Shown here: positions 1 to 64,000 of the stretch, piece by piece
Layout of the letters: each line of letters starts with the position of its first letter
Position numbering within the stretch: the first letter of the stretch is position 1
DNA from: Granulicella mallensis MP5ACTX8
GTDB lineage: Bacteria > Acidobacteriota > Terriglobia > Terriglobales > Acidobacteriaceae
Direction: 5' to 3'
Assembly (NCBI RefSeq): GCF_000178955.2
Contig: NC_016631.1
Location: 2,046,001 to 2,110,000 of the forward strand
DNA: 64,000 bases
Position numbers and translations under genes: made by a program
The notes under the pieces: model-generated
The model's input: the letters and a program-made list of their open reading frames with translations, nothing else
The model's database searches: none
What the model was told of the DNA's origin: nothing

Positions 1-462
1 GTTGTCCTCGTCCATCTTGATCTCTTCGAGGATGACGCCCTGTTCGCGGGCGAGGTCGTCGGGCGCGAAGGTGGGGTGGAGCACGAGGTCGGTCAGCAGA
101 TCGAGCGCGGCAGGGACGTTCTCGTCGAGCACCTTGATGTTGAAGCAAACAGTCTCTTTGCCGGTAAAGGCGTCAAGGTTGCCCCCGATGGAGTCGACCT
201 CGCGGGCGAGCTGCTGGGCGGAACGGGTGGTCGTACCCTTGAACACCATGTGCTCGATGAAGTGGGCGATACCGTTGACTTCTGGGGCTTCGTCGCGTGA
301 GCCGCTATCGATCCAGACTCCCATGGAGACGGAGCGGAAGTGCGGCATACGCTCCGTGAGTACGAGCAGTCCGTTGGGGAGGGTCGTCTTGCGGATATCG
401 CGAGTATGTGTGGGAGCGGTGGTGAAGGTCGCGTTCTCCGCGACCGGGACAGAAACTGGCAT
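1..462 (-). CDS. M16 family zinc peptidase, 3'-truncated by window edge
   Basis: Amino-terminal part of an insulinase/processing-peptidase-type (M16) metalloprotease, read leftward and cut off by the window edge after about 154 codons. The reverse translation shows the inverted zinc motif HFIEH (H67, E70, H71), and roughly 76 residues later a Glu pair in VILEEIKM that would give the third zinc ligand. The family phrase LPNGL lies near residue 29. No signal peptide is visible in this part. The ATG at 462 lies 13 bases after the stop of the upstream NTF2-fold gene. An in-frame ATG at 498, with GAGGAG directly before it, would overlap that gene by 23 bases and is a real alternative start. The family cleaves peptides; the substrate cannot be told from this fragment. 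Confidence 0.85.
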   Translation of the reverse strand, partial: MPVSVPVAENATFTTAPTHTRDIRKTTLPNGLLVLTERMPHFRSVSMGVWIDSGSRDEAPEVNGIAHFIEHMVFKGTTTRSAQQLAREVDSIGGNLDAFTGKETVCFNIKVLDENVPAALDLLTDLVLHPTFAPDDLAREQGVILEEIKMDEDN

Positions 463-475
463 CGACTCTATTGTT

Positions 476-907
476 TCACGACTTTGATGGCGCGACATTC
501 TCCTCTTCGGCGGAAACGATGGTGCCCTGGTGATAGAGGATCTGCCAACCTCCGGGGGATTTTCGCCAAATTGTAGCTCGCCGAGTGAGGCGCTCGCCCT
601 GCCGCAAGGTGTAGGTGAAGAGGTAGGTGTCCGGGCTGAGGCGGCGGCACTGGTGGTCTGAAGTCTGCCAGCCTGCGGCGTCGGCATCGACGGGTGGGTT
701 CTGCTCGAGGGTGTGGAGGATGAAGTCGCGGCTGTAGCGGCGGCCGGAGGCTCCGACCTCCCAATAATCTGGCGCCATCATCTGCTCGAATCCGGCACTG
801 TCCGAAGCGAACTCCGGACGGTGGAAGATGGGTTCGTGGCGGCGAAGTTCTTCCAGCACGGGGAGCAGGTCGGATTCGGTGCGAGTGAAAGCCTCGGAAG
901 AATGCAT
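476..907 (-). CDS. DUF4440/NTF2-fold (SnoaL-like) small protein
   Basis: Protein of about 143 residues with the pattern of DUF4440/SnoaL-like NTF2-fold proteins. An N-terminal helix (LLPVLEELRRHEPIF) is followed by a segment ending in MMAPDYWEVGASGRRYSRD and by strands with the family ending WRKSPGGWQILYHQGT. No catalytic residues can be assigned; the family ranges from enzymes to ligand-binding proteins. The frame is open to 952, but that would run into rlmN, which starts divergently at 941-947, so the ATG at 907 (MHSSEAF) is preferred. The M16 peptidase follows 13 bases downstream in the same direction and may be co-transcribed. Confidence 0.75.
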   Translation of the reverse strand: MHSSEAFTRTESDLLPVLEELRRHEPIFHRPEFASDSAGFEQMMAPDYWEVGASGRRYSRDFILHTLEQNPPVDADAAGWQTSDHQCRRLSPDTYLFTYTLRQGERLTRRATIWRKSPGGWQILYHQGTIVSAEEENVAPSKS

Positions 908-946
908 GGCTTGATTGTAGGGAGCAAGTAAACTGGAAGGATGGAT

Positions 947-2167
947 ATGCACGCGCTTTTCGGAAAGACACTGCCGGAGTTGACCGAGCTGATGGCTGGT
1001 TTGGGGCAGAAGCCGTATCGCGCGCGGCAGGTGTTTGAGGCCCTGTACAAGCAGCGGGTCGGGTTGGTGGAGGATGTGACGACGCTGTCACAGGAATTGC
1101 GCGATCGGTTGACCTCCGAGGGCTTTGCGATAGGCCTGCCGGAGATTGCCCAGACGGCGAAGTCGGTCGACGGCACGGAGCGCTACCTGATGCGCATGGC
1201 CGACGGCGAGACGGTAGAGACGGTCTGGATGCCCGATGGCGATGGCGGCGAACGCGGGGACGGGAGCGAGGCCGCAGAGGAAGAGTCGGCGGAGGTGGTT
1301 GTCGCCGAGGAGGCTGTGGACGGTGGTTACTGGTCGCGGCGGGGTAATGGGCGTGACCGGTCGAACTTCGGCACGCTGGCGGAGCAGGGCTTTCGCCGCG
1401 CGACGATCTGTATCTCGAGCCAGGTAGGCTGCGCCGTGAACTGCCAGTTCTGCCTGACGGCGAAGCTGGGGATCAAGCGCAACCTCACCGCAGGGGAGAT
1501 CGCCGGGCAGGTGGCGGCGGTACTCAATCGCCACAGGATTCAAATCGGCAAGGACCGCATCAACCTCGTATTCATGGGGATGGGTGAGCCCTTTCTGAAC
1601 TACGAGCAGTTCATGCAGTCGGTGCGGGTGCTGGTGGAGGGGATCGGGATTCCGGAGTCGCGGATGACGGTATCGACCTCGGGCATTCTGCCGGGGATCG
1701 AGGCCTTCGCGAAGGAGACGATGCGTCCCAAGCTGGCGCTCAGCTTGAATGCGAGTAACGACGTGGTCCGTGAGCGGATAATGCCCATTACGCGCAAGTG
1801 GAACATCGCCGCGCTGCTGGAAGCGGTGCAGAAGATTCCCCTGCGTACACGCGAGTGGGTCACGTTCGAGTACGTGCTGCTGGGAGAGGTGAACGACCAG
1901 CCCGAGCATGCGCGCGAGGTGCTGGAGCTGCTCGACGGTATACGTGCCAAGGTGAACCTGATCGTCTGGAACCCAGGGCCGGGGATTGATTATCACCAGC
2001 CAAAGCCGGCGGATGTTGCGGTCTTTCAGAAGATGCTGATTGAGGGTGGGATTGCGACTTACATCCGCAGGCCGCGCGGGCGCGACATCTATGCAGCGTG
2101 CGGGCAGTTGAAGCGGACAGTGGCGGAAGAGAAGCCGCAGTTGGTAGGGATTTCGGCGGCGAGCTGA
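947..2167 (+). CDS. rlmN: 23S rRNA (adenine2503-C2)-methyltransferase RlmN
   Basis: Radical-SAM enzyme that methylates C2 of A2503 in 23S rRNA, and in well-studied relatives also A37 of some tRNAs. The cluster-binding motif CxxxCxxC is CAVNCQFC (first Cys at 1430-1432). Other family blocks are VFMGMGEPFLN and the ending RRPRGRDIYAACGQL, whose Cys is the methyl-carrying residue region. The frame opens at ATG 941, but GGAAGG sits directly before that codon and 6 bases before the second ATG at 947, so 947 is preferred. A stretch of about 40 residues rich in Asp, Glu and Gly is inserted just before the radical-SAM core, making the protein longer than typical RlmN. It is divergent from the NTF2-fold gene. 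Confidence 0.96.
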   Translation: MHALFGKTLPELTELMAGLGQKPYRARQVFEALYKQRVGLVEDVTTLSQELRDRLTSEGFAIGLPEIAQTAKSVDGTERYLMRMADGETVETVWMPDGDGGERGDGSEAAEEESAEVVVAEEAVDGGYWSRRGNGRDRSNFGTLAEQGFRRATICISSQVGCAVNCQFCLTAKLGIKRNLTAGEIAGQVAAVLNRHRIQIGKDRINLVFMGMGEPFLNYEQFMQSVRVLVEGIGIPESRMTVSTSGILPGIEAFAKETMRPKLALSLNASNDVVRERIMPITRKWNIAALLEAVQKIPLRTREWVTFEYVLLGEVNDQPEHAREVLELLDGIRAKVNLIVWNPGPGIDYHQPKPADVAVFQKMLIEGGIATYIRRPRGRDIYAACGQLKRTVAEEKPQLVGISAAS

Positions 2168-2194
2168 TGGCTGCAATAAGTGAGTGGTTGTCAT

Positions 2195-2214
2195 GCAGAT
2201 GAATTACAATCTGC
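2195..2214. promoter_or_regulatory. Candidate operator of the toxin-antitoxin pair
   Basis: Perfect inverted repeat GCAGAT-N8-ATCTGC, 13 bases before the antitoxin start and just upstream of its ribosome-binding site (AGGGGG). Ribbon-helix-helix antitoxins commonly bind such palindromes to repress their own operon. The sequence shows the symmetry; the regulatory role is inferred. Confidence 0.5.
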
Positions 2215-2226
2215 CAGGGGGATGCC

Positions 2227-2520
2227 ATGGCCGCTAATGCCTTAGTTCAAACTCGAATCGATGCTGACGTAAGAGATCGCGCTACGGCGGTTCTAGAAGA
2301 GCAGGGTATGACTGTCTCCGAAGCCGTGCGGATTCTTTTGACGCGCACCGCGAACGAAGGGGCTCTGCCTTTTACGCCGGCGAACAATGAGGCCTACAAC
2401 GCCTGGTTTCGTGCCAAAGTGCAGGAGGCGCTGGATGATCCGCGTCCAGCAGTTTCACGGGAAGAGGTCGATCGGCGAATGGCAGAACGGCGTGCTTCTG
2501 CACGAGCCAAATTGCGATAG
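2227..2520 (+). CDS. RelB/DinJ-family antitoxin
   Basis: Antitoxin of a type II toxin-antitoxin pair, 97 residues. The N-terminus (LVQTRIDADVRDRATAVL followed by GMTVSEAVRILLT) has the DinJ/RelB ribbon-helix-helix pattern: a short DNA-binding strand, then two helices. The C-terminal half is charged and would wrap the toxin. A strong ribosome-binding site (AGGGGG) precedes the ATG. The toxin gene follows after only 3 bases, the standard antitoxin-toxin order, and a palindrome upstream suggests autoregulation. Function in plasmid-like stabilisation or stress response cannot be told from sequence. Confidence 0.88.
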   Translation: MAANALVQTRIDADVRDRATAVLEEQGMTVSEAVRILLTRTANEGALPFTPANNEAYNAWFRAKVQEALDDPRPAVSREEVDRRMAERRASARAKLR

Positions 2521-2523
2521 ACG

Positions 2524-2811
2524 ATGGCCGTTATCTGGAGTGAAGCTGCTGTTCAGGATCTACAGGGCATCTTCGATTATGTAGTGGAGGACAGTCCGCA
2601 GAATGCTCTTCTTGTGGATACTCGCATCTGCGAACAGACCGATGAGTTGGTGCGCTTTCCCGCTCTGGGACGACCAGGCCAATTTGAAGGCACACGCGAA
2701 CTGATCATTCAGAGAACTCCATACATCGCCATTTATCGCGTGGAAGAGGATGACACCATCCGAGTCGTACGCATACTGCATGCAGCGCAGGAGTGGCCTT
2801 CTGTGATGTAA
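2524..2811 (+). CDS. RelE/ParE-family toxin
   Basis: Toxin partner of the preceding antitoxin, 95 residues, the usual RelE/ParE length. The family pattern is clear: VIWSEAAVQDLQGIFDYV at the start, FPALGRPG in the middle, and the strand TPYIAIYRVEEDDTIRVVRILHA near the end. ParE-type members poison gyrase and RelE-type members cleave mRNA in the ribosome. The LGRPG and YRV...ILHA pattern looks closer to ParE/YafQ-like sequences, but the target cannot be decided here. It ends 3 bases from the stop of the convergent yvcK gene, leaving no room for a terminator. Confidence 0.88.
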   Translation: MAVIWSEAAVQDLQGIFDYVVEDSPQNALLVDTRICEQTDELVRFPALGRPGQFEGTRELIIQRTPYIAIYRVEEDDTIRVVRILHAAQEWPSVM

Positions 2812-2814
2812 GGC

Positions 2815-3837
2815 TTAGCGCTTGAGCGCCAACTGCAGCACCGTCTCTGCCACATGCTCATAGCTATGCCGCAGCACCTCACCCTCATGGGCAAAGTTGC
2901 CGGTGATAGGTTCTACTCCCAGCGAGCGAATGCGTTCCAGATCTGCTTCGATGGGTTCCTGGCCTTCGCGGGCGTATTGCACGATAGTTTCTCTACGCAG
3001 AGGAGCGATGTTCACGAGCGCATAGTCGAAGATCTGCGCGCCGGCGTGGTCGAGGATCTTTTCAATATGCTGCGAGGCCGTCAGGCCCAGCGATTCGTTG
3101 GCCTGGGTCATCAGGTTGCAGATGTAGACGCGTGTGGCCTTGCTGGCGGCGAGAGCCTCGGGAATGCCTCGAACCAGAAGATTGGTAATCAGCGAGGTGT
3201 AGAGCGAGCCCGGGCCGAGCGTGATGAGGTCGGCGTTGGCGATGGCTTCCAACGACTCCGGCAGGGGGCCAGCGTCGGCGGGTTCGAGCATCAGCTCTAC
3301 GATGGAGCGCTTGCTGGCGGTGATATTGGTTTCGCCATAAACGAGGGAGCCGTCGTCCATCTGCGCTGCGAGGGTCGCGTAGGACGTTGTGGAAGGGTAG
3401 ATACGGCCACGTGTGGCGAGAATCTGCGAGCTGGTCTGTACGGCCTGTGCGAAGTCGCCGGTAATGCCTGTGAGCGCCGCGAGGAAGAGGTTGCCGAAGC
3501 TATGCCCCTGGAGATCGCCGCTGGCGAAGCGGTGCTGGAAGAGGCGTGAGAGCATGTGTTCGTCCTCGGAGAGCGCCACCATGCAGTTGCGCACGTCGCC
3601 CGGAGGGAGCATGTTGAGGTCTTCGCGCAGGCGACCGGAAGATCCGCCGTCGTCGGTGACCGTGACGATGGCGGAGAGTTCGCGGATGAGGCAGGGGATG
3701 TTGCTGCAGTTCTCAGGGGAGAGCGGTTTTGTTCCCGGCGCTGCCACGTAGCGCTTCAGGCCGCGCAACAGCGTGGAGAGGCCTGTGCCGCCGCCGATGG
3801 CTACTACGCGGAGCTGTTTCGAATCTGGTTTGGACAT
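2815..3837 (-). CDS. yvcK: YvcK/CofD-like UDP-sugar-binding gluconeogenesis factor
   Basis: Protein of 340 residues of the YvcK (CofD-like, UPF0052) family, which binds UDP-GlcNAc and links carbon metabolism to cell-wall synthesis in studied bacteria. Visible signatures are VVAIGGGTGLSTLLRGLK near the start, TVTDDGGSSGRLR about 45 residues later, then PPGDVRNC, and the Gly-rich LGPGSLYTSL in the second half. No membrane segment is seen. It may form part of a leftward group with the TPR and DUF4254 genes upstream, although about 107 bases separate it from the TPR gene. Confidence 0.92.
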   Translation of the reverse strand: MSKPDSKQLRVVAIGGGTGLSTLLRGLKRYVAAPGTKPLSPENCSNIPCLIRELSAIVTVTDDGGSSGRLREDLNMLPPGDVRNCMVALSEDEHMLSRLFQHRFASGDLQGHSFGNLFLAALTGITGDFAQAVQTSSQILATRGRIYPSTTSYATLAAQMDDGSLVYGETNITASKRSIVELMLEPADAGPLPESLEAIANADLITLGPGSLYTSLITNLLVRGIPEALAASKATRVYICNLMTQANESLGLTASQHIEKILDHAGAQIFDYALVNIAPLRRETIVQYAREGQEPIEADLERIRSLGVEPITGNFAHEGEVLRHSYEHVAETVLQLALKR

Positions 3838-3897
3838 GCGTCAGCTTTAGTTTAGACGCACAGGGCGGGACAGGCACCGTGTGCCGACCAGACGCAT

Positions 3898-3926
3898 CCT
3901 TGCGTGTTCCTTACTTGGACGCAAGG
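3898..3926 (-). terminator. Weak hairpin between TPR gene and yvcK
   Basis: CCTTGCGT (3898-3905) pairs with ACGCAAGG (3919-3926) across a 13-base loop, directly downstream of the TPR gene stop on the minus strand. There is no T tract, so it may be a weak terminator or a structure in the yvcK leader. Confidence 0.3.
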
Positions 3927-3944
3927 CCGGTCGCCTGAGATGGC

Positions 3945-4547
3945 TCAGGATTCCGGGTAAAGCAGCTCGGTAAAGCGCGGGTCTTCGGCGACGCCGTCGA
4001 AGTCGGAGTCGGCGCGAGCCTGGAATCGGTTGTGCGCGTTCAGGCGGATGGCTTCACTGAGGTGATCGATACACTTCTGCGTGTCCCCCGTAATGCTGGC
4101 CAGCAGGGCGAGACCGTAGAAGGCATAATCGGCAGCCTTCTCCTTGAGCAGGATCTGCTCGAAGTGCTCGCGTGCATCGTCGTAACGGCCATGGTTCAGC
4201 AGCGAGATCGCATAGTCGTAGCGCTCTTCATGGGTCTCGAAGCTCGTCGTGCCCTTGGAAACATGGCTGAGACAAGCGGCGATGTACATGCGGATACGAT
4301 CGGCGAGGTCATGCGGAGCGGTATCGAGCATCTGCAGGAAGGCCGAGTGGGCCTTCTCGTATTTGCCCGCCTGCATGAGCTTCAGGGCCGTCTCGTAGAG
4401 AGCAAGCGTCTGTTTGCGTGCGGCGGTGTCGTCGGCTTGAGCGCTGCCGGCGAGAGTTCGCGGCGACCGCTTGGCGTGTAGGGCGCCGTCAGCCGTGGGG
4501 GCGGTGTGGTTTGCGGTGATAAGGGTTTTTCCCGACTTCGTGGACAT
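3945..4547 (-). CDS. Tetratricopeptide-repeat protein
   Basis: Soluble protein of 200 residues with about three TPR-like helix pairs. The first is around residues 47-80 (ALYETALKLMQAGKYEKAHSAF), the next around 108-140 (YAISLLNHGRYDDAREHFEQ), the last around 142-175 (AFYGLALLASITGDTQKCIDHL). TPRs mediate protein-protein contacts; no partner can be named. The frame is open to 4655, but the ATG at 4547 (MSTKSGK) has AGAGAAG just upstream and starts a typical low-complexity N-terminus, so it is preferred. It follows the DUF4254 gene on the same strand. Confidence 0.72.
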   Translation of the reverse strand: MSTKSGKTLITANHTAPTADGALHAKRSPRTLAGSAQADDTAARKQTLALYETALKLMQAGKYEKAHSAFLQMLDTAPHDLADRIRMYIAACLSHVSKGTTSFETHEERYDYAISLLNHGRYDDAREHFEQILLKEKAADYAFYGLALLASITGDTQKCIDHLSEAIRLNAHNRFQARADSDFDGVAEDPRFTELLYPES

Positions 4548-4662
4548 GGTCTTCTCTGCAATGAAACCTAAATCGTTGTTGAGGGCCGTATAAATCCTGG
4601 GTTTCGCTGTTGAAGTCTTCTCGGTTTTATACGGGCGAAAGGTCGTGGCGGTCAAATGGAGC

Positions 4663-5262
4663 TCAACCGTCCGGGGTCAGCGGCCTGCTGTAAAGCACCG
4701 GATTGAGCGCAGGGTCGTTGTACATCTTCAACTGGCGGTAGAGTTTGAAGCGGCGTTTGCCGTTCCTCACCTCGGTCCAGAGCGTGGCGAGACACGTGGT
4801 CAGGTCGTCGCGCTGTTCGAGCAGCAACGCGAGCCGCTCCCGGTTTCTCTGGTGATGTTCGGCGCTTGCCTCCTTGCGCCGAGTCTCCTCTTCGGTATGG
4901 AAGATCTTCAGGGCAAGGATGGAGAGCCGATCGACCATCAGGCCTGGAGTCTCGGAGTTCAGCGGCAACTCCGCGGACTGAGCGGGAATGCTTTCCAGCA
5001 GAGCCACGTCGATACGCTCGACAAGATCGTTGCGCCGCTGGTTCAACTTGTCGATCGCGCGTTTGACAGCGGCGATGGCCTGGTCGGCGGCCAGGGGATC
5101 GCGAGCCGCGTCCTCACGGTGCCAGAGATCGAAGTTGGCGCGGTGCTGGTCGAGAATGAGGGTCTCGAAGGCGTCGCGGGCCGTCTGGAGAGGTGCAGAG
5201 TTGTCGTGCCAGTGCGCAGTGGCCTGGTCCTGCAGCAGGGAGATGTGAAGAGCATCAAGCAT
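4663..5262 (-). CDS. DUF4254 domain protein
   Basis: Protein of 199 residues matching the DUF4254 family. It opens with MLDALHISLLQDQATAHWH and contains FDLWHREDAARDP, IDKLNQRRNDLVERID, ETPGLMVDRLSILALKIFH and the ending LYRQLKMYNDPALNP. It is almost entirely helical and charged, with no signal peptide. DUF4254 genes are often found beside glycosyltransferase family 9 genes, and here the GT9 gene starts divergently 212 bases away. That suggests a role in the same cell-surface sugar pathway, but the biochemical function is unknown. A much longer reading frame on this strand extends to 6036, but it is the antisense of the GT9 gene. Confidence 0.78.
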   Translation of the reverse strand: MLDALHISLLQDQATAHWHDNSAPLQTARDAFETLILDQHRANFDLWHREDAARDPLAADQAIAAVKRAIDKLNQRRNDLVERIDVALLESIPAQSAELPLNSETPGLMVDRLSILALKIFHTEEETRRKEASAEHHQRNRERLALLLEQRDDLTTCLATLWTEVRNGKRRFKLYRQLKMYNDPALNPVLYSRPLTPDG

Positions 5263-5474
5263 GGGGTAGCTTCTCGCATGGTACTCGGTGTCTGATGCAG
5301 AACCAAGGGGTATGTACTTCCTTGAGATGCTTGTTACGACGCAAACGGAGAGCAGGTTCCTTCTCTTCGACTCACTTGAGGGGTGGAAAGGGTCATCGGA
5401 ACTCCGAGCGCAGCGGCAAAAGCTTGTAAGCTCACGGCTTGCGCGAGGACTCCGTTGACGGCGACACTGACAGC

Positions 5475-6626
5475 ATGTCCTCTGCGAATGTGAAGCGTGT
5501 GCTGCTGTACCGGCTTGGCAGCCTGGGCGACCACCTGGTAGCGCTTCCTTGCTACCGGCTCGTTCAGCGTGCGTTTCCTGAGGCCGAGCGCCGGCTGCTG
5601 ACCAACATCCCTGTGATGAATAAAGCAGCGGCTGTGGAAGCCGTGCTGGAGGGCAGCGGTCTGGTCGATGGCTATCTGACCTATGTCGTGGGCGAGCGCA
5701 GCCTGCTGGCGCTGCTAAAGCTGGCCTGGACGATCCGGCGATGGAAGCCGGATGCCCTGGTCTACCTGGCCGGAGCACGAGGCGAAAAGGCGGCGCGGCG
5801 CGACCGGATGTTCTTTCGGCTGTGCGGTATACGGCAGCAGATCGGCCTCCCTTTGACCGAAGATCTACAGCACCATCGCAGCGAAGGAATGCGCGAGGGA
5901 ACTCCCTGGTTTGAGCAGGAAGGGCGACGGCTGGCGCGATGTATCGCGGAGCTTGGCGATGCGGGGGTGGATGACCTCGCAAATTGGTCTCCGGGATTGA
6001 CGGGCGAAGAGCGGCAGGCTGGCAGGGAGCTTGCACAGCCTTTTGGCGGTACTCCCTTCTTTGCCTTCAGCCTGGGTACCAAAGCGCAATCGAATCAGTG
6101 GGGCGGAGGCTCGGAGGGCACGGCTCGCTGGCAACAGTTGTTGTCGAAGCTGGCGGCAGCGTGGCCAGGGTATGGCCTGGCGATTCTTGGAGCCGGTGAT
6201 GAGTACGAGGTGAGCGAGAGCGTCGCCGAGGCCTGGCGAACGGTTCCGGGAGCGGGGCTCGCGGTCAACCTGTGTGGGGCTGCGAGGCCACGGGTCAGCG
6301 CTGCCGTCATGGAGAGGGCGGTGATGTTCTTCGGCCATGACAGCGGACCGGCGCACATGGCGGCGGCGGTGGGAACGCCGGTGCTGGGAGTCTTCAGCTC
6401 CAGGATGATGCCCGGAGAGTGGATTCCCAACGGAGAGCACGTGCGAGTTGTGCTCCACTGGGTGGAGTGTGGTGGCTGCAAATTGGAGACATGCGTCGTC
6501 CAGGGCAAAAAATGCATCTTGTCCATAGGGGTCGAAGAGGCCTGGCAGGCCACGCAGGAGCATCTGACAAGGATGCAGGAGCGCGGCATTCGAACGTTGC
6601 CGAAGCTTGAGGAGAAGAGATTTTGA
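5475..6626 (+). CDS. Glycosyltransferase family 9 (heptosyltransferase-like)
   Basis: GT9 enzyme of 383 residues that would transfer heptose (or a related sugar) from ADP-heptose to the lipopolysaccharide core at the inner face of the cytoplasmic membrane. Both family signatures are present: the N-terminal acceptor-domain motif YRLGSLGDHLVALP and the C-terminal nucleotide-sugar site FGHDSGPAHMAAAVGTPVLGVF. The frame opens at 5439, but ATG 5475 begins directly before the first conserved strand (VKRVLLYRLG) and is chosen. Its TGA overlaps the ATG of hldE (TGATG), so translation is coupled to the enzyme that makes its donor. Confidence 0.88.
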   Translation: MSSANVKRVLLYRLGSLGDHLVALPCYRLVQRAFPEAERRLLTNIPVMNKAAAVEAVLEGSGLVDGYLTYVVGERSLLALLKLAWTIRRWKPDALVYLAGARGEKAARRDRMFFRLCGIRQQIGLPLTEDLQHHRSEGMREGTPWFEQEGRRLARCIAELGDAGVDDLANWSPGLTGEERQAGRELAQPFGGTPFFAFSLGTKAQSNQWGGGSEGTARWQQLLSKLAAAWPGYGLAILGAGDEYEVSESVAEAWRTVPGAGLAVNLCGAARPRVSAAVMERAVMFFGHDSGPAHMAAAVGTPVLGVFSSRMMPGEWIPNGEHVRVVLHWVECGGCKLETCVVQGKKCILSIGVEEAWQATQEHLTRMQERGIRTLPKLEEKRF

Positions 6627-8095
6627 TGATGCACGAGATTCATGCAGTTCTGGGGTTGCTGGAAGGCGGCTTCGGCAACCTGAAGGTGTTGGTGGTGGGC
6701 GACCTGATGCTGGACCGCTATATTCTCGGCGAAGTCGACCGCATCTCGCCGGAGGCCCCCGTGCCTGTCTTGCGGCACGTACAGCGCTATGAGCGGCCCG
6801 GTGGAGCTGCAAATGTGGCCATGAACCTTGCGGGCCTGGGTTGCCAGGCTCTGCTGGCAGGTTTTTGGGGAGAGGATACGGAGCAGCGCGAACTCGCCGT
6901 GTTCCTCGAGACGGCGAAGATCGATACGGTGGGAGTCGTTTCGACCGCTCTGCCGACGATCTCCAAGACGCGCATTCTCGGACGCATGCAGCAGCTTCTG
7001 CGATTGGACATCGAGAGCCGCGAGCACCCTACCGCCGTCGACCGGCAGCGCCTGCAGGAGCGCGTCGAACAGTTGATTCCGAAGGTGCATGCGGTCGTGC
7101 TCTCGGACTATGCCAAGGGTGCGCTTTCGGCGGAGCTGTGCGAGGCCGTGATCCGCACCGCGAAACGGCTTGGAGTTCCGGTACTGGCCGATCCCAAATC
7201 GCCGGACTTCAGCAAGTACTCTGGCGCGACGACTGTCTGCCCGAACCTGAACGAGCTTGCGGCGGCGACGGGTGTTCCGGCGCATGACCTGGAGACTCTG
7301 CTGGCCGCGGGTGAGGAGCAGCGGCGCGAACACGACCTGAAGTTCCTGACGGTCACGATGAGCGAGAAGGGAATCCGGGTTCTCTCGGATGCGGGCTCGT
7401 ATCACTCTCCGGCCCGGGCGCGTGAGGTGTATGACGTCTCCGGCGCAGGAGACACCGTGATTGCGACGATGGCGGCGTGTCTGGCGGCGGGGCTGAAGAA
7501 CGAGACGGCCGTGGAGCTGGCGAACCTGGCTGCGGGCATCGTGGTGGCGAAGGTGGGCACGGTTCCTATTGCGCGCCATGAGCTGGTCGCCATGCTGACG
7601 CCTTCAAGCGGCATCTCGGGAGCGGAGAAGATCCTTGATGGCGAGCGGCTGGCCCAGCGCATCGCGGAGTGGCGTGCAGCGGGAGAAACCATCGTCTTTA
7701 CCAATGGTTGCTTCGATCTGCTGCACGTCGGCCACATCACCCTGCTTGAAGATTGCAGGCGCTTTGGCTCGAAGCTGGTGCTGGGATTGAACTCGGACGA
7801 TTCAATCCGGAGGCTCAAGGGGCCGTCGCGTCCGATCGTAGGCGATCGCGAACGGTCGCGCGTGATGGCGGCGCTGGCAGCGGTGGATGCGGTGGTGTTG
7901 TTTGAAGAAGATACCCCGCTGGAGTTGATTCGCGCGGTGAAGCCTGACGTTCTTGTAAAGGGCGGGGACTATATTGCGGAGAGTGTCGTCGGCTATGAAG
8001 ATGTGACGGCTCGGGGTGGGCGTGTCGAGATCGTGCCTACGGTGGAAGGTTTTTCCACGACAAACATTGTGCGAAAGCTGCAGGGCGAAAAGTAA
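6626..8095 (+). CDS. hldE: Bifunctional heptose-7-phosphate kinase / heptose-1-phosphate adenylyltransferase
   Basis: Two-domain enzyme of 489 residues that makes ADP-heptose for lipopolysaccharide. Residues 1 to about 330 are a PfkB-type sugar kinase with VVGDLMLDRYILGEVDRISPEAPVPVL, YERPGGAANVAMNL and the active-site motif YDVSGAGDTVIA. Residues from about 350 onward are a nucleotidyltransferase with TNGCFDLLHVGHITLL (HxGH) and the ending VEGFSTTNIVRKL. The frame starts with TTG 6623, then ATG 6626 and ATG 6629. The TGATG overlap with the GT9 gene favours 6626, and GAGGAGAAGAG lies upstream. The full-length fusion matches the E. coli-type HldE arrangement. Confidence 0.95.
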   Translation: MMHEIHAVLGLLEGGFGNLKVLVVGDLMLDRYILGEVDRISPEAPVPVLRHVQRYERPGGAANVAMNLAGLGCQALLAGFWGEDTEQRELAVFLETAKIDTVGVVSTALPTISKTRILGRMQQLLRLDIESREHPTAVDRQRLQERVEQLIPKVHAVVLSDYAKGALSAELCEAVIRTAKRLGVPVLADPKSPDFSKYSGATTVCPNLNELAAATGVPAHDLETLLAAGEEQRREHDLKFLTVTMSEKGIRVLSDAGSYHSPARAREVYDVSGAGDTVIATMAACLAAGLKNETAVELANLAAGIVVAKVGTVPIARHELVAMLTPSSGISGAEKILDGERLAQRIAEWRAAGETIVFTNGCFDLLHVGHITLLEDCRRFGSKLVLGLNSDDSIRRLKGPSRPIVGDRERSRVMAALAAVDAVVLFEEDTPLELIRAVKPDVLVKGGDYIAESVVGYEDVTARGGRVEIVPTVEGFSTTNIVRKLQGEK

Positions 8096-8138
8096 AATCG
8101 ACGACGCGGTGGTTCGGAGGAGTTGCCCGAATCGGAAG

Positions 8139-8158
8139 GGCACGGTTTCAACCGTGCC
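8139..8158. repeat. REP-like hairpin
   Basis: GGCACGGT-TTCA-ACCGTGCC, a perfect 8-bp stem with a 4-base loop, 44 bases after the hldE stop. There is no T tract, so it is more like a repetitive extragenic palindrome than a classical terminator. Confidence 0.6.
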
Positions 8159-8178
8159 GAAAAGGTGGGTTTTAATCT

Positions 8179-8221
8179 CCTTACCGCCGTCGGGACGCAG
8201 AGCGTCCCGACGGCGGTAAGG
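8179..8221. terminator. Perfect 20-bp hairpin after hldE
   Basis: Bases 8179-8198 are the exact reverse complement of 8202-8221, with only AGA between them. The stem is very G+C-rich at its centre and closed by CCTTACC/GGTAAGG. No T run follows on either strand. It probably ends hldE transcripts or protects their 3' ends, but its perfection also fits a mobile palindromic repeat. Confidence 0.55.
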
Positions 8222-8458
8222 AATCAAGGCTGCTTCGCGAGATGGCTCAAGCGGTGTAAGCCTTAATCTTGCAGTGCGGTATTTGTGGTGATGTGGGCAA
8301 AATACAGGGGGCTCTAGACGCAAAGCGCCCCACAAACATTCGAATCACGCTCTGCATCGAGGGGTCTCTCCACTCCGCATGACGATAAAACCATCATGCT
8401 CCGGTCGAGATGACAAGGTATGAGTAAGTAGGTCGAGATAGCTGCATGAGGAGATGGC

Positions 8459-9661
8459 ATGGAACGGCGACCGGCGATATTTTGCATCAGCACCTACGAG
8501 AAGGGCCAGGCGTTCCTGCGCGAAGCCGCTGCGCTGGGCTGTGATGTCACACTGCTGACCATCGAGAAGCATGCGAACGGGGACTGGCCGAAGGATAGTC
8601 TGGTAGATTTCCAGACCATGCCTGCGGGGCTGACGCCGGAGCAGGTGCTGAACACCGTCACCTACTACGCCCGCACTCACCGTATCGATCGGATCGTTGC
8701 CCTGGATGAGTTCGATCTGGAGACGGCGGCGCTGTTGCGCGAGCATCTGCGGTTGCCGGGGATGGGGCAGACCGCGACACGGTTCTTTCGCGACAAGCTG
8801 GCGATGAGGACTGCGGCGAAGGCCGCTGGAATCGCGGTCCCCGACTTCTCGCCCGTTGTGAACCACGAAGACATCCGTCACTTTCTGCAGAACACGCAGG
8901 GACCGTGGCTGCTGAAGCCCCGGTCGAGCGCCGCGGCGATCGGGATCAAGCGAGTGGGACATCCGGACGAGATCTGGCCGCTGCTCGAACAGCTTGGAGA
9001 TGCCGCCAGCGAGCACGTGCTGGAGTGCTTTGTCCCTGGTGAGATCTTCCATGTCGAAGGGGTCACCTGGGACCGCGAGGTGCTCTTTGCCGCCGCCCAC
9101 AAGTACGGCAAGCCTCCGATGCAGACCATGCATCACGGTGGTGTCTTTACAACGCGAACTCTCGACCGCGAAGATGATGACGCGGTATCGTTGCGCACGA
9201 TCCATGCGGCAACTTTGTCGGCGTTGGGGATGATTCACGGTGTTACGCACAGCGAATTCATCAAGGCGCACGCGGATGGACGTTTCTACTTTCTCGAGAC
9301 TGCGGCGAGAGTCGGGGGCGCCTTTATTGCCGAGGTGGTGCAGTATGCCAGCGGCCTGAATCCCTGGACGGAGTGGGCTCGGATCGAAGTCGCCCGGCTG
9401 CGCGGGGAACGCTACCACCTTCCCGAGTTACGTCAGGACTACGCTGGCAGCGTGATCTGTCTGGCACGCCAGGAGCAGCCCGATCTGTCGGCCTACGCAG
9501 ACCCGGAGATCGTCTACCGATTGCCTAAGCATCATCATGCAGGGCTGATCGTGCGCTCAGACTCGGCCCAAAGGGTGGAGTCTTTGCTGGAAAGCTACGC
9601 TGGGCGATTTCTCGAGGACTTTTACGCGCGGATGGACGTGCCGGACAGGCCGACGTCGTAG
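8459..9661 (+). CDS. ATP-grasp domain enzyme, substrate unknown
   Basis: ATP-grasp protein of 400 residues, related to the carboxylate-amine/thiol ligases of the carbamoyl-phosphate-synthase-like fold. The N-terminal third resembles a pre-ATP-grasp Rossmann-like domain (PAIFCISTYEKGQAFLREAAALGCDVTLLT). The central part contains the ATP lid strands (WLLKPRSSAAAIGIKRV) and the metal-binding strand FYFLETAARVGGAFIAE, with the Glu and Arg/Asn-type positions of the family. It has no signal peptide. GAGGAG lies 6 bases before the ATG. It stands alone between hldE and the P450, so the substrate (peptide, amino acid or sugar-linked acid) cannot be inferred. Confidence 0.82.
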   Translation: MERRPAIFCISTYEKGQAFLREAAALGCDVTLLTIEKHANGDWPKDSLVDFQTMPAGLTPEQVLNTVTYYARTHRIDRIVALDEFDLETAALLREHLRLPGMGQTATRFFRDKLAMRTAAKAAGIAVPDFSPVVNHEDIRHFLQNTQGPWLLKPRSSAAAIGIKRVGHPDEIWPLLEQLGDAASEHVLECFVPGEIFHVEGVTWDREVLFAAAHKYGKPPMQTMHHGGVFTTRTLDREDDDAVSLRTIHAATLSALGMIHGVTHSEFIKAHADGRFYFLETAARVGGAFIAEVVQYASGLNPWTEWARIEVARLRGERYHLPELRQDYAGSVICLARQEQPDLSAYADPEIVYRLPKHHHAGLIVRSDSAQRVESLLESYAGRFLEDFYARMDVPDRPTS

Positions 9662-9784
9662 CGCTTTTTGATCGGGGACACCTACTTCTGTGGGGAGGAG
9701 ATGAGACCTGGGTCATCTGGCCAACAATGACAAAATGCTGACAAGAAGTGGCGCTCAACTTGAAATACTAGAGCCGGAGCCGTC

Positions 9785-10843
9785 ATGCAAAAACTACGAG
9801 AAGAATCATCCATACCCGCCTGGAGTAGCGATGAATTCGACTCCCCTGTATCTCCGCACATTGAGCCTGCTTATTTCGATAAGGATCTGGACGCCTGGGT
9901 TCTGAGCCGTTACGAAGATGTACTCGCAGCGTTTCGCTCTTCGGGTCTTGGCAACAATGGCAAGTCGCTCCGGACCACGGAAGACGACGAGGCCATGGAG
10001 AAGATGCGCGCAGAGGCAAGGGAAGCGCTTTCTCCCGCCCAGCTTCGTGCCTGGTCGGAGGTCATAACCCCTATTATTCAGGCACGAGCTCAGACTCTGC
10101 CCGAAGGGTCCCCTGTAGACCTGCTCGATTCCTACGTTAGACCGAATTGCCTTGACTTGGCGGCCCTTGTGACAGGAATTGATCCGCAAGAGGCTGCGCG
10201 ACTGCGAACACTTGCCGGGACTGTCTCGGCGGCAGCCGCGGAACCCTATGATCCGGCGCTCCGTGCGGAGGCAAAGTCTGTTACCCCCGCGCTTCAGGCT
10301 TGTTTTCACGCGAGAGCCGAGGCCCTGCGCGACTCCGGATTCGTCGCCCTCTCGCATACGTTGCCTTGTATGCTGGCGAATGCGTTCTACGCCTTGTTGC
10401 AGAATCCGCAGCAGTGGGCACTCGTTCATCTGGAGTCCGGCCTGATTGAGCAGGCGATTGAAGAGTTGATGAGGCACGCCGGCCTGGGTCGCTTTCTGCG
10501 CCGTCAGGCAACGGAAGATTTGGTGATAGGGGATGCTTTCATTCGCCAGGGAGATCGATTGATCCTGCGTATCATCGCCGCCAATCACGATCCTGTCCGC
10601 TTCGCTCAGCCCCATGAGCTGGATGTATGTCGCCGTGGAGCGGCGCACTTCACCCTCGGAGCCGGATCTCACGCGTGTGTAGGGGCAAGTCTCTTGCGCA
10701 TGGCTTCTGTTGCCATGCTTCGTCCGCTCGTTGAGTTATTTTCTTCTGCGAGCTTGACGGAACCCGTCACCTGGCAGGGCGGCTCGGGATTTCGATCTCC
10801 CAAGAATCTGCCGGTTGTTCTTCGGAGAGATGTCGTTTCTTAG
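9785..10843 (+). CDS. Cytochrome P450, short, with altered I-helix
   Basis: Bacterial P450 of 352 residues. The haem-ligand loop is FTLGAGSHACVG (Cys298), and the K-helix ExxR is ELMR. The usual N-terminal substrate segment is recognisable (DAWVLSRYEDVLAAFR). The family is normally about 400 residues, so this is short. At the oxygen-activating I-helix the expected AGx(D/E)T(T/S) appears as ALSHTL: the acidic residue is His and the conserved Thr is kept. This could mean altered proton delivery or a non-monooxygenase reaction. No ferredoxin or reductase gene is adjacent. The ATP-grasp gene lies 123 bases upstream, too far to claim an operon. Confidence 0.88.
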   Translation: MQKLREESSIPAWSSDEFDSPVSPHIEPAYFDKDLDAWVLSRYEDVLAAFRSSGLGNNGKSLRTTEDDEAMEKMRAEAREALSPAQLRAWSEVITPIIQARAQTLPEGSPVDLLDSYVRPNCLDLAALVTGIDPQEAARLRTLAGTVSAAAAEPYDPALRAEAKSVTPALQACFHARAEALRDSGFVALSHTLPCMLANAFYALLQNPQQWALVHLESGLIEQAIEELMRHAGLGRFLRRQATEDLVIGDAFIRQGDRLILRIIAANHDPVRFAQPHELDVCRRGAAHFTLGAGSHACVGASLLRMASVAMLRPLVELFSSASLTEPVTWQGGSGFRSPKNLPVVLRRDVVS

Positions 10844-10956
10844 AGCCGTTTCCGTGAATTTTAAAAGAGCCCTCTACACCTATTGAGCCGCAGGGAAATC
10901 TTGGGCCTCTCTAAACAAGACGGAAGCCATTACCAACCGCGACACAGACAAACAAT

Positions 10957-10990
10957 AACGCCCGGCAACCTCTCATGAGGACCGGGCGTT
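10957..10990. terminator. Bidirectional rho-independent terminator
   Basis: AACGCCCGG (10957-10965) pairs with CCGGGCGTT (10982-10990), with an inner CCTC/GAGG pair in the loop region and a T-rich end. It lies between the P450 (rightward) and the convergent lipoprotein gene (leftward) and could serve both. Confidence 0.75.
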
Positions 10991-11019
10991 TTCCGTTTCG
11001 CGAGGCTGCTTCGATGGCG

Positions 11020-11574
11020 CTACGGTTGTGGTGTTTGTGCGGGCACAGATACAACGGCTTTTATCCGGTCGGTCAATGTGCCGATGGACTTCGTGAAAGC
11101 GATCTTACCTTTAGGGATGGTGGTATCCCGCCCTGCCCAGATGGTAATCACATACAAAGAACTTTGCGTAGAGGGATCGAGGATGGAGAGGTTCAAGAAT
11201 GCGGGGAAATACGTGACATCGGAATGGCGGCCATCCGGGCTCGCTGACTCTACAATTGCTGAACGCTCCGTACCCCGTATCTCGAAGATAAGATCAGCTT
11301 GCGCCGGTGAAGTAACTAGCTGGAAATGGTCCCATTGCTTGAGCGATGCATAAAGCTCATCGTATGCCAGATTCGGACCTCCCGGAATATCGTGTACGAA
11401 TTGAGCATCCTCGCCTCCATTGGACAGAAAGATCTTCTTCGCCGAAGTCACCCTGGCAATCACATCAGGCGAAGGTGGTGGGGAAGGTGGGGGCGCTACC
11501 TTCAAGCAAGCCACAGTAAGAAACGGAAGCAAAAGGCAGAGGCTCAGCAAGGGTCTGCGAATTAGAGCGTTCAT
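11020..11574 (-). CDS. Putative lipoprotein, unknown function
   Basis: Exported lipoprotein of 184 residues. The N-terminus has basic residues (NALIRRP), a hydrophobic core (LLSLCLLLPFLTVA) and a lipobox LTVAC whose Cys would be lipidated, followed by a Pro/Ser-rich linker (PPPSPPPSPD). The rest has a mixed strand/helix pattern: AKKIFLSNGG, YDELYASLKQWDHFQLVTSPAQADLIFEIRG, and a central strand SLYVITIWAGRD. The KIFLSNGG...LIFEI arrangement occurs in small lipoproteins of acidobacteria, but no function is known to me. It marks the left edge of the accessory region and shares the P450 terminator. Confidence 0.7.
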   Translation of the reverse strand: MNALIRRPLLSLCLLLPFLTVACLKVAPPPSPPPSPDVIARVTSAKKIFLSNGGEDAQFVHDIPGGPNLAYDELYASLKQWDHFQLVTSPAQADLIFEIRGTERSAIVESASPDGRHSDVTYFPAFLNLSILDPSTQSSLYVITIWAGRDTTIPKGKIAFTKSIGTLTDRIKAVVSVPAQTPQP

Positions 11575-11634
11575 GGCATTCCTATCGTTGGGCGTACATC
11601 AATATGGGAAGGCGGGTAGTGATGCCCCTCATAC

Positions 11635-12261
11635 TTAGTCGAGAGCACTACCATGTGCCTTCTTTGCCTGTTCACTCTGGAAGTAGGCATGGTCGGTGAG
11701 GGTGATTTCTATGAACCTGTTCAAGTTGTAGGGCACATTGATCTTTTCAAATGCGACCACAAGGAAGTCTGGCTTTGTCCAAGTTGCGGTCTGTAGGTCA
11801 AACTTGGCCCCATAAACGTTTTGAACAGTGTCTGAATGTGTCTCATCTGGCTGGCCGAATTTGGAGGTCGCGTCAGTTAGAGCTTCGCTCCACGCTTTGT
11901 CTGTGATCTCAATATTCAATTCGACAAGTTTATTGTGGGCAAACTTGGCATAGCCACGGAAGTCTCTGCATACACCCAACCCATAGATCGGGTCTTGGCA
12001 TTTCAATTCTGCAGACTGGGAGCCATTAGCTATGGACGACACGAACGCTACAAACTCGCTACACCCGTCTACGGTGTATCGTTTTTGGTCGTTAGTTTCT
12101 ATGCAGAGTTGCGCCTGTACATGGGTCGCAGGACTAGATTTGACGATGAATTGCTCAAACGTTTCACCCAAGACGTGACCCTTGATTGTTGGAGTTGTCG
12201 CTATTTGCGCGTGGCAAGCCAGCGCCATCATTGACAGCAAGAGCATTAGGATCTTCTTCAT
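11635..12261 (-). CDS. Secreted protein of unknown function
   Basis: Protein of 208 residues with a clear Sec signal peptide (MKKILMLLLSMMALACHA then Q). Four Cys (in QLCIE, DGCSE, LKCQD and GVCRDF) suggest disulfides outside the cytoplasm. The C-terminal half contains the phrase TDKAWSEALTDATSKFGQPDETH, a pattern seen in small exported proteins that compare charge or mass balance of a partner, but I do not recognise a family. TTG 12267 opens the frame; ATG 12261 with basic residues following is the natural start. It is G+C-poorer than the core genes. Confidence 0.62.
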   Translation of the reverse strand: MKKILMLLLSMMALACHAQIATTPTIKGHVLGETFEQFIVKSSPATHVQAQLCIETNDQKRYTVDGCSEFVAFVSSIANGSQSAELKCQDPIYGLGVCRDFRGYAKFAHNKLVELNIEITDKAWSEALTDATSKFGQPDETHSDTVQNVYGAKFDLQTATWTKPDFLVVAFEKINVPYNLNRFIEITLTDHAYFQSEQAKKAHGSALD

Positions 12262-12362
12262 ACCCAAATCCTACGCCTAGCGACGCAGCACACATACGCA
12301 CGCTCCTTTTGTTCAAACAACTCCGTCATCTATGCGGGCTCAGATCCATTCCTGCAATGACT

Positions 12363-12578
12363 CTATCTAGAATGCTGGAACGGGTTGTCCCCAGTGTTGC
12401 CCCTGAGTGCGATACGCTGCTCCTGCCAGGATTCAATCTCTGATTGGAGCCAGCCTACAGCCCTGTCACCCAACGAAATGGACTGGGGAAATGTCTTGGC
12501 GGCCATCTGGGCATAGAGGGAACTGCGAGATAAGCCAGTGCATGCCAGCACGGCCGGCAGCCTTATAATCACATCCAC
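12363..12578 (-). CDS. AlpA-family (MerR-type wHTH) regulator
   Basis: Small DNA-binding protein of 71 residues with the AlpA/prophage-regulator pattern: IIRLPAVLACTGLSRSSLYAQM (helix-turn-helix), FPQSISLGDRAVGWLQSEIESWQEQRI (wing and second helix). AlpA-like proteins activate excision functions of cryptic phages and islands. It appears to start at GTG 12578 and overlaps the end of the preceding small HTH gene by 10 bases, so the two are probably translationally coupled. It is the third gene in a chain of three excisionase-like genes. Confidence 0.72.
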   Translation of the reverse strand: MDVIIRLPAVLACTGLSRSSLYAQMAAKTFPQSISLGDRAVGWLQSEIESWQEQRIALRGNTGDNPFQHSR

Positions 12579-12745
12579 AGATGTCTCGATTCTGACGAGC
12601 GGATCATTGCACCCAACCTAAAGTGGGGTATATATCTGGCATCCACTAGGTTGTAGATTTTGGTGGTGGAGCAGCCAATCAACTGGGACAGTTCCTCCAC
12701 TTTCCAGGCCCCTTTCTTTGCTGCAATGGTTTCTACCAGCGTCAT
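12569..12745 (-). CDS. Excisionase-like HTH protein, C-terminally truncated
   Basis: A 58-residue reading frame. It reads MTLVETIAAKKGAWKVEEL, then a turn (IGCSTTKIYNLV) and IPHFRLGAMIR, closely matching the upstream gene at 12745-12990 and the gene at 15664-15861. Homology stops at the IR of the wing: the paralogues continue FDP..(V)SRWV, while this one ends after a short unrelated tail, so it is truncated or decayed. Its ATG overlaps the TAA of the preceding gene (TAATG), indicating coupled translation. It also overlaps the AlpA-like gene by 10 bases. Confidence 0.6.
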   Translation of the reverse strand: MTLVETIAAKKGAWKVEELSQLIGCSTTKIYNLVDARYIPHFRLGAMIRSSESRHLWM

Positions 12746-12990
12746 TACGTTGTCTTCATCCCCCAGGGTTTGCGCGATGCACCCCGCTTGCCCTCAAGGA
12801 CGCCCTTGTTTTGAACCCATCTCGACACGGCTACCGGATCGAACCGGATTGCCCCTCCTACCCTGAAATAGGGAATTCCTCCATTTCTCACGAGATCGTA
12901 GAGTGATTGGGGAGTGCAGTTGAACAACTCGGCAAGTTCGTTTACCTTCCAGGCGTTCTGTTTGGTCGCAAGAGTTTCTACCAAGTCCAT
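12745..12990 (-). CDS. Excisionase-like HTH DNA-binding protein
   Basis: MerR-superfamily excisionase-type protein of 81 residues. It contains the helix-turn-helix WKVNELAELFNCTPQSLYDLVRNG, the wing strand IPYFRVGGAIRFDPVAVSRWV, and a basic tail (KRGASRKPWGMK). The frame runs to ATG 13023, but the paralogues in this island begin at the equivalent of MDLVETL, and AGGAGA lies upstream of that codon, so ATG 12990 is preferred. It is first in a run of three overlapping small DNA-binding genes (TAATG junction). Such proteins bend attachment-site DNA during excision or regulate island genes; here no complete integrase is adjacent. Confidence 0.72.
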   Translation of the reverse strand: MDLVETLATKQNAWKVNELAELFNCTPQSLYDLVRNGGIPYFRVGGAIRFDPVAVSRWVQNKGVLEGKRGASRKPWGMKTT

Positions 12991-13191
12991 TGTGATGTTT
13001 TCTCCTGTTCCGAGATTCGCCATCCTTATCGATAGCGCCTGGTTCTTAAAACAACCGCGAATAGGCTAATTGTCGCTCAAATTTGTTCAAGATGCCACGG
13101 TGTAAACTATAGATAACAAAGGCGCTGAGCTATACAGGGCAGAAAACATTGCTATCTCAGATGGCGCGATCATTGAGAGAACGATTGCATG

Positions 13192-13242
13192 AAAAAGAGT
13201 CCCACCCGAATGCAGACTGTGCATTCGGGTGGGACTCTTTTT
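13192..13242. terminator. Strong perfect terminator hairpin
   Basis: Bases 13192-13214 are the exact reverse complement of 13220-13242 (23-bp stem, 5-base loop GACTG). The stem is bounded by five A on the left and five T on the right, so it works as a rho-independent terminator in both directions. It lies 16 bases beyond the stop of the zinc-finger gene pair and insulates it from the excisionase-like genes. Confidence 0.85.
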
Positions 13243-13257
13243 GTCGTTAAGTTGCCT

Positions 13258-13734
13258 TCAGTTGACTTGATCAAAAGTCGAGGCTGTAAACACGCGGCCA
13301 TTAATTTCGAACCGAGTGACCTGAACATCAAATTGTCCAGCACTGTAACGGAGAGACCCATCATCGGCAGCCTTCTCCTGGCGCTCCCGATGAATGCCCG
13401 CCAGATCGGCAGGTAGATAGGCAGCATCGGGATCACCTTCGCTAACGGGAACCGCAAGCATCCACTCAGTCCTGCCGGCGTGTGCGTAAACAACTCCATA
13501 CTCGTCTTGGACTAGTAGCGTCTGTGACGAAGTTAGAGGTGTGCACCAGAGGGCTTGGTGTGCGGCAACCAATGCGTGTTCAGCCGTTACATGGTCGCAG
13601 GAGCAGCAATGTTCGGAACAGTAGGGGAGATTGCATTGATCACATTTGTAATGCCTATCGGAATGCTCAGGGCAGACAGTGCAGGTTGTGGAGAGATCAG
13701 CAGTCTTTTGATACACGTCAGAAGTAGTTGTCAT
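13258..13734 (-). CDS. Cys-rich zinc-binding-like protein, unknown function
   Basis: Protein of 158 residues with a dense metal-binding-like N-terminus: CTVCPEHSDRHYKCDQCNLPYCSEHC then CSC, about eight Cys and several His within residues 18-50, resembling B-box or AN1-type zinc fingers. The rest has no motif I recognise (PVSEGDPDAAYLPADLAGIHRERQE and a C-terminal strand region FDVQVTRFEINGRVF). No signal peptide. The start overlaps the stop of the upstream gene (ATGA), so the two are coupled, and a strong terminator follows. Two adjacent Cys-rich proteins suggest a nucleic-acid- or protein-binding pair carried by the island. Confidence 0.6.
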   Translation of the reverse strand: MTTTSDVYQKTADLSTTCTVCPEHSDRHYKCDQCNLPYCSEHCCSCDHVTAEHALVAAHQALWCTPLTSSQTLLVQDEYGVVYAHAGRTEWMLAVPVSEGDPDAAYLPADLAGIHRERQEKAADDGSLRYSAGQFDVQVTRFEINGRVFTASTFDQVN

Positions 13735-13952
13735 AGATTTTTCACCTTTGTTTTCGTTGCGTTCGGTCTTTTAGGGCACCTCGGTAGGTGCCGTTGCATT
13801 TCTCTCGCCCCATGAAGCTCTTCGCAGAACTCACATGGGCGCATCGTTTTAGGCTTGCTGCCCCCGCCCTTCTGCCCTCTTCTGCGCCCAACCTCGGGCC
13901 AGAAGACTTCGTCAGGTATCGACGGCAGATTCCACGATTCACGCCATTCCAT
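13731..13952 (-). CDS. Small C2HC-type zinc-finger protein
   Basis: Protein of 73 residues. The second half contains CEFCEELHGAREMQRHLPRC, that is C-x2-C-x11-H-x4-C, a plausible zinc finger, followed by a basic tail (PKRPNATKTKVKN). The N-terminal part is Trp- and Gly/Lys-rich. Its TGA overlaps the ATG of the next gene (ATGA), strong evidence that both are real and co-translated. In-frame stops upstream fix the ATG at 13952 as the first usable start. A palindrome at 14009-14034 could be its operator. A longer frame here (13742-14056) is less convincing. Confidence 0.55.
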   Translation of the reverse strand: MEWRESWNLPSIPDEVFWPEVGRRRGQKGGGSKPKTMRPCEFCEELHGAREMQRHLPRCPKRPNATKTKVKNL

Positions 13953-14008
13953 TTTTCTTCGTCTTCATCATTCATCTTCTCCGTTACCGCATGAATCGAA
14001 GATACACT

Positions 14009-14034
14009 ATAAACATCTGCATGGACATGTTTAT
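14009..14034. promoter_or_regulatory. Candidate operator upstream of the zinc-finger pair
   Basis: Inverted repeat ATAAACAT-N10-ATGTTTAT, 57 bases before the start of the leftward zinc-finger gene and 46 before the rightward HicB-like gene. Position and symmetry suit a regulator site for one or both divergent genes; this is inference. Confidence 0.35.
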
Positions 14035-14079
14035 TTTCTAATCTTTTAACAGACACTGCCTGAGGTGTAGCCTGAGGGA

Positions 14080-14364
14080 ATGAAACCCCATCCCAAGCAG
14101 CAGCGCAGGGCCGGCCGGGCGTTCAACAGCATGGACAAACAATCGGGCTATGCCGCTCGCTTTGAACAGGCGAGAGACGGCGGCTGGGGAGCGATCACCG
14201 TGCAAATGTGTGTGGTTGGTCTTGGTTCAAGCCTAGGAGAGGCGAGGCAGAGCGTTAGTGATGGCATCGCTGTCTGGCTCGAATACAAGCGGGACAATAA
14301 CGAACCGGTTCCAGATCCCGAGTGGAAAGAAGTACCGCTTAACGATTCTGTCAGCAGCTATTGA
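14080..14364 (+). CDS. HicB-like antitoxin-domain protein, no HicA seen
   Basis: Protein of 94 residues with a HicB-type fold pattern. The N-terminal strand and turn GYAARFEQARDGGWGAITVQ correspond to the partly degraded RNase H-like HicB core. The helix LGEARQSVSDGIAVWLEY and the following acidic, Pro-containing segment NEPVPDP match the usual HicB C-terminus. HicB proteins neutralise HicA mRNA-cleaving toxins, but no small HicA-like double-stranded-RNA-binding frame is adjacent, and the LPGC-like signature is altered (CVVGLGSSL). It may be an orphan regulator. GAGGGA precedes the ATG; a second start (MDKQSGY) is possible at residue 18. Confidence 0.5.
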   Translation: MKPHPKQQRRAGRAFNSMDKQSGYAARFEQARDGGWGAITVQMCVVGLGSSLGEARQSVSDGIAVWLEYKRDNNEPVPDPEWKEVPLNDSVSSY

Positions 14365-14439
14365 GTAGGCACGGCCCTCTGCACTCGGCTTGATGAACTG
14401 CTGGCCTTCTGAGCGGTGAGAATGGTACAGTCTCTTCAC

Positions 14440-15027
14440 ATGAAAATCACTGCCTTAGCTGTGTTCGCAGTTGTCCTGTGTGCGCCTTTGAGCCTTTTCG
14501 CGCAACCCGTACTACCTGACTGTCCGGTAGCTTCGGGAGCCTATTACCTGCAAGGCACGACATGGGTTGGTATGGACCCTAGCCATTCCACCGGGTTTAA
14601 GACAACAAATGTTGCTGGCGCAGCCTTCAGTTATGGAGCAGCAAAGGCGCGCGTGAAAGCTCAATTCCGCGAGGCCAGATCACCATATCAACTGCCGGAC
14701 AGTTCATTCGCAATGTGCCTGGTTGGCACTGTGGACACCGGACGAGACATCACTCTAGCTCGCTTTCAGGAAGAAAAGGATCGACGAGAACTTTCGATGG
14801 CAAGCTATCGGATGTGGACGGGTATCAATGCCCAATTGGACCCAAAGGTTCTGATCCCAATTACCGTGGAAAAGAAGGGCGAGAAGATCTATCTCGTCAC
14901 GAGCAAAGAGCCGTTGCCGTTGGGGGAATTCATTCTTTTTACGATAATTCCCGACGTAGCTGCTATGGCAAAGGCTAATCAGGCCAGCTCACTTGGCGGC
15001 TATGACTTCGGGAACCACGCCAAGTAG
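14440..15027 (+). CDS. Secreted protein of unknown function
   Basis: Exported protein of about 195 residues. The signal peptide is clear (MKITALAVFAVVLCAPLSLFA before QPVLPD). The mature part begins with a Cys-containing segment (DCPVASGAYYLQGTTWVGMD), includes a strand-rich middle and ends with a segment carrying PITVEKKGEKIYLVTSKEPLPLGEFIL. This resembles small acidobacterial exported proteins with an N-terminal domain of unknown function. I cannot name a function. GTG 14416 and ATG 14422 also open the frame; 14440 gives the cleanest signal peptide. A short motif just upstream (14377-14421) recurs twice near 26 kb. Confidence 0.6.
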   Translation: MKITALAVFAVVLCAPLSLFAQPVLPDCPVASGAYYLQGTTWVGMDPSHSTGFKTTNVAGAAFSYGAAKARVKAQFREARSPYQLPDSSFAMCLVGTVDTGRDITLARFQEEKDRRELSMASYRMWTGINAQLDPKVLIPITVEKKGEKIYLVTSKEPLPLGEFILFTIIPDVAAMAKANQASSLGGYDFGNHAK

Positions 15028-15159
15028 CTCTACCTTCCTCGTGGATCTCTAGCGTCGTGCTGCGCTCACTGCTCATGCTCCGTGCGAGATTTACTCTGAT
15101 GAGTGTGGACGACAAGGAGATAATGAAGACATGGCCGAACAGCACACAGCGCCGATTGA

Positions 15160-15639
15160 GCACCCGGCGGGAACGTAGACTTCCGTTCCAAGGTAATCAA
15201 AGTCCGAGAGATGATCGACGACGAGTATGAGTACGATGTGAGGATCAAAGACAGGGCAGAGAGGTCTGTACCGCTCGCTGACGATCTGGCCGTCACCCTG
15301 AAAGCGTGGAAGGAAAAGAGACCAGGCACCAAACTCGTCCTCGGAACTAAGAATGACACCCCGAACAAGAAGTGGTTGCAAATGCTGAAACGGTCTGCAC
15401 GAAGTGCCGATTTGAACTGCGGCCGCTGCCCAGCCTGTAGAAAGAACGATGAATGCAACCGGTGGACGATCCACAAGTTCAGGGCGACGTACACCACGAT
15501 GTCGCTGAGGAACGGAGTGGACGCCAGGACCGTGATGTCCTATACCGGTCACGAGGACTTGGCTACGGTTCTGCGTTATCTCGCTCCGGCCGAAGACGAA
15601 CCCATGCAGCAAAAGGTCAGCGCCATCTCTTGGATGTAG
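15160..15639 (+). pseudogene. Truncated tyrosine recombinase (integrase) C-terminus
   Basis: C-terminal half of a phage-type tyrosine recombinase. Visible are the strand phrase VDFRSKVIKVRE, then HKFRAT (HxxR), GHEDLATVLRY with the GH box and the nucleophile Tyr in RYLAP. The N-terminal DNA-binding domain and the first catalytic Arg region are absent: an in-frame TGA lies directly upstream at 15157-15159 and the previous gene ends at 15027. The remaining part has a Cys cluster (CGRCPACRKNDEC) between the middle and the HxxR box, which occurs in some acidobacterial integrases. The first ATG is 15211. It is a relic of the enzyme that probably brought the island in. Confidence 0.75.
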
Positions 15640-15663
15640 CTGACTCCTTTGCTGCACTGCTTC

Positions 15664-15861
15664 TCATGCCGCTTTGCCTTGTACCCATCTGGACAGAACA
15701 AAGGGGTCGAAGCGGATGGAAGAGCCGACTCTGAAGTGGGGGATACGGTCGTCTCTGACGAGTTCGTAGAGCTTCGTGTCCGAACAATCAAAGAGTTCAA
15801 CGAGGTCTTTGATACGGGGTGCTTTTTTGCTGCTGGCGATGGCGTCCACCAGAGTCATCAT
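15664..15861 (-). CDS. Excisionase-like HTH protein
   Basis: MerR-type excisionase of 65 residues: MTLVDAIASSKKAPRIKDL, then the turn LFDCSDTKLYELVRDDR and the wing IPHFRVGSSIRFDPFVLSRWV. It is a clear paralogue of the genes at 12745-12990 and 12569-12745, sharing the IRFDP..VSRWV-type ending. It lies convergent to the truncated integrase, with a gap of only 24 bases between the two stops. An ATG also begins at 15858. Role in island excision is inferred from family only. Confidence 0.7.
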   Translation of the reverse strand: MMTLVDAIASSKKAPRIKDLVELFDCSDTKLYELVRDDRIPHFRVGSSIRFDPFVLSRWVQGKAA

Positions 15862-16307
15862 TGCTGTACTGCGAGCTCGGGTTGGGGTTTAGGTGATTCG
15901 AACGACGACTGCATAGTCAAATTGAAGCGGTCTCCAATGGTATTAAGGTGATGATGCGCGGGTACAGACAGCGTGCAGGCGCACGTCTGCCTATACCCGC
16001 AGATCAGCGAATCGGCGGCAGGCAAGTGCACCGAGACATCAATAAGCGCAAAGAGCACGGCAAGACACCCCGATGGGCGAGTGTCGATACTCCTTGGTGG
16101 TCTAACCTCAGACCTATTCAATTGTTCCGTGTTTTCTGCCCTGGCTCCCGGCGTGAGGCACCGAGTTTAGCGTCCCGGTTCAGGACGATTCATTCATCTA
16201 TCGCAGGTACGGCGGGAGCCTAGCCATGCAACATGTAGGCCACACAGTCTCCGCTCAACTGCTTGTATTTCAACGTAGCATTGGTGGTAAGTAGAGTCAA
16301 TAGCGCC

Positions 16308-16338
16308 GTGGCATCCAAAAGGGTTTCTCAGATGCCAC
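16308..16338. repeat. REP-like hairpin with GAAACCC loop
   Basis: GTGGCATC (16308-16315) pairs with GATGCCAC (16331-16338). The loop, read on the minus strand, carries GAGAAACCCTTTTG. A degenerate copy of the same phrase (CCGAAACCCCTTTGGGTGCC) lies inside the decayed transposase at about 24436-24460, suggesting one repeat family. Confidence 0.5.
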
Positions 16339-16729
16339 AGTTGATTCTGTCGTGAGCTTTCATTCGCTCCTTCTGGCGGGGCTGACAAGAAAGCATATCG
16401 TATGCCGACGTCGTTCACCGCGCGGACGTGATGATGAAGGACACCAGCCACATAGTGACCCCGCAGGTGCACGGTAGAACCGTGGAGCACGTTGAAGCTT
16501 AATCCGATTCTGTTTCTGCAGGCGTGTCATCAAGTCACGCGAAGCCTACTTGTGGATCACATGTGCTCCGGTGCTCTTGTAGACCTGCCTCAAAACTAGC
16601 CCGACTAGCCCGCAAGAGCGCTGCCATCATAGCCCAGGGTGAAACCATGGGTAACAATGTCCCACGAGAAGGTGAGCCCTGAAAGGGCGATCTATCTGAC
16701 GGGGGAACCCACAAGGTACCTAAAATCAT

Positions 16730-16778
16730 TTCGCTTCCTTGCTCATGACGACACCATCGTCATGAGCAAGGAAGCGAA
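16730..16778. repeat. Perfect 21-bp inverted repeat
   Basis: Bases 16730-16750 are the exact reverse complement of 16758-16778, with a 7-base loop ACACCAT. Both arms contain GCTTCCTTGC/GCAAGGAAGC. No T tract follows and no gene ends nearby, so it is not an evident terminator. Confidence 0.7.
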
Positions 16779-17284
16779 GGCGCGGCCATTGTGGCAGGCC
16801 CGTATACGCGAGCCATCGGCCGAGCCAGCGTCTGTCGTAAAGGCTGCAAGGAAAGCATTGAGATCGCTCAATAAGCCCTCAATGTCATCATTTTAAGTGT
16901 TAATTAGAATCCTGACGAGGTCGCTGCAGGTGAGCAATGGTGAATTCACCATGTAACTGAATTTTCTCTTGACATGAGGCGCGGATGGCGTGATACGCTA
17001 CGCGAGTCCTCATAGTCAACGAATACAAAATCTCCTCATTACTTCGTTTTCCCAGACCCCGGTGACAGGGTATGGAGATCGAACCTGCGATGTGCGGCAT
17101 CTTCGACAACTGCCCGAGTTGGCAAGGTGTAGCTTATCCCCGGCCCGTCTTTCCCATTGCTGCTAATGGCCCAACTAACGACTCAGTTCTGATCGAGATT
17201 TAGGCAATTACAGCCAAGTCTCGCATTACAAGCTTTCCGCAGTTCCGTAGTGTCTAAATTGAAAGACTTGAAGTCCAGGAGATC

Positions 17285-20200
17285 ATGATGCAGTCCGTTT
17301 GCACAGAACAATCGCGCCCCTCATTCCGTATGCGTGCGCGAAAATCCGCTTTTACCTATAAGGCGGTTTTAATCGTCGTTTGGGCACTTTGCGGCTCGTT
17401 CTCCGGCGCAAAATCTAATTTCCTGCAGGCACAATTGACGGCGGTAGAGGAAAAGGGTCTGCCATCAGACAGCACCTTTCAGGGGGGCGATATTGATCTT
17501 GTCAATCTACATAATGGGAACTTGCATATCTCAATTCCCCTTGCAAGCCTAAAGCAGCGTGGTGGCACAACCTTGAGCTGGAGCTTTGTGTATGACACGC
17601 AAGGCTGGATTAAGCAATGGTATGAAAATCCTGGATGTGGAATATCTGTTCCCGGTGCCCAGGTTGTTACTGCTGGGGTTATAGCCCAACCTTTAGGCGT
17701 TGCTCCTCCAGGAGGAGGTGGTGGTAATCCCGTCAATTGCAATCCTCCGGGGCAATACCTTGTGGCCGCAACTAAAACTAGTTCGACCGGTTGGAGATTA
17801 TCAAACCCTTTCAATTGGAGTGTCGAGTATCTTCGACCTACTACATCTGCACCTTGTCTTACGGACGCTAATTTGATGTACATAGCTGTAACAAATTGGC
17901 GGATAGTAGACCCCCAGGGAACATCCCACGCACTTCCACTTCGAGAAGAACTTGATGGAAATGGTACGTGTCTCGGTCAGACCCTGAAGGGGCCGGCGTT
18001 GGATGGCTCTGGTATTGTCTACGATGCCCAAGCGAATACGGTTTATCTCAAGGATGGAACACAAATTATGCCTGGCGCGCAGGGAGAAATTCGTGACAGG
18101 AACGGTAATATTATGAGCCTTCAAGGGGACACGGATACTCTCAACCGTTCCCCAGTAACTACGACAAGTGGCCCAGGAGTTACTTACACGACGCCATTGG
18201 GAAATGCGATACAGGGATATCAATATACAAATTACACAGTCTATGATTCGTCCGGGAATCCACAAGTATATAAGGTGGATTATCAGGCAATGGACTTCGC
18301 TTCAAATATGTGTACAGAGGCTACAATGTCCGGGACGCAGTCGCAGTCCTATCCCTGTGAAGACACAGTAATACCAATAATTGAACCATGGCACCTCACG
18401 CTCCCGAGCGGTAAGGCTTATGTCTTCACGTTTAATAATGGGTCTATGGGAGAACTGGCTAAAGTCGATTTGCCTACAGGAGGCTCGATTTCGTACAGCT
18501 ACAGTGGCCTCTATCAAACCCAGCCTAATACGATCCCAGGCCAACAGCCTAACTGGGTTGGTGGTCCTGGTGTAACGAGCAGAACTGTAACCGTGAATGG
18601 CGCCGCGAATAAATGGACATACAAAATTAATCCGGATGAGCAGGCAACAGTTACCGATCCTCTGGGCAATACTCAGATTCATACTTATGGTCTTGTCCAA
18701 CCGAGCAATGCTCCTGCCAACTACAATACATATTTGGGGGCCTACTATGATACCAGTGCTACATATTCGGATTCATCCGGGAATTTGCTAAAGACAGTTG
18801 CAAATGACTATACGGCAGAATACGATCCGATAAATAATGCTATTGCTAATGTGCGAGTGATTCGAACTACGACAACGCTTGCCGGTAACCAGGTAACGAA
18901 AAAAGAAACAGATTACGAAACCTTTCAATATAACTGTTTAGATGCAATTTCGTGTCCTGGAACGGCTACTCGTCTCAACCCTACAGAAACCAGGGAGTAC
19001 GATTACGGGACTGGTACTCCTGGAGGACTCTTACGCCGAACAGACTACACGTATCTGCATACCGGAAACCAGAGCTATATAAACCTTAATATCGTGAGCG
19101 ACCCCGCCGTAGTCTCCATCTATGACGGATCAGGGACAATGGCCGCGCAAACGACCTATGAGTATGACAACTATTCTCATTTGAATCAGCCCATGGTTGC
19201 CAGCGCGGCTGTCCAACATGACACTGGCTATGGTACGTCCTTCACAACGCGCGGCAACGTAACCGCTATAGAAAAATGGCGAAATACAGATGGCGCACTT
19301 CTTACTTCCACCAACCAATTTGATGACGCTGGTAATCTTCTTTCGACAATCGATCCGCTCAAGCATCAGACAAGTTTCGACTACACCGACTCATGGTCGA
19401 ATAGTATCTGTGCTCCATCAGGAGCCGGAAAAGAATACCTTACGAAAACTACCAATGCGGCGGGGCAGGTAACCACCTCAAAGTATGATTCCTGCACGGG
19501 TGAAATAGCGTCAACAACCGATTCTAATCTTCAAACAACGAGTTGGACTTATGACGTACTCAATAGACCGAAACAGATCAGTTATCCGGATGGTGGCCAG
19601 ACAAGTTATTGTTATAGCGATATCGGGACTGGTTCCTGCCCAAGTTCCAGCGTCTTGAGCATCACGGGAACTACGAAGCTCACTAGCGCCCTTAACTTTA
19701 CCAGCACCTCTATTTTCGACGGATTAGGTCGTACCATACAGACTCAGTTAACCTCTGATCCAAGTGGTGTGACGTACTCAGATACGACCTACGATGGGGT
19801 AGGTCATGTGGCCTCGGTTTCTAATCCTTACCGTGGCGGTCAATCTGGTGTGGTGGCAAAATCACAGCCCACAACTACCTATACCTACGATGGATTGGGT
19901 CAAAAAATTGTACAGACGAATCAGGACGGGACCACAGAGCAATGGTGCTACGACGGTATATCGTCCGTGCAGAGTAATTGCAGTTCAAACAAAAGCTCAA
20001 TAAAGACCGGTTCTTGGGTTGATGTAACTGATCCGAATGGTCATCATACCCAGCAGGTTAGCGACGTCTTAGGACGATTAACAGCAGTGATGGAACCGGA
20101 TCCCGCTTCGGGTGCACTCAGTCTTGAGACTGATTACCAATATGACACGCTGAGCAATCTAACGCGAGTGGATCAATGGGGTGGGCCGGTTAATTCATCT

Positions 20201-23200
20201 GGAGTGCGAACACGAAGTTTCAATTATGATTCGCTGTCTCTATTGCATTGCGCCTCTAACCCGGAAAACAGCCAGAATTCCTGCCCGGCGAAGGCAACAG
20301 CCACTCTTCCGTCAGGCGTTACAAGTTATGTCTATGACGCCAGCAGCAATCTGAAGAACAAGACGGACGCACGCGGAATCACCACGACCTACAGCTACGA
20401 TGCGCTGAACCGATTGATATCGAAAACGTATTCGGACGGGACCGCCGGCGCTTCCTTCGGCTACGACGAAACCGGCGATTTTGGAGCCGCCGGCTGTGGG
20501 GGAACTGGTTTTGTGCAGTGCAACACGATTGGCCGGCTATCATCGGCTACCGTGGCTAACGTAACCCAATCTATATACAGTTACGATGCCATGGGCCGGA
20601 TGACCGTGAAGTCCACCTGTGTAGCCAGCCTGTGTGGCTCTGACCGGATCGATCAATTCTTTACCTACGATCTTGCAGGAAATCTTACCAGCTACGACCA
20701 TGGCACTGATGTGGCGCGAAATGCCTACTATGGAGGTCACGGACTGAGTTATGACAGCGCTGGCCGGCTGAATCTTGTCACTGGATACCAGCAGCCAGCG
20801 AGCCCGTCTAATCTCTTCAAGGCTACTTCCTATGGTCCGGTGGGACTATTAGAGTCGAGCCTGGGGAACGGTCTGAATGAAACCCGCTCGTACGACAACC
20901 GAATGCGGCAGACGAGCTATAACGCTCTCAATGCAGCCCCGACATCCTCCCCATCGACTTTGACTGGGTACATGGACGATTTTCAGAACAATGACGTCGA
21001 ACGATTTCCTGGTGTGACAATCAATGGAAGCGCGCTGCCGCAAAACGGCCTGCTCCAAGTGGGGGGATGGGCAGCTACAGCGCAGAGCTGCCCGGTGGCT
21101 GCCGTTGAGATCGACATCGACCAGACCGCCATTGGCTATGCTTCATTAGATAAAGTCCGCTCCGATGTGCAAAGTCTTGTTTATAACAACGACGGGCATC
21201 ATGCGGACTGCGGGTACAACTTCGTCGGTAGCATTGGGGGAGCCTCCGTAGGTCCGCATTCGGTAAATGTCTATGCTCTGGATGCCTCCGGAAATCGCCA
21301 ACTCCTGGTGGATGGGCCTGGCAACAACACAATCACCGTCAGCGCTGATCCTCCACCTACCGGGACCATAGACGGCACGGTTTCGCTCCCCGGCCAAATT
21401 ACCTCGGGCGGACTTATGACTCTTAGTGGATGGGCGATCGACAGCCAGATGCATGCCCCAGTGGGGGCTGTGAAGATCTTGATCGATGGGATTCCTATCG
21501 GGTATGCCACCCTAGGAGCTCCTCGTCCTGATGTGGCGGCTGCCTATGGAGACCAGCGTTATGCCAATAGCGGTTGGGTCTTTACGGGAAGCATTGGAAA
21601 CCTCTCCGTGGGCCAACACACTGCCACAGCCATCATCTACGACAGTGGCGGGCAGAGCACTCCAGTAACTCAGGCCACCGTCTACAACAGCCAGACGCAA
21701 ACCTGGGGTCTGGCTCCAGTTATTATTAGCGTCGTTGCAGACAAGACATTCGTGTCCAGTTGGTTCGATTTGGTGCAGAACGCCTCCGATCAAACCTCGG
21801 TCGTGCCACTCAATGGGAGCATCTTCGCTGGAGGTTGGGTTGGAGAGACCCAGAACCAGACCGCCTGTGCGAAAAATATTAGCAGGGTCGATGTCCTGGT
21901 GGATGGCTACTATGTGGGACAGGCTCAGCTCGGGGGCGCTCGGCCGGATGTGGTGGCCGCCTTTCAGAACCCAAGTTGCCTGAACAGCGGTTGGTCGTTC
22001 ACGGGCACCGTAAGCAATATCGATCCCGGGGTCCACATCTTTACCGCAAGGGCATACGATGAGACCGGCGGGTCGATTATGCTTGCCAACAGCGGAACGA
22101 TGCAGATCAATGCGCAACTGTCTCCCGCATCAGTAACGAATCCTCTGCCATCGCAATACGCTTGGTCGCTGGGGTATGAACCCAACAGCAATGTGGGATA
22201 CGCCTTTGACTCGGTGAATGGCAACTATGCCTATCTCTATGACAACCTCAACCGTCTTGTAGCTGCGGGATCGAGCACCACAGGGTTGCAGTGGAGCTAT
22301 GACTCGTTCGGGAACCGGACCTCGCAGGTGGTAACTGCTGGTTCGGGAACCAGCAGTTACGAAACGTTCAATGCGAACAACCAGCCGAACGATGTGGCTT
22401 TCGATGCGGCTGGAAATGCTCTGGGCACTGGTGTGGTTCCACTGCAATACGACGCCGAGAACAGGCTGATCAACGCCAACGGTATCCGCTATATTTACGA
22501 TGCCGAGGGGCAGCGTGTAGCCAAATACAGTGGCAACACGCTCACGAACGTTTACCTGTACGACCAAGCGGGTCACGTGGTCACCGAACTGGATGGCTCC
22601 TTCAATGTCATCCGCCGGGAAGTCTATGCTGGATCACGACATCTCGGGACCTATGACCAGAGTGGCAATCTGACTTACGTGCTGTCAGATTGGCTTGGTA
22701 CAGAACGCGCAAGAGCCAACAATACCGGGACACTCTGCGAGACCACTACCAGTCAACCTTTCGGGGATAACCAGCAAACTAGCGGGACCTGCTTTCCGTC
22801 TCCAACGTTCTTTACCGGCAAGGAACGGGATGCAGAATCAGGGCTGGATTACTTCGGGGCCAGGTATTTCGGCAGCAGCATGGGGCGGTGGATGTCGCCA
22901 GACTGGGCATCCGACCCGCAGTCAGTTCCGTATGCAACCTATACAAACCCACAATCGCTGAACCTGTATTCCTATGTCGAAAACAATCCAATCACCCAAC
23001 GCGATGCGGATGGACATGCGGCTAACGAAAATATCGGTTCAGCTGAGCCACCTAAAGCGGAGGACGGTATCGTCATACTGATAGATGATTCAGGACCGGA
23101 GACCCCCCTTCAAGTCTCTAGAACAGCTGCCCAGGATGCTGCCGAAAGGGCTTATGATGTTCAGGGTACCGAGGCATTCGACGTCTTCGCTGCTCCTGCT

Positions 23201-23626
23201 GGGGCCCAACAGCAGACCTGTAAGTGTGAGCAAACTATACAGGCAAACCAGGAAGTGGTAGATAGTGTTAGTGACTACCTGAAAAAAAGTGCGGAAATAA
23301 CCAATACTGCGATTATGACGGCGGGGGCGGCTGTTATCGGGGCTGTTGCAGCAACCGCTGGTCCTAAGGCCGATACTGCTCCTGGGATAACAGCAGGAGG
23401 ACAGGCGACGGATCAGTATGGGAATAAAATAGGACCAAGTGGCAAGGCGCAAATTGACCAAGTGGACCACACAGGGAAAAAGTCAGCGAGGGATGCGGCA
23501 AGACGAGGCGGCAAAGGTAAACCTGTCCAACATCCTAGCCCGACAAAAGGCAAACCTCACTTCCATCCTACGGATTCGGAAGGCGAAAAGTTACCTACTA
23601 GCGTGCACCATAACTATCCAAACTAA
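17285..23626 (+). CDS. Giant RHS/YD-repeat protein with variable toxin-like C-terminus
   Basis: Exported RHS protein of 2113 residues. An N-terminal hydrophobic segment (YKAVLIVVWALCGSFSGA) is a probable signal peptide. There follows a region with LVNLHNGNLHISIPL, then many YD repeats (e.g. YDALNRLISKTYSDG, YDAMGRMTV). At about residues 1235-1615 three Ig-like repeats of roughly 100 residues interrupt them (each with GWA or GWV, a DG..(I/V)G turn and R.DV). YD repeats resume to the RHS core, LDYFGARYFGSSMGRW from residue 1854, ending DADGH at 1911. The last 202 residues are unique: a hydrophobic stretch (TNTAIMTAGAAVIGAVAATAG), then a basic, His-rich end (HFHPTDSEG, VHHNYP) suggesting a nuclease-like toxin domain. 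AGGAG precedes the ATG. A small probable immunity gene follows 15 bases later. Confidence 0.92.
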   Translation: MMQSVCTEQSRPSFRMRARKSAFTYKAVLIVVWALCGSFSGAKSNFLQAQLTAVEEKGLPSDSTFQGGDIDLVNLHNGNLHISIPLASLKQRGGTTLSWSFVYDTQGWIKQWYENPGCGISVPGAQVVTAGVIAQPLGVAPPGGGGGNPVNCNPPGQYLVAATKTSSTGWRLSNPFNWSVEYLRPTTSAPCLTDANLMYIAVTNWRIVDPQGTSHALPLREELDGNGTCLGQTLKGPALDGSGIVYDAQANTVYLKDGTQIMPGAQGEIRDRNGNIMSLQGDTDTLNRSPVTTTSGPGVTYTTPLGNAIQGYQYTNYTVYDSSGNPQVYKVDYQAMDFASNMCTEATMSGTQSQSYPCEDTVIPIIEPWHLTLPSGKAYVFTFNNGSMGELAKVDLPTGGSISYSYSGLYQTQPNTIPGQQPNWVGGPGVTSRTVTVNGAANKWTYKINPDEQATVTDPLGNTQIHTYGLVQPSNAPANYNTYLGAYYDTSATYSDSSGNLLKTVANDYTAEYDPINNAIANVRVIRTTTTLAGNQVTKKETDYETFQYNCLDAISCPGTATRLNPTETREYDYGTGTPGGLLRRTDYTYLHTGNQSYINLNIVSDPAVVSIYDGSGTMAAQTTYEYDNYSHLNQPMVASAAVQHDTGYGTSFTTRGNVTAIEKWRNTDGALLTSTNQFDDAGNLLSTIDPLKHQTSFDYTDSWSNSICAPSGAGKEYLTKTTNAAGQVTTSKYDSCTGEIASTTDSNLQTTSWTYDVLNRPKQISYPDGGQTSYCYSDIGTGSCPSSSVLSITGTTKLTSALNFTSTSIFDGLGRTIQTQLTSDPSGVTYSDTTYDGVGHVASVSNPYRGGQSGVVAKSQPTTTYTYDGLGQKIVQTNQDGTTEQWCYDGISSVQSNCSSNKSSIKTGSWVDVTDPNGHHTQQVSDVLGRLTAVMEPDPASGALSLETDYQYDTLSNLTRVDQWGGPVNSSGVRTRSFNYDSLSLLHCASNPENSQNSCPAKATATLPSGVTSYVYDASSNLKNKTDARGITTTYSYDALNRLISKTYSDGTAGASFGYDETGDFGAAGCGGTGFVQCNTIGRLSSATVANVTQSIYSYDAMGRMTVKSTCVASLCGSDRIDQFFTYDLAGNLTSYDHGTDVARNAYYGGHGLSYDSAGRLNLVTGYQQPASPSNLFKATSYGPVGLLESSLGNGLNETRSYDNRMRQTSYNALNAAPTSSPSTLTGYMDDFQNNDVERFPGVTINGSALPQNGLLQVGGWAATAQSCPVAAVEIDIDQTAIGYASLDKVRSDVQSLVYNNDGHHADCGYNFVGSIGGASVGPHSVNVYALDASGNRQLLVDGPGNNTITVSADPPPTGTIDGTVSLPGQITSGGLMTLSGWAIDSQMHAPVGAVKILIDGIPIGYATLGAPRPDVAAAYGDQRYANSGWVFTGSIGNLSVGQHTATAIIYDSGGQSTPVTQATVYNSQTQTWGLAPVIISVVADKTFVSSWFDLVQNASDQTSVVPLNGSIFAGGWVGETQNQTACAKNISRVDVLVDGYYVGQAQLGGARPDVVAAFQNPSCLNSGWSFTGTVSNIDPGVHIFTARAYDETGGSIMLANSGTMQINAQLSPASVTNPLPSQYAWSLGYEPNSNVGYAFDSVNGNYAYLYDNLNRLVAAGSSTTGLQWSYDSFGNRTSQVVTAGSGTSSYETFNANNQPNDVAFDAAGNALGTGVVPLQYDAENRLINANGIRYIYDAEGQRVAKYSGNTLTNVYLYDQAGHVVTELDGSFNVIRREVYAGSRHLGTYDQSGNLTYVLSDWLGTERARANNTGTLCETTTSQPFGDNQQTSGTCFPSPTFFTGKERDAESGLDYFGARYFGSSMGRWMSPDWASDPQSVPYATYTNPQSLNLYSYVENNPITQRDADGHAANENIGSAEPPKAEDGIVILIDDSGPETPLQVSRTAAQDAAERAYDVQGTEAFDVFAAPAGAQQQTCKCEQTIQANQEVVDSVSDYLKKSAEITNTAIMTAGAAVIGAVAATAGPKADTAPGITAGGQATDQYGNKIGPSGKAQIDQVDHTGKKSARDAARRGGKGKPVQHPSPTKGKPHFHPTDSEGEKLPTSVHHNYPN

Positions 23627-23641
23627 AGATCGAGGCAAACT

Positions 23642-23974
23642 ATGCAGCAGAGCGCAGAAAAGAGTATTTGGATCGGAATGGCTGCGGTGAAACCACGTCC
23701 GGGGTCAGAAACCTTAAGCGGTAGCGTGAGTGGAGCCTTCGTAAATGTTCTTACATGGGCATCAGACTCGTTTGAGTTCAGAGAAAAAGCGAAAGAGCTA
23801 ATGGACTATCTTGCTTTGGACTTGATCGGAGTGGAGGATGAAGAACCACTTAGCGAGCGACAGAAGACAGGAGATATGGAACCCGATATAACGCAAATAG
23901 CACTCGAAATGAAGGACAATCTGCGGTCAATTAGGTATACGACCTTCCATACTTGGACAGAAACGAACGCCTGA
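23642..23974 (+). CDS. Putative immunity protein for the RHS toxin tip
   Basis: Acidic protein of 110 residues, starting 15 bases after the RHS stop. It has no signal peptide and would stay in the cytoplasm, where an immunity protein acts. Visible segments are IGMAAVKPRPGSETLSGSVSGAFVNVLTWA, a helix FREKAKELMDYLALDLIGVED and an acidic end region (MEPDITQIALEMKDNL). No known immunity family is recognised. The call rests on position directly behind an RHS variable tip, small size, acidity and an A+T-rich composition matching that tip. GAGG lies upstream of the ATG. Confidence 0.55.
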   Translation: MQQSAEKSIWIGMAAVKPRPGSETLSGSVSGAFVNVLTWASDSFEFREKAKELMDYLALDLIGVEDEEPLSERQKTGDMEPDITQIALEMKDNLRSIRYTTFHTWTETNA

Positions 23975-24122
23975 CGTTCTTTATGGAGAACGGACCTTCT
24001 CAACAGAGATGATAACTAGGCCGGGTGGTTCATATGTGCCCGGATTATTGAGTGCCACATCCATGACAGGGGGCGAGTAATGGCGGGTGGCCTAGATCTG
24101 AATTAGGAAGCAAAGAGGGTGC

Positions 24123-24147
24123 CCCACATCTCGCTTTGAGATGTGGG
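24123..24147. repeat. REP-like hairpin before the RAYT relic
   Basis: CCCACATCTC-GCTTT-GAGATGTGGG, a perfect 10-bp stem ending 7 bases before the RAYT start codon. REP palindromes directly flanking the transposase gene are typical of RAYT systems. Confidence 0.7.
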
Positions 24148-24154
24148 CTCTAGG

Positions 24155-24559
24155 ATGAGTGCCATGCCGAAGGACCTTGTTCGCTATCAACAGACAGGAA
24201 ACCTGCATCTTGTGACCTTCTCTTGTTATCGGAGGCTTCCGTATCTCGGTACTCCTGCGATCCGCGAGCTCTTCGAAAGGTCTTTGGAAAAGATGCGTAT
24301 GAAGTACGACTTCTATATCAATGCCTATGTCGTAATGCCAGAGCACGTGCATCTGTTGATCAACGAACCCAAACGGGCGATCCTGGTAAAGACCCTTCAG
24401 GCGCTAAAGATATCCGCGCAGGCGGGGGCATATATCCGAAACCCCTTTGGGTGCCGTCATGAATGGGGCGCCGGCGTTCACATGATCGCAACGTTCGCTG
24501 CACTCATGTTTATGTTCGTAGGTGCCGTAAGGACGTCTCGGGCACATCTGACTGCCTGA
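24155..24559 (+). pseudogene. REP-associated tyrosine transposase (RAYT), truncated
   Basis: Y1/HUH-family transposase of the IS200-like RAYT group. The N-terminal half is good: RYQQTGNLHLVTFSCYRRLPYL, FERSLEKMRMKYDFYINAYVVMPEHVHLLI (the HUH motif is HVH) and AILVKTLQALKISA. After about residue 96 homology is lost: the sequence runs into NPFGCRHEWG and a hydrophobic tail, and the catalytic Tyr helix is missing. The nucleotide sequence at that point resembles a REP-like repeat seen at 16308-16338, so the 3' end was probably replaced by such a repeat. ATG 24155 is taken as the start; ATG 24164 is also possible. Confidence 0.78.
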
Positions 24560-24773
24560 CGAATATGGGCCGCAAGCATCTGGTGATTTCAGACCCGAAA
24601 CAACGGGCATCAAGAGGCACGCTGCCATGCATCGGGTTGAGAGGTGACACGTCACCCCAGAATGGGAGCTATAGTGCAGACGCAGGTTGCTGTGAGGGAG
24701 TTATAAGAAAATAGGTGGGCTTATAGGGAATTGGCGCGATGAAGCCCCTGAGTGGCGCAAAGATCGGCTTTAC

Positions 24774-25070
24774 GTGGTTGGTCTCCCCAGCACTCCTGAT
24801 CACCTGACTGGAACCAACATCAGTGTGAGCTCTTCAGTGCTGCACATCGTCTTGCTAGGGATGATAGGGACGGACGCTATACAGCCTTTGGACGAGTCCC
24901 CAATCACGCTCACGCTGGATTCAGCGCTGAGGAGCAAAGACTATGGCGGCATTGAGGCATCTTTCCCAAAACCGGACCTTACACAGGAGTTTCGAATTGC
25001 TGTCATCGGAGAAGGAGGATACAAGAAGATCTTCATCGTTAAGAAGAAGTATCTGAACCGTCTGCGATGA
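24774..25070 (+). CDS. Hypothetical protein fragment
   Basis: A 98-residue frame beginning at GTG 24774. It has a coding look (TNISVSSSVLHIVLLGMIG, ITLTLDSALRSKDYGGIEASF, IAVIGEGGYKKIFIVKKKYLNRL) but no family I recognise. The same frame stays open upstream for about 80 bases (reading WRDEAPEWRKDRLYV) with no ATG, after a TGA, so the gene may be 5'-truncated or damaged. No ribosome-binding site is evident. It lies between the RAYT relic and a membrane-anchored HTH gene in the island. Confidence 0.3.
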   Translation: MVGLPSTPDHLTGTNISVSSSVLHIVLLGMIGTDAIQPLDESPITLTLDSALRSKDYGGIEASFPKPDLTQEFRIAVIGEGGYKKIFIVKKKYLNRLR

Positions 25071-25356
25071 TCCCAGTCATATACATACGACGCATAGGGC
25101 GATGCAGCTCTTCAATTGAGGCCAGGATAACTACAGGCTGACGCCTTCAGGGCAGCAATCGACTGAACCCCTGCGGAGTTGTTTGTTGCACAGCCAAGAA
25201 CCTGAGTAATCATTTGTGTGTAGATTATCGGCTGCCGCCATACACAATGGCAATCTGAAGTTAGAGGCTTGTCTATGTCCTCATGGGTTCTGTTCAGCGC
25301 CCCAAAAGAAACAGAACATGAGGCGTGTCATATCTTTGAATAGTCAGAGATTTACT

Positions 25357-25734
25357 TCAGGCACTTGTTAGAGGAGGAATCTCCACTTTCCAATACTCGC
25401 CTGTCTCATGTGCGACGTGCTTTTTGCGTTTCAGGCGGCCCAGGCATCCCAGTACGCGCTTCTCGGATAGCCCGGTTGCTTGAGCGATCTCGGAAACCGT
25501 TTTTGTCCCTGCCGTTTGGGAGCGGCCTCCGCTTGGATGAGTAAAGGAGGCTTTCGTTATCTGTGCGTCAAGGAAGTCCTTCACTTTGTAATCGACGAAC
25601 CTATCCATATACCAGTCGTAGCTTTCGAATAGCGCACGAGGCCCGTGATAGATAGCAACCAATATCGTGACAACTGCTACAGTCGTTCCCCATGCATTTC
25701 GCGCATAGGGCCAAAGAAGACGGAATATGTGCAT
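25357..25734 (-). CDS. Membrane-anchored winged-helix protein, unknown
   Basis: Protein of 125 residues with one N-terminal membrane segment (AWGTTVAVVTILVAIYHG, about residues 14-31), a polar linker (SYDWYMDRFVDYKVKDFLDAQ) and a C-terminal winged helix-turn-helix: TKTVSEIAQATGLSEKRVLGCLGRLKRKKHVAHETGEYWKV. The HTH resembles the ArsR/MarR-like fold, where SEIAQATGLSEKRVLGCL supplies the recognition helix. A membrane-tethered DNA-binding protein suggests signal-responsive regulation, but it may also bind protein. It stands alone in the island, convergent with nothing close. Confidence 0.6.
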   Translation of the reverse strand: MHIFRLLWPYARNAWGTTVAVVTILVAIYHGPRALFESYDWYMDRFVDYKVKDFLDAQITKASFTHPSGGRSQTAGTKTVSEIAQATGLSEKRVLGCLGRLKRKKHVAHETGEYWKVEIPPLTSA

Positions 25735-25898
25735 CGGATTATCCTACCGAATTCTTGCAGGTGGTAGACATACTTTATGCAGCGTCAACGCGTAGAGGGA
25801 GCATCCTGGCTACACTGGGTGCCGAATGAACGGCCTTGCGACGGCAGGTAGGGGAAAGAGTGTAGGGAGCCCCCGCTAAATCCTGTCGAAAGCCCCTT

Positions 25899-25945
25899 CG
25901 CTGCACATCCATCATTTCAGTTTAATGAACTGCTCGCCTGTGAGA
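25899..25945. repeat. Island repeat, copy A
   Basis: Stretch ending in TGAACTGCTCGCCTGTGAGA, 11 bases before the start of the membrane protein gene. It is matched, with scattered changes, by copy B at 26921-26966 and more weakly by copy C at 14377-14421. Confidence 0.5.
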
Positions 25946-25956
25946 ACATCACGATC

Positions 25957-26880
25957 ATGACCGGTGGCGCAAACTATAAAGTCGTTCTAGTGAATCGGAC
26001 TAGGAATCCGTGGTGGAGCAGATTCTTTACCGTGACGCAGTTCTGCTGTGTGCCCCTCATCCTGTGGTGGATTCCGTATCAGCATCTCCCTCCTCCGGGA
26101 TGGGCTGTGGCCTTACTCGCAATGGCAGCGGCTGCTATGAGCATTCACGAAGGGATGAAGGATTGGCAGAAGCTATTCTGGATCGTCATCATGACGGCTA
26201 TGCTCATCACCGAGCTCCGAGCCATCAACAAGGAGCGCGATAAGGCCTATTGGGACTCGGTTACTGAAACGCACAGGAGAGAAGTCGAGGAGGCACGGCA
26301 ACAGGATCGTTTTGAGGCCAGCATGAAGGGCTTCGAGAATCTACTTGCTCAAGACAAGGCGATACTCCGAACGACTCAGGGAGCCGCGTCTACGGCTCAA
26401 GAGGGAATTGCCAGCATGATGGGCACAGACTCTTATTTGCTGGCAATTCCACAACATATTTTCCCCGCGACCCCAAGCAACCAAGATTCATTTGGATTTA
26501 TGTTGTTTCCCATAGGGAAACATATTATCTGGGACGGTGAGGTTGTAGAGAGTGAAGGCCAGATGGATGAGAGCTTCTACAGCCGGCCTCAAAAGGTTAT
26601 TGAATTGAAGCCCATCACCTTGAGTCACGCATCGGGTCTGGGGATAACTATTCAACCCTCAAGGGATAAGGATAATTGGTATGCGTTTAGTTTTTCATCA
26701 AGAGCTACCGGAGGTGGCGAGAATCTACTGATACGTTTCAATCAACACACAAATAGCTGGGAGTTCCAATATTGGCTGTACCGGCTAAAGATCGGAATGA
26801 AGAAGCCTGAACCGCCAGTTGTGTTGAAGCATCAAGAATGGGAACCGATCCCAAGCCCCGTAATGGTGCAAGCACACTAG
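25957..26880 (+). CDS. Membrane protein with coiled coil, unknown function
   Basis: Protein of 307 residues with three likely membrane segments near the N-terminus (FCCVPLILWWIPYQ, GWAVALLAMAAAAMSI, LFWIVIMTAMLITEL). A charged helical stretch follows (INKERDKAYWDSVTETHRREVEEARQQDRFEASM), probably a coiled coil. The C-terminal domain of about 140 residues is strand-rich (SFGFMLFPIGKHIIWDG, LGITIQPSRDKDNWYAFSF). The arrangement suggests an anchored sensor or scaffold; no enzymatic motif is seen. It is flanked by a repeated sequence on both sides (25899-25945 and 26921-26966), as if it were a cassette. Confidence 0.6.
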   Translation: MTGGANYKVVLVNRTRNPWWSRFFTVTQFCCVPLILWWIPYQHLPPPGWAVALLAMAAAAMSIHEGMKDWQKLFWIVIMTAMLITELRAINKERDKAYWDSVTETHRREVEEARQQDRFEASMKGFENLLAQDKAILRTTQGAASTAQEGIASMMGTDSYLLAIPQHIFPATPSNQDSFGFMLFPIGKHIIWDGEVVESEGQMDESFYSRPQKVIELKPITLSHASGLGITIQPSRDKDNWYAFSFSSRATGGGENLLIRFNQHTNSWEFQYWLYRLKIGMKKPEPPVVLKHQEWEPIPSPVMVQAH

Positions 26881-27188
26881 CTCTGTGTGCGCTCGCCTAT
26901 CCGTGTTGCCTTAGCCCAGCCGCTGCAAATTGTCACCTTAGCTTTATGAACTGTTCGCCTGTGAGATCTGGGAGGGTCTCTAGTGCTTGAGGCTTCACAT
27001 CTAGCGAATGACCAGACGGGCGTCTGTGAGCAAGTTCGATGGGACTGGGAAGATCGTGAGAATGCCAAGGGATACTGGCAGGGGATAGCCAGAAGGGGAA
27101 ATACGTGACGTATCCCTTTTGTATCCCCGAGCATGATTAGAAGAGAAGTGAAACGCCACAAATCCTAATGTAAACCCTTTAGAATGTG
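26881..27188. other. Gene-free stretch between the island and tRNA-Lys
   Basis: About 308 bases with no convincing gene. It begins with repeat copy B (26921-26966). Further on, the motif GGGATAC recurs several times on one strand or the other around 27065-27130. Its last bases abut the 3' end of tRNA-Lys, the usual location of an integrase gene or attachment site, but neither could be identified. Confidence 0.45.
26921..26966. repeat. Island repeat, copy B
   Basis: Begins CGCTGCAAAT and ends ATGAACTGTTCGCCTGTGAGA, in direct orientation to copy A about 1.02 kb upstream. No gene follows it. Confidence 0.5.
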
Positions 27189-27264
27189 TGGTGAGCGGGC
27201 TGGGGCTCGAACCCAGGACCAACGCCTTAAAAGGGCGATGCTCTACCAACTGAGCTACCCGCTC
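27189..27264 (-). tRNA. tRNA-Lys (anticodon TTT)
   Basis: Minus-strand cloverleaf of 73 bases plus an encoded CCA (27191-27189). The acceptor GAGCGGG pairs with CCCGCTC. The D arm is GCTC...GAGC, the anticodon stem TCGCC/GGCGT closes the loop CTTTTAA (anticodon TTT, read as UUU), and the T arm is CTGGG-TTCGAGC-CCCAG. The discriminator base is A. The gene's 3' end points toward the accessory island on its left, the orientation expected if the island integrated into this tRNA. Confidence 0.97.
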
Positions 27265-27459
27265 GCTCTTCTTTAAAGTAGCACAGCCGGAGAGCTGCAG
27301 AAAGACAGGCAAAAGCCTATAGCTGTATTTTTACTTGATTCTGTGGCCCGGTAAACGTATAAAAACAGGCACGTATTCCGCAATGAGTTGTATGCAGGCT
27401 AAGACCTGCGGGAGAAGCTTCGGCGACTTCATGGATCGCGGTTGAATGGAGACCTCCCG

Positions 27460-29442
27460 ATGCTGTTTCGGGTCAATGCACGTCCAGTAAACCGCCGTTG
27501 TCTTGCCGGTTTGTTTTTTGTCCTTGTAGCCACGCCGCTTTATGCGGCAAGTGGCGTTCCCGACTGGGTGCGAACCGCGGCACACCAGACCCTGCCCGAT
27601 TTTCCCGAGACAACCAAGGCCGTCGTCTTGCTTGATGAAACGACCTATACGGTCGCACCGGATGGCAGCGCTGTCGAACACCTGCGCCACGTGGTGAAGA
27701 TTCTGCGTCCCCAGGGGCGCGAGTATGGCTATCCGTTTGTGTGGTACGACAAGGACTCCAAGGTGCTGTCGATGCATGTGTGGAGCATCGATCCAGCGGG
27801 CCATGAGTATGCCTTGAAGGACAATGAGATCAGGGACTTCAGTCCTCCGGGAGACGGCGAACTCTACTCCGACGATAAGGCCAAGATCGCCGACCCTCCG
27901 GGACGCGATCCTGGCGGCATCGTCGCCTATGAGTACGAAAAACGCGAGCGGCCTTACCTGGCGGAGACGAACTGGCAGTTTCAGGGCGAGATTCCGCATG
28001 TAACGCAGAGCTTCGTGCTGGTGCTGCCGCAGGGCTACAGCTATACGACGACCTGGGCGCACCATCCGCAGACCGATGGCATCGATCTTGAAAACCACCA
28101 CTACCGGTGGGACATGAACAATGAACCGGCCATCGACCTGGAGCACATTCCAATGCGTCCGGCCTCTGGTTCGCTGGAGGCGCGAATGACGGTCCACTAC
28201 TCCGGGCCGGGACTTGCGCAGCCTCAGGAAGGTACGTGGAAGGGCATCGGAGAGTGGTACGACTCGCTGGCGCATGATCGCGTCGTCGCGACGCCGGACA
28301 TCTCCGCCAAGGCCGCGGAGCTTACCCAGGGCAAGACCGACTTCTACGATAAGTCGGAGGCGATTGGCGAGTTTGTGCAGCAGCAGATTCGTTATTTCGT
28401 GATCGAGATGGGCGTTGGAGGCTATCAGCCGCATCCAGCCGCGGATATCTTTCGTGGCCGTTATGGCGACTGCAAGGACAAGGCCACCCTGTTGTCGGCG
28501 ATGCTCTCGAGCGTCGGTATTCATAGCGCTTTGCTCATGGTCGATACCCAACGCGGAGTGATCGATCCCGAAGATCCTTCGATCTATGGCAATCACATGA
28601 TTGCCGCGATTGAGGTCCCACAGGGCTATGAGTCGCCGAAACTGCACAGCGTGGTAACGGCGAAGACCGGCAAGCGCTACCTCATCTTCGACCCGACGTG
28701 GGAGAAGACGCCCTTCGGCCAGTTGGAAGACAACCTGCAGGGAAGCTATGGTGTGCTCCTGGAAGGGGCGAACAGCCAGGTCATCCAGCTTCCGGTACTC
28801 GATCCAAAGTTCAACAGTGTTCGACGTTCGGCGCGCTTTCAGCTGGATGCCGATGGAACGCTTAAGGGAACGGTGACGGTCAAACGCTTCGGCGATCTTG
28901 CAGAGCGAGAGCGCTACCTCTTTACGCATGGCGATGCGAAGGAGCAGCAGCAGTACATCGACCGCACGGCCTCGCGGGATTTTGCCGCGGCGTCGCTCAC
29001 GGATCTGAAGGCGGAGAACGTAGAGTCTTTGAACAAAGATATGACGACGAGTTACACGCTCTCGGCGAGCCATTTTGCGACGGCGGCTGGTCTTTTGCTG
29101 ATGGTGCGTCCGCGCGTGCTGGGTTCGTTGGACATCCCTGTCGACCACAAGGTTCGAAAGGTGGGGATTGATCTGCGCCAGACGATGCAGGCCAGCGACG
29201 ACTTTGAGATAGAGCTGCCTGCTGGTTATGTCGTCGATGAACTTCCCGATCCCGTAAAGATCGACCTGGGATTCGCCAGCTATGAGAGTTCGACCGAGGT
29301 GCAGGGGCAGACCTTGCACTACAAACGCGTTTATACGCAGCGCGAAGTGACTCTGCCGGCGGACAAATACTCGGAGCTGCAGAAGCTGGCAGGAGTCATC
29401 GATAACGATGAGCAGAGCCGCGCTGTTTTGAAGCATAAATAA
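27460..29442 (+). CDS. DUF3857/transglutaminase-like exported protein, active site intact
   Basis: Exported protein of about 660 residues with an N-terminal DUF3857 domain and a transglutaminase-like domain. The signal peptide is RRCLAGLFFVLVATPLYAAS. DUF3857 covers roughly residues 50-220 (VLLDETTYTVAPDGSAVEHLRHVVKIL). The transglutaminase core has a full papain-type triad: Cys338 in YGDCKDKATLL, His379 in GNHMIAAIEV and Asp411 in IFDPTW. The C-terminal part resembles DUF3858 strands. The frame opens at TTG 27442, but ATG 27460 has GGAGA seven bases upstream. A paralogue follows 63 bases later. Family members are periplasmic or surface-linked; the substrate is unknown. Confidence 0.9.
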   Translation: MLFRVNARPVNRRCLAGLFFVLVATPLYAASGVPDWVRTAAHQTLPDFPETTKAVVLLDETTYTVAPDGSAVEHLRHVVKILRPQGREYGYPFVWYDKDSKVLSMHVWSIDPAGHEYALKDNEIRDFSPPGDGELYSDDKAKIADPPGRDPGGIVAYEYEKRERPYLAETNWQFQGEIPHVTQSFVLVLPQGYSYTTTWAHHPQTDGIDLENHHYRWDMNNEPAIDLEHIPMRPASGSLEARMTVHYSGPGLAQPQEGTWKGIGEWYDSLAHDRVVATPDISAKAAELTQGKTDFYDKSEAIGEFVQQQIRYFVIEMGVGGYQPHPAADIFRGRYGDCKDKATLLSAMLSSVGIHSALLMVDTQRGVIDPEDPSIYGNHMIAAIEVPQGYESPKLHSVVTAKTGKRYLIFDPTWEKTPFGQLEDNLQGSYGVLLEGANSQVIQLPVLDPKFNSVRRSARFQLDADGTLKGTVTVKRFGDLAERERYLFTHGDAKEQQQYIDRTASRDFAAASLTDLKAENVESLNKDMTTSYTLSASHFATAAGLLLMVRPRVLGSLDIPVDHKVRKVGIDLRQTMQASDDFEIELPAGYVVDELPDPVKIDLGFASYESSTEVQGQTLHYKRVYTQREVTLPADKYSELQKLAGVIDNDEQSRAVLKHK

Positions 29443-29505
29443 AGTTCCAGATTTCGGGCCGGCAACCTAAGTTCAAACGATGCGAAAGAAGGTCTAAAGA
29501 GCAAC

Positions 29506-31614
29506 ATGCTGAGTTCATCTCCTATCCGTTGGCGCAGATTGGATGTCCCTTGTTTCAATGTCTCTTTGCGGAGTGCCGCGCGCGCTGGCTTGCTGTTGGC
29601 CGTTGCACTGGCACCCGTTGCAGCTCATGCCGCCGATCCCTTTCTGAAACCTACGAAAGAGGAGTTGGAGATGAAGTCTCTACCCGGCTATCCGGGAGCG
29701 TCTGCGGTCGTGCTCTTTCGCGAGGAGATCTCCAAGGATGATCTCCATGTGTTTCAGAACTACAACCGCATCAAGATCCTGACGGAAGAGGGTAAGAAAT
29801 ACGCCAACGTCGAACTGGGCTTCGTCAGTTCGAGCGCTACCGGTTATATGGAAAATGGCGACGACAAGATGGTGGGGGATATCATCGGCCGCACGATCCA
29901 CGCCGATGGCACGATCATCCCGTTCACCGGCAAACCTTACTTGAAGGTGATCGAGAAGACCAAGGGGTACAAGGTGCAGGAGAAGGTCTTCACGCTGCCG
30001 GATGTGGAGGTTGGCAGCATCATCGAGTATCGCTACTCTACCCGCTATAACGACAACGTCTATGAGGCGCCCAGTTGGTATATCCAGGGCGATCTCTATC
30101 TGAGGGCGGCGCATTATGTCTGGTATCCGACGAGCCATGAGATGTCGGACGGAGAGACCGGAGATCCGATCAACTCGATCTCCTGGCTTCCCATTCTGCC
30201 TCCGGGAACGGAACTGGTGCATCGCGATCTTCCTGGCACAGACGCCGTAGGCCGGGTTTTGCGGGTCTACGAGGTCAATATCAAGGACGTGCCTCCGCAA
30301 ACGGAGGAAGAGTTCATGCCTCCTATCGCGAGCTTCAGCTATCGCGTGCTGTTCAACTTCACTCCGTATCGCACTCCCGCCGAGTACTGGAAGTCGAGAG
30401 GTAAGGTCTGGTCGAAAGCTGTCGATGGCTTCGCCGGCCCGAATTCGGATCTAAGATCGGCAACGGAGTCGATCATTGCCGGAGCGAATACCCAGGATGA
30501 GAAACTGCGCAAGATCTATGCCGCGGTGATGGCGCTCGAAAATACAAGCTATACGCGGGCGCATGAACAGAGAGAAGACAAGGCCGAGGGCCTGGGCAAA
30601 GTCAGCAACGCGAGCGATGTCCTGTCGCATAAGCGCGGGGATAGCGCGCAGCTCACCGAGCTCTTTGTCGGCATGGCCCGCGCCGCCGGGATGAAGGCTT
30701 ACATGATGCTGGTGCCTGACCGTTCCAGTGAACTCTTTGCCCCAGGCCGAATGAGCTTTAGCCAGTTCTCCGACTTGATTGCCATCGTGAATGTCGATGG
30801 CAAAGAGCAATTTTTTGCTCCGGGATCGCGGTACTGCCCTTACGCTAGTCTTCCCTGGGAGGATACGGTCGCGCAGGGTCTTCGTCAGGTGGAAGGCGGC
30901 ACTGATTTTGGACATACGATGGATGTGAGCTACAAGGACAATAAGACAGTTCGTATCGCCAACCTGAAGATGGACGAACATGGCGGCATCACGGGCAAGA
31001 TCAACCTCACCTTCGACGGCGCGCCTGCGCTGCACTGGCGTCAGCAGGCATTGAAGGGAGATGAAGAGAGCATCAAGCACAGCCTGCGCACCTCTCTGGA
31101 AGAGATGCTGCCAAAGACCCTCGAAGTCAAGGTCTCCGAAATTCACGGAATCAGCGACTACGAGAAACCGCTCACGGTTGACTATGAGGTGAAGGGAACG
31201 CTTGGAACTCCCACCGGAAAGCGGCTGGTACTCCCTGTGGACCTCTTCCGTGCGGGATCGACGGCGACGTTTACCCACGAAAAACGCGAGCTTGCGGTGT
31301 ACTTCCATTACCCGCAGATGACGCAGGATGCGCTACGCATCAACTTCCCGGCTAACTTTTCTATTGAAGGCAGCCCCGCGTCGTCGCGATTCGATATGAA
31401 GGGCAGCGGCCTGTACAACATGACGGTCACCCCGGCGCCGACAAATGTGACGGTGCGGCGAGACTTTATCTTCAACGACCTCTTTGTCATGCCGAAGAAT
31501 TACCCTGGCCTGCGTTCGTTCTACTCGCAGTTTGAGGCGAAAGACCAGGAGAGCATCGTGCTGAAGGTCGCGGCCACAGAGGCTTCGGCGAGCGCGGGAC
31601 CTGAGGTTAAGTGA
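29506..31614 (+). CDS. DUF3857 protein with degenerate transglutaminase domain
   Basis: Exported paralogue of the preceding gene, 702 residues. The signal peptide is AARAGLLLAVALAPVAAHAAD; DUF3857 follows (YNRIKILTEEGKKYANVELGF). At the transglutaminase site the catalytic Cys is Ser380 in RGDSAQLTELFVGMARAAGM, the His position reads Asp in FSDLIAIVNV, and the Asp position reads Ala in FFAPGSRYCP. All three catalytic residues are therefore replaced while the fold seems kept. It probably acts as a binding or scaffold partner of the active upstream protein, with which it is likely co-transcribed. The alignment behind this was made by eye. Confidence 0.88.
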   Translation: MLSSSPIRWRRLDVPCFNVSLRSAARAGLLLAVALAPVAAHAADPFLKPTKEELEMKSLPGYPGASAVVLFREEISKDDLHVFQNYNRIKILTEEGKKYANVELGFVSSSATGYMENGDDKMVGDIIGRTIHADGTIIPFTGKPYLKVIEKTKGYKVQEKVFTLPDVEVGSIIEYRYSTRYNDNVYEAPSWYIQGDLYLRAAHYVWYPTSHEMSDGETGDPINSISWLPILPPGTELVHRDLPGTDAVGRVLRVYEVNIKDVPPQTEEEFMPPIASFSYRVLFNFTPYRTPAEYWKSRGKVWSKAVDGFAGPNSDLRSATESIIAGANTQDEKLRKIYAAVMALENTSYTRAHEQREDKAEGLGKVSNASDVLSHKRGDSAQLTELFVGMARAAGMKAYMMLVPDRSSELFAPGRMSFSQFSDLIAIVNVDGKEQFFAPGSRYCPYASLPWEDTVAQGLRQVEGGTDFGHTMDVSYKDNKTVRIANLKMDEHGGITGKINLTFDGAPALHWRQQALKGDEESIKHSLRTSLEEMLPKTLEVKVSEIHGISDYEKPLTVDYEVKGTLGTPTGKRLVLPVDLFRAGSTATFTHEKRELAVYFHYPQMTQDALRINFPANFSIEGSPASSRFDMKGSGLYNMTVTPAPTNVTVRRDFIFNDLFVMPKNYPGLRSFYSQFEAKDQESIVLKVAATEASASAGPEVK

Positions 31615-31666
31615 GTTGTGCGAGTTAGAGAATGGAAGAGCATGCCAACGAATTGCGCGCAGCGCG

Positions 31667-31692
31667 CTCTGTGACGCTTCAGCGTCACAGAG
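31667..31692. terminator. Hairpin after the second DUF3857 gene
   Basis: CTCTGTGACGCT-TC-AGCGTCACAGAG, a perfect 12-bp stem with a 2-base loop, 53 bases after the stop. No T tract; terminator-like or REP-like. Confidence 0.5.
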
Positions 31693-31760
31693 ACGGAGGG
31701 TAAGGGAGGCAATCGCCTTTAGGCTACGGAATAAGGCCACGCGAGAATCGGCTTTAGTTC

Positions 31761-32140
31761 GTGTCTGATGAATTGGGGACAACAACGCATCACCTATTTT
31801 GTTCTCCCCACAAAAACGTCATCCTGAGCGTAGCGCCTCGCGTTTTTTGCGAGGTGCGGAGTCGAAGGACCCCGAAGGGCTTGATCTCACCTAGGCTGTT
31901 GGGATCTTTCCAGCACGAGAGTTCAGGCTCGTGCGCTCGAGATAGAAAAGGTGCAAAGGGCATGGACAAGAGGTCAACCCTCGGGGTCCTTCGGTCCTGA
32001 GCGTAGTCGAACGGACGCGTCCCCAAGAGCTGGGACGCTCCGCTCAGGATGACGATTCTGGGGGGAAGCATAAAACAAAAGCGTACCAATGCCGCGATCC
32101 TGATTTCGCTCTAAATCACTATCTCCGATTCGTCAGACAC
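31761..32140. repeat. Composite palindromic repeat element
   Basis: Outer arms GTGTCTGATGAATTGG (31761-31776) and its near-complement ending at 32140 enclose further matched pairs: GTCATCCTGAGCG near 31820 with CGCTCAGGATGAC near 32045, and GGACCCCGAAGGG near 31868 with CCCTCGGGGTCC near 31978. The phrase GTCATCCTGAGCGxAGCG is a repeat common in acidobacterial intergenic DNA. No transposase lies inside, so it is a non-autonomous element. Confidence 0.65.
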
Positions 32141-32195
32141 TACCTAGCCCCGGGCCTTTTGTCTGTGGCTGAAAGAAAGCCCGGGCCTAAAGGCT

Positions 32196-32624
32196 AATGT
32201 CACTTACATTGTGGCTAACTATGCCAGCTTCTTGGTGGGCAGCGAGATCAACCCTAGAAGCTCAATGGAGCGCAGAGGCTAAAGGGCCATGGGTACAAGC
32301 CCCAAAGGGGCGGCATATCCCAGCCTGGGGCGCAAGCCCCAGGTAAGAATCGAAGCATGGATCAAGCGCTGAAAGCGCGATATATCTCGTTTGCACTGGC
32401 GAGATATACCGGGCTTTCAGCCCTCGATTCCTGGCGGGGCATTTACCTGGGGCTTGCGCCCCAGGCTGGGATATGCCGCCCCTTTGGGGCTTGTACCCAT
32501 GGCCACCTCAAAATCTTCTCTCCATTTGGTTCTGCAGTCAGACTGAATCGTCATCCAGTTTCATCCCTACCACGGCCACTGTAAATGCTTGTCCTCTCTA
32601 CTCCGGTCGAAAGTAAGTGACATT
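32196..32624. repeat. Second composite palindrome
   Basis: Arms AATGTCACTTAC (32196-32207) and GTAAGTGACATT (32613-32624) enclose the long 62-bp inverted repeat. Just outside, GGGCCTAAAGGC and GGCCTAAAGGCCC are also related by inversion, so the element is nested like the one before it. Confidence 0.65.
32285..32504. repeat. Perfect 62-bp inverted repeat with structured spacer
   Basis: Bases 32285-32346 are the exact reverse complement of 32443-32504. The 96-base spacer itself contains an imperfect inverted pair (GAATCGA...GCTGAAAGC...ATATCTCG against CGAGATATACC...GCTTTCAGC...TCGATTC). The arms contain internal palindromes such as CCCCAAAGGGG and GGGGCGCAAGCCCC. Confidence 0.85.
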
Positions 32625-32661
32625 GGCCTAAAGGCCCATTCCTGCCTAGCCTGAATCCCTT

Positions 32662-33627
32662 CTACTTGGATTGCTGTAAACGCTTTGCGGCTGCGGGAAA
32701 GAGATCGAGCGCTCGACGACCGATCTGCTGTACCTGCTCTCGGGTCAGCCCAGGATATTCAAGCAAGGCTGTCAGATTGGCATTCATGGTGCGGTCCGTC
32801 GAACAGGGGACACCACAATCCGAACCATAAACCAGGCGGTCTGGAGTCGTCATCGTGAGTGCGGGGGCCAGTCCAGTTGGACAAACGCCAGCCGTATCGA
32901 GGAAGAATCGCTGGAGGTACTTCCGCATTTCATCCGTTGTGACCTGGTTGGGATTCGGAATCCAATCCTCATTTCCCAGCAGCAGCAGGCGTCCGGACAT
33001 GGCGGGCAGGGCGCCTCCGCAGTGCGCCAGGATCATCGTAACGTTGGGGTACTTACGAAAGATGCCTGCATAGATCATGTCCGTGACCGTACGGGCCGTT
33101 TCGAAGGCTACATCCATCAACGCACAGGGACGTCCCATCACTCCACCCGCATAAGCATCCGGGTGCCCAAAGACAACCGCGTGCCTTCTGTCGAGCTCCT
33201 CCCAAACCGGCTCCAGGCGCTCATCGCTGAGGTACACATCGTTGTAGCGAAACGTCATGGCAAAGCCATCGGCACGAAGGTCGTCAGAAGCGCGCCTGAT
33301 TTCGTCTATGGCCGAGCTTGGGTCGTCCGTCGGAATGGCAGCCAGAAACCCGAAGCGGCTGGGATACTTCTCTACCAGGGTGGCTGCGTAGTCGTTCGAG
33401 GCGCGAAGCTTGTCACGCGTCTTGGGAATGTTGCTGAGCATCTGCATGGCGATGCCGGCACTGTCCATGTAGGCGAGCGTGCTTTCCGGGCTCCACCTGG
33501 GGGCGGCAGGGCTGGTCCAGCAGCCTTTCTTCATCGCTTCCCAGCGTGCGTTGATCTCTTCTTCTGTTTCGGGCGGATAGAAATGAGCATGGACATCGAT
33601 CCATTGGTTTACCAGGACTTCCTTCAT
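32662..33627 (-). CDS. Amidohydrolase family 2 (ACMSD-like) metal-dependent hydrolase/decarboxylase
   Basis: TIM-barrel amidohydrolase of 321 residues, of the group containing aminocarboxymuconate-semialdehyde decarboxylase and 6-methylsalicylate decarboxylase. Metal-ligand motifs occur in order: DVHAHFYP (HxH), FGHPDAY (His), ILAHCGGALP (His) and YGSDCGVP (Asp). It has no signal peptide. The exact substrate cannot be told, but aromatic or 2-oxo acid decarboxylation is usual for this group. It lies downstream of the GlxA-type regulator on the same strand, 377 bases away, so common control is possible. Confidence 0.85.
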   Translation of the reverse strand: MKEVLVNQWIDVHAHFYPPETEEEINARWEAMKKGCWTSPAAPRWSPESTLAYMDSAGIAMQMLSNIPKTRDKLRASNDYAATLVEKYPSRFGFLAAIPTDDPSSAIDEIRRASDDLRADGFAMTFRYNDVYLSDERLEPVWEELDRRHAVVFGHPDAYAGGVMGRPCALMDVAFETARTVTDMIYAGIFRKYPNVTMILAHCGGALPAMSGRLLLLGNEDWIPNPNQVTTDEMRKYLQRFFLDTAGVCPTGLAPALTMTTPDRLVYGSDCGVPCSTDRTMNANLTALLEYPGLTREQVQQIGRRALDLFPAAAKRLQQSK

Positions 33628-34004
33628 GTATCTGCTATGTGCCCCCTAAACTCGCTCGGTCCCGTATCGAGGGATTCCCGTTCGAGCAGCCTGGACACAA
33701 TGGTACACAGGAGCAAGAAGTGTCGGTTGTAAACGCTCGACCTGGCAAAGGACGATCACTACCGATAGGCCGACTTCACCTTACCAATCTGAAAGACCTC
33801 TGCCGCTGCGCGGCAGGGGGCTTGGCTTGGATTTGCTGGATTTGTGCAATTTGGGGTGCTGGCTAGGGTGCTGAAATAATTCTCTTGCCAGGGTACTAAA
33901 CTCTCACTATTTGGGTGCCGAAGAGGGTGCTGAGATTGCAACTGCCAGTCAACGCAGAAACGTCTTCGCAGCCAAGGTGCTTCGAGCAAATCGCCAAGAG
34001 TTCG
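33628..34004. other. Gene-free stretch between amidohydrolase and regulator
   Basis: 377 bases with no convincing gene. A G+C-rich hairpin CCTCTGCCGC-TGC-GCGGCAGGGG (33797-33819) may end the regulator transcript. The short phrase GGGTGCTGA recurs around 33860-33930. Otherwise nothing is seen. Confidence 0.5.
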
Positions 34005-34985
34005 TTAGACAAGTCCGAAGCGATTCCGATATTCACCAGGGGCAAGACCAACAATTTTCTTGAACACATTCCGAAACGCACTCATGTCCTGATATCCAAC
34101 AGCCAATCCGATCTCTTCTACATTCCGGGTTGAAAACTCCAGATATTCCTTCGCCTTGTTGATTCTCCACAACTGGAGGTATTCGCTTGGGTTCCAGCCC
34201 GTTGCCTTATGAAACCTGCGCAGCAAGGTGCGTTCCCCCAAATTAGATAACTCTGCCATTGCACGGATCGTTATATTGCTCGAATAGCGCTCATGGAGCC
34301 AATGCTGTAATTTCAAAACCTGAGGATCTCCATGTTGCAGGCTCGGAGAGAAATCGGCGTAGAAGCTCTGCTGCCGCCCAGCCGGGTCGACCAGGAAGAA
34401 GCGCGCAGTTGCAAGCATCACAGTAGGACTTAACATCTTTCCAATAAGGTGAAGCCCGAGATCTATCCAGGCCATGCCTCCCCCAGCAGAGATAACATCA
34501 CCATCATCGATCAGTATGCGATCGGTATCGAGCATAGTCGTGGGAAACCGTCCGAGAAACTTCGCGGCATGTTGCCAATGAGTTGTGATGGTTCGGCCAG
34601 CGAGCAGACCCGTGTCGGCCAACAAAAACGCCCCAGCACACACGGAGCAAAGGACCGTTCCATCGCTGCGACGAGCTTTGATCCACCGAGATACAGTCTT
34701 TGATGTCCGAACAGTAGATAACTCCGCGAAGCTGGGAGGGATAATGAGGGCGGAAATCTTACCCCCCGTGCTTCTCTGACTCGCGAACGCTCTTTTCACT
34801 CTGTTGTTCTGCAACTCCCAATGACTCACTCTTATTTCGCAGAGTGGCGTAGCCCCTTGTTCTGCGCTGATCTGATTGGCGACACGGAAGATGTCCGTAA
34901 GCCCAAGTACAGCGGCCAATTGCGCCTCTGGATAAGCGAGTATTCCTATTTCAATAGGCAAGCGTGGTGCTCTCTGTCGTGTCAT
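34005..34985 (-). CDS. GlxA-family AraC-type transcriptional regulator
   Basis: Regulator of 326 residues with an N-terminal DJ-1/PfpI-like (class I glutamine amidotransferase-like) domain, about residues 8-190, including the nucleophile-elbow-like CSVCAGAFLLADTGLLAGRTITTHW, and a C-terminal AraC helix-turn-helix pair, about 215-320 (ELSNLGERTLLRRFHKATGWNPSEYLQLWRI, then IGLAVGYQDMSAFRNVFKKIVGLAPGEYR). GlxA-type proteins are transcription factors whose amidase-like domain usually senses rather than catalyses. It is divergent from the MBL hydrolase gene, 213 bases between the starts, so it probably controls that gene, the NmrA-like gene beyond it, and perhaps itself. Confidence 0.92.
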   Translation of the reverse strand: MTRQRAPRLPIEIGILAYPEAQLAAVLGLTDIFRVANQISAEQGATPLCEIRVSHWELQNNRVKRAFASQRSTGGKISALIIPPSFAELSTVRTSKTVSRWIKARRSDGTVLCSVCAGAFLLADTGLLAGRTITTHWQHAAKFLGRFPTTMLDTDRILIDDGDVISAGGGMAWIDLGLHLIGKMLSPTVMLATARFFLVDPAGRQQSFYADFSPSLQHGDPQVLKLQHWLHERYSSNITIRAMAELSNLGERTLLRRFHKATGWNPSEYLQLWRINKAKEYLEFSTRNVEEIGLAVGYQDMSAFRNVFKKIVGLAPGEYRNRFGLV

Positions 34986-35198
34986 GTCCTATCCTTCAAG
35001 CGAGATCCGGCTCGCGTCACTCATGTCTGTTTTACCACGAACAATGTCAGTTCAGACATCTGTTAGTTCGAAGCAAATCCGCCTATAACCAAGAAGTGGA
35101 GCAGCGCAGTTGCTTGGACCGGGGATGGTTGGAAATTCAAATGACTAGGTGCCCCGAGTGCAGGTGGACTATCGAACTGACTGAAAGGAAGGAAAGAC

Positions 35199-36086
35199 AT
35201 GCTTTTTGAACAAGTAGCCAACTCTTCAATTCATGCCCTCTTCAATGCCGAAGAGATGCGAGCGACGGGGGACAAGGCAAATATCGTTTCCCATACTCTG
35301 CGCTCCGGTATCACGGTCCTGTCCGGCTCGGGCGGAAACATCGCGGTCTTGAATGGCCCAGATGGCAAGGTGATGGTGGACAGCGGGTTTGCGACGTCTC
35401 AACCGGAAATTGAAACAGCATTGTCTCTTATTTCAGACGAACCAGTGCGCTCGCTCGTGAATACGCATTGGCATTTCGACCACACGGACGGCAATCAATG
35501 GGTGTATGAATCGGGCGCAGTCATCATTGGACATCGCAACAACCGTGTTCGCATGCAACAAGAGCAAGCGATACCGGCCTTTGAAGTACTGTTACATCCT
35601 TCATCGAAGAGTGAACTTCCAACTATTGTTTTCGACAACGACCTCACATTGGAGTTGAACGACGAGCGAATCCTTCTGCGGGGATATGCTCCGGCACATA
35701 CAGACTCGGACATTTCTGTGTATTTCGAACGGGCAGATGTGCTTCACGTTGGTGACACTTGGTTAAATGGTATCTATCCGTTCATCGACTGCGACAGCGG
35801 TGGCAACATTGATGGTGTGATTGCCGCATCTCTGGCAAATCTCGAACTTGCGGGACCAAACACCATCGTAATTCCGGGACACGGAGCAATCGGTAATCGC
35901 AACGACCTCTTGGAGTTTCACGAGATGCTCGTTGGCATTCAATCGAGGGTTGCCGCACTAAAAGCTAATGGGGCGACTTTAGAAGCGGTCATAGCGGCTC
36001 GACCGACCGAACCCTTCGACGACAAATGGGGGAGAAGCTTTATCCCACCCGAACTGTTCACAGAAAACGTGTATGAGGGGGTATAG
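35199..36086 (+). CDS. MBL-fold metallo-hydrolase
   Basis: Metallo-beta-lactamase-fold enzyme of 295 residues. The metal motif HxHxDH is HWHFDHTDG (His90, His92, Asp94, His95). Further ligands are in LHVGDTWLNG (Asp) and VIPGHGAIG (His). It has no signal peptide, so it acts in the cytoplasm. It follows the pattern of glyoxalase II-like and quinoprotein-relay-like MBL proteins; the substrate is unknown. GGAAGG lies before the ATG. Divergent from the GlxA regulator and 255 bases before an NmrA-like gene, with a possible terminator in between. Confidence 0.88.
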   Translation: MLFEQVANSSIHALFNAEEMRATGDKANIVSHTLRSGITVLSGSGGNIAVLNGPDGKVMVDSGFATSQPEIETALSLISDEPVRSLVNTHWHFDHTDGNQWVYESGAVIIGHRNNRVRMQQEQAIPAFEVLLHPSSKSELPTIVFDNDLTLELNDERILLRGYAPAHTDSDISVYFERADVLHVGDTWLNGIYPFIDCDSGGNIDGVIAASLANLELAGPNTIVIPGHGAIGNRNDLLEFHEMLVGIQSRVAALKANGATLEAVIAARPTEPFDDKWGRSFIPPELFTENVYEGV

Positions 36087-36096
36087 ATAATTCCCC

Positions 36097-36125
36097 CCTG
36101 ACAAGGCGTCAGGCTCTTTCTTTCT
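36097..36125 (+). terminator. Probable terminator after the MBL gene
   Basis: CCTGAC-AAGGC-GTCAGG hairpin (36097-36113) followed by the T-rich CTCTTTCTTTCT, 10 bases after the stop. Confidence 0.6.
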
Positions 36126-36341
36126 CGCCAGATGATCGTACAGCGGACGGGCGTTGCTGAATTGAACAAGCTGTTCACTGGGGCTTGCCTCAACGCGAGT
36201 TAAGGATGCGTTTCATCAAATAACAGAACACTTTCTCAAAGATAGGATCGGGAACCGTGAAGATCTGCGATTTGTGTCCGATCCCTTTATCTGACTGAGG
36301 ATTCATTTCAATCGGAACCGCTTCATCATGGAGACAGCAAA

Positions 36342-37253
36342 ATGAATGCTAATGTAACAACTCTTAATCCAATCCAATTTGACCGCAGCGTGAAGACGAT
36401 TTTGGTTACTGGGGCGGTAGGAGACACAGGTCGTCCGACCGTCAAGCTGTTGCTGGAGCACGGACACAAAGTTAAAGCCCTTGTTCGGAAGGATGACGAA
36501 CGGTCGCGAATCCTCAGAGATCAGGGGGCCGATGTAATCGTTGGCGACATGCTCGACATGAACACTATGAGGAAGGCTGCGGATGGAGTTTCCAGTGCAT
36601 ATTTTGTTTATCCGCTGTGGGAAGGACTGGTCGAAGCTTCTGCAATCTTTGCTCAGGTTGCCCGAGAGCGGCGGCTCGAAATGATCGTCAATATGTCGCA
36701 TAAACAAGCGCGTCCTTACGCACGGAGCAAAGCAACAGCTGCGCATTGGCTATCCGAGCAGATATTCAATTGGTCAGGCGTTTCAGTCGCGCATCTACGT
36801 GTTACTTTTTTCGCCGAGTGGCTGCTTTATACCGCACCCCTGCTCAAGGCAGGACGATATGTTACTTCGTTCGATCCAGACAGTCGTTTTGCCCCTATGG
36901 CGGCAGCAGATATCGCACGCGTCGTTGTGGGCATTCTGGGAAATCCAGGGCCTCACATCGGTCAGGCTTATCAACTGCACGGTCCGGTAGAGTACAGCCA
37001 CTTGGAATTGGCAGCCACTGTAGGTAAAGTCCTCGGAAAGCCTATCGCCTTCGAACAAGTGGAACTGATAGAGTTCCTCAAACTAATAGGTTTGGAAAAC
37101 GACAGCGCAAAGAAGGCCCATTTTGAAGCAGTTAGGATTGACCAGCAAGAAGGATTGCTGCGGGGAACGGATGACATAGGGACGAGGATCATTGGACGTC
37201 CACTAATGACCATCGAAGAGTTCATCAATCAGAACCGCAATTCGCTTTCGTGA
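36342..37253 (+). CDS. NmrA-like NAD(P)-binding oxidoreductase
   Basis: Atypical short-chain dehydrogenase of 303 residues, NmrA/quinone-reductase-2-like. The nucleotide-binding loop is ILVTGAVGDTGRPTVKLLLEHGHKVKALVRKDDE; the usual GATGxxG reads GAVGDTG. The downstream strand VIVGDMLD and the central phrase SSAYFVYPLWEG fit the family, which often lacks the YxxxK catalytic pair and binds NAD(P)H for sensing or reduction. The C-terminal half covers the substrate domain (VSVAHLRVTFFAEWL, HGPVEYSHLELAATVGKVLGKPI). It may be regulated with the MBL gene by the GlxA-type protein. It is more A+T-rich than core genes. Confidence 0.85.
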   Translation: MNANVTTLNPIQFDRSVKTILVTGAVGDTGRPTVKLLLEHGHKVKALVRKDDERSRILRDQGADVIVGDMLDMNTMRKAADGVSSAYFVYPLWEGLVEASAIFAQVARERRLEMIVNMSHKQARPYARSKATAAHWLSEQIFNWSGVSVAHLRVTFFAEWLLYTAPLLKAGRYVTSFDPDSRFAPMAAADIARVVVGILGNPGPHIGQAYQLHGPVEYSHLELAATVGKVLGKPIAFEQVELIEFLKLIGLENDSAKKAHFEAVRIDQQEGLLRGTDDIGTRIIGRPLMTIEEFINQNRNSLS

Positions 37254-37649
37254 ACCAGCCAGTTCTCCGCTGTGCGGTTGCCGGGGTTTTCGTTCTCCTG
37301 GGAAAGAACTAACACCAGGTAGTATGACTTGGTTTATTCACTAGGAACCATTAGCCGATCGAAGCAGAGGTCGAGGGCCATAAGCCTCCGAAGGCTCAAG
37401 GCGAACTCTGGCGAGGGTGCTGAGCGCTTGCTTATGGATTTTTTCAATGACTTAGAGTGCTTTTGTTAGCCATCAGTGCCCATGTTTCAATGGGTTACGA
37501 TCGAAAGTACTTCTGTCACGGCAGAGATCTATGCCGCGATCAGATTAGTGACGACAAACGTTCATCTCAGAACTGACCGAATGTATTCCCCCGGTTTTTG
37601 CTCCCCTGGATAAAGGGGGACGCGTCCCGTAGAAGAACACGACAATTTC
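37254..37649. other. Gene-free stretch
   Basis: 396 bases between the NmrA-like gene and the convergent membrane protein gene. No gene, clear hairpin or repeat was seen. Confidence 0.5.
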
Positions 37650-39230
37650 CTAACGGGCATTCGTAAGCTGGCAGACCTTGACTGTCCCATTGTCATAGGG
37701 GCAGGGGTGAACTGTGACTGCGGCGGAGTGAAGCACCATCCACGTTGCGCTCAGAGCTCGTAGCCGTGGATCGCGCAGGGCGTCGTTCTGTCCGCTGAGA
37801 TCCTTCTGAGCCCTGGAGCCTTGCTGCCATAGGAGCGCGAGAGAGGGGGTAATGGAAGCCTCTCCGCCATCCTTTGAGAAGTCAGGAATCGCGCTGCGCA
37901 GAGCAATCGCGCGGAAGGTCTGTGCGTCTTCGCCTTCGGTATTGATATAGCGGGCATCGAGCGCAAAGAGCGCGTCCTGCGGTGTGTTTTTTCTGATCCA
38001 GAAGAAAGCCTGGACCCAGGGGTTGGTATTTCGATCTGCCCGCCACGGCAGTTCCACGTGGGTCGATGCGGGAAAGTCCTGCCGCTGAACGAAGCACATC
38101 ACCGCCGCCATCGAAAGGAGGAGGGCGACGGACAGAAAACGCAGTGTCGATTGCAGGGGCGGTACTCGCTTGCCCGCATCGCTGCTGAGCTGCCAGAAGC
38201 TTGCGCCGAGCAGCATGATCATGACCGCGTAAATGAGCAGATAGATACGCAGCAGTTGCAGCTTCGCCAGGAGATGCACGGAAGCACTCTCATGGGCGAA
38301 GAGCAGAACGTTAAACGTGGCCACCATGCCCAGAACGAAACACGTCTGGCAGAGCACGTGGGCGGATGAACTCAGTTTGTTGTTGCGCCAGCGAAGAATC
38401 GCAGCCAGAACGATAAGCGGGCCGGCGAGGCCGAACAGTTCATACCATTGCCACTGGGAGAGAAACCAGTAGGAGCGAGTGAGAATCGCCTCCAGCAGGG
38501 CGGGGGATTCCGGCGGGGCAAACGCTTGCACTGCTGCTGCGACGATGGTGGCTGCTCCTGCCAGAACTGCCCAGGCCAGGGCGCGTCTGCGCAGTCTCGA
38601 TGCACGCACGACGATGACAAACGCCAGGGCATAGGTCGCCATGAGCGGATGCAGCGCTGCTGCGATAGCAAGGAAGATCACGCACCACCGCAGGGATGGA
38701 GCAAGCCACCGGGAGAGCGGCCAGTCGTCCAGTGCAAAAGCGATGGCCAGAATCGAGAGAGGGGTGGAGAGGCTGCGCGCTGTGACGTAGGGGTCCATCA
38801 GCAGGAGAGCCGTGCCGGCGGCAGGCATCGTCCACCAGGCGCCGAGCAGCGCGATGCCGGCCAGTTGTGCCGGTTCGCTTGCAATGCAACGCTGCAGGAG
38901 CTGGCGCGCGGCGAAGAGCGTCAGCCACACGCTGAATAAATCGACGAAGAGAAGTACCCACGCAAGCGAAAAATGCGTGAGCTGCACGATAGCCGCAACC
39001 ATGGGCGCGAAGAGCGAGTAGCCCAGGTGTTCGCGAACAAAGCCGGTGTAATACGGAAAGAGCGCGTGGTTGAGTGTGTACTCCACACCTGCGACGTAGA
39101 GGCCGCCGTCCTCGGCCAGCGGGTGATAGCCGTGAACGAGCACCGTCAGCAGCGACAATCCGAAGAGCAGTGCGGCCCAGGTTCGTCGACTCCAGATGTT
39201 CGATGTAGGCCCTGAGCGTGCTTCGGTCAA
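37650..39230 (-). CDS. Polytopic membrane protein, unknown (GT-C-like topology)
   Basis: Integral membrane protein of 526 residues with about ten to eleven hydrophobic segments (AALLFGLSLLTVLVHGY, SLAWVLLFVDLFSVWLTLFAA, IYLLIYAVMIMLLGASFW). A long loop after the first segment reads YHPLAEDGGLYVAGVEY, with an acidic pair. The soluble end follows (FFWIRKNTPQDALFALDARYINTEGEDAQTFRAI). This resembles bacterial GT-C-type glycosyltransferases or DUF6798-like proteins, but no signature is decisive. The only usable start is TTG 39230, with GAGGAC upstream. It is divergent from the flippase-domain gene, with which it might share a cell-envelope role. Confidence 0.65.
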   Translation of the reverse strand: MTEARSGPTSNIWSRRTWAALLFGLSLLTVLVHGYHPLAEDGGLYVAGVEYTLNHALFPYYTGFVREHLGYSLFAPMVAAIVQLTHFSLAWVLLFVDLFSVWLTLFAARQLLQRCIASEPAQLAGIALLGAWWTMPAAGTALLLMDPYVTARSLSTPLSILAIAFALDDWPLSRWLAPSLRWCVIFLAIAAALHPLMATYALAFVIVVRASRLRRRALAWAVLAGAATIVAAAVQAFAPPESPALLEAILTRSYWFLSQWQWYELFGLAGPLIVLAAILRWRNNKLSSSAHVLCQTCFVLGMVATFNVLLFAHESASVHLLAKLQLLRIYLLIYAVMIMLLGASFWQLSSDAGKRVPPLQSTLRFLSVALLLSMAAVMCFVQRQDFPASTHVELPWRADRNTNPWVQAFFWIRKNTPQDALFALDARYINTEGEDAQTFRAIALRSAIPDFSKDGGEASITPSLALLWQQGSRAQKDLSGQNDALRDPRLRALSATWMVLHSAAVTVHPCPYDNGTVKVCQLTNAR

Positions 39231-39448
39231 TCTGTCCTCGTGCGCATGGTTTGCACCTTCGTTAGGGTATCCGAGAAGAGATGAGAAGTGGCTTGTTTTA
39301 TCGCGGGCATCGTTAGGAAATGACAGAAAAAAGATGAGAAGACACGTCTATTTTGGATAAGACGGTCTCCTGCGCTCCTGCGATTACCCGGAGATACGAA
39401 TCTCCCGGACGCTACAATGGAAGAAGTGTCTATGAATCATTTAAATCC

Positions 39449-40510
39449 ATGCAGAGACAGGGTCGCGGTATCGCGGCTCAATGGAGCGCGACTGTGACGC
39501 GCGAGCGCCGGCTGAATTTGCTGAAGACATTGCCGGGCCTTCTGATCAGCGCGTTTTTCCTCTGGTTCACGTTCAAAGGGTTCAAGCTGGCGGACTTCAA
39601 GAGCATTCGCCTTGAAGCGCCAGCCTGGATCGCCGGGGTCATTCTGTTCAGTGTGGCGGGGTACACGGTGCGCTGCTACCGCTGGTGGCGTATGCTGCGC
39701 AGCGTGGGTGCGCGCTTTTCGGCCTGTGCCCGTGTCTTCATGACCTCGCTTGCCGCCAATAACATCCTGCCGCTGCGCATCGGCGACGTCATGCGCATCT
39801 TTACCTACGCGGGCGACCTGAACGCGACGCCGTCGATCATTCTCAGCACGGTGATTCTCGAAAAGCTGCTGGATATCTTTACGCTGGCGATCCTGTTTGT
39901 GGTCACCATGCACTTTGGAGCCGGGATTTCACAGCACCTGCTCGTAGCGGCAGAGATTGGAATCGTCGTATCGACGGCAGGGCTCCTGGTGCTGGTGTTT
40001 GGAGCCCAGGTGCTGGAGCAGCCGGTCAAGCGGCTCTTTGCTCGGACGAAGAATGAGAAGCTGGCGAAGGTGGAGCACTGGCTGCTGCTGGCCCTGGACT
40101 GCATCCGCCAGATCGGCGTGCTCGGAACCCTGGGACTGGTGGGCTACAGCTTCATCGCCTGGTTCTTCGAAGGGTTGTTGTATGTTTCAGCCGCTAAACT
40201 GGTAGGGCTGCAAACGGATTGGGCCGGCCCCTGGCAGGCTGTTGCGCAGGCGAATCTTTCGTTCTTGATTCCCAGTTCGCCCGGCGGCATTGGGCCGTTT
40301 GAATGGGCCTGCAAGGACGCCTTGATCAAGCACATGCCTGCTGGAGCAAATCTGGCGCCTGCCGGCATCTTCGGGCTGCTGATCCATGCCTGGCTGCTGG
40401 TCAGCATCACCGCGGTGGGGGGAGGATTGTTTCTCGCCCATCGCATCCACAGTGGCCGCCACAAGCCGCTGCTGGAAGAGATAGAAATACTTCCGGAATC
40501 GCTGCCGTAA
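39449..40510 (+). CDS. YbhN/LPG-synthase-transmembrane (flippase-like) protein
   Basis: Polytopic membrane protein of 353 residues of the lysylphosphatidylglycerol-synthase transmembrane family (UPF0104/YbhN-like). The pattern is clear: LPGLLISAFFLWFTFKGF, YTVRCYRWWRMLRSVG, then ILPLRIGDVMRIFTYAG and the late motif SFLIPSSPGGIGPFEW. Such proteins are thought to flip lipids or lipid-linked sugars. The frame opens at TTG 39353, but ATG 39449 precedes the basic N-terminal stretch and is preferred. argS follows 28 bases later on the same strand. Confidence 0.85.
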   Translation: MQRQGRGIAAQWSATVTRERRLNLLKTLPGLLISAFFLWFTFKGFKLADFKSIRLEAPAWIAGVILFSVAGYTVRCYRWWRMLRSVGARFSACARVFMTSLAANNILPLRIGDVMRIFTYAGDLNATPSIILSTVILEKLLDIFTLAILFVVTMHFGAGISQHLLVAAEIGIVVSTAGLLVLVFGAQVLEQPVKRLFARTKNEKLAKVEHWLLLALDCIRQIGVLGTLGLVGYSFIAWFFEGLLYVSAAKLVGLQTDWAGPWQAVAQANLSFLIPSSPGGIGPFEWACKDALIKHMPAGANLAPAGIFGLLIHAWLLVSITAVGGGLFLAHRIHSGRHKPLLEEIEILPESLP

Positions 40511-40538
40511 AAGCAGGAATCAGAGAACAGGAAACAGA

Positions 40539-42524
40539 ATGTATCGCACACTGCAACAAGCTATTCAAGTTCGCATTCAATCGCTGCTCGCCGAGAAGTA
40601 TGGCGTCGAGCTGACGAATCTTGTCATTGAGCTGCCGCCGAAGATCGAGTTCGGTGAGATGGCATTGCCGGTTGCATTTGAGCTTGCCAAGCGTCTGAAG
40701 AAGGCTCCGCGAGCGATTGCGCAGGAGTTGCAGTCGGCACTGGCGGAGCTTCCGGGTGTGGCTTCCGTGGAGATCGCGGGCGCGGGCTATCTGAACCTGA
40801 AGCTCGACCGCGCAGCCACGGTGCAGCGCATCGCTGCGGATGAGCACGCCAGTGTTGGCGGCGCTGGGTTTCGCCTTGTTGAGCACACAAGCATCAATCC
40901 AAACAAGGCGGCGCACGTTGGGCATCTGCGCAACGCGATCCTGGGCGACAGCTTTGCGCGCATGCTCAAGCCGGATGAGTTCAAGCCGGGCTATGAGACC
41001 GGCGTACAGAACTACATCGACAACACAGGTGTGCAGGTTGCGGACATCGTCGTTGCGGTGACCGCGGTGAAGGGCATGACGCTCGACGCTGTGCGCGAGT
41101 GGCTGACCGAGCTGCTGGAGACGAACCAACGGCTGGACTATGTGTGCTGGGACCTCTATGCGGCGGTGTCGCAGTGGTATGACTCCGACCCCGCGCAGGC
41201 AGCCGCGCGGAAGCAGCTTCGCCTGGATACGCTGCATAAGATCGAGGCCGGCGGAAACGACACGGCGGAGATTGCGGAGCTAATCTCGACCGGAGTCTTG
41301 CGGCGTCATCTGCAGACGATGGAGCGGCTCGGTATCGAATACGATTTCCTGCCGCGCGAGAGTGAGATTCTGCACCTGAAGTTCTGGGAGACGGCCCGGC
41401 AGTTGATGGTCGAAAAGGGCGTGCTCTACCTCGAGACCGAAGGCAAGAACAAGGGCTGCTGGGTGATGCGCCGTGCAGGCGTTGAGGCCACACTCGAGGG
41501 ACCGGACGAGGACGCCAAGATCATCATCCGGTCGAACGGAACCGTGACCTACGTCGGTAAGGATATTGCTTATCACCTCTGGAAGTTCGGCCTGCTGGGC
41601 AAGGACTTCGGCTACGCGAAGTTCCATGAGTACCCCACGCACACCTGTTGGATCTCGACGATGCACGGCGAGCAGCCGCACCCCAGCTTCGGCCATGCGG
41701 ACGCGATCTATAACGTGATCGACTCGCGACAGGACGATCCGCAGACTCAGGTAAAAGAAGCCCTGCGCGGCATGGGCTATGAAGCCGAATCCGACCGCTA
41801 TACGCACCTGAACTACGCGATGGTCGCGCTTACGCCACGCTGTGCTGCCGAGCTCGGCTATGTGCTGAGCGAGGAAGACAAGGCGCGCGCATTCATTGAG
41901 GTCAGCGGACGCAAGGGCTTCGGCGTAAAGGCCGACGACCTGATCGACCGCATGATTGCGGCTGCCCAGGCCGAAGTCGACACTCGGCATCCCGAGCTGG
42001 AGCAGGCGGAACGAGCGGCGATCGCGACGGCGATCGGCGTAGGCGCGCTGCGTTTCTTCACGCTGCGGTTCACACGCAATACCGTGATCGCCTTCGACTT
42101 CCATGACGCACTGAGCTTTGATGGAGAGACGGGACCGTACGCCCAGTATGCCGCAGTGCGCGCGGCCAATATCTTCCGCAAGGCAGGCGTGCCCGCAGAG
42201 GAAGCTCTGTCGAAGGTTGCGGCGCTGGACCTTGCTTCGATGCTCACAGGAGACGAAGGAACAAGCGTATGGGAGGTCTGGCTTACGGCCTCTCGCCTGT
42301 CGCTTGTGCTGGAGCAGGCAATCGCCGCCGCCGAACCCGCGATGCTGGCGCGGTATGCGTTCCAGCTCGCGCAGCAGTTCAACAACTTCTATCACCGTCA
42401 CCATATCCTGACGGAGACAGATGAGACTCGTAAGACACTGCTGCTGGCAACAGCTGCGGTGGCGCGCAGGGAACTCGTGCGCGTGCTTGGCTGGCTGGGA
42501 ATCACCGTTCCTTCGGCCATGTAG
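40539..42524 (+). CDS. argS: Arginyl-tRNA synthetase
   Basis: Class I aminoacyl-tRNA synthetase of 661 residues that charges tRNA-Arg. The N-terminal ArgS additional domain is present (IELPPKIEFGEMALPVAFELAKRLKK). The HIGH motif is AHVGHLRNAILGD (His126 to His129), preceded by NPNKAA. As in many ArgS, no KMSKS is obvious; the region instead reads SGRKGFGVKADDLIDRM. The DALR anticodon-binding domain ends the protein (ARYAFQLAQQFNNFYH). Length is somewhat above the typical 550-600 residues because of insertions. Essential housekeeping gene, 27 bases before a Tat-exported MBL gene. Confidence 0.96.
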   Translation: MYRTLQQAIQVRIQSLLAEKYGVELTNLVIELPPKIEFGEMALPVAFELAKRLKKAPRAIAQELQSALAELPGVASVEIAGAGYLNLKLDRAATVQRIAADEHASVGGAGFRLVEHTSINPNKAAHVGHLRNAILGDSFARMLKPDEFKPGYETGVQNYIDNTGVQVADIVVAVTAVKGMTLDAVREWLTELLETNQRLDYVCWDLYAAVSQWYDSDPAQAAARKQLRLDTLHKIEAGGNDTAEIAELISTGVLRRHLQTMERLGIEYDFLPRESEILHLKFWETARQLMVEKGVLYLETEGKNKGCWVMRRAGVEATLEGPDEDAKIIIRSNGTVTYVGKDIAYHLWKFGLLGKDFGYAKFHEYPTHTCWISTMHGEQPHPSFGHADAIYNVIDSRQDDPQTQVKEALRGMGYEAESDRYTHLNYAMVALTPRCAAELGYVLSEEDKARAFIEVSGRKGFGVKADDLIDRMIAAAQAEVDTRHPELEQAERAAIATAIGVGALRFFTLRFTRNTVIAFDFHDALSFDGETGPYAQYAAVRAANIFRKAGVPAEEALSKVAALDLASMLTGDEGTSVWEVWLTASRLSLVLEQAIAAAEPAMLARYAFQLAQQFNNFYHRHHILTETDETRKTLLLATAAVARRELVRVLGWLGITVPSAM

Positions 42525-42551
42525 CAAGGGTAAATTTAAGCGGAGCTCATC

Positions 42552-43808
42552 ATGGCAGAAGGCATCAGCAGGCGTCACTTTCTCTGGGGTTCCGCGGCAA
42601 GTGTTGCTCTCCTCGCTTCGAACCAGGCGCATGGCGCAGTTATACCTGCTGTTCCTATGGAGCCGTGGCAGCGCGGTTTCCTGGATATCCACCATATCTC
42701 GACCGGACGCGGCAATTCGGTGCTGGCCATCTGTCCGGATGGGACGTCGATCATGGTCGATGCGGGCGCGACAAAAGGTCCGACGGATGCCCTGGGGCCT
42801 GCACGTCCCGATGCTTCGCGCCGGCCCGGCGAGTGGATCGGGCGATATGCGCTGCATCATCTGCGGACGGCGCCTAAGAGGGAACTGGACTACTTCGTCC
42901 TCACCCACTTTCACGGCGACCACATGGGAGAGATCACGGCGGACTCTCCGGTCTCGTCGAAGGGCGACTACCGGTTGTCGGGGGTTGCCGATGTGGCTGA
43001 ACTAATTCCTGTGCGGCAGCTTATCGATCGGGGCTATCCCAGCTATGACTATCCCGCGCCCGCAACCTACGACGCCACGCTGAACTACATTCGCTTTGCG
43101 CGTGCCGCCGAGAAGCACGGAACCAAGGTGGCGCGTTTGCAGGTGGGATCGTCACGGCAACTCGCACCGCAGCATGCTCCGGCGGAGTGCGCCTCGTTTG
43201 CCATACGAAATCTGGCTGCAAACGGAGATGTCTGGACTGGTCAGGGCGAGGACGTGAAGCACCTGTTTCCGCCGTTGAGTACGCTCAAGCCTCAGGAGTA
43301 CCCCACGGAAAATGCCTGTTCCATGGCGCTGAAGTTCAGCTATGGAGCGTTCAGTTATTACATTGGCGGGGACCTGACCTGCGACACCCTCTTTGGCACT
43401 GAGCCCTGGATGGATGCAGAGAGTGCCGTGGCGAAGGTCGCTGGCCCGGTCAACGTTGCGGCGGTTGATCATCATGGCTACTATGACGCGACCGGCCCGG
43501 AGTTCGTGCGAGCCATGCGGTCTCGCATCTACGTGATCCAGACGTGGCATGCCACGCATCCCGCGCTGCAGGTTCTCGACCGGCTCTATAGTCCGATCCT
43601 GTATCCGGGAGACCGTGATGTTCTGGCTACGGGCATGGTTCCGGCAGCAGCCCTGGCGGACGCGCGCCTTTCGGACAGGATGTTGAGCCAGCAGGGGCAC
43701 GTGGTGGTACGGGTTTTGCCCGGCGGCGATCAGTATGAGGTAATCGTGCAGGACGATACGGTGGAAGAGGGCAAGGTCAAAGCCCGGTTTGGACCGTACG
43801 CCGCGTAG
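42552..43808 (+). CDS. Tat-exported MBL-fold hydrolase (ComEC/Rec2-like)
   Basis: MBL-fold protein of 418 residues with a twin-arginine signal (GISRRHFLWGSAASVALLASNQAHG), so it is exported folded. The metal motif is THFHGDHMG (His119, His121, Asp123, His124); further candidates are the Asp in YIGGDLTCD and the His pair in VDHHGYYD. The SIMVDAGATKGP and VDHHGYYDATGP blocks resemble the soluble MBL domain of ComEC-type DNA-uptake proteins and related phosphodiesterases, but there is no membrane part. The substrate is unknown. It ends one base before the convergent lipid-kinase gene. Confidence 0.82.
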   Translation: MAEGISRRHFLWGSAASVALLASNQAHGAVIPAVPMEPWQRGFLDIHHISTGRGNSVLAICPDGTSIMVDAGATKGPTDALGPARPDASRRPGEWIGRYALHHLRTAPKRELDYFVLTHFHGDHMGEITADSPVSSKGDYRLSGVADVAELIPVRQLIDRGYPSYDYPAPATYDATLNYIRFARAAEKHGTKVARLQVGSSRQLAPQHAPAECASFAIRNLAANGDVWTGQGEDVKHLFPPLSTLKPQEYPTENACSMALKFSYGAFSYYIGGDLTCDTLFGTEPWMDAESAVAKVAGPVNVAAVDHHGYYDATGPEFVRAMRSRIYVIQTWHATHPALQVLDRLYSPILYPGDRDVLATGMVPAAALADARLSDRMLSQQGHVVVRVLPGGDQYEVIVQDDTVEEGKVKARFGPYAA

Positions 43809-44732
43809 TTAAAGTTTTCGCGGCATCAGCAATCGCAGCGCGTTCGGTAGAAGGCTTACGGTCATCGGTGTGCGCCCAAGCCACTCGCCATCGGCCTGCA
43901 CCTGTACAGGGTTGGCTCCTGAGCCACAGGTAAAGCTTTCAACTTCCAGGGTGCGGACATGCGGGTTCCAGCGATGCAGGCGGCTCCAGCTCAAGGCAAA
44001 CCACGCCGGCAGGGACAGGCTTGCGGGCGGCGCTGCAAGGGTGAGCCGCAGGTGAGGATCTTCAAGTGGGGCCCCGCGAGCCAGCGGACTAAAGAGGCCT
44101 CCCAGATCGCCGACTCGAACGGCCATGGCGCTGACAGCGGGCATCGGTGCAGCGTTGTTCGGTGGCGTCACATGGACTGCAAACGGGCTGAAGCGAGTGC
44201 TGGCGAAGAGGTGTGCCGCGCGCAGGTAGTAGCTGAGGCGTCCAAGACTGTGTTTACCGCTGGCGAGCATCTTGTAGACGAGCGCACCGTCGGGGCCGGC
44301 TCCGGCCATCACAAGGAAGTAGCGAGAGCGTTCTCCTTGCGGCGTCTGATAGCGGACCTGTCCGATGGGAATGATTTGCGATTCATGATCAAGCTGTTGA
44401 AGAGCTGCTCGCACAGGATCGAGCGAAAGTTGAAGATGCCGGGCGAGGGCGTTGGCGCTGCCTAGCGGGATGACTCCCATGACCGCTTGTGGCTGAAAGG
44501 CCATGCCTTGGAGGACCTCGTGGATGGTCCCGTCGCCTCCACAGGCAAAGACGATCTCTGCGCCTGCGGTGCAGGCTTCTGCTGCCTGGCGGCCCGCGGT
44601 GCCTGGCGCTTTCGTGGGGATGGTTTCGAGGTCGAGGCCTTCGTTGCGGAGAGCTTTGGCTATGTGCGCGATGAGGTGTTCGGCGTGGCGGCGTCCTGAG
44701 GCGGGGTTGTAGAGCAGGACGGCTCGGCGCAT
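43809..44732 (-). CDS. Diacylglycerol-kinase-family lipid kinase
   Basis: Lipid kinase of 307 residues (DAGK catalytic domain; YegS/DgkB-like). Signatures are LLYNPASGRRHAEHL at the start, the nucleotide site FACGGDGTIHEVLQGM, and VIPLGSANALARHLQLSLDP. The C-terminal strands end LPNALRLLMP. It would phosphorylate a lipid alcohol at the inner membrane face; E. coli-type DgkA is unrelated. Start is ATG 44732. A strong hairpin lies between its start and the end of the upstream gene pepA on the same strand. Confidence 0.9.
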   Translation of the reverse strand: MRRAVLLYNPASGRRHAEHLIAHIAKALRNEGLDLETIPTKAPGTAGRQAAEACTAGAEIVFACGGDGTIHEVLQGMAFQPQAVMGVIPLGSANALARHLQLSLDPVRAALQQLDHESQIIPIGQVRYQTPQGERSRYFLVMAGAGPDGALVYKMLASGKHSLGRLSYYLRAAHLFASTRFSPFAVHVTPPNNAAPMPAVSAMAVRVGDLGGLFSPLARGAPLEDPHLRLTLAAPPASLSLPAWFALSWSRLHRWNPHVRTLEVESFTCGSGANPVQVQADGEWLGRTPMTVSLLPNALRLLMPRKL

Positions 44733-44758
44733 GGATTTAGTTTATGCGGGCTGTTGCT

Positions 44759-44790
44759 GCTCTCCGGGCCTGGGGGATGGCCCGGAGAGC
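44759..44790 (-). terminator. Hairpin after pepA
   Basis: GCTCTCCGGGCC (44759-44770) pairs perfectly with GGCCCGGAGAGC (44779-44790) across an 8-base loop, 50 bases beyond the pepA stop. There is no T tract. Confidence 0.5.
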
Positions 44791-44840
44791 GTGGGCTTTG
44801 TTGAGCTAAGAGCTATGAGGGATTGAGCGACGAGAGCGTG

Positions 44841-46361
44841 TTAGCTGGCGTAGCTGCGGACCCACTCGGTGATGCTGCGCACGGCGATTCCGCTGGGGCC
44901 CTTCGACTGCCACGGCTTTACCTCGTCGATCCAGGCGGTGCCTGCGATGTCGAGGTGGATCCATGGGGTTTCGCCGACGAACTCCTTGAGGAACATGGCA
45001 GCGGTGGTGGCTCCGCCGTAGCGTGAGCCGCCGGTGTTCATGATGTCGGCGATCTGGCTCCGGATCTGTTCGCGATAGTCGTCGGTGCAGGGCATGCGCC
45101 AGAACTTCTCGCCGGAGACCGGGAGACCGTTGGTGAACTGCTCGACCGTGGCATCGTCGTTGGAGAAGAGGCCGGCATTGAGCAGGCCGAGTGCGACTCC
45201 GATAGCTCCGGTAAGGGTTGCGGCGTTGATGAGTCGCGTCGCACCGAGCTGCTGCGCATAGTGCAGACCGTCGGCGAGCACCAAGCGGCCCTCCGCGTCG
45301 GTGTTGAGGATCTCGATGGTCTTGCCGGACATGGCCGTGATGACGTCGCCGGGTTTAAAGGCCTTGCCGTCGGGCATGTTCTCGCAGGAGCAGACGACGG
45401 AGACCACACGAACATTGGGCTTAAGCTGCGCGATGGCGCGCATGGCCCCGATCATCGCGGCGGCGCCCGCCATGTCGTACTTCATCTTGTCCATGTTCTC
45501 GGCAGGCTTGATGGAGATGCCGCCGGTGTCGAAGGTGATGCCCTTGCCGACGAGGCCGATCACGGGGGTGTCGGCAGCGGGAGGCGTTGCGGGTTCGTAG
45601 CGCATGACGATCAGGGCAGGAGGCTCAACCGAACCCTGTGTGACCGCAGCGAAGGCTCCCATCTTGAGCTCGAGGATCTTGTCAATCGAGTGAACCTCGC
45701 ACTGCAGGCCGAACTCTGAGCACATGGCAGCGGTGCGCTTGCCGAGTTCGGTGGGTGTGAGGATGTTGCCCGGCTCGTTGACCAGCGTGCGGGCGAAGTT
45801 CTGCGACTCGCCGAGGATGATGCCTTCGGCGAAGCCGGTCTGCATCTCTGCCAGGGACTTCTCGTTCGCTTCAACGTGCAGGACTGTAACCGTGCCGATG
45901 CTCTGGTCCTTGCGGTCGCTGCGGTAGATGTCGATGTCGAAGTCCGCGACCAGGGCGCCCTCGGCCAGGGTGCGTGCGGTCAGGCTGCCGGGCAGCGCTT
46001 TATCTCCGGGGAACAGGATAGAGAGCTCGCGAAGGCCGCGCGGCTTGGCGAAACGGACGGCGACGCCTGCGCCCTTGCGAACTTCGTGAACGGAGAGAGC
46101 CTTCGCTTTGCCGAGGCCGACGATGAGCAGCCGCTCGGCTTTCAAGCCGGAGGGGCTATGCAGGAGCAGGGTTTCGCCGAGCGTGGCTTTGAACTCGCCG
46201 GAGGTGAGCCAAAGGGCTGCGGCCTTGGCCAGGGCTTCGGATGGGTTGAGCAATGCAGGGGCTGCGGGCTCATCCTTGCCGGTGGCGGTGTCCACGGCGA
46301 AGACGGTAAGGAGGGGGGAGGCGAAGGTGGCAGGGTCCTGGAAGAGCAGCTTTGTGGTCAC
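44841..46361 (-). CDS. pepA: Leucyl aminopeptidase (M17)
   Basis: Cytosolic aminopeptidase of 506 residues of the M17 family, removing N-terminal amino acids from peptides with two metal ions. Signatures are GKGITFDTGGISIKPAENMDKMKYDMAGAAAMIGAMRA (metal and Lys residues) and NTDAEGRLVLADGLHYAQ, the family hallmark NTDAEGRL. The C-terminal part has SRYGGATTAAMFLKEFV and WIHLDIAGTAW. The start is GTG 46361. Ribosome-binding sequence is weak. A REP-like fragment lies between it and smpB. Confidence 0.95.
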   Translation of the reverse strand: MTTKLLFQDPATFASPLLTVFAVDTATGKDEPAAPALLNPSEALAKAAALWLTSGEFKATLGETLLLHSPSGLKAERLLIVGLGKAKALSVHEVRKGAGVAVRFAKPRGLRELSILFPGDKALPGSLTARTLAEGALVADFDIDIYRSDRKDQSIGTVTVLHVEANEKSLAEMQTGFAEGIILGESQNFARTLVNEPGNILTPTELGKRTAAMCSEFGLQCEVHSIDKILELKMGAFAAVTQGSVEPPALIVMRYEPATPPAADTPVIGLVGKGITFDTGGISIKPAENMDKMKYDMAGAAAMIGAMRAIAQLKPNVRVVSVVCSCENMPDGKAFKPGDVITAMSGKTIEILNTDAEGRLVLADGLHYAQQLGATRLINAATLTGAIGVALGLLNAGLFSNDDATVEQFTNGLPVSGEKFWRMPCTDDYREQIRSQIADIMNTGGSRYGGATTAAMFLKEFVGETPWIHLDIAGTAWIDEVKPWQSKGPSGIAVRSITEWVRSYAS

Positions 46362-46486
46362 GGGTTAATGCTACTTGAGATTGGGGAGGGGTTGGGCGGG
46401 GGCGATCTAAAAACGGGAGGAAGCAGGTTCGCTCGCTGCGCTCGGAATGACAAGCCAGAAAAGCAAAGGCACGGGACTAGCCAGGG
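46362..46486. other. REP-like fragment between smpB and pepA
   Basis: The 125-base gap contains GCTCGCTGCGCTCGGAATGAC, a phrase with a short inverted core (GCTCGCTGCGC) that resembles repeats common in acidobacterial intergenic DNA; no hairpin with a T tract was seen. Confidence 0.4.
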
Positions 46487-47026
46487 TTAGCGCCGCTGGC
46501 TTCTTGCGATGGCAGCTTTGGCTTCCTTGTCGCCTTCGCGGGCGCGCTCGGTGGCGCGCTTGTCCCAGTCCTGCTTACCCTTGGCGAGTGCCAGTTCGCA
46601 CTTAACGCGGCCGTTCTTGAAGTACAGCTTCACCGGGATGAGCGTGTAGCCCTTCTGCTTGGTCGCGGCTTCGAGCTTTTCGATCTCGCGCTTGTGCAGC
46701 AGCAGTTTACGCGTCCGGAGCGACTCGTGGTTCATGTTGTTGCCGTGCGAGAACGGGCCGATATGCGCGTTCAGTAGGAAGCACTCGCCGTCCTTGAGCA
46801 GGCCGTAGGCGTCTTTGAGGTTCGCCTTACCTTCGCGGATGGACTTGACCTCGGTGCCGCGCAGGGCAACCCCGGCTTCGACACGGTCGGAGAGGAAGTA
46901 ATTGAAGCTGGCCGAGCGATTAAACGCAGCGTCGCGCTGGCCCGCGGCAACCGGATCGCGGTCTTTGGGCTTGACGGCTGGTTTTTGCACGGCAGAAACG
47001 GTCGGATTGGATAGCGAACGGGGCAT
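46487..47026 (-). CDS. smpB: SsrA-binding protein SmpB
   Basis: Protein of 179 residues that binds tmRNA and carries it to stalled ribosomes in trans-translation. The SmpB core is unmistakable: FNYFLSDRVEAGVALRGTEVKSIREG, then FLLNAHIGPFSHG, RTRKLLLHKREIEKL, and the C-terminal helix KQDWDKRATERAREGDKEAKAAIARSQRR. About 35 extra residues precede the core. TTG 47038 also opens the frame, but ATG 47026 is the normal start. No tmRNA gene was recognised in the window. Confidence 0.96.
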   Translation of the reverse strand: MPRSLSNPTVSAVQKPAVKPKDRDPVAAGQRDAAFNRSASFNYFLSDRVEAGVALRGTEVKSIREGKANLKDAYGLLKDGECFLLNAHIGPFSHGNNMNHESLRTRKLLLHKREIEKLEAATKQKGYTLIPVKLYFKNGRVKCELALAKGKQDWDKRATERAREGDKEAKAAIARSQRR

Positions 47027-47173
47027 TGGTACGTCCAAGACTTCATAAGAGCTGCTGAAACGGCCGGAACAGGATCGAACCGTGATCGCCTCAGGGCTTC
47101 TGTAGAGCCTTGGATATTCGATGCTAGCAGATGAATGCCGGCTGAGAGTTTGTTAGAAACAGATGAAAGTGCG

Positions 47174-47196
47174 TTAGACAGTAATTAAATGTCTAA
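47174..47196. promoter_or_regulatory. Palindrome in the secretin upstream region
   Basis: TTAGACA-N9-TGTCTAA, a perfect 7-bp inverted repeat with an A+T-rich centre, in the gap between the divergent smpB and secretin genes. It could be an operator for either; no promoter boxes could be fixed with confidence. Confidence 0.3.
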
Positions 47197-47492
47197 TTTA
47201 CGTCTTGGATCTAAACTTCCTGCCGTCTCCTGCGTCGAAGAACTTGCAGGCATATGGCATGCAATACGTTCTGCTGCTGCGAGGAGGCCTGAGCCACCCG
47301 CGGACGGCAGGCGCAACACTGTACCCTATGGCGGAGAACCCAGTGATACGAATGGTATTATCGAACCAGCCCGACCAACCGCTCGAGACCGCACCAATGC
47401 TCGCCGCGAAGCCTGTTTTCAATGCTTCAAGGCTGTTGCTGCCCCAGGTCTTCGAGCCCAGCGTCCGAGGCCACCTGGAGCGGGTTCCACGC

Positions 47493-49964
47493 ATGCAGTT
47501 ACGCAGGATCGGTCGGCGCATCGCCATGTCTCACTACAGTCAACATATCGTTCGCGGCAGCTTTGCGCTGTTGCTCGTCTGTGGTTTTGCGGGAGTTTTC
47601 TCCGCATCGGCACATGCCCAGTCCGCAAGCTCGTGGGACAAACGCGGCGCGAATGCCGAGGCGCGCGAGGACTACGACGCGGCGTTCGAAGCCTACCGGC
47701 AGGCGCATCTGAAGAAGCCCCAGGACCTGCGCTACAAGACGCACTACGAGCGGTTGCGGTTCCAGGCCGCGAATGAACACGTCGACCGTGGCCGTGTGCT
47801 GCGTCAGTCCGGCGATTTCGGCGGAGCCATCAATGAGTTTGCTCGGGCACTGCAGATCGACCCAGGCAATCAGGCGGCATCGCAGGAATTGGACTTTACC
47901 GAAAAATCATCCAAGGGCGAGGCTCCGAAGACCGGTCCGCAGGGGCAGGTGATCCCTCCGGTAGGTCTGGAGCAGACTCCGCGCCAGAAACAGACGATGC
48001 GCGACATCGCCTCGCTGGGGGAGCCGGTAAACCTGCAGCCTGTATCGGATGACCCCGTTACTTTGCACATGGTGCAAGATACGAAGGCGATCTACCAGGC
48101 CATCGGCAAGGCCGCCGGCTTGAATGTAATCTTCGACCCGGACTATGTCTCCAAGAGCATTCCCGTGGACCTGACCAGCGTGTCGCTCTACGACGCGCTT
48201 CGTATCGTTGGGACGCTCTCGGGGACCTTCTGGAAGCCTGTCACCTCCAATACGATCTTTGTTGCGCAGAACAATCGCACCAAGCGTACCGACCTGGATG
48301 ATCTTGCCGTCCAGACCTTTTATCTGACCAATGTCTCCCAGCAGAACGATGCCAACGAAATCCTGGTGGCGTTGCGCAACCTGCTCGACCCGGCCCTGAA
48401 GATCTACCTGGTCGCCAGCCAGAACGCCTTGATCCTGCGCGCGACCCCCTCCGAACTCATTTTGGCGGAGAAGCTGATTAACGATCTTGATCGCACACGC
48501 GCGGAGGTTGTGGTCGATGTGGCTGTGCTCGAAGTGAGCCGGCAGAAGGAACGCGATCTGGGCATCACGCTGCCCACCAGTTTTGGCTTGACGCCGCAGT
48601 TTTCCAATCAGAATGTAACAAACAACAACAGCTCAACCGGTACAAACACAAACACTGGATCGGGAGCGCCGACTACAACTACCTCTTCGAGCCTCACCCT
48701 GAATTCGTTGGGCAATCTCAACGCGACGAATTTTGCTGTTTCGCTTTCCGGCGGAACGGTGAATGCCTTGCTATCGGATTTGGATACTCGAATCCTGCAA
48801 AATCCGCGCATCCGCGCAACCGACGGCCAGCACTCGACGCTAAAGATCGGTGAAAAGATCCCAGTCGCCACGGGTTCGTACAACTCGGGCGTATCGACGG
48901 GCCTTGCCAATATCGGTGTGCAGACGCAGTTCACGTATCTGGACGTCGGTGTGAACATCGACATTACGCCTACCGTGCATTATGACCACGAGGTTTCGCT
49001 GAAGATGAAGGTCGAAATCTCAGCGTCGAATGGTAATGTGACGATCTCGGGTGTAACGGAGCCGATCATTACGCAGAGAGTCGCGGAACAGGTGATTCAG
49101 TTGAAGGACGGCGAACCTTCGATTCTGGCGGGTCTGTTGCAGCAGGAAGATACGAAGACGATCAATGGAACTCCCGGACTGGGAGAGCTCCCGTTCTTCA
49201 AGTATTTTTTCAGTAGCCAGGACAAGGTCCAGCAGTCGGATGAGATCGTCTTCCTGATCATTCCTCATATCGTCCGCGAGTCCATTTTGACCGACGAGAA
49301 TACGCGTGCGATCTATACCGGTTCAGGGCAGTCGATCGATCTGATTCGCCGCGATCCGGCGAAGGTTGAAGCAGCCTTGGCTGCCCAGTCCGCGCTCCAA
49401 AACGGTGCCGGAACAGCTTCAGGCCAGTCGACTTCGGCGGCGCAGGCTGCCCAGGCGATGGTTGCGCAGTTGAGAGATCAGGCAAACAAACCTCTGCCGC
49501 CTACTATCAATCAGGGGAGCGCTTCTGGCGCGGGTGCGAGTACTTCGGCAACCCCGATCAATCTCTCTGTCGTCTCTCCGGCTGGAAATCAGGCTGTGGG
49601 GTCAACCTTCACGGTGAGCGTGACGGCGGCCAATGCGCATGACCTTTTCAGCGTTCCTCTGCAGATGCAGTTCGATCCGCATCTGCTCTCCCTGGTGGAT
49701 GTGGACGCAGGAGACTTGTTGAGCCGCGATCATCAGGCGGTCGCCCTGGTACATCGCGATGAGGGCAATGGCGCGGTGACGATTTCGGCTTCACGTCCTC
49801 CGAACGCTACGGGTGTCAATGGGCAGGGTACTCTCTGCACGCTGACCTTCAAGGCTCTGGCGCCGGGCGATGCGACGCTGGCCCTGGTGAGAACCGGCGC
49901 GAAGGATAGCAAGCAGAACACCATTCCGACGATAGGCTCGCAATCTGTCGTGCATGTGAAGTAA
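47493..49964 (+). CDS. Secretin (type II/IV pilus family) with TPR start and cohesin-like tail
   Basis: Outer-membrane secretin of about 823 residues. It has a signal peptide (FALLLVCGFAGVFSASAHAQ) and a TPR-like region (about 20-100 residues after it). Secretin N-domains follow (FYLTNVSQQNDANEILVALRNLLDP), and the secretin core with GDGEPSILAGLLQQEDTKT-like sequence (QLKDGEPSILAGLL) ends at IVFLIIPHIVRE. The last 130 residues form a cohesin-like domain (NAHDLFSVPLQMQFDPHLLSLVDVDAGDLLS). The start is uncertain: the frame opens at 47205, ATG 47493 (MQLRRIG) gives a good signal peptide, ATG 47526 is also possible. Two pseudopilin genes follow, so it forms the pore of a secretion or pilus machine. 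Confidence 0.88.
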   Translation: MQLRRIGRRIAMSHYSQHIVRGSFALLLVCGFAGVFSASAHAQSASSWDKRGANAEAREDYDAAFEAYRQAHLKKPQDLRYKTHYERLRFQAANEHVDRGRVLRQSGDFGGAINEFARALQIDPGNQAASQELDFTEKSSKGEAPKTGPQGQVIPPVGLEQTPRQKQTMRDIASLGEPVNLQPVSDDPVTLHMVQDTKAIYQAIGKAAGLNVIFDPDYVSKSIPVDLTSVSLYDALRIVGTLSGTFWKPVTSNTIFVAQNNRTKRTDLDDLAVQTFYLTNVSQQNDANEILVALRNLLDPALKIYLVASQNALILRATPSELILAEKLINDLDRTRAEVVVDVAVLEVSRQKERDLGITLPTSFGLTPQFSNQNVTNNNSSTGTNTNTGSGAPTTTTSSSLTLNSLGNLNATNFAVSLSGGTVNALLSDLDTRILQNPRIRATDGQHSTLKIGEKIPVATGSYNSGVSTGLANIGVQTQFTYLDVGVNIDITPTVHYDHEVSLKMKVEISASNGNVTISGVTEPIITQRVAEQVIQLKDGEPSILAGLLQQEDTKTINGTPGLGELPFFKYFFSSQDKVQQSDEIVFLIIPHIVRESILTDENTRAIYTGSGQSIDLIRRDPAKVEAALAAQSALQNGAGTASGQSTSAAQAAQAMVAQLRDQANKPLPPTINQGSASGAGASTSATPINLSVVSPAGNQAVGSTFTVSVTAANAHDLFSVPLQMQFDPHLLSLVDVDAGDLLSRDHQAVALVHRDEGNGAVTISASRPPNATGVNGQGTLCTLTFKALAPGDATLALVRTGAKDSKQNTIPTIGSQSVVHVK

Positions 49965-50002
49965 GACAAAAATAGCGGTTAAGCAGGAAAGGAGCGAAGA
50001 AT

Positions 50003-50509
50003 ATGGCTCGAATTGATTTCGGAAGTGCAACGATGGCAACCGGATTGAGACGAAAACCGCTTCGCTCCGGTGAAGCCGGGCTGACGTTGATGGAACTCAT
50101 CATCGTCGTTACGATGTTGTCGATCCTGGCAACGGCGGCGGTTCCTATCGCCAGGTTTCAGGTCAAGCGTGCCAAGGAGCGTGAACTGCGGCGCGATCTC
50201 TGGGCGATGCGCGACGCGATCGACCGTTATAAGGACGTGGCTGACAAAGGCCTGATTCAGACCAAGGCCGACTCGATCAACTATCCTCCCGATCTTCAGA
50301 CCCTGGTGGACGGAGTCGAAGTACAAACCAAGAAGATGCGCTTTCTGCGGGCGATTCCGATTGACCCCATGACCAAAAACGCCGACTGGGGGATGCGGTC
50401 GAACCAGGACGATGCCGATTCCGATAGCTTTGGCGGACAGAACGTCTTCGATGTTCATAGCAAGAGCACGGACACCGCGCTGGATGGGACTAAGTACAAC
50501 ACATGGTAG
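50003..50509 (+). CDS. GspG-like pseudopilin
   Basis: Type II secretion pseudopilin of 168 residues. The prepilin motif is GEAGLTLMELIIVVTMLSILATAAVPI: cleavage after Gly and the conserved Glu at position +5 of the mature protein, followed by the hydrophobic N-terminal helix. The rest fits a GspG-like fold (LRRDLWAMRDAIDRYKD, IPIDPMTKNADW) ending DGTKYNTW. AAGGAG lies upstream. Its stop overlaps the start of the next pseudopilin gene by 7 bases, and the secretin gene lies 38 bases upstream, so all three form an operon. Confidence 0.9.
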   Translation: MARIDFGSATMATGLRRKPLRSGEAGLTLMELIIVVTMLSILATAAVPIARFQVKRAKERELRRDLWAMRDAIDRYKDVADKGLIQTKADSINYPPDLQTLVDGVEVQTKKMRFLRAIPIDPMTKNADWGMRSNQDDADSDSFGGQNVFDVHSKSTDTALDGTKYNTW

Positions 50510-50925
50510 AGCCCAAACCAATTCGTGCACGTAAGACCACCCGCGAGAGCGGCTTCACACTCATCGAGCTGATGATCGTGATGACGATCATTGGATTGCT
50601 GGCAGCTATTGCGATCCCGAGCTATCTCAAGTCGATCACCAAGGCAAAGGAGGCAGTCCTTAAAGAGGACTTGCACACCATGCGGACGGCGATCGACAGC
50701 TATACCGTCGATAAAGAGAAGGCGCCGCAGGCGCTCGACGACCTGGTGCAGGCGGGTTACCTGAAGTCGGTTCCTATTGATCCCATTACCAGCCGCAACG
50801 ATACGTGGATCACAGGCCAGTCCGACACCTTGACGGATATCAACGAGACCCAGGGTGGATTGGACGATGTGCACTCAGGGGCGCAGTCGCTGGCCAGCGA
50901 TGGAACAAGCTATAACACCTGGTGA
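50503..50925 (+). CDS. GspG-like pseudopilin, second copy
   Basis: Pseudopilin of 140 residues. The prepilin motif ESGFTLIELMIVMTIIGLLAAIAIPSYL is canonical (Phe+1, Glu+5). The middle and end parallel the previous gene (LKEDLHTMRTAIDSYTVDKEKAPQALDDLV, IPIDPITSRNDTW, DGTSYNTW), showing recent duplication with divergence. The shared C-terminal Asn-Thr-Trp ending is unusual and may matter for packing or recognition. It overlaps the preceding gene and lies third in the secretin operon. The minor pseudopilins and ATPase must be elsewhere. Confidence 0.9.
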   Translation: MVEPKPIRARKTTRESGFTLIELMIVMTIIGLLAAIAIPSYLKSITKAKEAVLKEDLHTMRTAIDSYTVDKEKAPQALDDLVQAGYLKSVPIDPITSRNDTWITGQSDTLTDINETQGGLDDVHSGAQSLASDGTSYNTW

Positions 50926-51024
50926 TAAGTTCTCCCCGTCTGTACATAACTTCATTTTTCGGCGTTTAATGGGAAAGCGGAGCCGTGCCTGAACGGCAAG
51001 GACCGGCGCTCGCTGGAGCTCCCT

Positions 51025-52290
51025 ATGCGTAACCTTACTTTCGCCGCTCTTCTTGCAGTATTACCGGCAATCGTTCTGGCGCAACAGCCTGCTGCTCCAG
51101 CACCTGCGACTCCCGCTGCTCCTCCCGCCCAGGGCCAGACCCCAGCTACCCAAGCTCCAGCCAGCCAGACTCCTGCCGCACAGTCGCCCGATAAACCGGC
51201 CGATGCCAAGGCTGATCCTCCTGCATCTACGCAGCCTGCACCCGCGCAGTCTGCGGACAAGCCCGGCGAAAAGGGGACAGCGGCGAAACCTGCCGATACT
51301 ACAGCGAAGAAAGCCGACCCCATTCCTTCTCCGGGAGAGCAGCTCGATCCCAACATCCACAAGGGAACTGAAGAAGATGTAAGCGCTGTGGGAACGCGGA
51401 ACATCGGTGGCCGAGGCATGGGGAACTGGTATTCGACGAACTGGGAGATCTCGAACGGCAAGCAGTTTTCGATGGAGATTGAGAAGCAATCGCACCTGGT
51501 GACGGACCCCGTCGTGGTGGAGTACGTGAACCGTGTAGGGCAGAACCTGGTGAAGAACTCCGACTCCAAGGTTCCGTTCACGATCAAGGTGCTGGACACT
51601 GATGAGATCAACGCGATGGCGCTGCCGGGCGGCTTCTTCTATGTGAACTCGGGGCTGATCCTGGCGTGCGACTCCGAAGACGAGCTTGCCGGGGTGATGG
51701 CTCACGAGATCTCGCATGTGGCTGCGCACCATGCTGCCCGGGAGATGACCCGGATGAACTACATGCAGATCGGCTCTGTGCCGCTGATGATCTTCACGCA
51801 GGGAACCTGGACTGGCTATGGGATCTATGAGGCAGCGCAACTGGCCGTTCCGCTGACCTTTTTGCAGTTCTCACGGCAGTTTGAGGGGGAGGCCGATTTT
51901 CTCGGCATCCAGTACATGTACAAGGCCGGATATGACCCCCAGGGCATGGTGTCGATCTTCGAGAAGCTGGATGCGCTGGAAAAACACAAGCCCGGTGCGC
52001 TCTCGAAGGCCTTCAGCGACCACCCCGCGACGCCGGATCGCATAGCAGCCGTCGAGAACGAGATTGCGACGATTCTGCCCGCGCGCCCCGATTATCTTGT
52101 GACGACCTCGGAGTTCGACCAGGTGAAGGCCCGGCTGGCGCGTATCCAGAACAAGCGCGGCATCAACGACAAGAAGGGCGGCAACAAGCCCACGCTGCGC
52201 CGCACCGGTTCGACCAACAACGACCCAAATTCAACGCCGACAGGGACGAGTTCCACCGACGACCGCCCGACCCTGGGACGGAAAAACTAG
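51025..52290 (+). CDS. M48-family metallopeptidase, exported
   Basis: Exported zinc peptidase of 421 residues. The signal peptide is MRNLTFAALLAVLPAIVLA. A Pro/Ala-rich linker follows (about residues 20-90). The catalytic core has HEISHVAAHHA (His227, Glu228, His231), with the third ligand expected in FEGEADFLGIQYMY, and the Arg/Asp C-terminal signature of the family. This BepA/YcaL-like group is linked to outer-membrane protein quality control in other bacteria. The last 50 residues are Asn/Thr/Lys-rich. It lies 99 bases after the pseudopilin genes and probably stands alone. Confidence 0.9.
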   Translation: MRNLTFAALLAVLPAIVLAQQPAAPAPATPAAPPAQGQTPATQAPASQTPAAQSPDKPADAKADPPASTQPAPAQSADKPGEKGTAAKPADTTAKKADPIPSPGEQLDPNIHKGTEEDVSAVGTRNIGGRGMGNWYSTNWEISNGKQFSMEIEKQSHLVTDPVVVEYVNRVGQNLVKNSDSKVPFTIKVLDTDEINAMALPGGFFYVNSGLILACDSEDELAGVMAHEISHVAAHHAAREMTRMNYMQIGSVPLMIFTQGTWTGYGIYEAAQLAVPLTFLQFSRQFEGEADFLGIQYMYKAGYDPQGMVSIFEKLDALEKHKPGALSKAFSDHPATPDRIAAVENEIATILPARPDYLVTTSEFDQVKARLARIQNKRGINDKKGGNKPTLRRTGSTNNDPNSTPTGTSSTDDRPTLGRKN

Positions 52291-52401
52291 GGACATGGGC
52301 AGGGAATGGCAGACTGCGTGGCAGAGGTTTGTCGCGCGGATTTGTTGCGTCCAGGTATGAGATCTGAGCAGCGAGAGGCGAGTTTGGGAGAAAATAGAGA
52401 G

Positions 52402-52815
52402 ATGGACGAGAAGACCCACACTACCGGCTACACCGACGACCACGCCAAGGCGGGGCTCGACACGAAGTTCCCAGAGATCGAAACCTGGCGCAACCAGTTC
52501 CGCGCGTACGAGATCCTGATCGACGACCCTGAGTTCACCTCGGTCTGCCCGAAGACCGGCCTGCCTGACTTCGGCGTGCTGACCATCCGCTATATGCCGC
52601 GCGAGAAGTGCCTCGAGCTGAAGAGCCTGAAGGAATATCTGTTTACGTATCGCAACTTGGGGATTTTTCAGGAGAACATCGCCAACCAGGTGCTGGACGA
52701 CGTAGTGAAGGCGACCGACCCGGTGTGGTGCGAGATCAAGGGTGATTTTAGGCCGCGTGGCGGAATTTCTACCGTGGTAACGGCACGCTATCCGCGTACA
52801 GAAGAGAGATCGTAG
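52402..52815 (+). CDS. queF: NADPH-dependent 7-cyano-7-deazaguanine reductase QueF (type I, short form)
   Basis: Enzyme of 137 residues that reduces preQ0 to preQ1 in queuosine biosynthesis, using NADPH. Family signatures are DDPEFTSVCPKTGLPDFG with the nucleophile Cys49, and CLELKSLKEYLFTYRN, the QueF motif E(S/L)K-S-hK-hY-h-like segment. Type I is the short, Bacillus-like form. The frame opens at 52306, but ATG 52402 (MDEKTHT) sits in front of the conserved start and is preferred. No other queuosine gene is adjacent. Confidence 0.94.
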   Translation: MDEKTHTTGYTDDHAKAGLDTKFPEIETWRNQFRAYEILIDDPEFTSVCPKTGLPDFGVLTIRYMPREKCLELKSLKEYLFTYRNLGIFQENIANQVLDDVVKATDPVWCEIKGDFRPRGGISTVVTARYPRTEERS

Positions 52816-52830
52816 TATCCTCGCCTCATC

Positions 52831-54099
52831 ATGACCACAGCTCCGACGACAGGAATGAAGTCCAATCGCAGCGCCATCGCGGGGGCAACTGTAGCGCTTG
52901 TTCTGCTGACGGGGATGAACTTCGTCAACTACCTTGACCGCTACATTCTGCCGGCGGTGCAGGAGCAGGTAAAGGGCGAGTTTCGTCTCTCCGATGACCA
53001 GATCGGTTCGCTGACACTGTGGTTTTTCGTGGCCTATGTGCTGTCGTCGCCGATTACGGGATGGCTGGGCGACAGGTTTCCGCGCAAGCCGATGATCGTG
53101 ATTGCGGCGCTGGGAATCAGCGCGATGAATTTTTTCACGGCAAGCGTACACGGGTATCTGTCGCTGAATATCCGGCACGCGGCGCTGGGTGTCGTTGAGG
53201 CGAGCTTCGGGATCTTTGCCCCGGCGCTGCTGGCGGACTTCTATGCGGAAGACAGACGAAACACGGTGCTGACGATCTTCAACGTTGCGATCCCCGTGGG
53301 AGCGGCGTTGGGGTTCCTGACGGGCGGCATGATCGGACACAGCCATGGATGGCGTATGGCGTTTATTGCCTCTGCCGTGCCGGGAGCGCTGATTGCGCTG
53401 TTGATCCTGTTCTTTATGAAAGAGCCGCAGCGCACCGGCAGCGGGCAGGAAAAGGCTGTTGCGGATAAGGCTTCAGTGCTGTCGTTGCTGACGAACAAGG
53501 CGTATCTCTGCTCGATCCTGGGGTACGCGGCTGTGACGTTTTCGCTGGGTGGCATCTCGTGGTGGATGGTGTCGTTTCTGCAACGCATCAACGGCTTCTC
53601 GCAGGACCGTGCCGGAACCGTCATGGGGGGCATCACGGTGGTCTGCGGATTGGGTGGTACGGTTTGCGGCGGCGTGCTCGCGCAGTGGTGGTCGAAGAAG
53701 AGCGATAAGGCCCTGTACCTGGTTCCGGCGTTGAGTGCGCTGCTCGCGGTGCCTCCTGCGGTGCTGTGCTTCTTCGGGCCGAAGAGCATGACCCTGCCTG
53801 CGCTGGGTGTGGCTGTGTTTCTTGTCTTCCTTGGCACGGGACCCGTCAATGCTGCAACGTTGAACGCCGTACCTGCGAATCTGCGGGCCTCGGCTATGGC
53901 GGGGCAGTTGTTCGCGATCCATGTCTTTGGAGATGCCTTTTCGCCAAAGATCATCGGTATCGTCAGTGACCACTCGAACCTGCGTCTGGGGCTTGGCGTC
54001 ACGTTGATTACCTTTGTGCTCGCGGCGATTATCTTCTTTATCGGAGCGCAGTTTGCGCCGAAGTTGAAACACACCCTCGAGGCTCCTGCCGTCGCATGA
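52831..54099 (+). CDS. Spinster-like MFS transporter
   Basis: Major-facilitator transporter of 422 residues with twelve expected membrane segments. The N-terminal motif is MNFVNYLDRYILPAVQEQV, followed by GWLGDRFPRKPMIVIAA (the loop 2-3 MFS signature), and AALLADFYAEDRRNTVLTIFNVAIPVGAALGF; this NYLDRY pattern is typical of the spinster (Spns) group. The substrate is unknown; lipids or lysolipids are proposed for some relatives. Its stop overlaps the start of the GT2 gene (ATGA), so the two are translated as a pair. Confidence 0.88.
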   Translation: MTTAPTTGMKSNRSAIAGATVALVLLTGMNFVNYLDRYILPAVQEQVKGEFRLSDDQIGSLTLWFFVAYVLSSPITGWLGDRFPRKPMIVIAALGISAMNFFTASVHGYLSLNIRHAALGVVEASFGIFAPALLADFYAEDRRNTVLTIFNVAIPVGAALGFLTGGMIGHSHGWRMAFIASAVPGALIALLILFFMKEPQRTGSGQEKAVADKASVLSLLTNKAYLCSILGYAAVTFSLGGISWWMVSFLQRINGFSQDRAGTVMGGITVVCGLGGTVCGGVLAQWWSKKSDKALYLVPALSALLAVPPAVLCFFGPKSMTLPALGVAVFLVFLGTGPVNAATLNAVPANLRASAMAGQLFAIHVFGDAFSPKIIGIVSDHSNLRLGLGVTLITFVLAAIIFFIGAQFAPKLKHTLEAPAVA

Positions 54100-55292
54100 T
54101 CGATAGAATCTGGCGGGATGTGATCGCACTTTCCGCCTGGGGTATTGCCATACCCTGGTGTGTCAGAACGAGCGCATTGATCCAGAACTTTTCGCTGGTG
54201 CCGGACCTGAGCTGGCTCGACTGGAATGTTTCTCCCACCGGCACGCCCGGTCTGATCGTCGTCGTTACGGCGCGCGATGAGGCGGACAACATCGCCGCAA
54301 CGCTCGACACGTTGCTGGCCCAGGACTATCCGTATCTGCGCGTCCTGGCAGTCGATGACCGGTCGGTGGACGCGACGGGCACGATCATGGATGAATATGC
54401 CGCTCGACGCCCGGACCGGTTGACGGCTCTCCACATTACCAAGCTGGAAGAGGGCTGGCTGGGCAAGACGTTTGCCATGCAGGTGGCGACGCAGAGCAGC
54501 GACTCCGAGTACCTGCTGTTTACCGATGCCGACGTGCTGTTTTCGCCGTCGATCCTGCGCCGGGCCCTGGCCTATGCCGAGCAGTCGCAGGCCGCACATC
54601 TCGTCGTGATGCCTACGGCACAGGTACGTTCGCGCGGCGAGGGAATCGTGCTCGGATTCATCCAGATGCTCGGCCTCTGGGCCTCGCGTCCGTGGCGCAT
54701 CGCTGATCCCAAGGCACAGAAAGACATCATTGGAGTAGGGTCGTTCAATCTTGTGCGGCGCGATGCCCTAGAGGCGATTGGCGGGCTGGAGCCCCAGCGA
54801 TTGACGGTGCTTGAGGATGTGATCCTGGGACGGCGTATCAAGGCTGCCGGACTGCCACAGCGCGTCGCCTTTGCTCCCGGAATGGTGCTGGTGCACTGGG
54901 CGAAGGGTATGGGCGGGATTGTGCGCGCGATGACGAAGAATCTCTTCTCCGCTTTTAACTTCCGGCCGTTCCTGCTGCTGGGTGCTTGCTTGTGGATCGT
55001 TGTGTTCTGTCTGCTTCCGATTGCCGGGCTGGTCTGGTGGGTGACGCTGCTGCCGGCGTTGTTGGTGCTCAGCTGCGTCGCGGTGACATATCGCGAGTTG
55101 AGCGCAGTCAGCGAGGTCGATGCGCGCTATGGGTGGCTGTATCCGCTGGGCGCGCTCATCTTTATGTACGGCATGCTGCGCTCGATGGTGGTGACGTGGG
55201 TGAATCGAGGCATCATCTGGAGGGGAACACTCTATCCGCTGCGTGAACTGCGCCGGTTTAATAGCCCCTTTCAGTGGAGGAGTAAGAATTAG
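54096..55292 (+). CDS. GT2-family glycosyltransferase, membrane-anchored
   Basis: Glycosyltransferase of 398 residues (GT2, HpnB-like). An N-terminal hydrophobic segment (IALSAWGIAIPW) is followed by the GT-A domain: VVVTARDEADNIAATLDTLLAQDYPYLRVLAVDDRSVD, the DxD in FTDADVLFSPSIL, and VLEDVILGRRIKAAG. Three more membrane segments follow (LLLGACLWIVVFCLLPIAGLVWWV and beyond). HpnB-like enzymes act in hopanoid synthesis, but this cannot be proven here. It overlaps the MFS transporter gene (ATGA), suggesting that the transporter handles a glycolipid or its precursor. Confidence 0.86.
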   Translation: MIDRIWRDVIALSAWGIAIPWCVRTSALIQNFSLVPDLSWLDWNVSPTGTPGLIVVVTARDEADNIAATLDTLLAQDYPYLRVLAVDDRSVDATGTIMDEYAARRPDRLTALHITKLEEGWLGKTFAMQVATQSSDSEYLLFTDADVLFSPSILRRALAYAEQSQAAHLVVMPTAQVRSRGEGIVLGFIQMLGLWASRPWRIADPKAQKDIIGVGSFNLVRRDALEAIGGLEPQRLTVLEDVILGRRIKAAGLPQRVAFAPGMVLVHWAKGMGGIVRAMTKNLFSAFNFRPFLLLGACLWIVVFCLLPIAGLVWWVTLLPALLVLSCVAVTYRELSAVSEVDARYGWLYPLGALIFMYGMLRSMVVTWVNRGIIWRGTLYPLRELRRFNSPFQWRSKN

Positions 55293-55340
55293 GTAATCGC
55301 TGCATGGTATCTTTTCTACATTCCAATCAGGAGGACTGAT

Positions 55341-55630
55341 ATGAAGACCCACGACAACGACCTCCACTTTTCCTTTCGAGCGCAGCAGTAAACGCCGTAA
55401 GGGATTCCCCTCAGAAACACGCGTCAAACGCGGTCTCCGGTTTGTGCATGGAGATAAAGACCTGTACGAAAAGTTGGGCAGAAACGATCTGTGCCCCTGC
55501 GATTCCGGCAGGAGCTTTCAAGCGGTGCTGTCTGGCATCGGGTAAGTTCGACGGAAGTGTTCGCAACTACTTCTTTCCGCAAATAAAAAAGGGGACGGCA
55601 TATGCCGTCCCCTTTCATTTCTCGCTTTAG
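55341..55630 (+). pseudogene. SEC-C motif protein broken by two single-base insertions
   Basis: A strong AGGAGG and ATG at 55341 open a frame that stops after 16 codons. If one T is removed from TTTT at 55368-55371, the reading continues into [31 protein letters not shown], a clear SEC-C zinc motif, and then breaks again. Removing one T from TTT at 55516-55518 restores the rest of the motif, [10 protein letters not shown]. The repaired protein would have about 95 residues. Each break is one extra T in a short T run, so either the gene has decayed, or it uses frameshifting, or the two sites are assembly errors. The end overlaps the ispG terminator hairpin and the stop of ispG. Confidence 0.65.
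55588..55615. terminator. Perfect terminator of ispG
   Basis: Palindrome AAAGGGGACGGCAT with ATGCCGTCCCCTTT, 12 bases past the ispG stop. In the ispG direction it is followed by a T run (TTTTTTATTTG on the minus strand), an ideal rho-independent terminator. It also lies inside the C-terminal codons of the SEC-C reading frame. Confidence 0.88.
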
Positions 55631-56859
55631 ACTTCGACGAGCTGATGTCCGTAGCGCTTCTGGACGTACTCATCGAGAATGACCTGGAACTCTTCCACGA
55701 TCCGGTCGCCCTTGAGTGTGGTGAAGAGCTTGCCGTCGACGTAGACCGGGGCCTTGGGCTCCTCGAATGTGCCGGGCAGCGAGATGCCGATGTTCGCGTG
55801 CTTGGACTCACCGGGGCCGTTGACGATGCAACCCATGACGGCGAGCTTCAACTCTTCGACGCCGGGGTACTGCTTCTTCCACTCGGGCATGGATTCGACC
55901 AGATAATTCTGGATGCGCTCGGCGAGCTCCTGGAAGTAGGTGCTCGTGGTGCGGCCGCAGCCGGGGCAGCTCGTGACCTGCGGCATGAAGCTGCGGATCG
56001 AGAGCGACTGCAGGATCTGCTGGGCGCAGCGAACCTCTTCCGAGCGGTCGCCGCCGGGCGTCGGCGTCAGGGAGACGCGAATGGTATCGCCGATGCCGGC
56101 AAGCAGCAGGGGAGCGAGGCCGGCGGTGCTGGCGACAACGCCCTTCATGCCCATGCCCGCTTCGGTCAGGCCGAGGTGCAGCGTGTAGTCGCAGCGCGAG
56201 GCAAGCTCGGTATAGACGTCGACGAGGTCGCGAACGCCGGAAACCTTGGCGGAAAGGATGATCTGATCGCGGCGCAGGCCGTAGCGCTCGGCTGCGGTGG
56301 CGTTGTCGAGCGCGGAGACGACCATCGCCTCCATCATCACATCGCGCGCATCCCTGGGCTCGGCGGACTTCGAGTTGTCGTCCATCATGCGGGTGAGCAG
56401 CGCCTGGTCGAGCGAGCCCCAGTTGACGCCGATGCGAACAGGCTTCTGGTACTCGACGGCGGCTTCCACCATGGTGCGGAAGTTGTCGTCGTCCTTCCGG
56501 CCGATGGAGACGTTGCCGGGGTTGATTCTGTACTTGGAGAGCGCCTTGGCGCAGTCGGGATACTTCCGCAACAGCAGGTGGCCGTTGTAGTGGAAGTCTC
56601 CGACGATGGGCGTGTTCCAGCCCTTTTTCTGAATGCCTTCGACGATATAGGGAACGGCCTTTGCCGCTTCATCGTTGTTGACCGTGATGCGGACGAGTTC
56701 GGAGCCGGCACGGGCCAGGGCAGCGACCTGCTGGACGGTGCTCTCGATGTCGGCGGTGTCGGTGTTGGTCATCGACTGGACAACAACGGGAGCGTCGGAG
56801 CCGACGCGGATGCCGCCTACATTGACGGTGACGGTTTTTCTACGGTGAATAGCGGGCAT
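55627..56859 (-). CDS. ispG: 4-hydroxy-3-methylbut-2-en-1-yl diphosphate synthase IspG
   Basis: Iron-sulfur enzyme of 410 residues in the non-mevalonate isoprenoid pathway, converting MEcPP to HMBPP. Signatures are [24 protein letters not shown] near the start, [11 protein letters not shown] in the middle, and the [4Fe-4S] Cys region [17 protein letters not shown] with [18 protein letters not shown] later. Length fits the plain bacterial form. A terminator follows and the upstream gene lies on the other strand, so it is probably transcribed alone. Confidence 0.96.
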
Positions 56860-57104
56860 AATCAGTCTTTAGTTTACCAGTTTGCTATGGAGCGTCAGGG
56901 GGGAGAGGCGAATGGGGTACCATTTCGCGTAATAGAATGAAGAAGTTCCGAGGCTGGGGAAAGCCTTCAGGCAGAGGGACTTAGATCGGATTCAAGAGCG
57001 ATCTCCGGTTGGCGATTTGGCAAGATTGCTGCTTCTGATCTGCTTCTGCAAGCGTTATACAAAGTAAAGGTCACAGTATGAAGCCGTAAGAAAGGTATCG
57101 TCCA

Positions 57105-57920
57105 ATGCTGATTGAGCGAAGGTTATGGCGAAGGCTGCTATCCACCGTTGCGCTGGGGATAGCCATTGGTGTGATCGCATCGGTTGCGAAGGCCCAAAGC
57201 AGTGCAGGGCCAACCTTCGATGTGGCTTCCGTGAAGCAGAACAAGGCGTCCGTCGACGGCAGGTCGCATATTTATAGTTCTTCGACCAGCGGAAACTTTC
57301 GAACGGCCAATGTCCCCATGAAAGCTCTGCTTCAGCAGGCTTATGGCTTGCCGGAGAGTCAGATCTTCGGCGTGCCTGAGCCTGTCAGTTCGGCGATGTT
57401 CGACATTGTGGCAAAGGTGGATAGCACGTTCGATGTGCAGTTGAACCTGCTCGATGAAGAGGCGCGAAAGGCGCAAAAGAGGCTGTTGCTTCAAGCCTTG
57501 CTGGCAGATCGATTCCATCTGAAGTGCCACAAGGAGACCAGAGAACTGCCGATCTATGCCCTGGTGGTGACGAAGGGCGGTGTCAAGCTGGTGGCAGCGC
57601 AGTCGAATGGACTGCTGATCAACGGTTCTTACGGCAAATTGACGGCTCAGGGATTGACTACCGACGGTCTGGCGCGGGAGTTGGCGAGGGTTTTAGGGCG
57701 GCCTGTTGAAGATAAGACAGGCGTTCCCGGGCGGTTCGATGTGACGTTACAGTGGACCCCGGACGAAGGCCCCGCCAGGTTGAACGGAGTATCGATTGCC
57801 GATCCTCCACCGTCGATTTTTACGGCGATTCAGGAACAGCTCGGACTAAAGCTGGAGCCGCGTAAAGGGCCGGTGGAAGTTCTCGTCGTGGATCATGTGG
57901 AGATGCCTACGGAGAACTAG
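57105..57920 (+). CDS. TIGR03435-family exported protein, unknown function
   Basis: Exported protein of 271 residues of the TIGR03435 family, which is strongly expanded in acidobacteria. The pattern is diagnostic: the opening FDVASVKQNK, the block NVPMKALLQQAYGLPESQIFG, LLQALLADRFHLKCHKETRELPIYALVVTKGG in the middle, DGLARELARVLGRPVEDKTGVPGRFDVTLQWTPDE, and the end QEQLGLKLEPRKGPVEVLVVDHVEMPTEN. A signal peptide covers about residues 9-28 (LLSTVALGIAIGVIASVAKAQS). Function unknown. It lies convergent with the sulfatase gene, with about 38 bases between them. Confidence 0.92.
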   Translation: MLIERRLWRRLLSTVALGIAIGVIASVAKAQSSAGPTFDVASVKQNKASVDGRSHIYSSSTSGNFRTANVPMKALLQQAYGLPESQIFGVPEPVSSAMFDIVAKVDSTFDVQLNLLDEEARKAQKRLLLQALLADRFHLKCHKETRELPIYALVVTKGGVKLVAAQSNGLLINGSYGKLTAQGLTTDGLARELARVLGRPVEDKTGVPGRFDVTLQWTPDEGPARLNGVSIADPPPSIFTAIQEQLGLKLEPRKGPVEVLVVDHVEMPTEN

Positions 57921-57958
57921 CGGAGTAGGCGCAGAACAAGGACTACTCCGCCGTGAAT

Positions 57959-59416
57959 CTAGGCTGAACGCTTTCTCTCGGGAACCGCCGCGCTGAGTCG
58001 TTCGAGCCTCTCCCAGAGTTCTTTTTGCAGGTCCTGATATTGAGGCTGTCCGTAGAGGTTGTTTACCTCGTTGGGGTCGTTCTGCAGGTCGTACATCTCG
58101 TACTCCTGCGGGTCCCTGGTGTAGTGGATGAGCTTGTAGCGCTCCGTCCGCACGCCGCGGCAGGGAGGTGTGGCTTCGGGATTGGGCCACTCGAAGTATT
58201 CGTAGTACCACTCTGTGCGGAAGGCGGGGTCGGCCTTTTCGGCCAGAGGAAGCACACTCTTTCCCTGCATGTTTGCTGGCTTTTCAATCCCTGCCAGGTC
58301 GAGCAATGTAGGCGCGAGGTCGGTGTCCAGCACCATCTCATTCCGAACGGTGCCCGCCTTGATGCGTTTGGGATAGCGGATCATCAGGGGCACGCGGATG
58401 GAAGGCTCGTGCATCAGGCGCTTGTCGAAGAGTCGCCACTCCCCGAGAAAGTAGCCATGGTCGGAACCATGCAGGATGGCCGTATCGTCGAGCAGTTTGC
58501 GACGCTCTAGATAGGCGAGGACTTCGCCGATCAGATCGTCCACACCCACGAGAGCCGCATAGTAATCCTTGGTGATCTCTTCGAGAGACCGTGGAGTATC
58601 GACCATGACAGTGGTGCCGATCTTGTTTTCCGCGGCGGCGAAGCAGCGGGCCTTGCCGGGATAATCCTTCAGGTCATCATCGAAGGTGGCAGGCTTAGGG
58701 ATTACCGTATCGCGGTATAGATCAAGATACCGCCTGGGCCGATAGAACGGCGCATGGGGAGCCATGAACCAGATCAGCAGGCAGAATGGTTTGTCGCCGC
58801 GGTCTTCGTCCAGCCAATTCAGCCCACGCTGGACGGCGAGATCGTCAGCCCAGACGTTCTTGTAGCGCTTCTCAGGGCCTATCTTTCCCCTGCGGCCTTC
58901 CTTGTAGGTGGGGTTGTAGTAGTTGTTCGAGGGCGCATTGTGGCCGAAGTAGTAGTCCCAATAACGGTCTTCCGCGCCATTGCGGAGATGCGTCTTGCCG
59001 ACGATGCCGACCTCATACCCGGCAGCGCGCAGGATGTCGGTAAACAGGGGGATATCTTCCGGCAGAGGCGTTCCCGCATCCTCGTTGGCATAGGCTCCCG
59101 TCGACTTGCTGTACATGCCGGTCATCGCCACGGCGCGGGCGGGAGCGCAGAGGGCATTAGTGCAGAAGGCATTGGTAAAACGCATGCCCTCCCGTCCAAG
59201 GCGGTCGTGATGGGGCGTCTTGAGGATCGGGTTTCCGGCAAGCGAAAGGGCGTCGGCCCGCTGGCCTTCTCCGAAGAAGAAGATGAGATTTGGCTGTTTT
59301 GCGGGCTTTGAGGGTGTCTCCGCTTCGCCTTGCCGGGAAGAGGCAAGGATGGTTCCTGCAAGCGCTAGAGAGCCCTGAAGAAACTCTCGCCGGTTCGGTT
59401 CTGTAGACTGCGGCAC
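57959..59416 (-). CDS. Tat-exported sulfatase-family hydrolase
   Basis: Sulfatase/alkaline-phosphatase-superfamily enzyme of 485 residues. The twin-arginine signal is PNRREFLQGSLALAGTILAS. The formylglycine motif CxPxR is CAPAR (Cys90 to Arg94), the Cys being converted to formylglycine by a maturase encoded elsewhere. Family blocks include YEVGIVGKTHLRNG, FMAPHAPF and DTAILHGSDHGYFLGEW with the late Asp/His ligands. Unusually, the first metal-binding block, normally DDxxxD, reads FFGEGQRADAL, so the calcium site is altered. The sulfate ester substrate is unknown. It is transcribed away from the cob operon. Confidence 0.88.
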   Translation of the reverse strand: MPQSTEPNRREFLQGSLALAGTILASSRQGEAETPSKPAKQPNLIFFFGEGQRADALSLAGNPILKTPHHDRLGREGMRFTNAFCTNALCAPARAVAMTGMYSKSTGAYANEDAGTPLPEDIPLFTDILRAAGYEVGIVGKTHLRNGAEDRYWDYYFGHNAPSNNYYNPTYKEGRRGKIGPEKRYKNVWADDLAVQRGLNWLDEDRGDKPFCLLIWFMAPHAPFYRPRRYLDLYRDTVIPKPATFDDDLKDYPGKARCFAAAENKIGTTVMVDTPRSLEEITKDYYAALVGVDDLIGEVLAYLERRKLLDDTAILHGSDHGYFLGEWRLFDKRLMHEPSIRVPLMIRYPKRIKAGTVRNEMVLDTDLAPTLLDLAGIEKPANMQGKSVLPLAEKADPAFRTEWYYEYFEWPNPEATPPCRGVRTERYKLIHYTRDPQEYEMYDLQNDPNEVNNLYGQPQYQDLQKELWERLERLSAAVPERKRSA

Positions 59417-59566
59417 CTGGTTTTCCCCCGTGTGTATGCGGCTGTGTGCCGCCGTAGATGGATACGGTGTTTGAAGAGCGAGGTTCGTACTGAGACAATC
59501 TATATCAGACGCGGAAGAGTGGCTGTTGTATCGGCCCTCAGCGTCTTTCGGTCAGGGACAGAGCAG

Positions 59567-60853
59567 ATGCGAGTTGGAGATAAATTTTGCCCGGGAATTC
59601 TTCACGCCGTTCCTGCGAAAGACGGTTTGCTCCTGCGTATCCGAGTCCCTGGCGGGCTGATACAGCCAGACCAACTGGGCGTTATCGCGGAGCTTTCTGC
59701 GACGCTGGGGGACGGTCAAATAGAGATCACCTCGCGCGCCAACCTGCAGCTTCGCGCGATTCAACCCCAGGATCTCGCCAAACTCGTAGAAGGCCTCATC
59801 GCCGCTGACCTTCTTCCTTCGCGCGAACATGATCGCGTTCGCAATATCATTGCCAGCCCTTTTGCCGGTCTGGACCGCCAGGAACTGCTGGATACCGTGC
59901 CGCTTGTCCGTGAGCTGGATGATCGTCTTACTGCGGATTCGGCCTTTGCGGAGCTGCATCCCAAGTTCAGCATGGCCCTGGACGGAGGCGGTAGATGGTT
60001 CAGTCGCGAGACGGATGATCTCGCCCTGCGCGCTGTAAGGGCAGGGGATGAGGTCTTTTTTCAGCTTTTGGTTGGCGGTGAACCCTCAGACATGAGTGTG
60101 ACATCTGCCCGGGCGGTTGACTGTATGCTTGAGGCTGCACGGATCTCGCTGCGGATCGCCAGGCAGTTCGAGATACCCGTTCGAGGGAGAAGAATCATCG
60201 CTGTGCCCGGTGCTACTGCAACCATGATGGAAGGTCTTTCTGAATTTTTAACTCCCTGCACCCTGCCGCATGATTTTGCAGTTGAGGTCGAGACGCCGGT
60301 TGGTATCAGCCCAACGAGGCATGCCGGGCTGGCCAGCGTCAGCCCGTCGGTCCCCCTGGGCCGGTTGCAGGCAGGGCAGGCACGGTTGCTCTCCACGATC
60401 TCAAAGGACTATGAGAGCAGTCTGAGGCTTGCTCCCTGGCGCGGCATCGTTCTGGGTGCGATCCCTGAGCGGGCTGTTCGTGAGGTGAGCATACAGCTTG
60501 ATGCTGCGGGGCTCTCTCTTGATGGGAAAGATGGGTACCGGGGCCTCTCTGCCTGCGCTGGAATTCATGGCTGTGATGCTTCCTTAGGCGATGTGCGAGC
60601 TGTAGCGGTGTCGCTGGCGCGGCAACTCGCGGGCCGTGAGATCAAGCCGGGATGGACCGTGAATATCTCCGGGTGCGAGAAGCGTTGTGCGATGCGCAAC
60701 GGCGCGACGGCGGAGATGGAAGCCAACGAGTCGGGTTACAGTTTGAAGCTTCACGGAGTCTCTGTTGCCTCGCACTCTTCTCCTGCTGCTGCGATGGAAG
60801 CGATCGTAGCCTGCCACAAAGATCAAGATTTTGCTGCTGAGGTTGATTCATGA
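59567..60853 (+). CDS. cobG: Precorrin-3B synthase CobG
   Basis: First gene of a cobalamin operon. CobG is a monooxygenase that forms precorrin-3B in the oxygen-dependent pathway and resembles nitrite/sulfite reductases. The protein has 428 residues; the two ferredoxin-like repeats are at ADKDGLLLRIRVPGG-like (VPAKDGLLLRIRVPG) and AGLASVSPSVPLGRL. Iron-sulfur/sirohaem-region Cys occur in GLSACAGIHGCDASLG and ISGCEKRCAMRNG. The frame opens at 59432, but ATG 59567 precedes the conserved CPGILH block. Its stop overlaps the cobH start (ATGA). No cobalamin riboswitch is seen in the short upstream gap. Confidence 0.9.
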   Translation: MRVGDKFCPGILHAVPAKDGLLLRIRVPGGLIQPDQLGVIAELSATLGDGQIEITSRANLQLRAIQPQDLAKLVEGLIAADLLPSREHDRVRNIIASPFAGLDRQELLDTVPLVRELDDRLTADSAFAELHPKFSMALDGGGRWFSRETDDLALRAVRAGDEVFFQLLVGGEPSDMSVTSARAVDCMLEAARISLRIARQFEIPVRGRRIIAVPGATATMMEGLSEFLTPCTLPHDFAVEVETPVGISPTRHAGLASVSPSVPLGRLQAGQARLLSTISKDYESSLRLAPWRGIVLGAIPERAVREVSIQLDAAGLSLDGKDGYRGLSACAGIHGCDASLGDVRAVAVSLARQLAGREIKPGWTVNISGCEKRCAMRNGATAEMEANESGYSLKLHGVSVASHSSPAAAMEAIVACHKDQDFAAEVDS

Positions 60854-61479
60854 AGATGACTTATACGAAAGACGCCGGTGCAATCTATCGGGAGTCTTTC
60901 GCCATTATCCGGGCTGAGGCGGACCTGTCTGCCTTCCCGAAAGACCTTGCTCGTGTTGTGGTGCGGATGATCCACGCCTGCGGCATGACGGACCTCCCGC
61001 AATATGTTGCGGCCTCCCCTGACGCTACAGAAGCCGGCATGGAGGCTCTTCGTGCCGGAGCGACGATCCTCTGCGACGCAAACATGGTGGCGAACGGAGT
61101 CACCCGGTCGAGACTTCCACGGAACAATGAAGTGCTTTGCACGCTGGGCGATCCTCAGACTGTGGAGCTGGCGAAGAAGCTGGAAACAACGCGTAGCGCC
61201 GCTGCCTTGGAGCTTTGGCGCGACAAGCTGGAGGGCTCGGTTGTGGTGATCGGGAATGCGCCAACGGCGTTGTTCCGTTTGCTGGAGATGCTGGAGGAGA
61301 ACGCACCCCGTCCGGCGCTGATTATTGGAGTTCCGGTAGGCTTCGTCGGCGCGGCGGAGTCGAAGGAGGCTCTCATGGCCAGTCCGTTGAATCTTCCTTA
61401 CCTAACCATTCAAGGACGTCGTGGCGGCAGTGCCATTGCCGCCGCCGCTGTCAACGCACTTGCAAGTGAGGCCGAATGA
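60850..61479 (+). CDS. cobH: Precorrin-8X methylmutase
   Basis: Enzyme of 209 residues (CobH/CbiC family) that moves the C11 methyl group of precorrin-8X to C12, giving hydrogenobyrinate. Family blocks are RMIHACGMTDLP, ILCDANMVANGVTRSRLPRNNEVLC, IGNAPTALFRLLEML and the ending VPVGFVGAAESKEAL, with the active-site His in the first block. It overlaps both cobG (ATGA) and the following cobIJ gene (ATGA), so the operon is translated as a chain. Confidence 0.95.
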   Translation: MKMTYTKDAGAIYRESFAIIRAEADLSAFPKDLARVVVRMIHACGMTDLPQYVAASPDATEAGMEALRAGATILCDANMVANGVTRSRLPRNNEVLCTLGDPQTVELAKKLETTRSAAALELWRDKLEGSVVVIGNAPTALFRLLEMLEENAPRPALIIGVPVGFVGAAESKEALMASPLNLPYLTIQGRRGGSAIAAAAVNALASEAE

Positions 61480-62987
61480 TCGAAACCCAGAAAGCAGGAC
61501 GATTATTCGGTGTGGGGCTTGGACCGGGCGATCCCGAGCTGGTGACGCTCAAGGCTCTGCGGCTTGTGCGTCAGGCGCAGGTGATTGCCTATCCCAGTGC
61601 CAAGCACGGCCAGAGCAATGCTCGCTCCATCGTTAGCCACGAGCTGGTACACGGGCAGATCGAGCTGCCGATGCTCTATCCGATCACGACGGAGCTGACC
61701 GATCATCCCGGCGGCTACGAGGGCGCAATCTCGGATTTCTACGATGCCATGGCGAAGGAGATTGCCATCCATCTCGACCAGGGCCGGGACGTGGCGATTC
61801 TCTGTGAGGGAGACCCTTTCTTTTATGGGTCGTACATGTACCTTCACGACAGGCTGGCGCATCGCTTTGTGACGGAGGTTATTCCGGGCGTTCCCTCCAT
61901 CATGGCTGCGGCCGCAAGATTCGGAACGCCGCTGGTGAGGAGAAACTCCGAACTGGTTGTGTTGCCCGCAACCCTCTCTGAAGATGAGTTAGCGTCGCGG
62001 CTGAATACCTCTAGTTCCTTTGCCATTATTAAACTGGGCCGTAACTTCGCAAAGGTAGAGCGTGCGCTTGTCCGGGCCGGCCTTGCCGATAGGGCCCTCT
62101 TTATCGAGCGCGCAACGATGCCCAATGAGCGCATCCTGAAGCTGAGCGAGGTTGATCCACTGAACGTTGCTTACTTCTCGCTGATTCTGATTCCGGATTT
62201 AAGTGGGTGCGTGAAGGATATAGCCGCGGAGGATCTGGGCCGGATCACGGTTGTAGGACTTGGGCCCGGTGCGGCTGGCTGGATCACTCCGGAGGCTCAG
62301 CAGGCGCTGGACGATGCGACGGATGTTGTTGGCTATAAGACCTATCTGGATCGTGTTCCTGTAAAACCCGGTCAGCGCCGCTATGGCTCGGACAACAAGG
62401 TCGAGGCAGAGCGCGCGCGTCATGCTCTCTCGCTGGCGGAGTCAGGGCGTCGAGTGTGTGTGGTTTCGTCCGGTGATCCCGGCATCTTTGCGATGGCTTC
62501 GGCTGTGTTGGAGTCCGTGGAGCAGGGGCCAGAGGAATGGCGTTCGCTCGATATCCATGTCGTTCCGGGCCTGTCGGCGATGCAGGCTGCGGCTTCGAGG
62601 GTCGGAGCTCCTTTAGGGCATGACTTCTGCGTTCTTTCTCTCTCCGATCGGCTGAAACCTTGGGAGGTGATTGTGAAGCGGCTGCACGCCGCTGCCTCCG
62701 CGGACTTTGCGCTGGCTCTCTACAACCCTATTTCGTCCGAGCGCACATGGCAGTTGTCGGAGGCGCAGTCGATCCTCGCGCAATACAGGGCACCCGAAAC
62801 GCCCGTTGTGCTTGCCCGCAGCGTTGGCAGATCGGACGAGAAGATTGTTTTCACCGATCTCGGAAGGCTCGATCCCTCATTGGTTGATATGCAAACACTG
62901 GTTCTGGTTGGCTCGTCGACCACTCGCCAGTTCACTCTCGCGAACGGCAGGCAACTGATCTACACTCCGCGGAGCTATGGGGTTTAA
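61476..62987 (+). CDS. cobIJ: Fused precorrin-2 C20- and precorrin-3B C17-methyltransferase
   Basis: Fusion protein of 503 residues with two complete SAM-dependent tetrapyrrole-methylase domains. The first, about residues 1-235, is CobI (C20): FGVGLGPGDPELVTLKALR, CEGDPFFYGSYMYLH, IPGVPSIMAAAARFG. The second, from about 250, is CobJ (C17): ITVVGLGPGAAGWITPEAQQAL, VVSSGDPGIFAMASAVLE, NPISSERTWQLSEAQSIL. The linker holds the sequence LSGCVKDIAAEDLG. These two steps lie on either side of the CobG reaction, so the fusion groups neighbouring steps. It overlaps cobH. Confidence 0.94.
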   Translation: MIETQKAGRLFGVGLGPGDPELVTLKALRLVRQAQVIAYPSAKHGQSNARSIVSHELVHGQIELPMLYPITTELTDHPGGYEGAISDFYDAMAKEIAIHLDQGRDVAILCEGDPFFYGSYMYLHDRLAHRFVTEVIPGVPSIMAAAARFGTPLVRRNSELVVLPATLSEDELASRLNTSSSFAIIKLGRNFAKVERALVRAGLADRALFIERATMPNERILKLSEVDPLNVAYFSLILIPDLSGCVKDIAAEDLGRITVVGLGPGAAGWITPEAQQALDDATDVVGYKTYLDRVPVKPGQRRYGSDNKVEAERARHALSLAESGRRVCVVSSGDPGIFAMASAVLESVEQGPEEWRSLDIHVVPGLSAMQAAASRVGAPLGHDFCVLSLSDRLKPWEVIVKRLHAAASADFALALYNPISSERTWQLSEAQSILAQYRAPETPVVLARSVGRSDEKIVFTDLGRLDPSLVDMQTLVLVGSSTTRQFTLANGRQLIYTPRSYGV

Positions 62988-63008
62988 TCCTATGCAGACG
63001 GAGTTGCG

Positions 63009-64000
63009 ATGACGGAGGACAAACAGCCCTGGCTGACGATCGTCGGCATCGGAGAAGATGGCTGGGACGGCCTCAACGCAGAAGCGAAGCGGGCCATCGC
63101 GTCTGCTGACATTCTGTTTGGCGGAGTTCGTCATCTGGCGCATGTGCCTGAGGGGGCTGTGTCGAGAGTTGCATGGCCGTCTCCCATGGCCTCTGCGGTG
63201 CAGGAGATCTTGACGACGCATCGAGGACAGGGAAGCGTTGTCGTCCTCGCCAGCGGCGATCCAATGCTCTATGGGGTCGGCGTGACGCTGACTCGTGACT
63301 TGTCTCCATCAGAGTTTCGCGTAATTCCTCAGGTCTCTGCGTTCTCGCTGGCTTGCGCACGAATGGGTTGGCCAGTTGCGGAGACGGTGCTTGTTTCCCT
63401 GGTAAGCCGCCCGATGGAGCAACTTCATCGGCATCTTTTTCCTGGGCAGCGGCTCGTGGTTTACTCCGAAGACGGTGCGACGCCAAAGCATGTTGCTCAG
63501 TGGCTTACGAGTGAGGGCTATGGTTCGAGCCGCCTAAATGTCTTTGAGAATCTGGGTGGTGCTGCAGAGAATCATCGTGAGTCGTTGGCAAAGGAATGGT
63601 CTACAGAGCGATGCGGTGATTTAAACCTGATTGCATTTGTCTGTGTTGCTGATGCTGGAATTAAATCCTTCTCTCCAGTTACAGGCTTGCCGGAAGAGGC
63701 TTTTGAAACCGATGGCCAACTGACGAAGCGTGAGGTTCGTGCTGCTACGCTCGCCCGGCTCGCTCCTTTGCCGGGACAGCGGCTATGGGACGTAGGCGCA
63801 GGTTCAGGGACTATTGGTATCGAATGGATGCGGGCGCATCCTTCGTGTTCCTGCATCGCCTTTGAAGCGCGACAGGATCGAGTTCACAATATTCAAATAA
63901 ATGCCCAGCGTCTGGGTGTGCCGGCTTTGAAGGTTGTTACGGGGACAGCGCCTGACAGCTTCGAGGGGTTGGCTAATCCGGATGCCATCTTTATCGGAGG
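63009..64000 (+). CDS. cobL: Precorrin-6Y C5,15-methyltransferase (decarboxylating) CobL, 3'-truncated
   Basis: Reading frame of about 330 codons that runs off the right window edge. The N-terminal half is a CbiE-type methylase: PWLTIVGIGEDGWDGLNAEAKRAI, LFGGVRHLAHVP, VVLASGDPMLYGVGVTL. The C-terminal half begins a CbiT-type Rossmann methylase: LWDVGAGSGTIGIEWMRAHP. The CbiE-CbiT fusion is CobL, which methylates C5 and C15 and removes a carboxyl group. Start ATG 63009 is 21 bases after cobIJ; no other start fits. It belongs to the same operon. Confidence 0.95.
   Translation, partial: MTEDKQPWLTIVGIGEDGWDGLNAEAKRAIASADILFGGVRHLAHVPEGAVSRVAWPSPMASAVQEILTTHRGQGSVVVLASGDPMLYGVGVTLTRDLSPSEFRVIPQVSAFSLACARMGWPVAETVLVSLVSRPMEQLHRHLFPGQRLVVYSEDGATPKHVAQWLTSEGYGSSRLNVFENLGGAAENHRESLAKEWSTERCGDLNLIAFVCVADAGIKSFSPVTGLPEEAFETDGQLTKREVRAATLARLAPLPGQRLWDVGAGSGTIGIEWMRAHPSCSCIAFEARQDRVHNIQINAQRLGVPALKVVTGTAPDSFEGLANPDAIFIG

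What the first reader, a model, noticed from the sequence alone, without database searches (positions are those of the whole stretch)
17285..23974. Exported RHS giant with A+T-rich tip and unrecognised immunity gene
Seen: a 2113-residue RHS protein whose core (about 20.3-23.0 kb) is visibly G+C-richer than both the N-terminal third and the last 600 bases. The tip after DADGH (residue 1911) is unique, basic and His-rich, and is followed within 15 bases by a small acidic gene. Known: E. coli rhs genes have a G+C-rich core with an A+T-rich, exchangeable toxic tip and a downstream immunity gene. Inference: this is a polymorphic toxin-immunity pair whose tip, ending HFHPTDSEG...VHHNYP, could be a nuclease not yet characterised in acidobacteria.
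Basis: partly seen in the sequence, partly recalled or inferred. Interest (0 to 1): 0.75.

Follow-up and report, generated by a model that had tools for sequence, protein, structure and literature searches.

The report
Exchangeable RHS toxin tip plus immunity
This soil bacterium carries a giant exported RHS protein whose tail looks like a swappable weapon against competing bacteria, followed by its antidote gene; the arrangement is well known, but this tail and this antidote belong to families that are in none of the protein-family libraries searched.

Summary
The 2113-residue RHS gene, the break at DADGH (residue 1911) and the 110-residue gene 15 bases downstream are all there. The base-composition claim is only half right: the core has average G+C for this window, the N-terminal third is the poorest part, and the tip is only mildly poor. 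The tip is basic only in its last 76 residues. A paralogue in the same genome and an RHS gene in a sibling species share the core at about 84-87% DNA identity but end in unrelated tips with unrelated next genes. Fourteen RHS tips in the genus show no similarity to one another. The window's tip family (GPSGKP...PHFHPTD..G.K.P.S.HHNYP) is rare: five more copies in Acidobacteria, one decayed, and Leptospira plasmids. All six acidobacterial copies are followed at once by the same small-gene family. In the sibling species an 87%-identical immunity gene stands alone behind a 9-codon scrap of the tip. Neither family matches Pfam or NCBIfam. Toxicity, nuclease activity and binding are untested. Verdict: a new tip/immunity family of a known kind.

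The parts
17285..23626 (+). RHS/YD-repeat giant, 2113 aa, with a hydrophobic export-signal-like N terminus (about residues 26-42)
   Evidence: RHS_repeat E 2.8e-24; YD_repeat_2x and Rhs_assc_core; signal peptide read by eye
17285..20323 (+). N-terminal third (residues 1-1013), lowest G+C of the locus and divergent: 11-35% identical to the paralogue, 33-62% to the sibling gene
20324..23017 (+). shared core (residues 1014-1911), 83.6% DNA identity to the paralogue at 5.39 Mb and 87% to sibling genome G136 over about 20324-22908; ends at DADGH
23018..23395 (+). acidic linker part of the exchangeable tip (residues 1912-2037); contains most of a weak barnase-like stretch
23396..23623 (+). exchangeable tip domain (last 76 residues, basic, 6 His), family GPSGKP-x-PHFHPTD-x-HHNYP
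23642..23974 (+). putative immunity gene, 110 aa, acidic; same family behind every acidobacterial copy of the tip
24082..24559 (+). hairpin element followed by a truncated REP-associated tyrosine transposase (Y1_Tnp); decayed copies also lie 3' of the two other long RHS loci of this genome and of the RHS array in G136

Best explanation
This is an antibacterial polymorphic toxin with its immunity gene. The RHS shell is exported (Sec-type signal, inferred), encloses its C-terminal tip and probably cuts itself at the conserved C-terminal core motif ending in DADGH (inferred from the RHS family). The last 76 or so residues are the toxic part, most likely a small metal-independent RNase that uses its conserved Lys and His residues (inferred, about 50%). 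The 110-residue acidic protein made from the next gene binds and blocks it in the producer and its kin (inferred). Tip and immunity gene move as one cassette by recombination next to the conserved core. When the toxin is lost the antidote can stay behind as a shield. Shown here: the exchange of tips, the pairing, and the orphaned antidote. Not shown: toxicity, enzymatic activity, neutralisation, delivery.
For: (1) Exchange inside one genome: the paralogue at G000:5385461-5389435 shares the core (83.6% DNA) but ends in an unrelated DUF2380-type tip (E 5.7e-12) with a different 224-aa gene overlapping its stop. (2) Exchange between species: G136 has the core at 87% DNA and three successive tip/next-gene cassettes, the last two behind core scraps, none related to the window's tip. 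Of 14 RHS tips compared in the genus none matches another. (3) Pairing: the six acidobacterial tip copies (window, G091, KBS 96, G021, G579, and a decayed one in G009) sit on different RHS cores or on none, and all are followed directly, by overlap or within about 15 bases, by the same small-gene family. (4) In G091 tip plus immunity form a cassette behind another RHS tip and its own next gene. (5) Orphan antidote: in G136 identity to the window runs over 23592-23974 (87%), that is, the last codons of the tip (ASTHHNYPG) plus the whole immunity gene, with a CdiI_N immunity gene upstream (E 1e-23). G009 has a tip broken by a stop but an open immunity gene. (6) The tip family also ends an RHS gene on a Leptospira plasmid, with a different next gene.
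Against: No catalytic motif or fold could be assigned: the AlphaFold tip model has pLDDT 74 from only 3 sequences, and Foldseek has no match below E 0.5. The barnase-like phmmer hit (E 0.003) covers mostly linker, does not reach barnase's C-terminal catalytic part, and is absent with the family profile. The complex model is uninformative (pLDDT 53). About half of the immunity-family members found are not beside any tip, so the family may have another basic role.
Confidence: 0.85

Rival explanations
1. Same toxin-immunity logic, but the tip is a metal-dependent nuclease of the HNH/His-Me kind, or a non-nuclease enzyme, using the HFH...HH histidines as metal ligands.
For: His residues at family positions 46, 55 and 71 are invariant in the five-sequence alignment, with a further His in HFH and HHNYP of most members. 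Other tips in this genus are HNH- or DUF2380-like.
Against: No HNH or other nuclease family matches even at E 10. The model shows one helix and short strands without any fold match. One copy has HFR instead of HFH.
Confidence: 0.3
2. The downstream gene is not an immunity protein but a member of a small housekeeping family that happens to lie next to the tip.
For: Family members stand alone inside metabolic operons: ilvB-ilvH in G050/G038, behind sucD in G110, between a fadB-like gene and a crotonase in G542, an ATP-grasp operon in G105. Tip-linked and solitary members are mixed in the tree.
Against: Six of six acidobacterial tips carry it as next gene on different cores, while only 10 of 150 genomes of the order have any copy found with the window's protein. 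The gene survives where the tip is broken (G009) or reduced to nine codons (G136).
Confidence: 0.1
3. The RHS gene is a decaying or purely structural wall/adhesion protein and its tail has no toxic function.
For: RHS/YD proteins can be structural; no secretion apparatus lies beside it; a shortened integrase and a transposase remnant lie nearby.
Against: The frame of 2113 codons is intact; the tip motif is conserved across Acidobacteria and Leptospira on unrelated cores; tips turn over faster than the core.
Confidence: 0.05

Closest known systems
RHS polymorphic toxins (E. coli/Salmonella/Serratia Rhs with exchangeable C-terminal toxin and RhsI immunity; Zhang et al. 2012, PMC3482391; PMC3967940; PMC10539506)
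   Same: RHS repeats, conserved core ending in a fixed motif, non-homologous tips on homologous cores, next-gene immunity, displaced tip cassettes behind core scraps, orphan immunity genes
   Different: No PAAR or other T6SS marker was matched on this protein; export looks Sec-type; tip and immunity families match no catalogued family; the core holds three internal repeats of the form IDG..IGYA.LG..RPDV...GW.FTGSIG; a REP-transposase remnant closes the arrays
[quoted passage not shown]
   Same: small basic C-terminal domain with conserved Lys/His and an acidic partner; a weak barnase-like stretch by single-sequence search
   Different: the profile gives no match, and the fold is not confirmed
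DUF2380/PF09533 tip of the paralogue at 5.39 Mb
   Same: same core, same position, also followed by a private next gene
   Different: unrelated tip sequence and unrelated partner

Membership tests
RHS polymorphic toxin | RHS/YD repeats and RHS-associated core domain | tested here: met
RHS polymorphic toxin | non-homologous tips on homologous cores | tested here: met
RHS polymorphic toxin | small immunity gene directly downstream that travels with its tip | tested here: met
RHS polymorphic toxin | displaced cassettes and orphan immunity genes in relatives | tested here: met
RHS polymorphic toxin | export route (PAAR/T6SS, Sec or TcB/TcC) | tested here: inconclusive
   N-terminal signal-like stretch by eye; no PAAR match; a T6SS sheath gene exists about 1.5 Mb away
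RHS polymorphic toxin | toxicity of the tip and neutralisation by the partner | not testable with these tools
   needs the bench
BECR-fold RNase | significant sequence or structural match to the fold | tested here: not met
   phmmer E 0.003 to barnase, mostly in the linker; none with the family profile; Foldseek best E 0.52, not a BECR protein
HNH/His-Me nuclease | HNH family profile match | tested here: not met
   no family at E 10
Any catalogued immunity family (Pfam Imm models, NCBIfam) | profile match of the 110-aa protein or its relatives | tested here: not met

The most novel reading that the evidence does not exclude
The tip is a new enzymatic toxin fold. Its antidote family has been captured many times as solitary genes inside metabolic operons, where they act as a standing shield against this toxin. 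The REP-transposase remnant that closes each RHS array provides the second recombination block that lets whole tip-immunity cassettes be exchanged.
Probability: 0.12. Interest if true: 0.6.

Novelty: new member of a known kind. Interest (0 to 1): 0.4.

Why it matters
It adds an uncatalogued toxin-tip family and an uncatalogued immunity family to the polymorphic toxins, and shows in a little-studied soil phylum the full set of signs of tip exchange: same core with different tips, displaced cassettes, and antidotes kept after the toxin is gone. It gives a small pair (76-90 and 110 residues) that can be tested directly. The solitary antidote relatives in metabolic operons raise the question whether antidotes are recruited from, or hidden among, housekeeping genes.

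Tried and rejected
Pfam, NCBIfam and PADLOC scans of tip and immunity protein, and of immunity relatives against Pfam and NCBIfam: nothing credible. The phmmer barnase hit was examined and not accepted. No tip relative was confirmed in viral contigs or annotated phages. A weak match in G466 was set aside: no RHS gene was seen in the stretch read, and its strand carries a glycoside-hydrolase-like frame. AlphaFold on the tip alone gave a middling model without a fold match. AlphaFold on an in-frame read-through of tip and immunity gene (TAA read as Gly), meant to test binding, gave no usable interface, and Foldseek on it found nothing. Only window and the search for related loci sequences were handed to the structure tool, as its rule says, so its alignments were shallow. 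The phylum-wide and family-wide profile searches found few copies, so the tip could not be given a deep alignment. An alignment made with a dummy row was discarded and redone.

Full report
What is there. The window lies at 2.046-2.110 Mb of a 6.24-Mb single-contig genome; relatives found by sequence are Acidobacteria. ORF 17285-23626 (+) encodes 2113 aa, and 23642-23974 (+) encodes 110 aa, 15 bases later. RHS_repeat and Rhs_assc_core match, the latter ending exactly at residue 1911, the H of DADGH. Base composition: N third 48.2%, core 55.4%, tip 52.3%, immunity gene 47.6%, window 56.9%; third-position G+C is 0.448, 0.612, 0.436 and 0.491. The core is therefore average rather than rich, and the N third is the odd part. 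The last 76 residues are basic with six His; the 126 before them are acidic.

Tip exchange. In the same genome a second RHS gene (5.39 Mb) shares residues 1001-1900 at 63-96% identity per 100-residue block but only 11-35% before and 20% or less after. Its DNA identity block is 20324-22902 of the window (83.6%). It ends in a DUF2380-type tip with a 224-aa next gene. In the sibling species G136 an RHS gene with the core at 87% DNA carries yet another tip and 110-aa gene, then two more tip/next-gene cassettes, each led by a scrap of core. In that genome the array lies between a symporter gene and a phosphoesterase gene; in the window's genome these two genes are about 145 bases apart without an RHS gene, with a small core fragment just beyond. 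So whole arrays come and go. Fourteen tips from the genus have no mutual BLASTP match at E 0.01.

The tip family. Relatives of the last 76 residues were found in G091 (54%), G021 (46%), KBS 96 (57%), a core-less copy in G579, a stop-broken copy in G009, and on Leptospira plasmids (43-44%). None was found in annotated phages or confirmed in viral contigs. Of 396 genomes drawn across the phylum only the window's own is a credible hit, so the family is rare. The motif is K-x-GPSGKP, an Ala-rich stretch predicted as a helix, then PV-x-H, G-x-PHFHPTD-x-x-G-x-K and HHNYP.

The partner. In all six acidobacterial cases the next gene is of one family, although the RHS cores differ or are missing. In G136 an 87%-identical copy stands alone behind the last nine codons of the lost tip; identity to the window starts inside the tip (23592) and stops at the immunity stop codon (23974), and a CdiI_N immunity gene lies just upstream. 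This orphan locus sits beside the same protease gene that in the window's genome flanks the third RHS gene, so antidotes collect at RHS sites. The Leptospira tip has a different next gene, with no credible similarity to the family.

Complication. The immunity family also has solitary members in metabolic operons. In a tree the tip-linked and solitary members are mixed, with at least two tip-linked lineages (most forks weak). Either antidotes were captured there, or the antidote was recruited from such a family. This is open.

Function. No library family and no confident fold: tip model pLDDT 74 and pTM 0.60, Foldseek best E 0.52. The joint model of tip and immunity is not usable for the interface (pLDDT 53); its immunity part is an alpha+beta protein at moderate confidence. 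A single-sequence barnase hit (E 0.003) is a lead only. I commit to a toxin-immunity pair at 0.85, and within that to a metal-independent RNase at about one half, because small basic Lys/His tips with acidic partners are often of that kind (established knowledge of polymorphic toxins, PMC3482391; inference for this case).

Recombination anatomy. A hairpin element and a truncated REP-associated tyrosine transposase follow the immunity gene (24082-24559). Decayed copies close the two other long RHS loci of the genome and the G136 array, and few copies lie elsewhere. Conserved core on one side and this remnant on the other could give two blocks for exchange of the cassette between them; that is inference. 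A full-text search for papers holding both terms found none.

Noticed in passing
window 24082-24559; G000:5383785-5384104, 784867-785014; L079 (reverse complement) 14883-15205: A hairpin plus truncated REP-associated tyrosine transposase closes three of three long RHS loci compared in this genome and the array in the sibling species; possibly a second recombination block.
   Followed up: partly
window 16578-16697: A repeat of about 90 bases, upstream of the RHS gene, with more than 40 partial copies across the genome, often as inverted pairs about 10-20 bases apart (a REP/BIME-like family).
   Followed up: no
window 15211-15639 and 12745-13023: A shortened phage-type integrase (PF00589) and an HTH_17 excisionase-like gene upstream of the RHS gene, suggesting the remains of a mobile island.
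   Followed up: no
window 17285-23626, residues about 1245-1590: Three internal repeats spaced about 120-140 residues in the RHS core (IDG..IGYA.LG..RPDV...GW.FTGSIG..SVG.H).
   Followed up: no
L031 1742-2044, L032, L018, L030, L107: Solitary relatives of the immunity gene inside metabolic operons (between ilvB and ilvH, behind sucD, beside a crotonase gene, in an ATP-grasp operon).
   Followed up: partly
L027 8410-8865: CdiI_N-type immunity gene standing alone beside the orphan immunity gene in the sibling species.
   Followed up: partly
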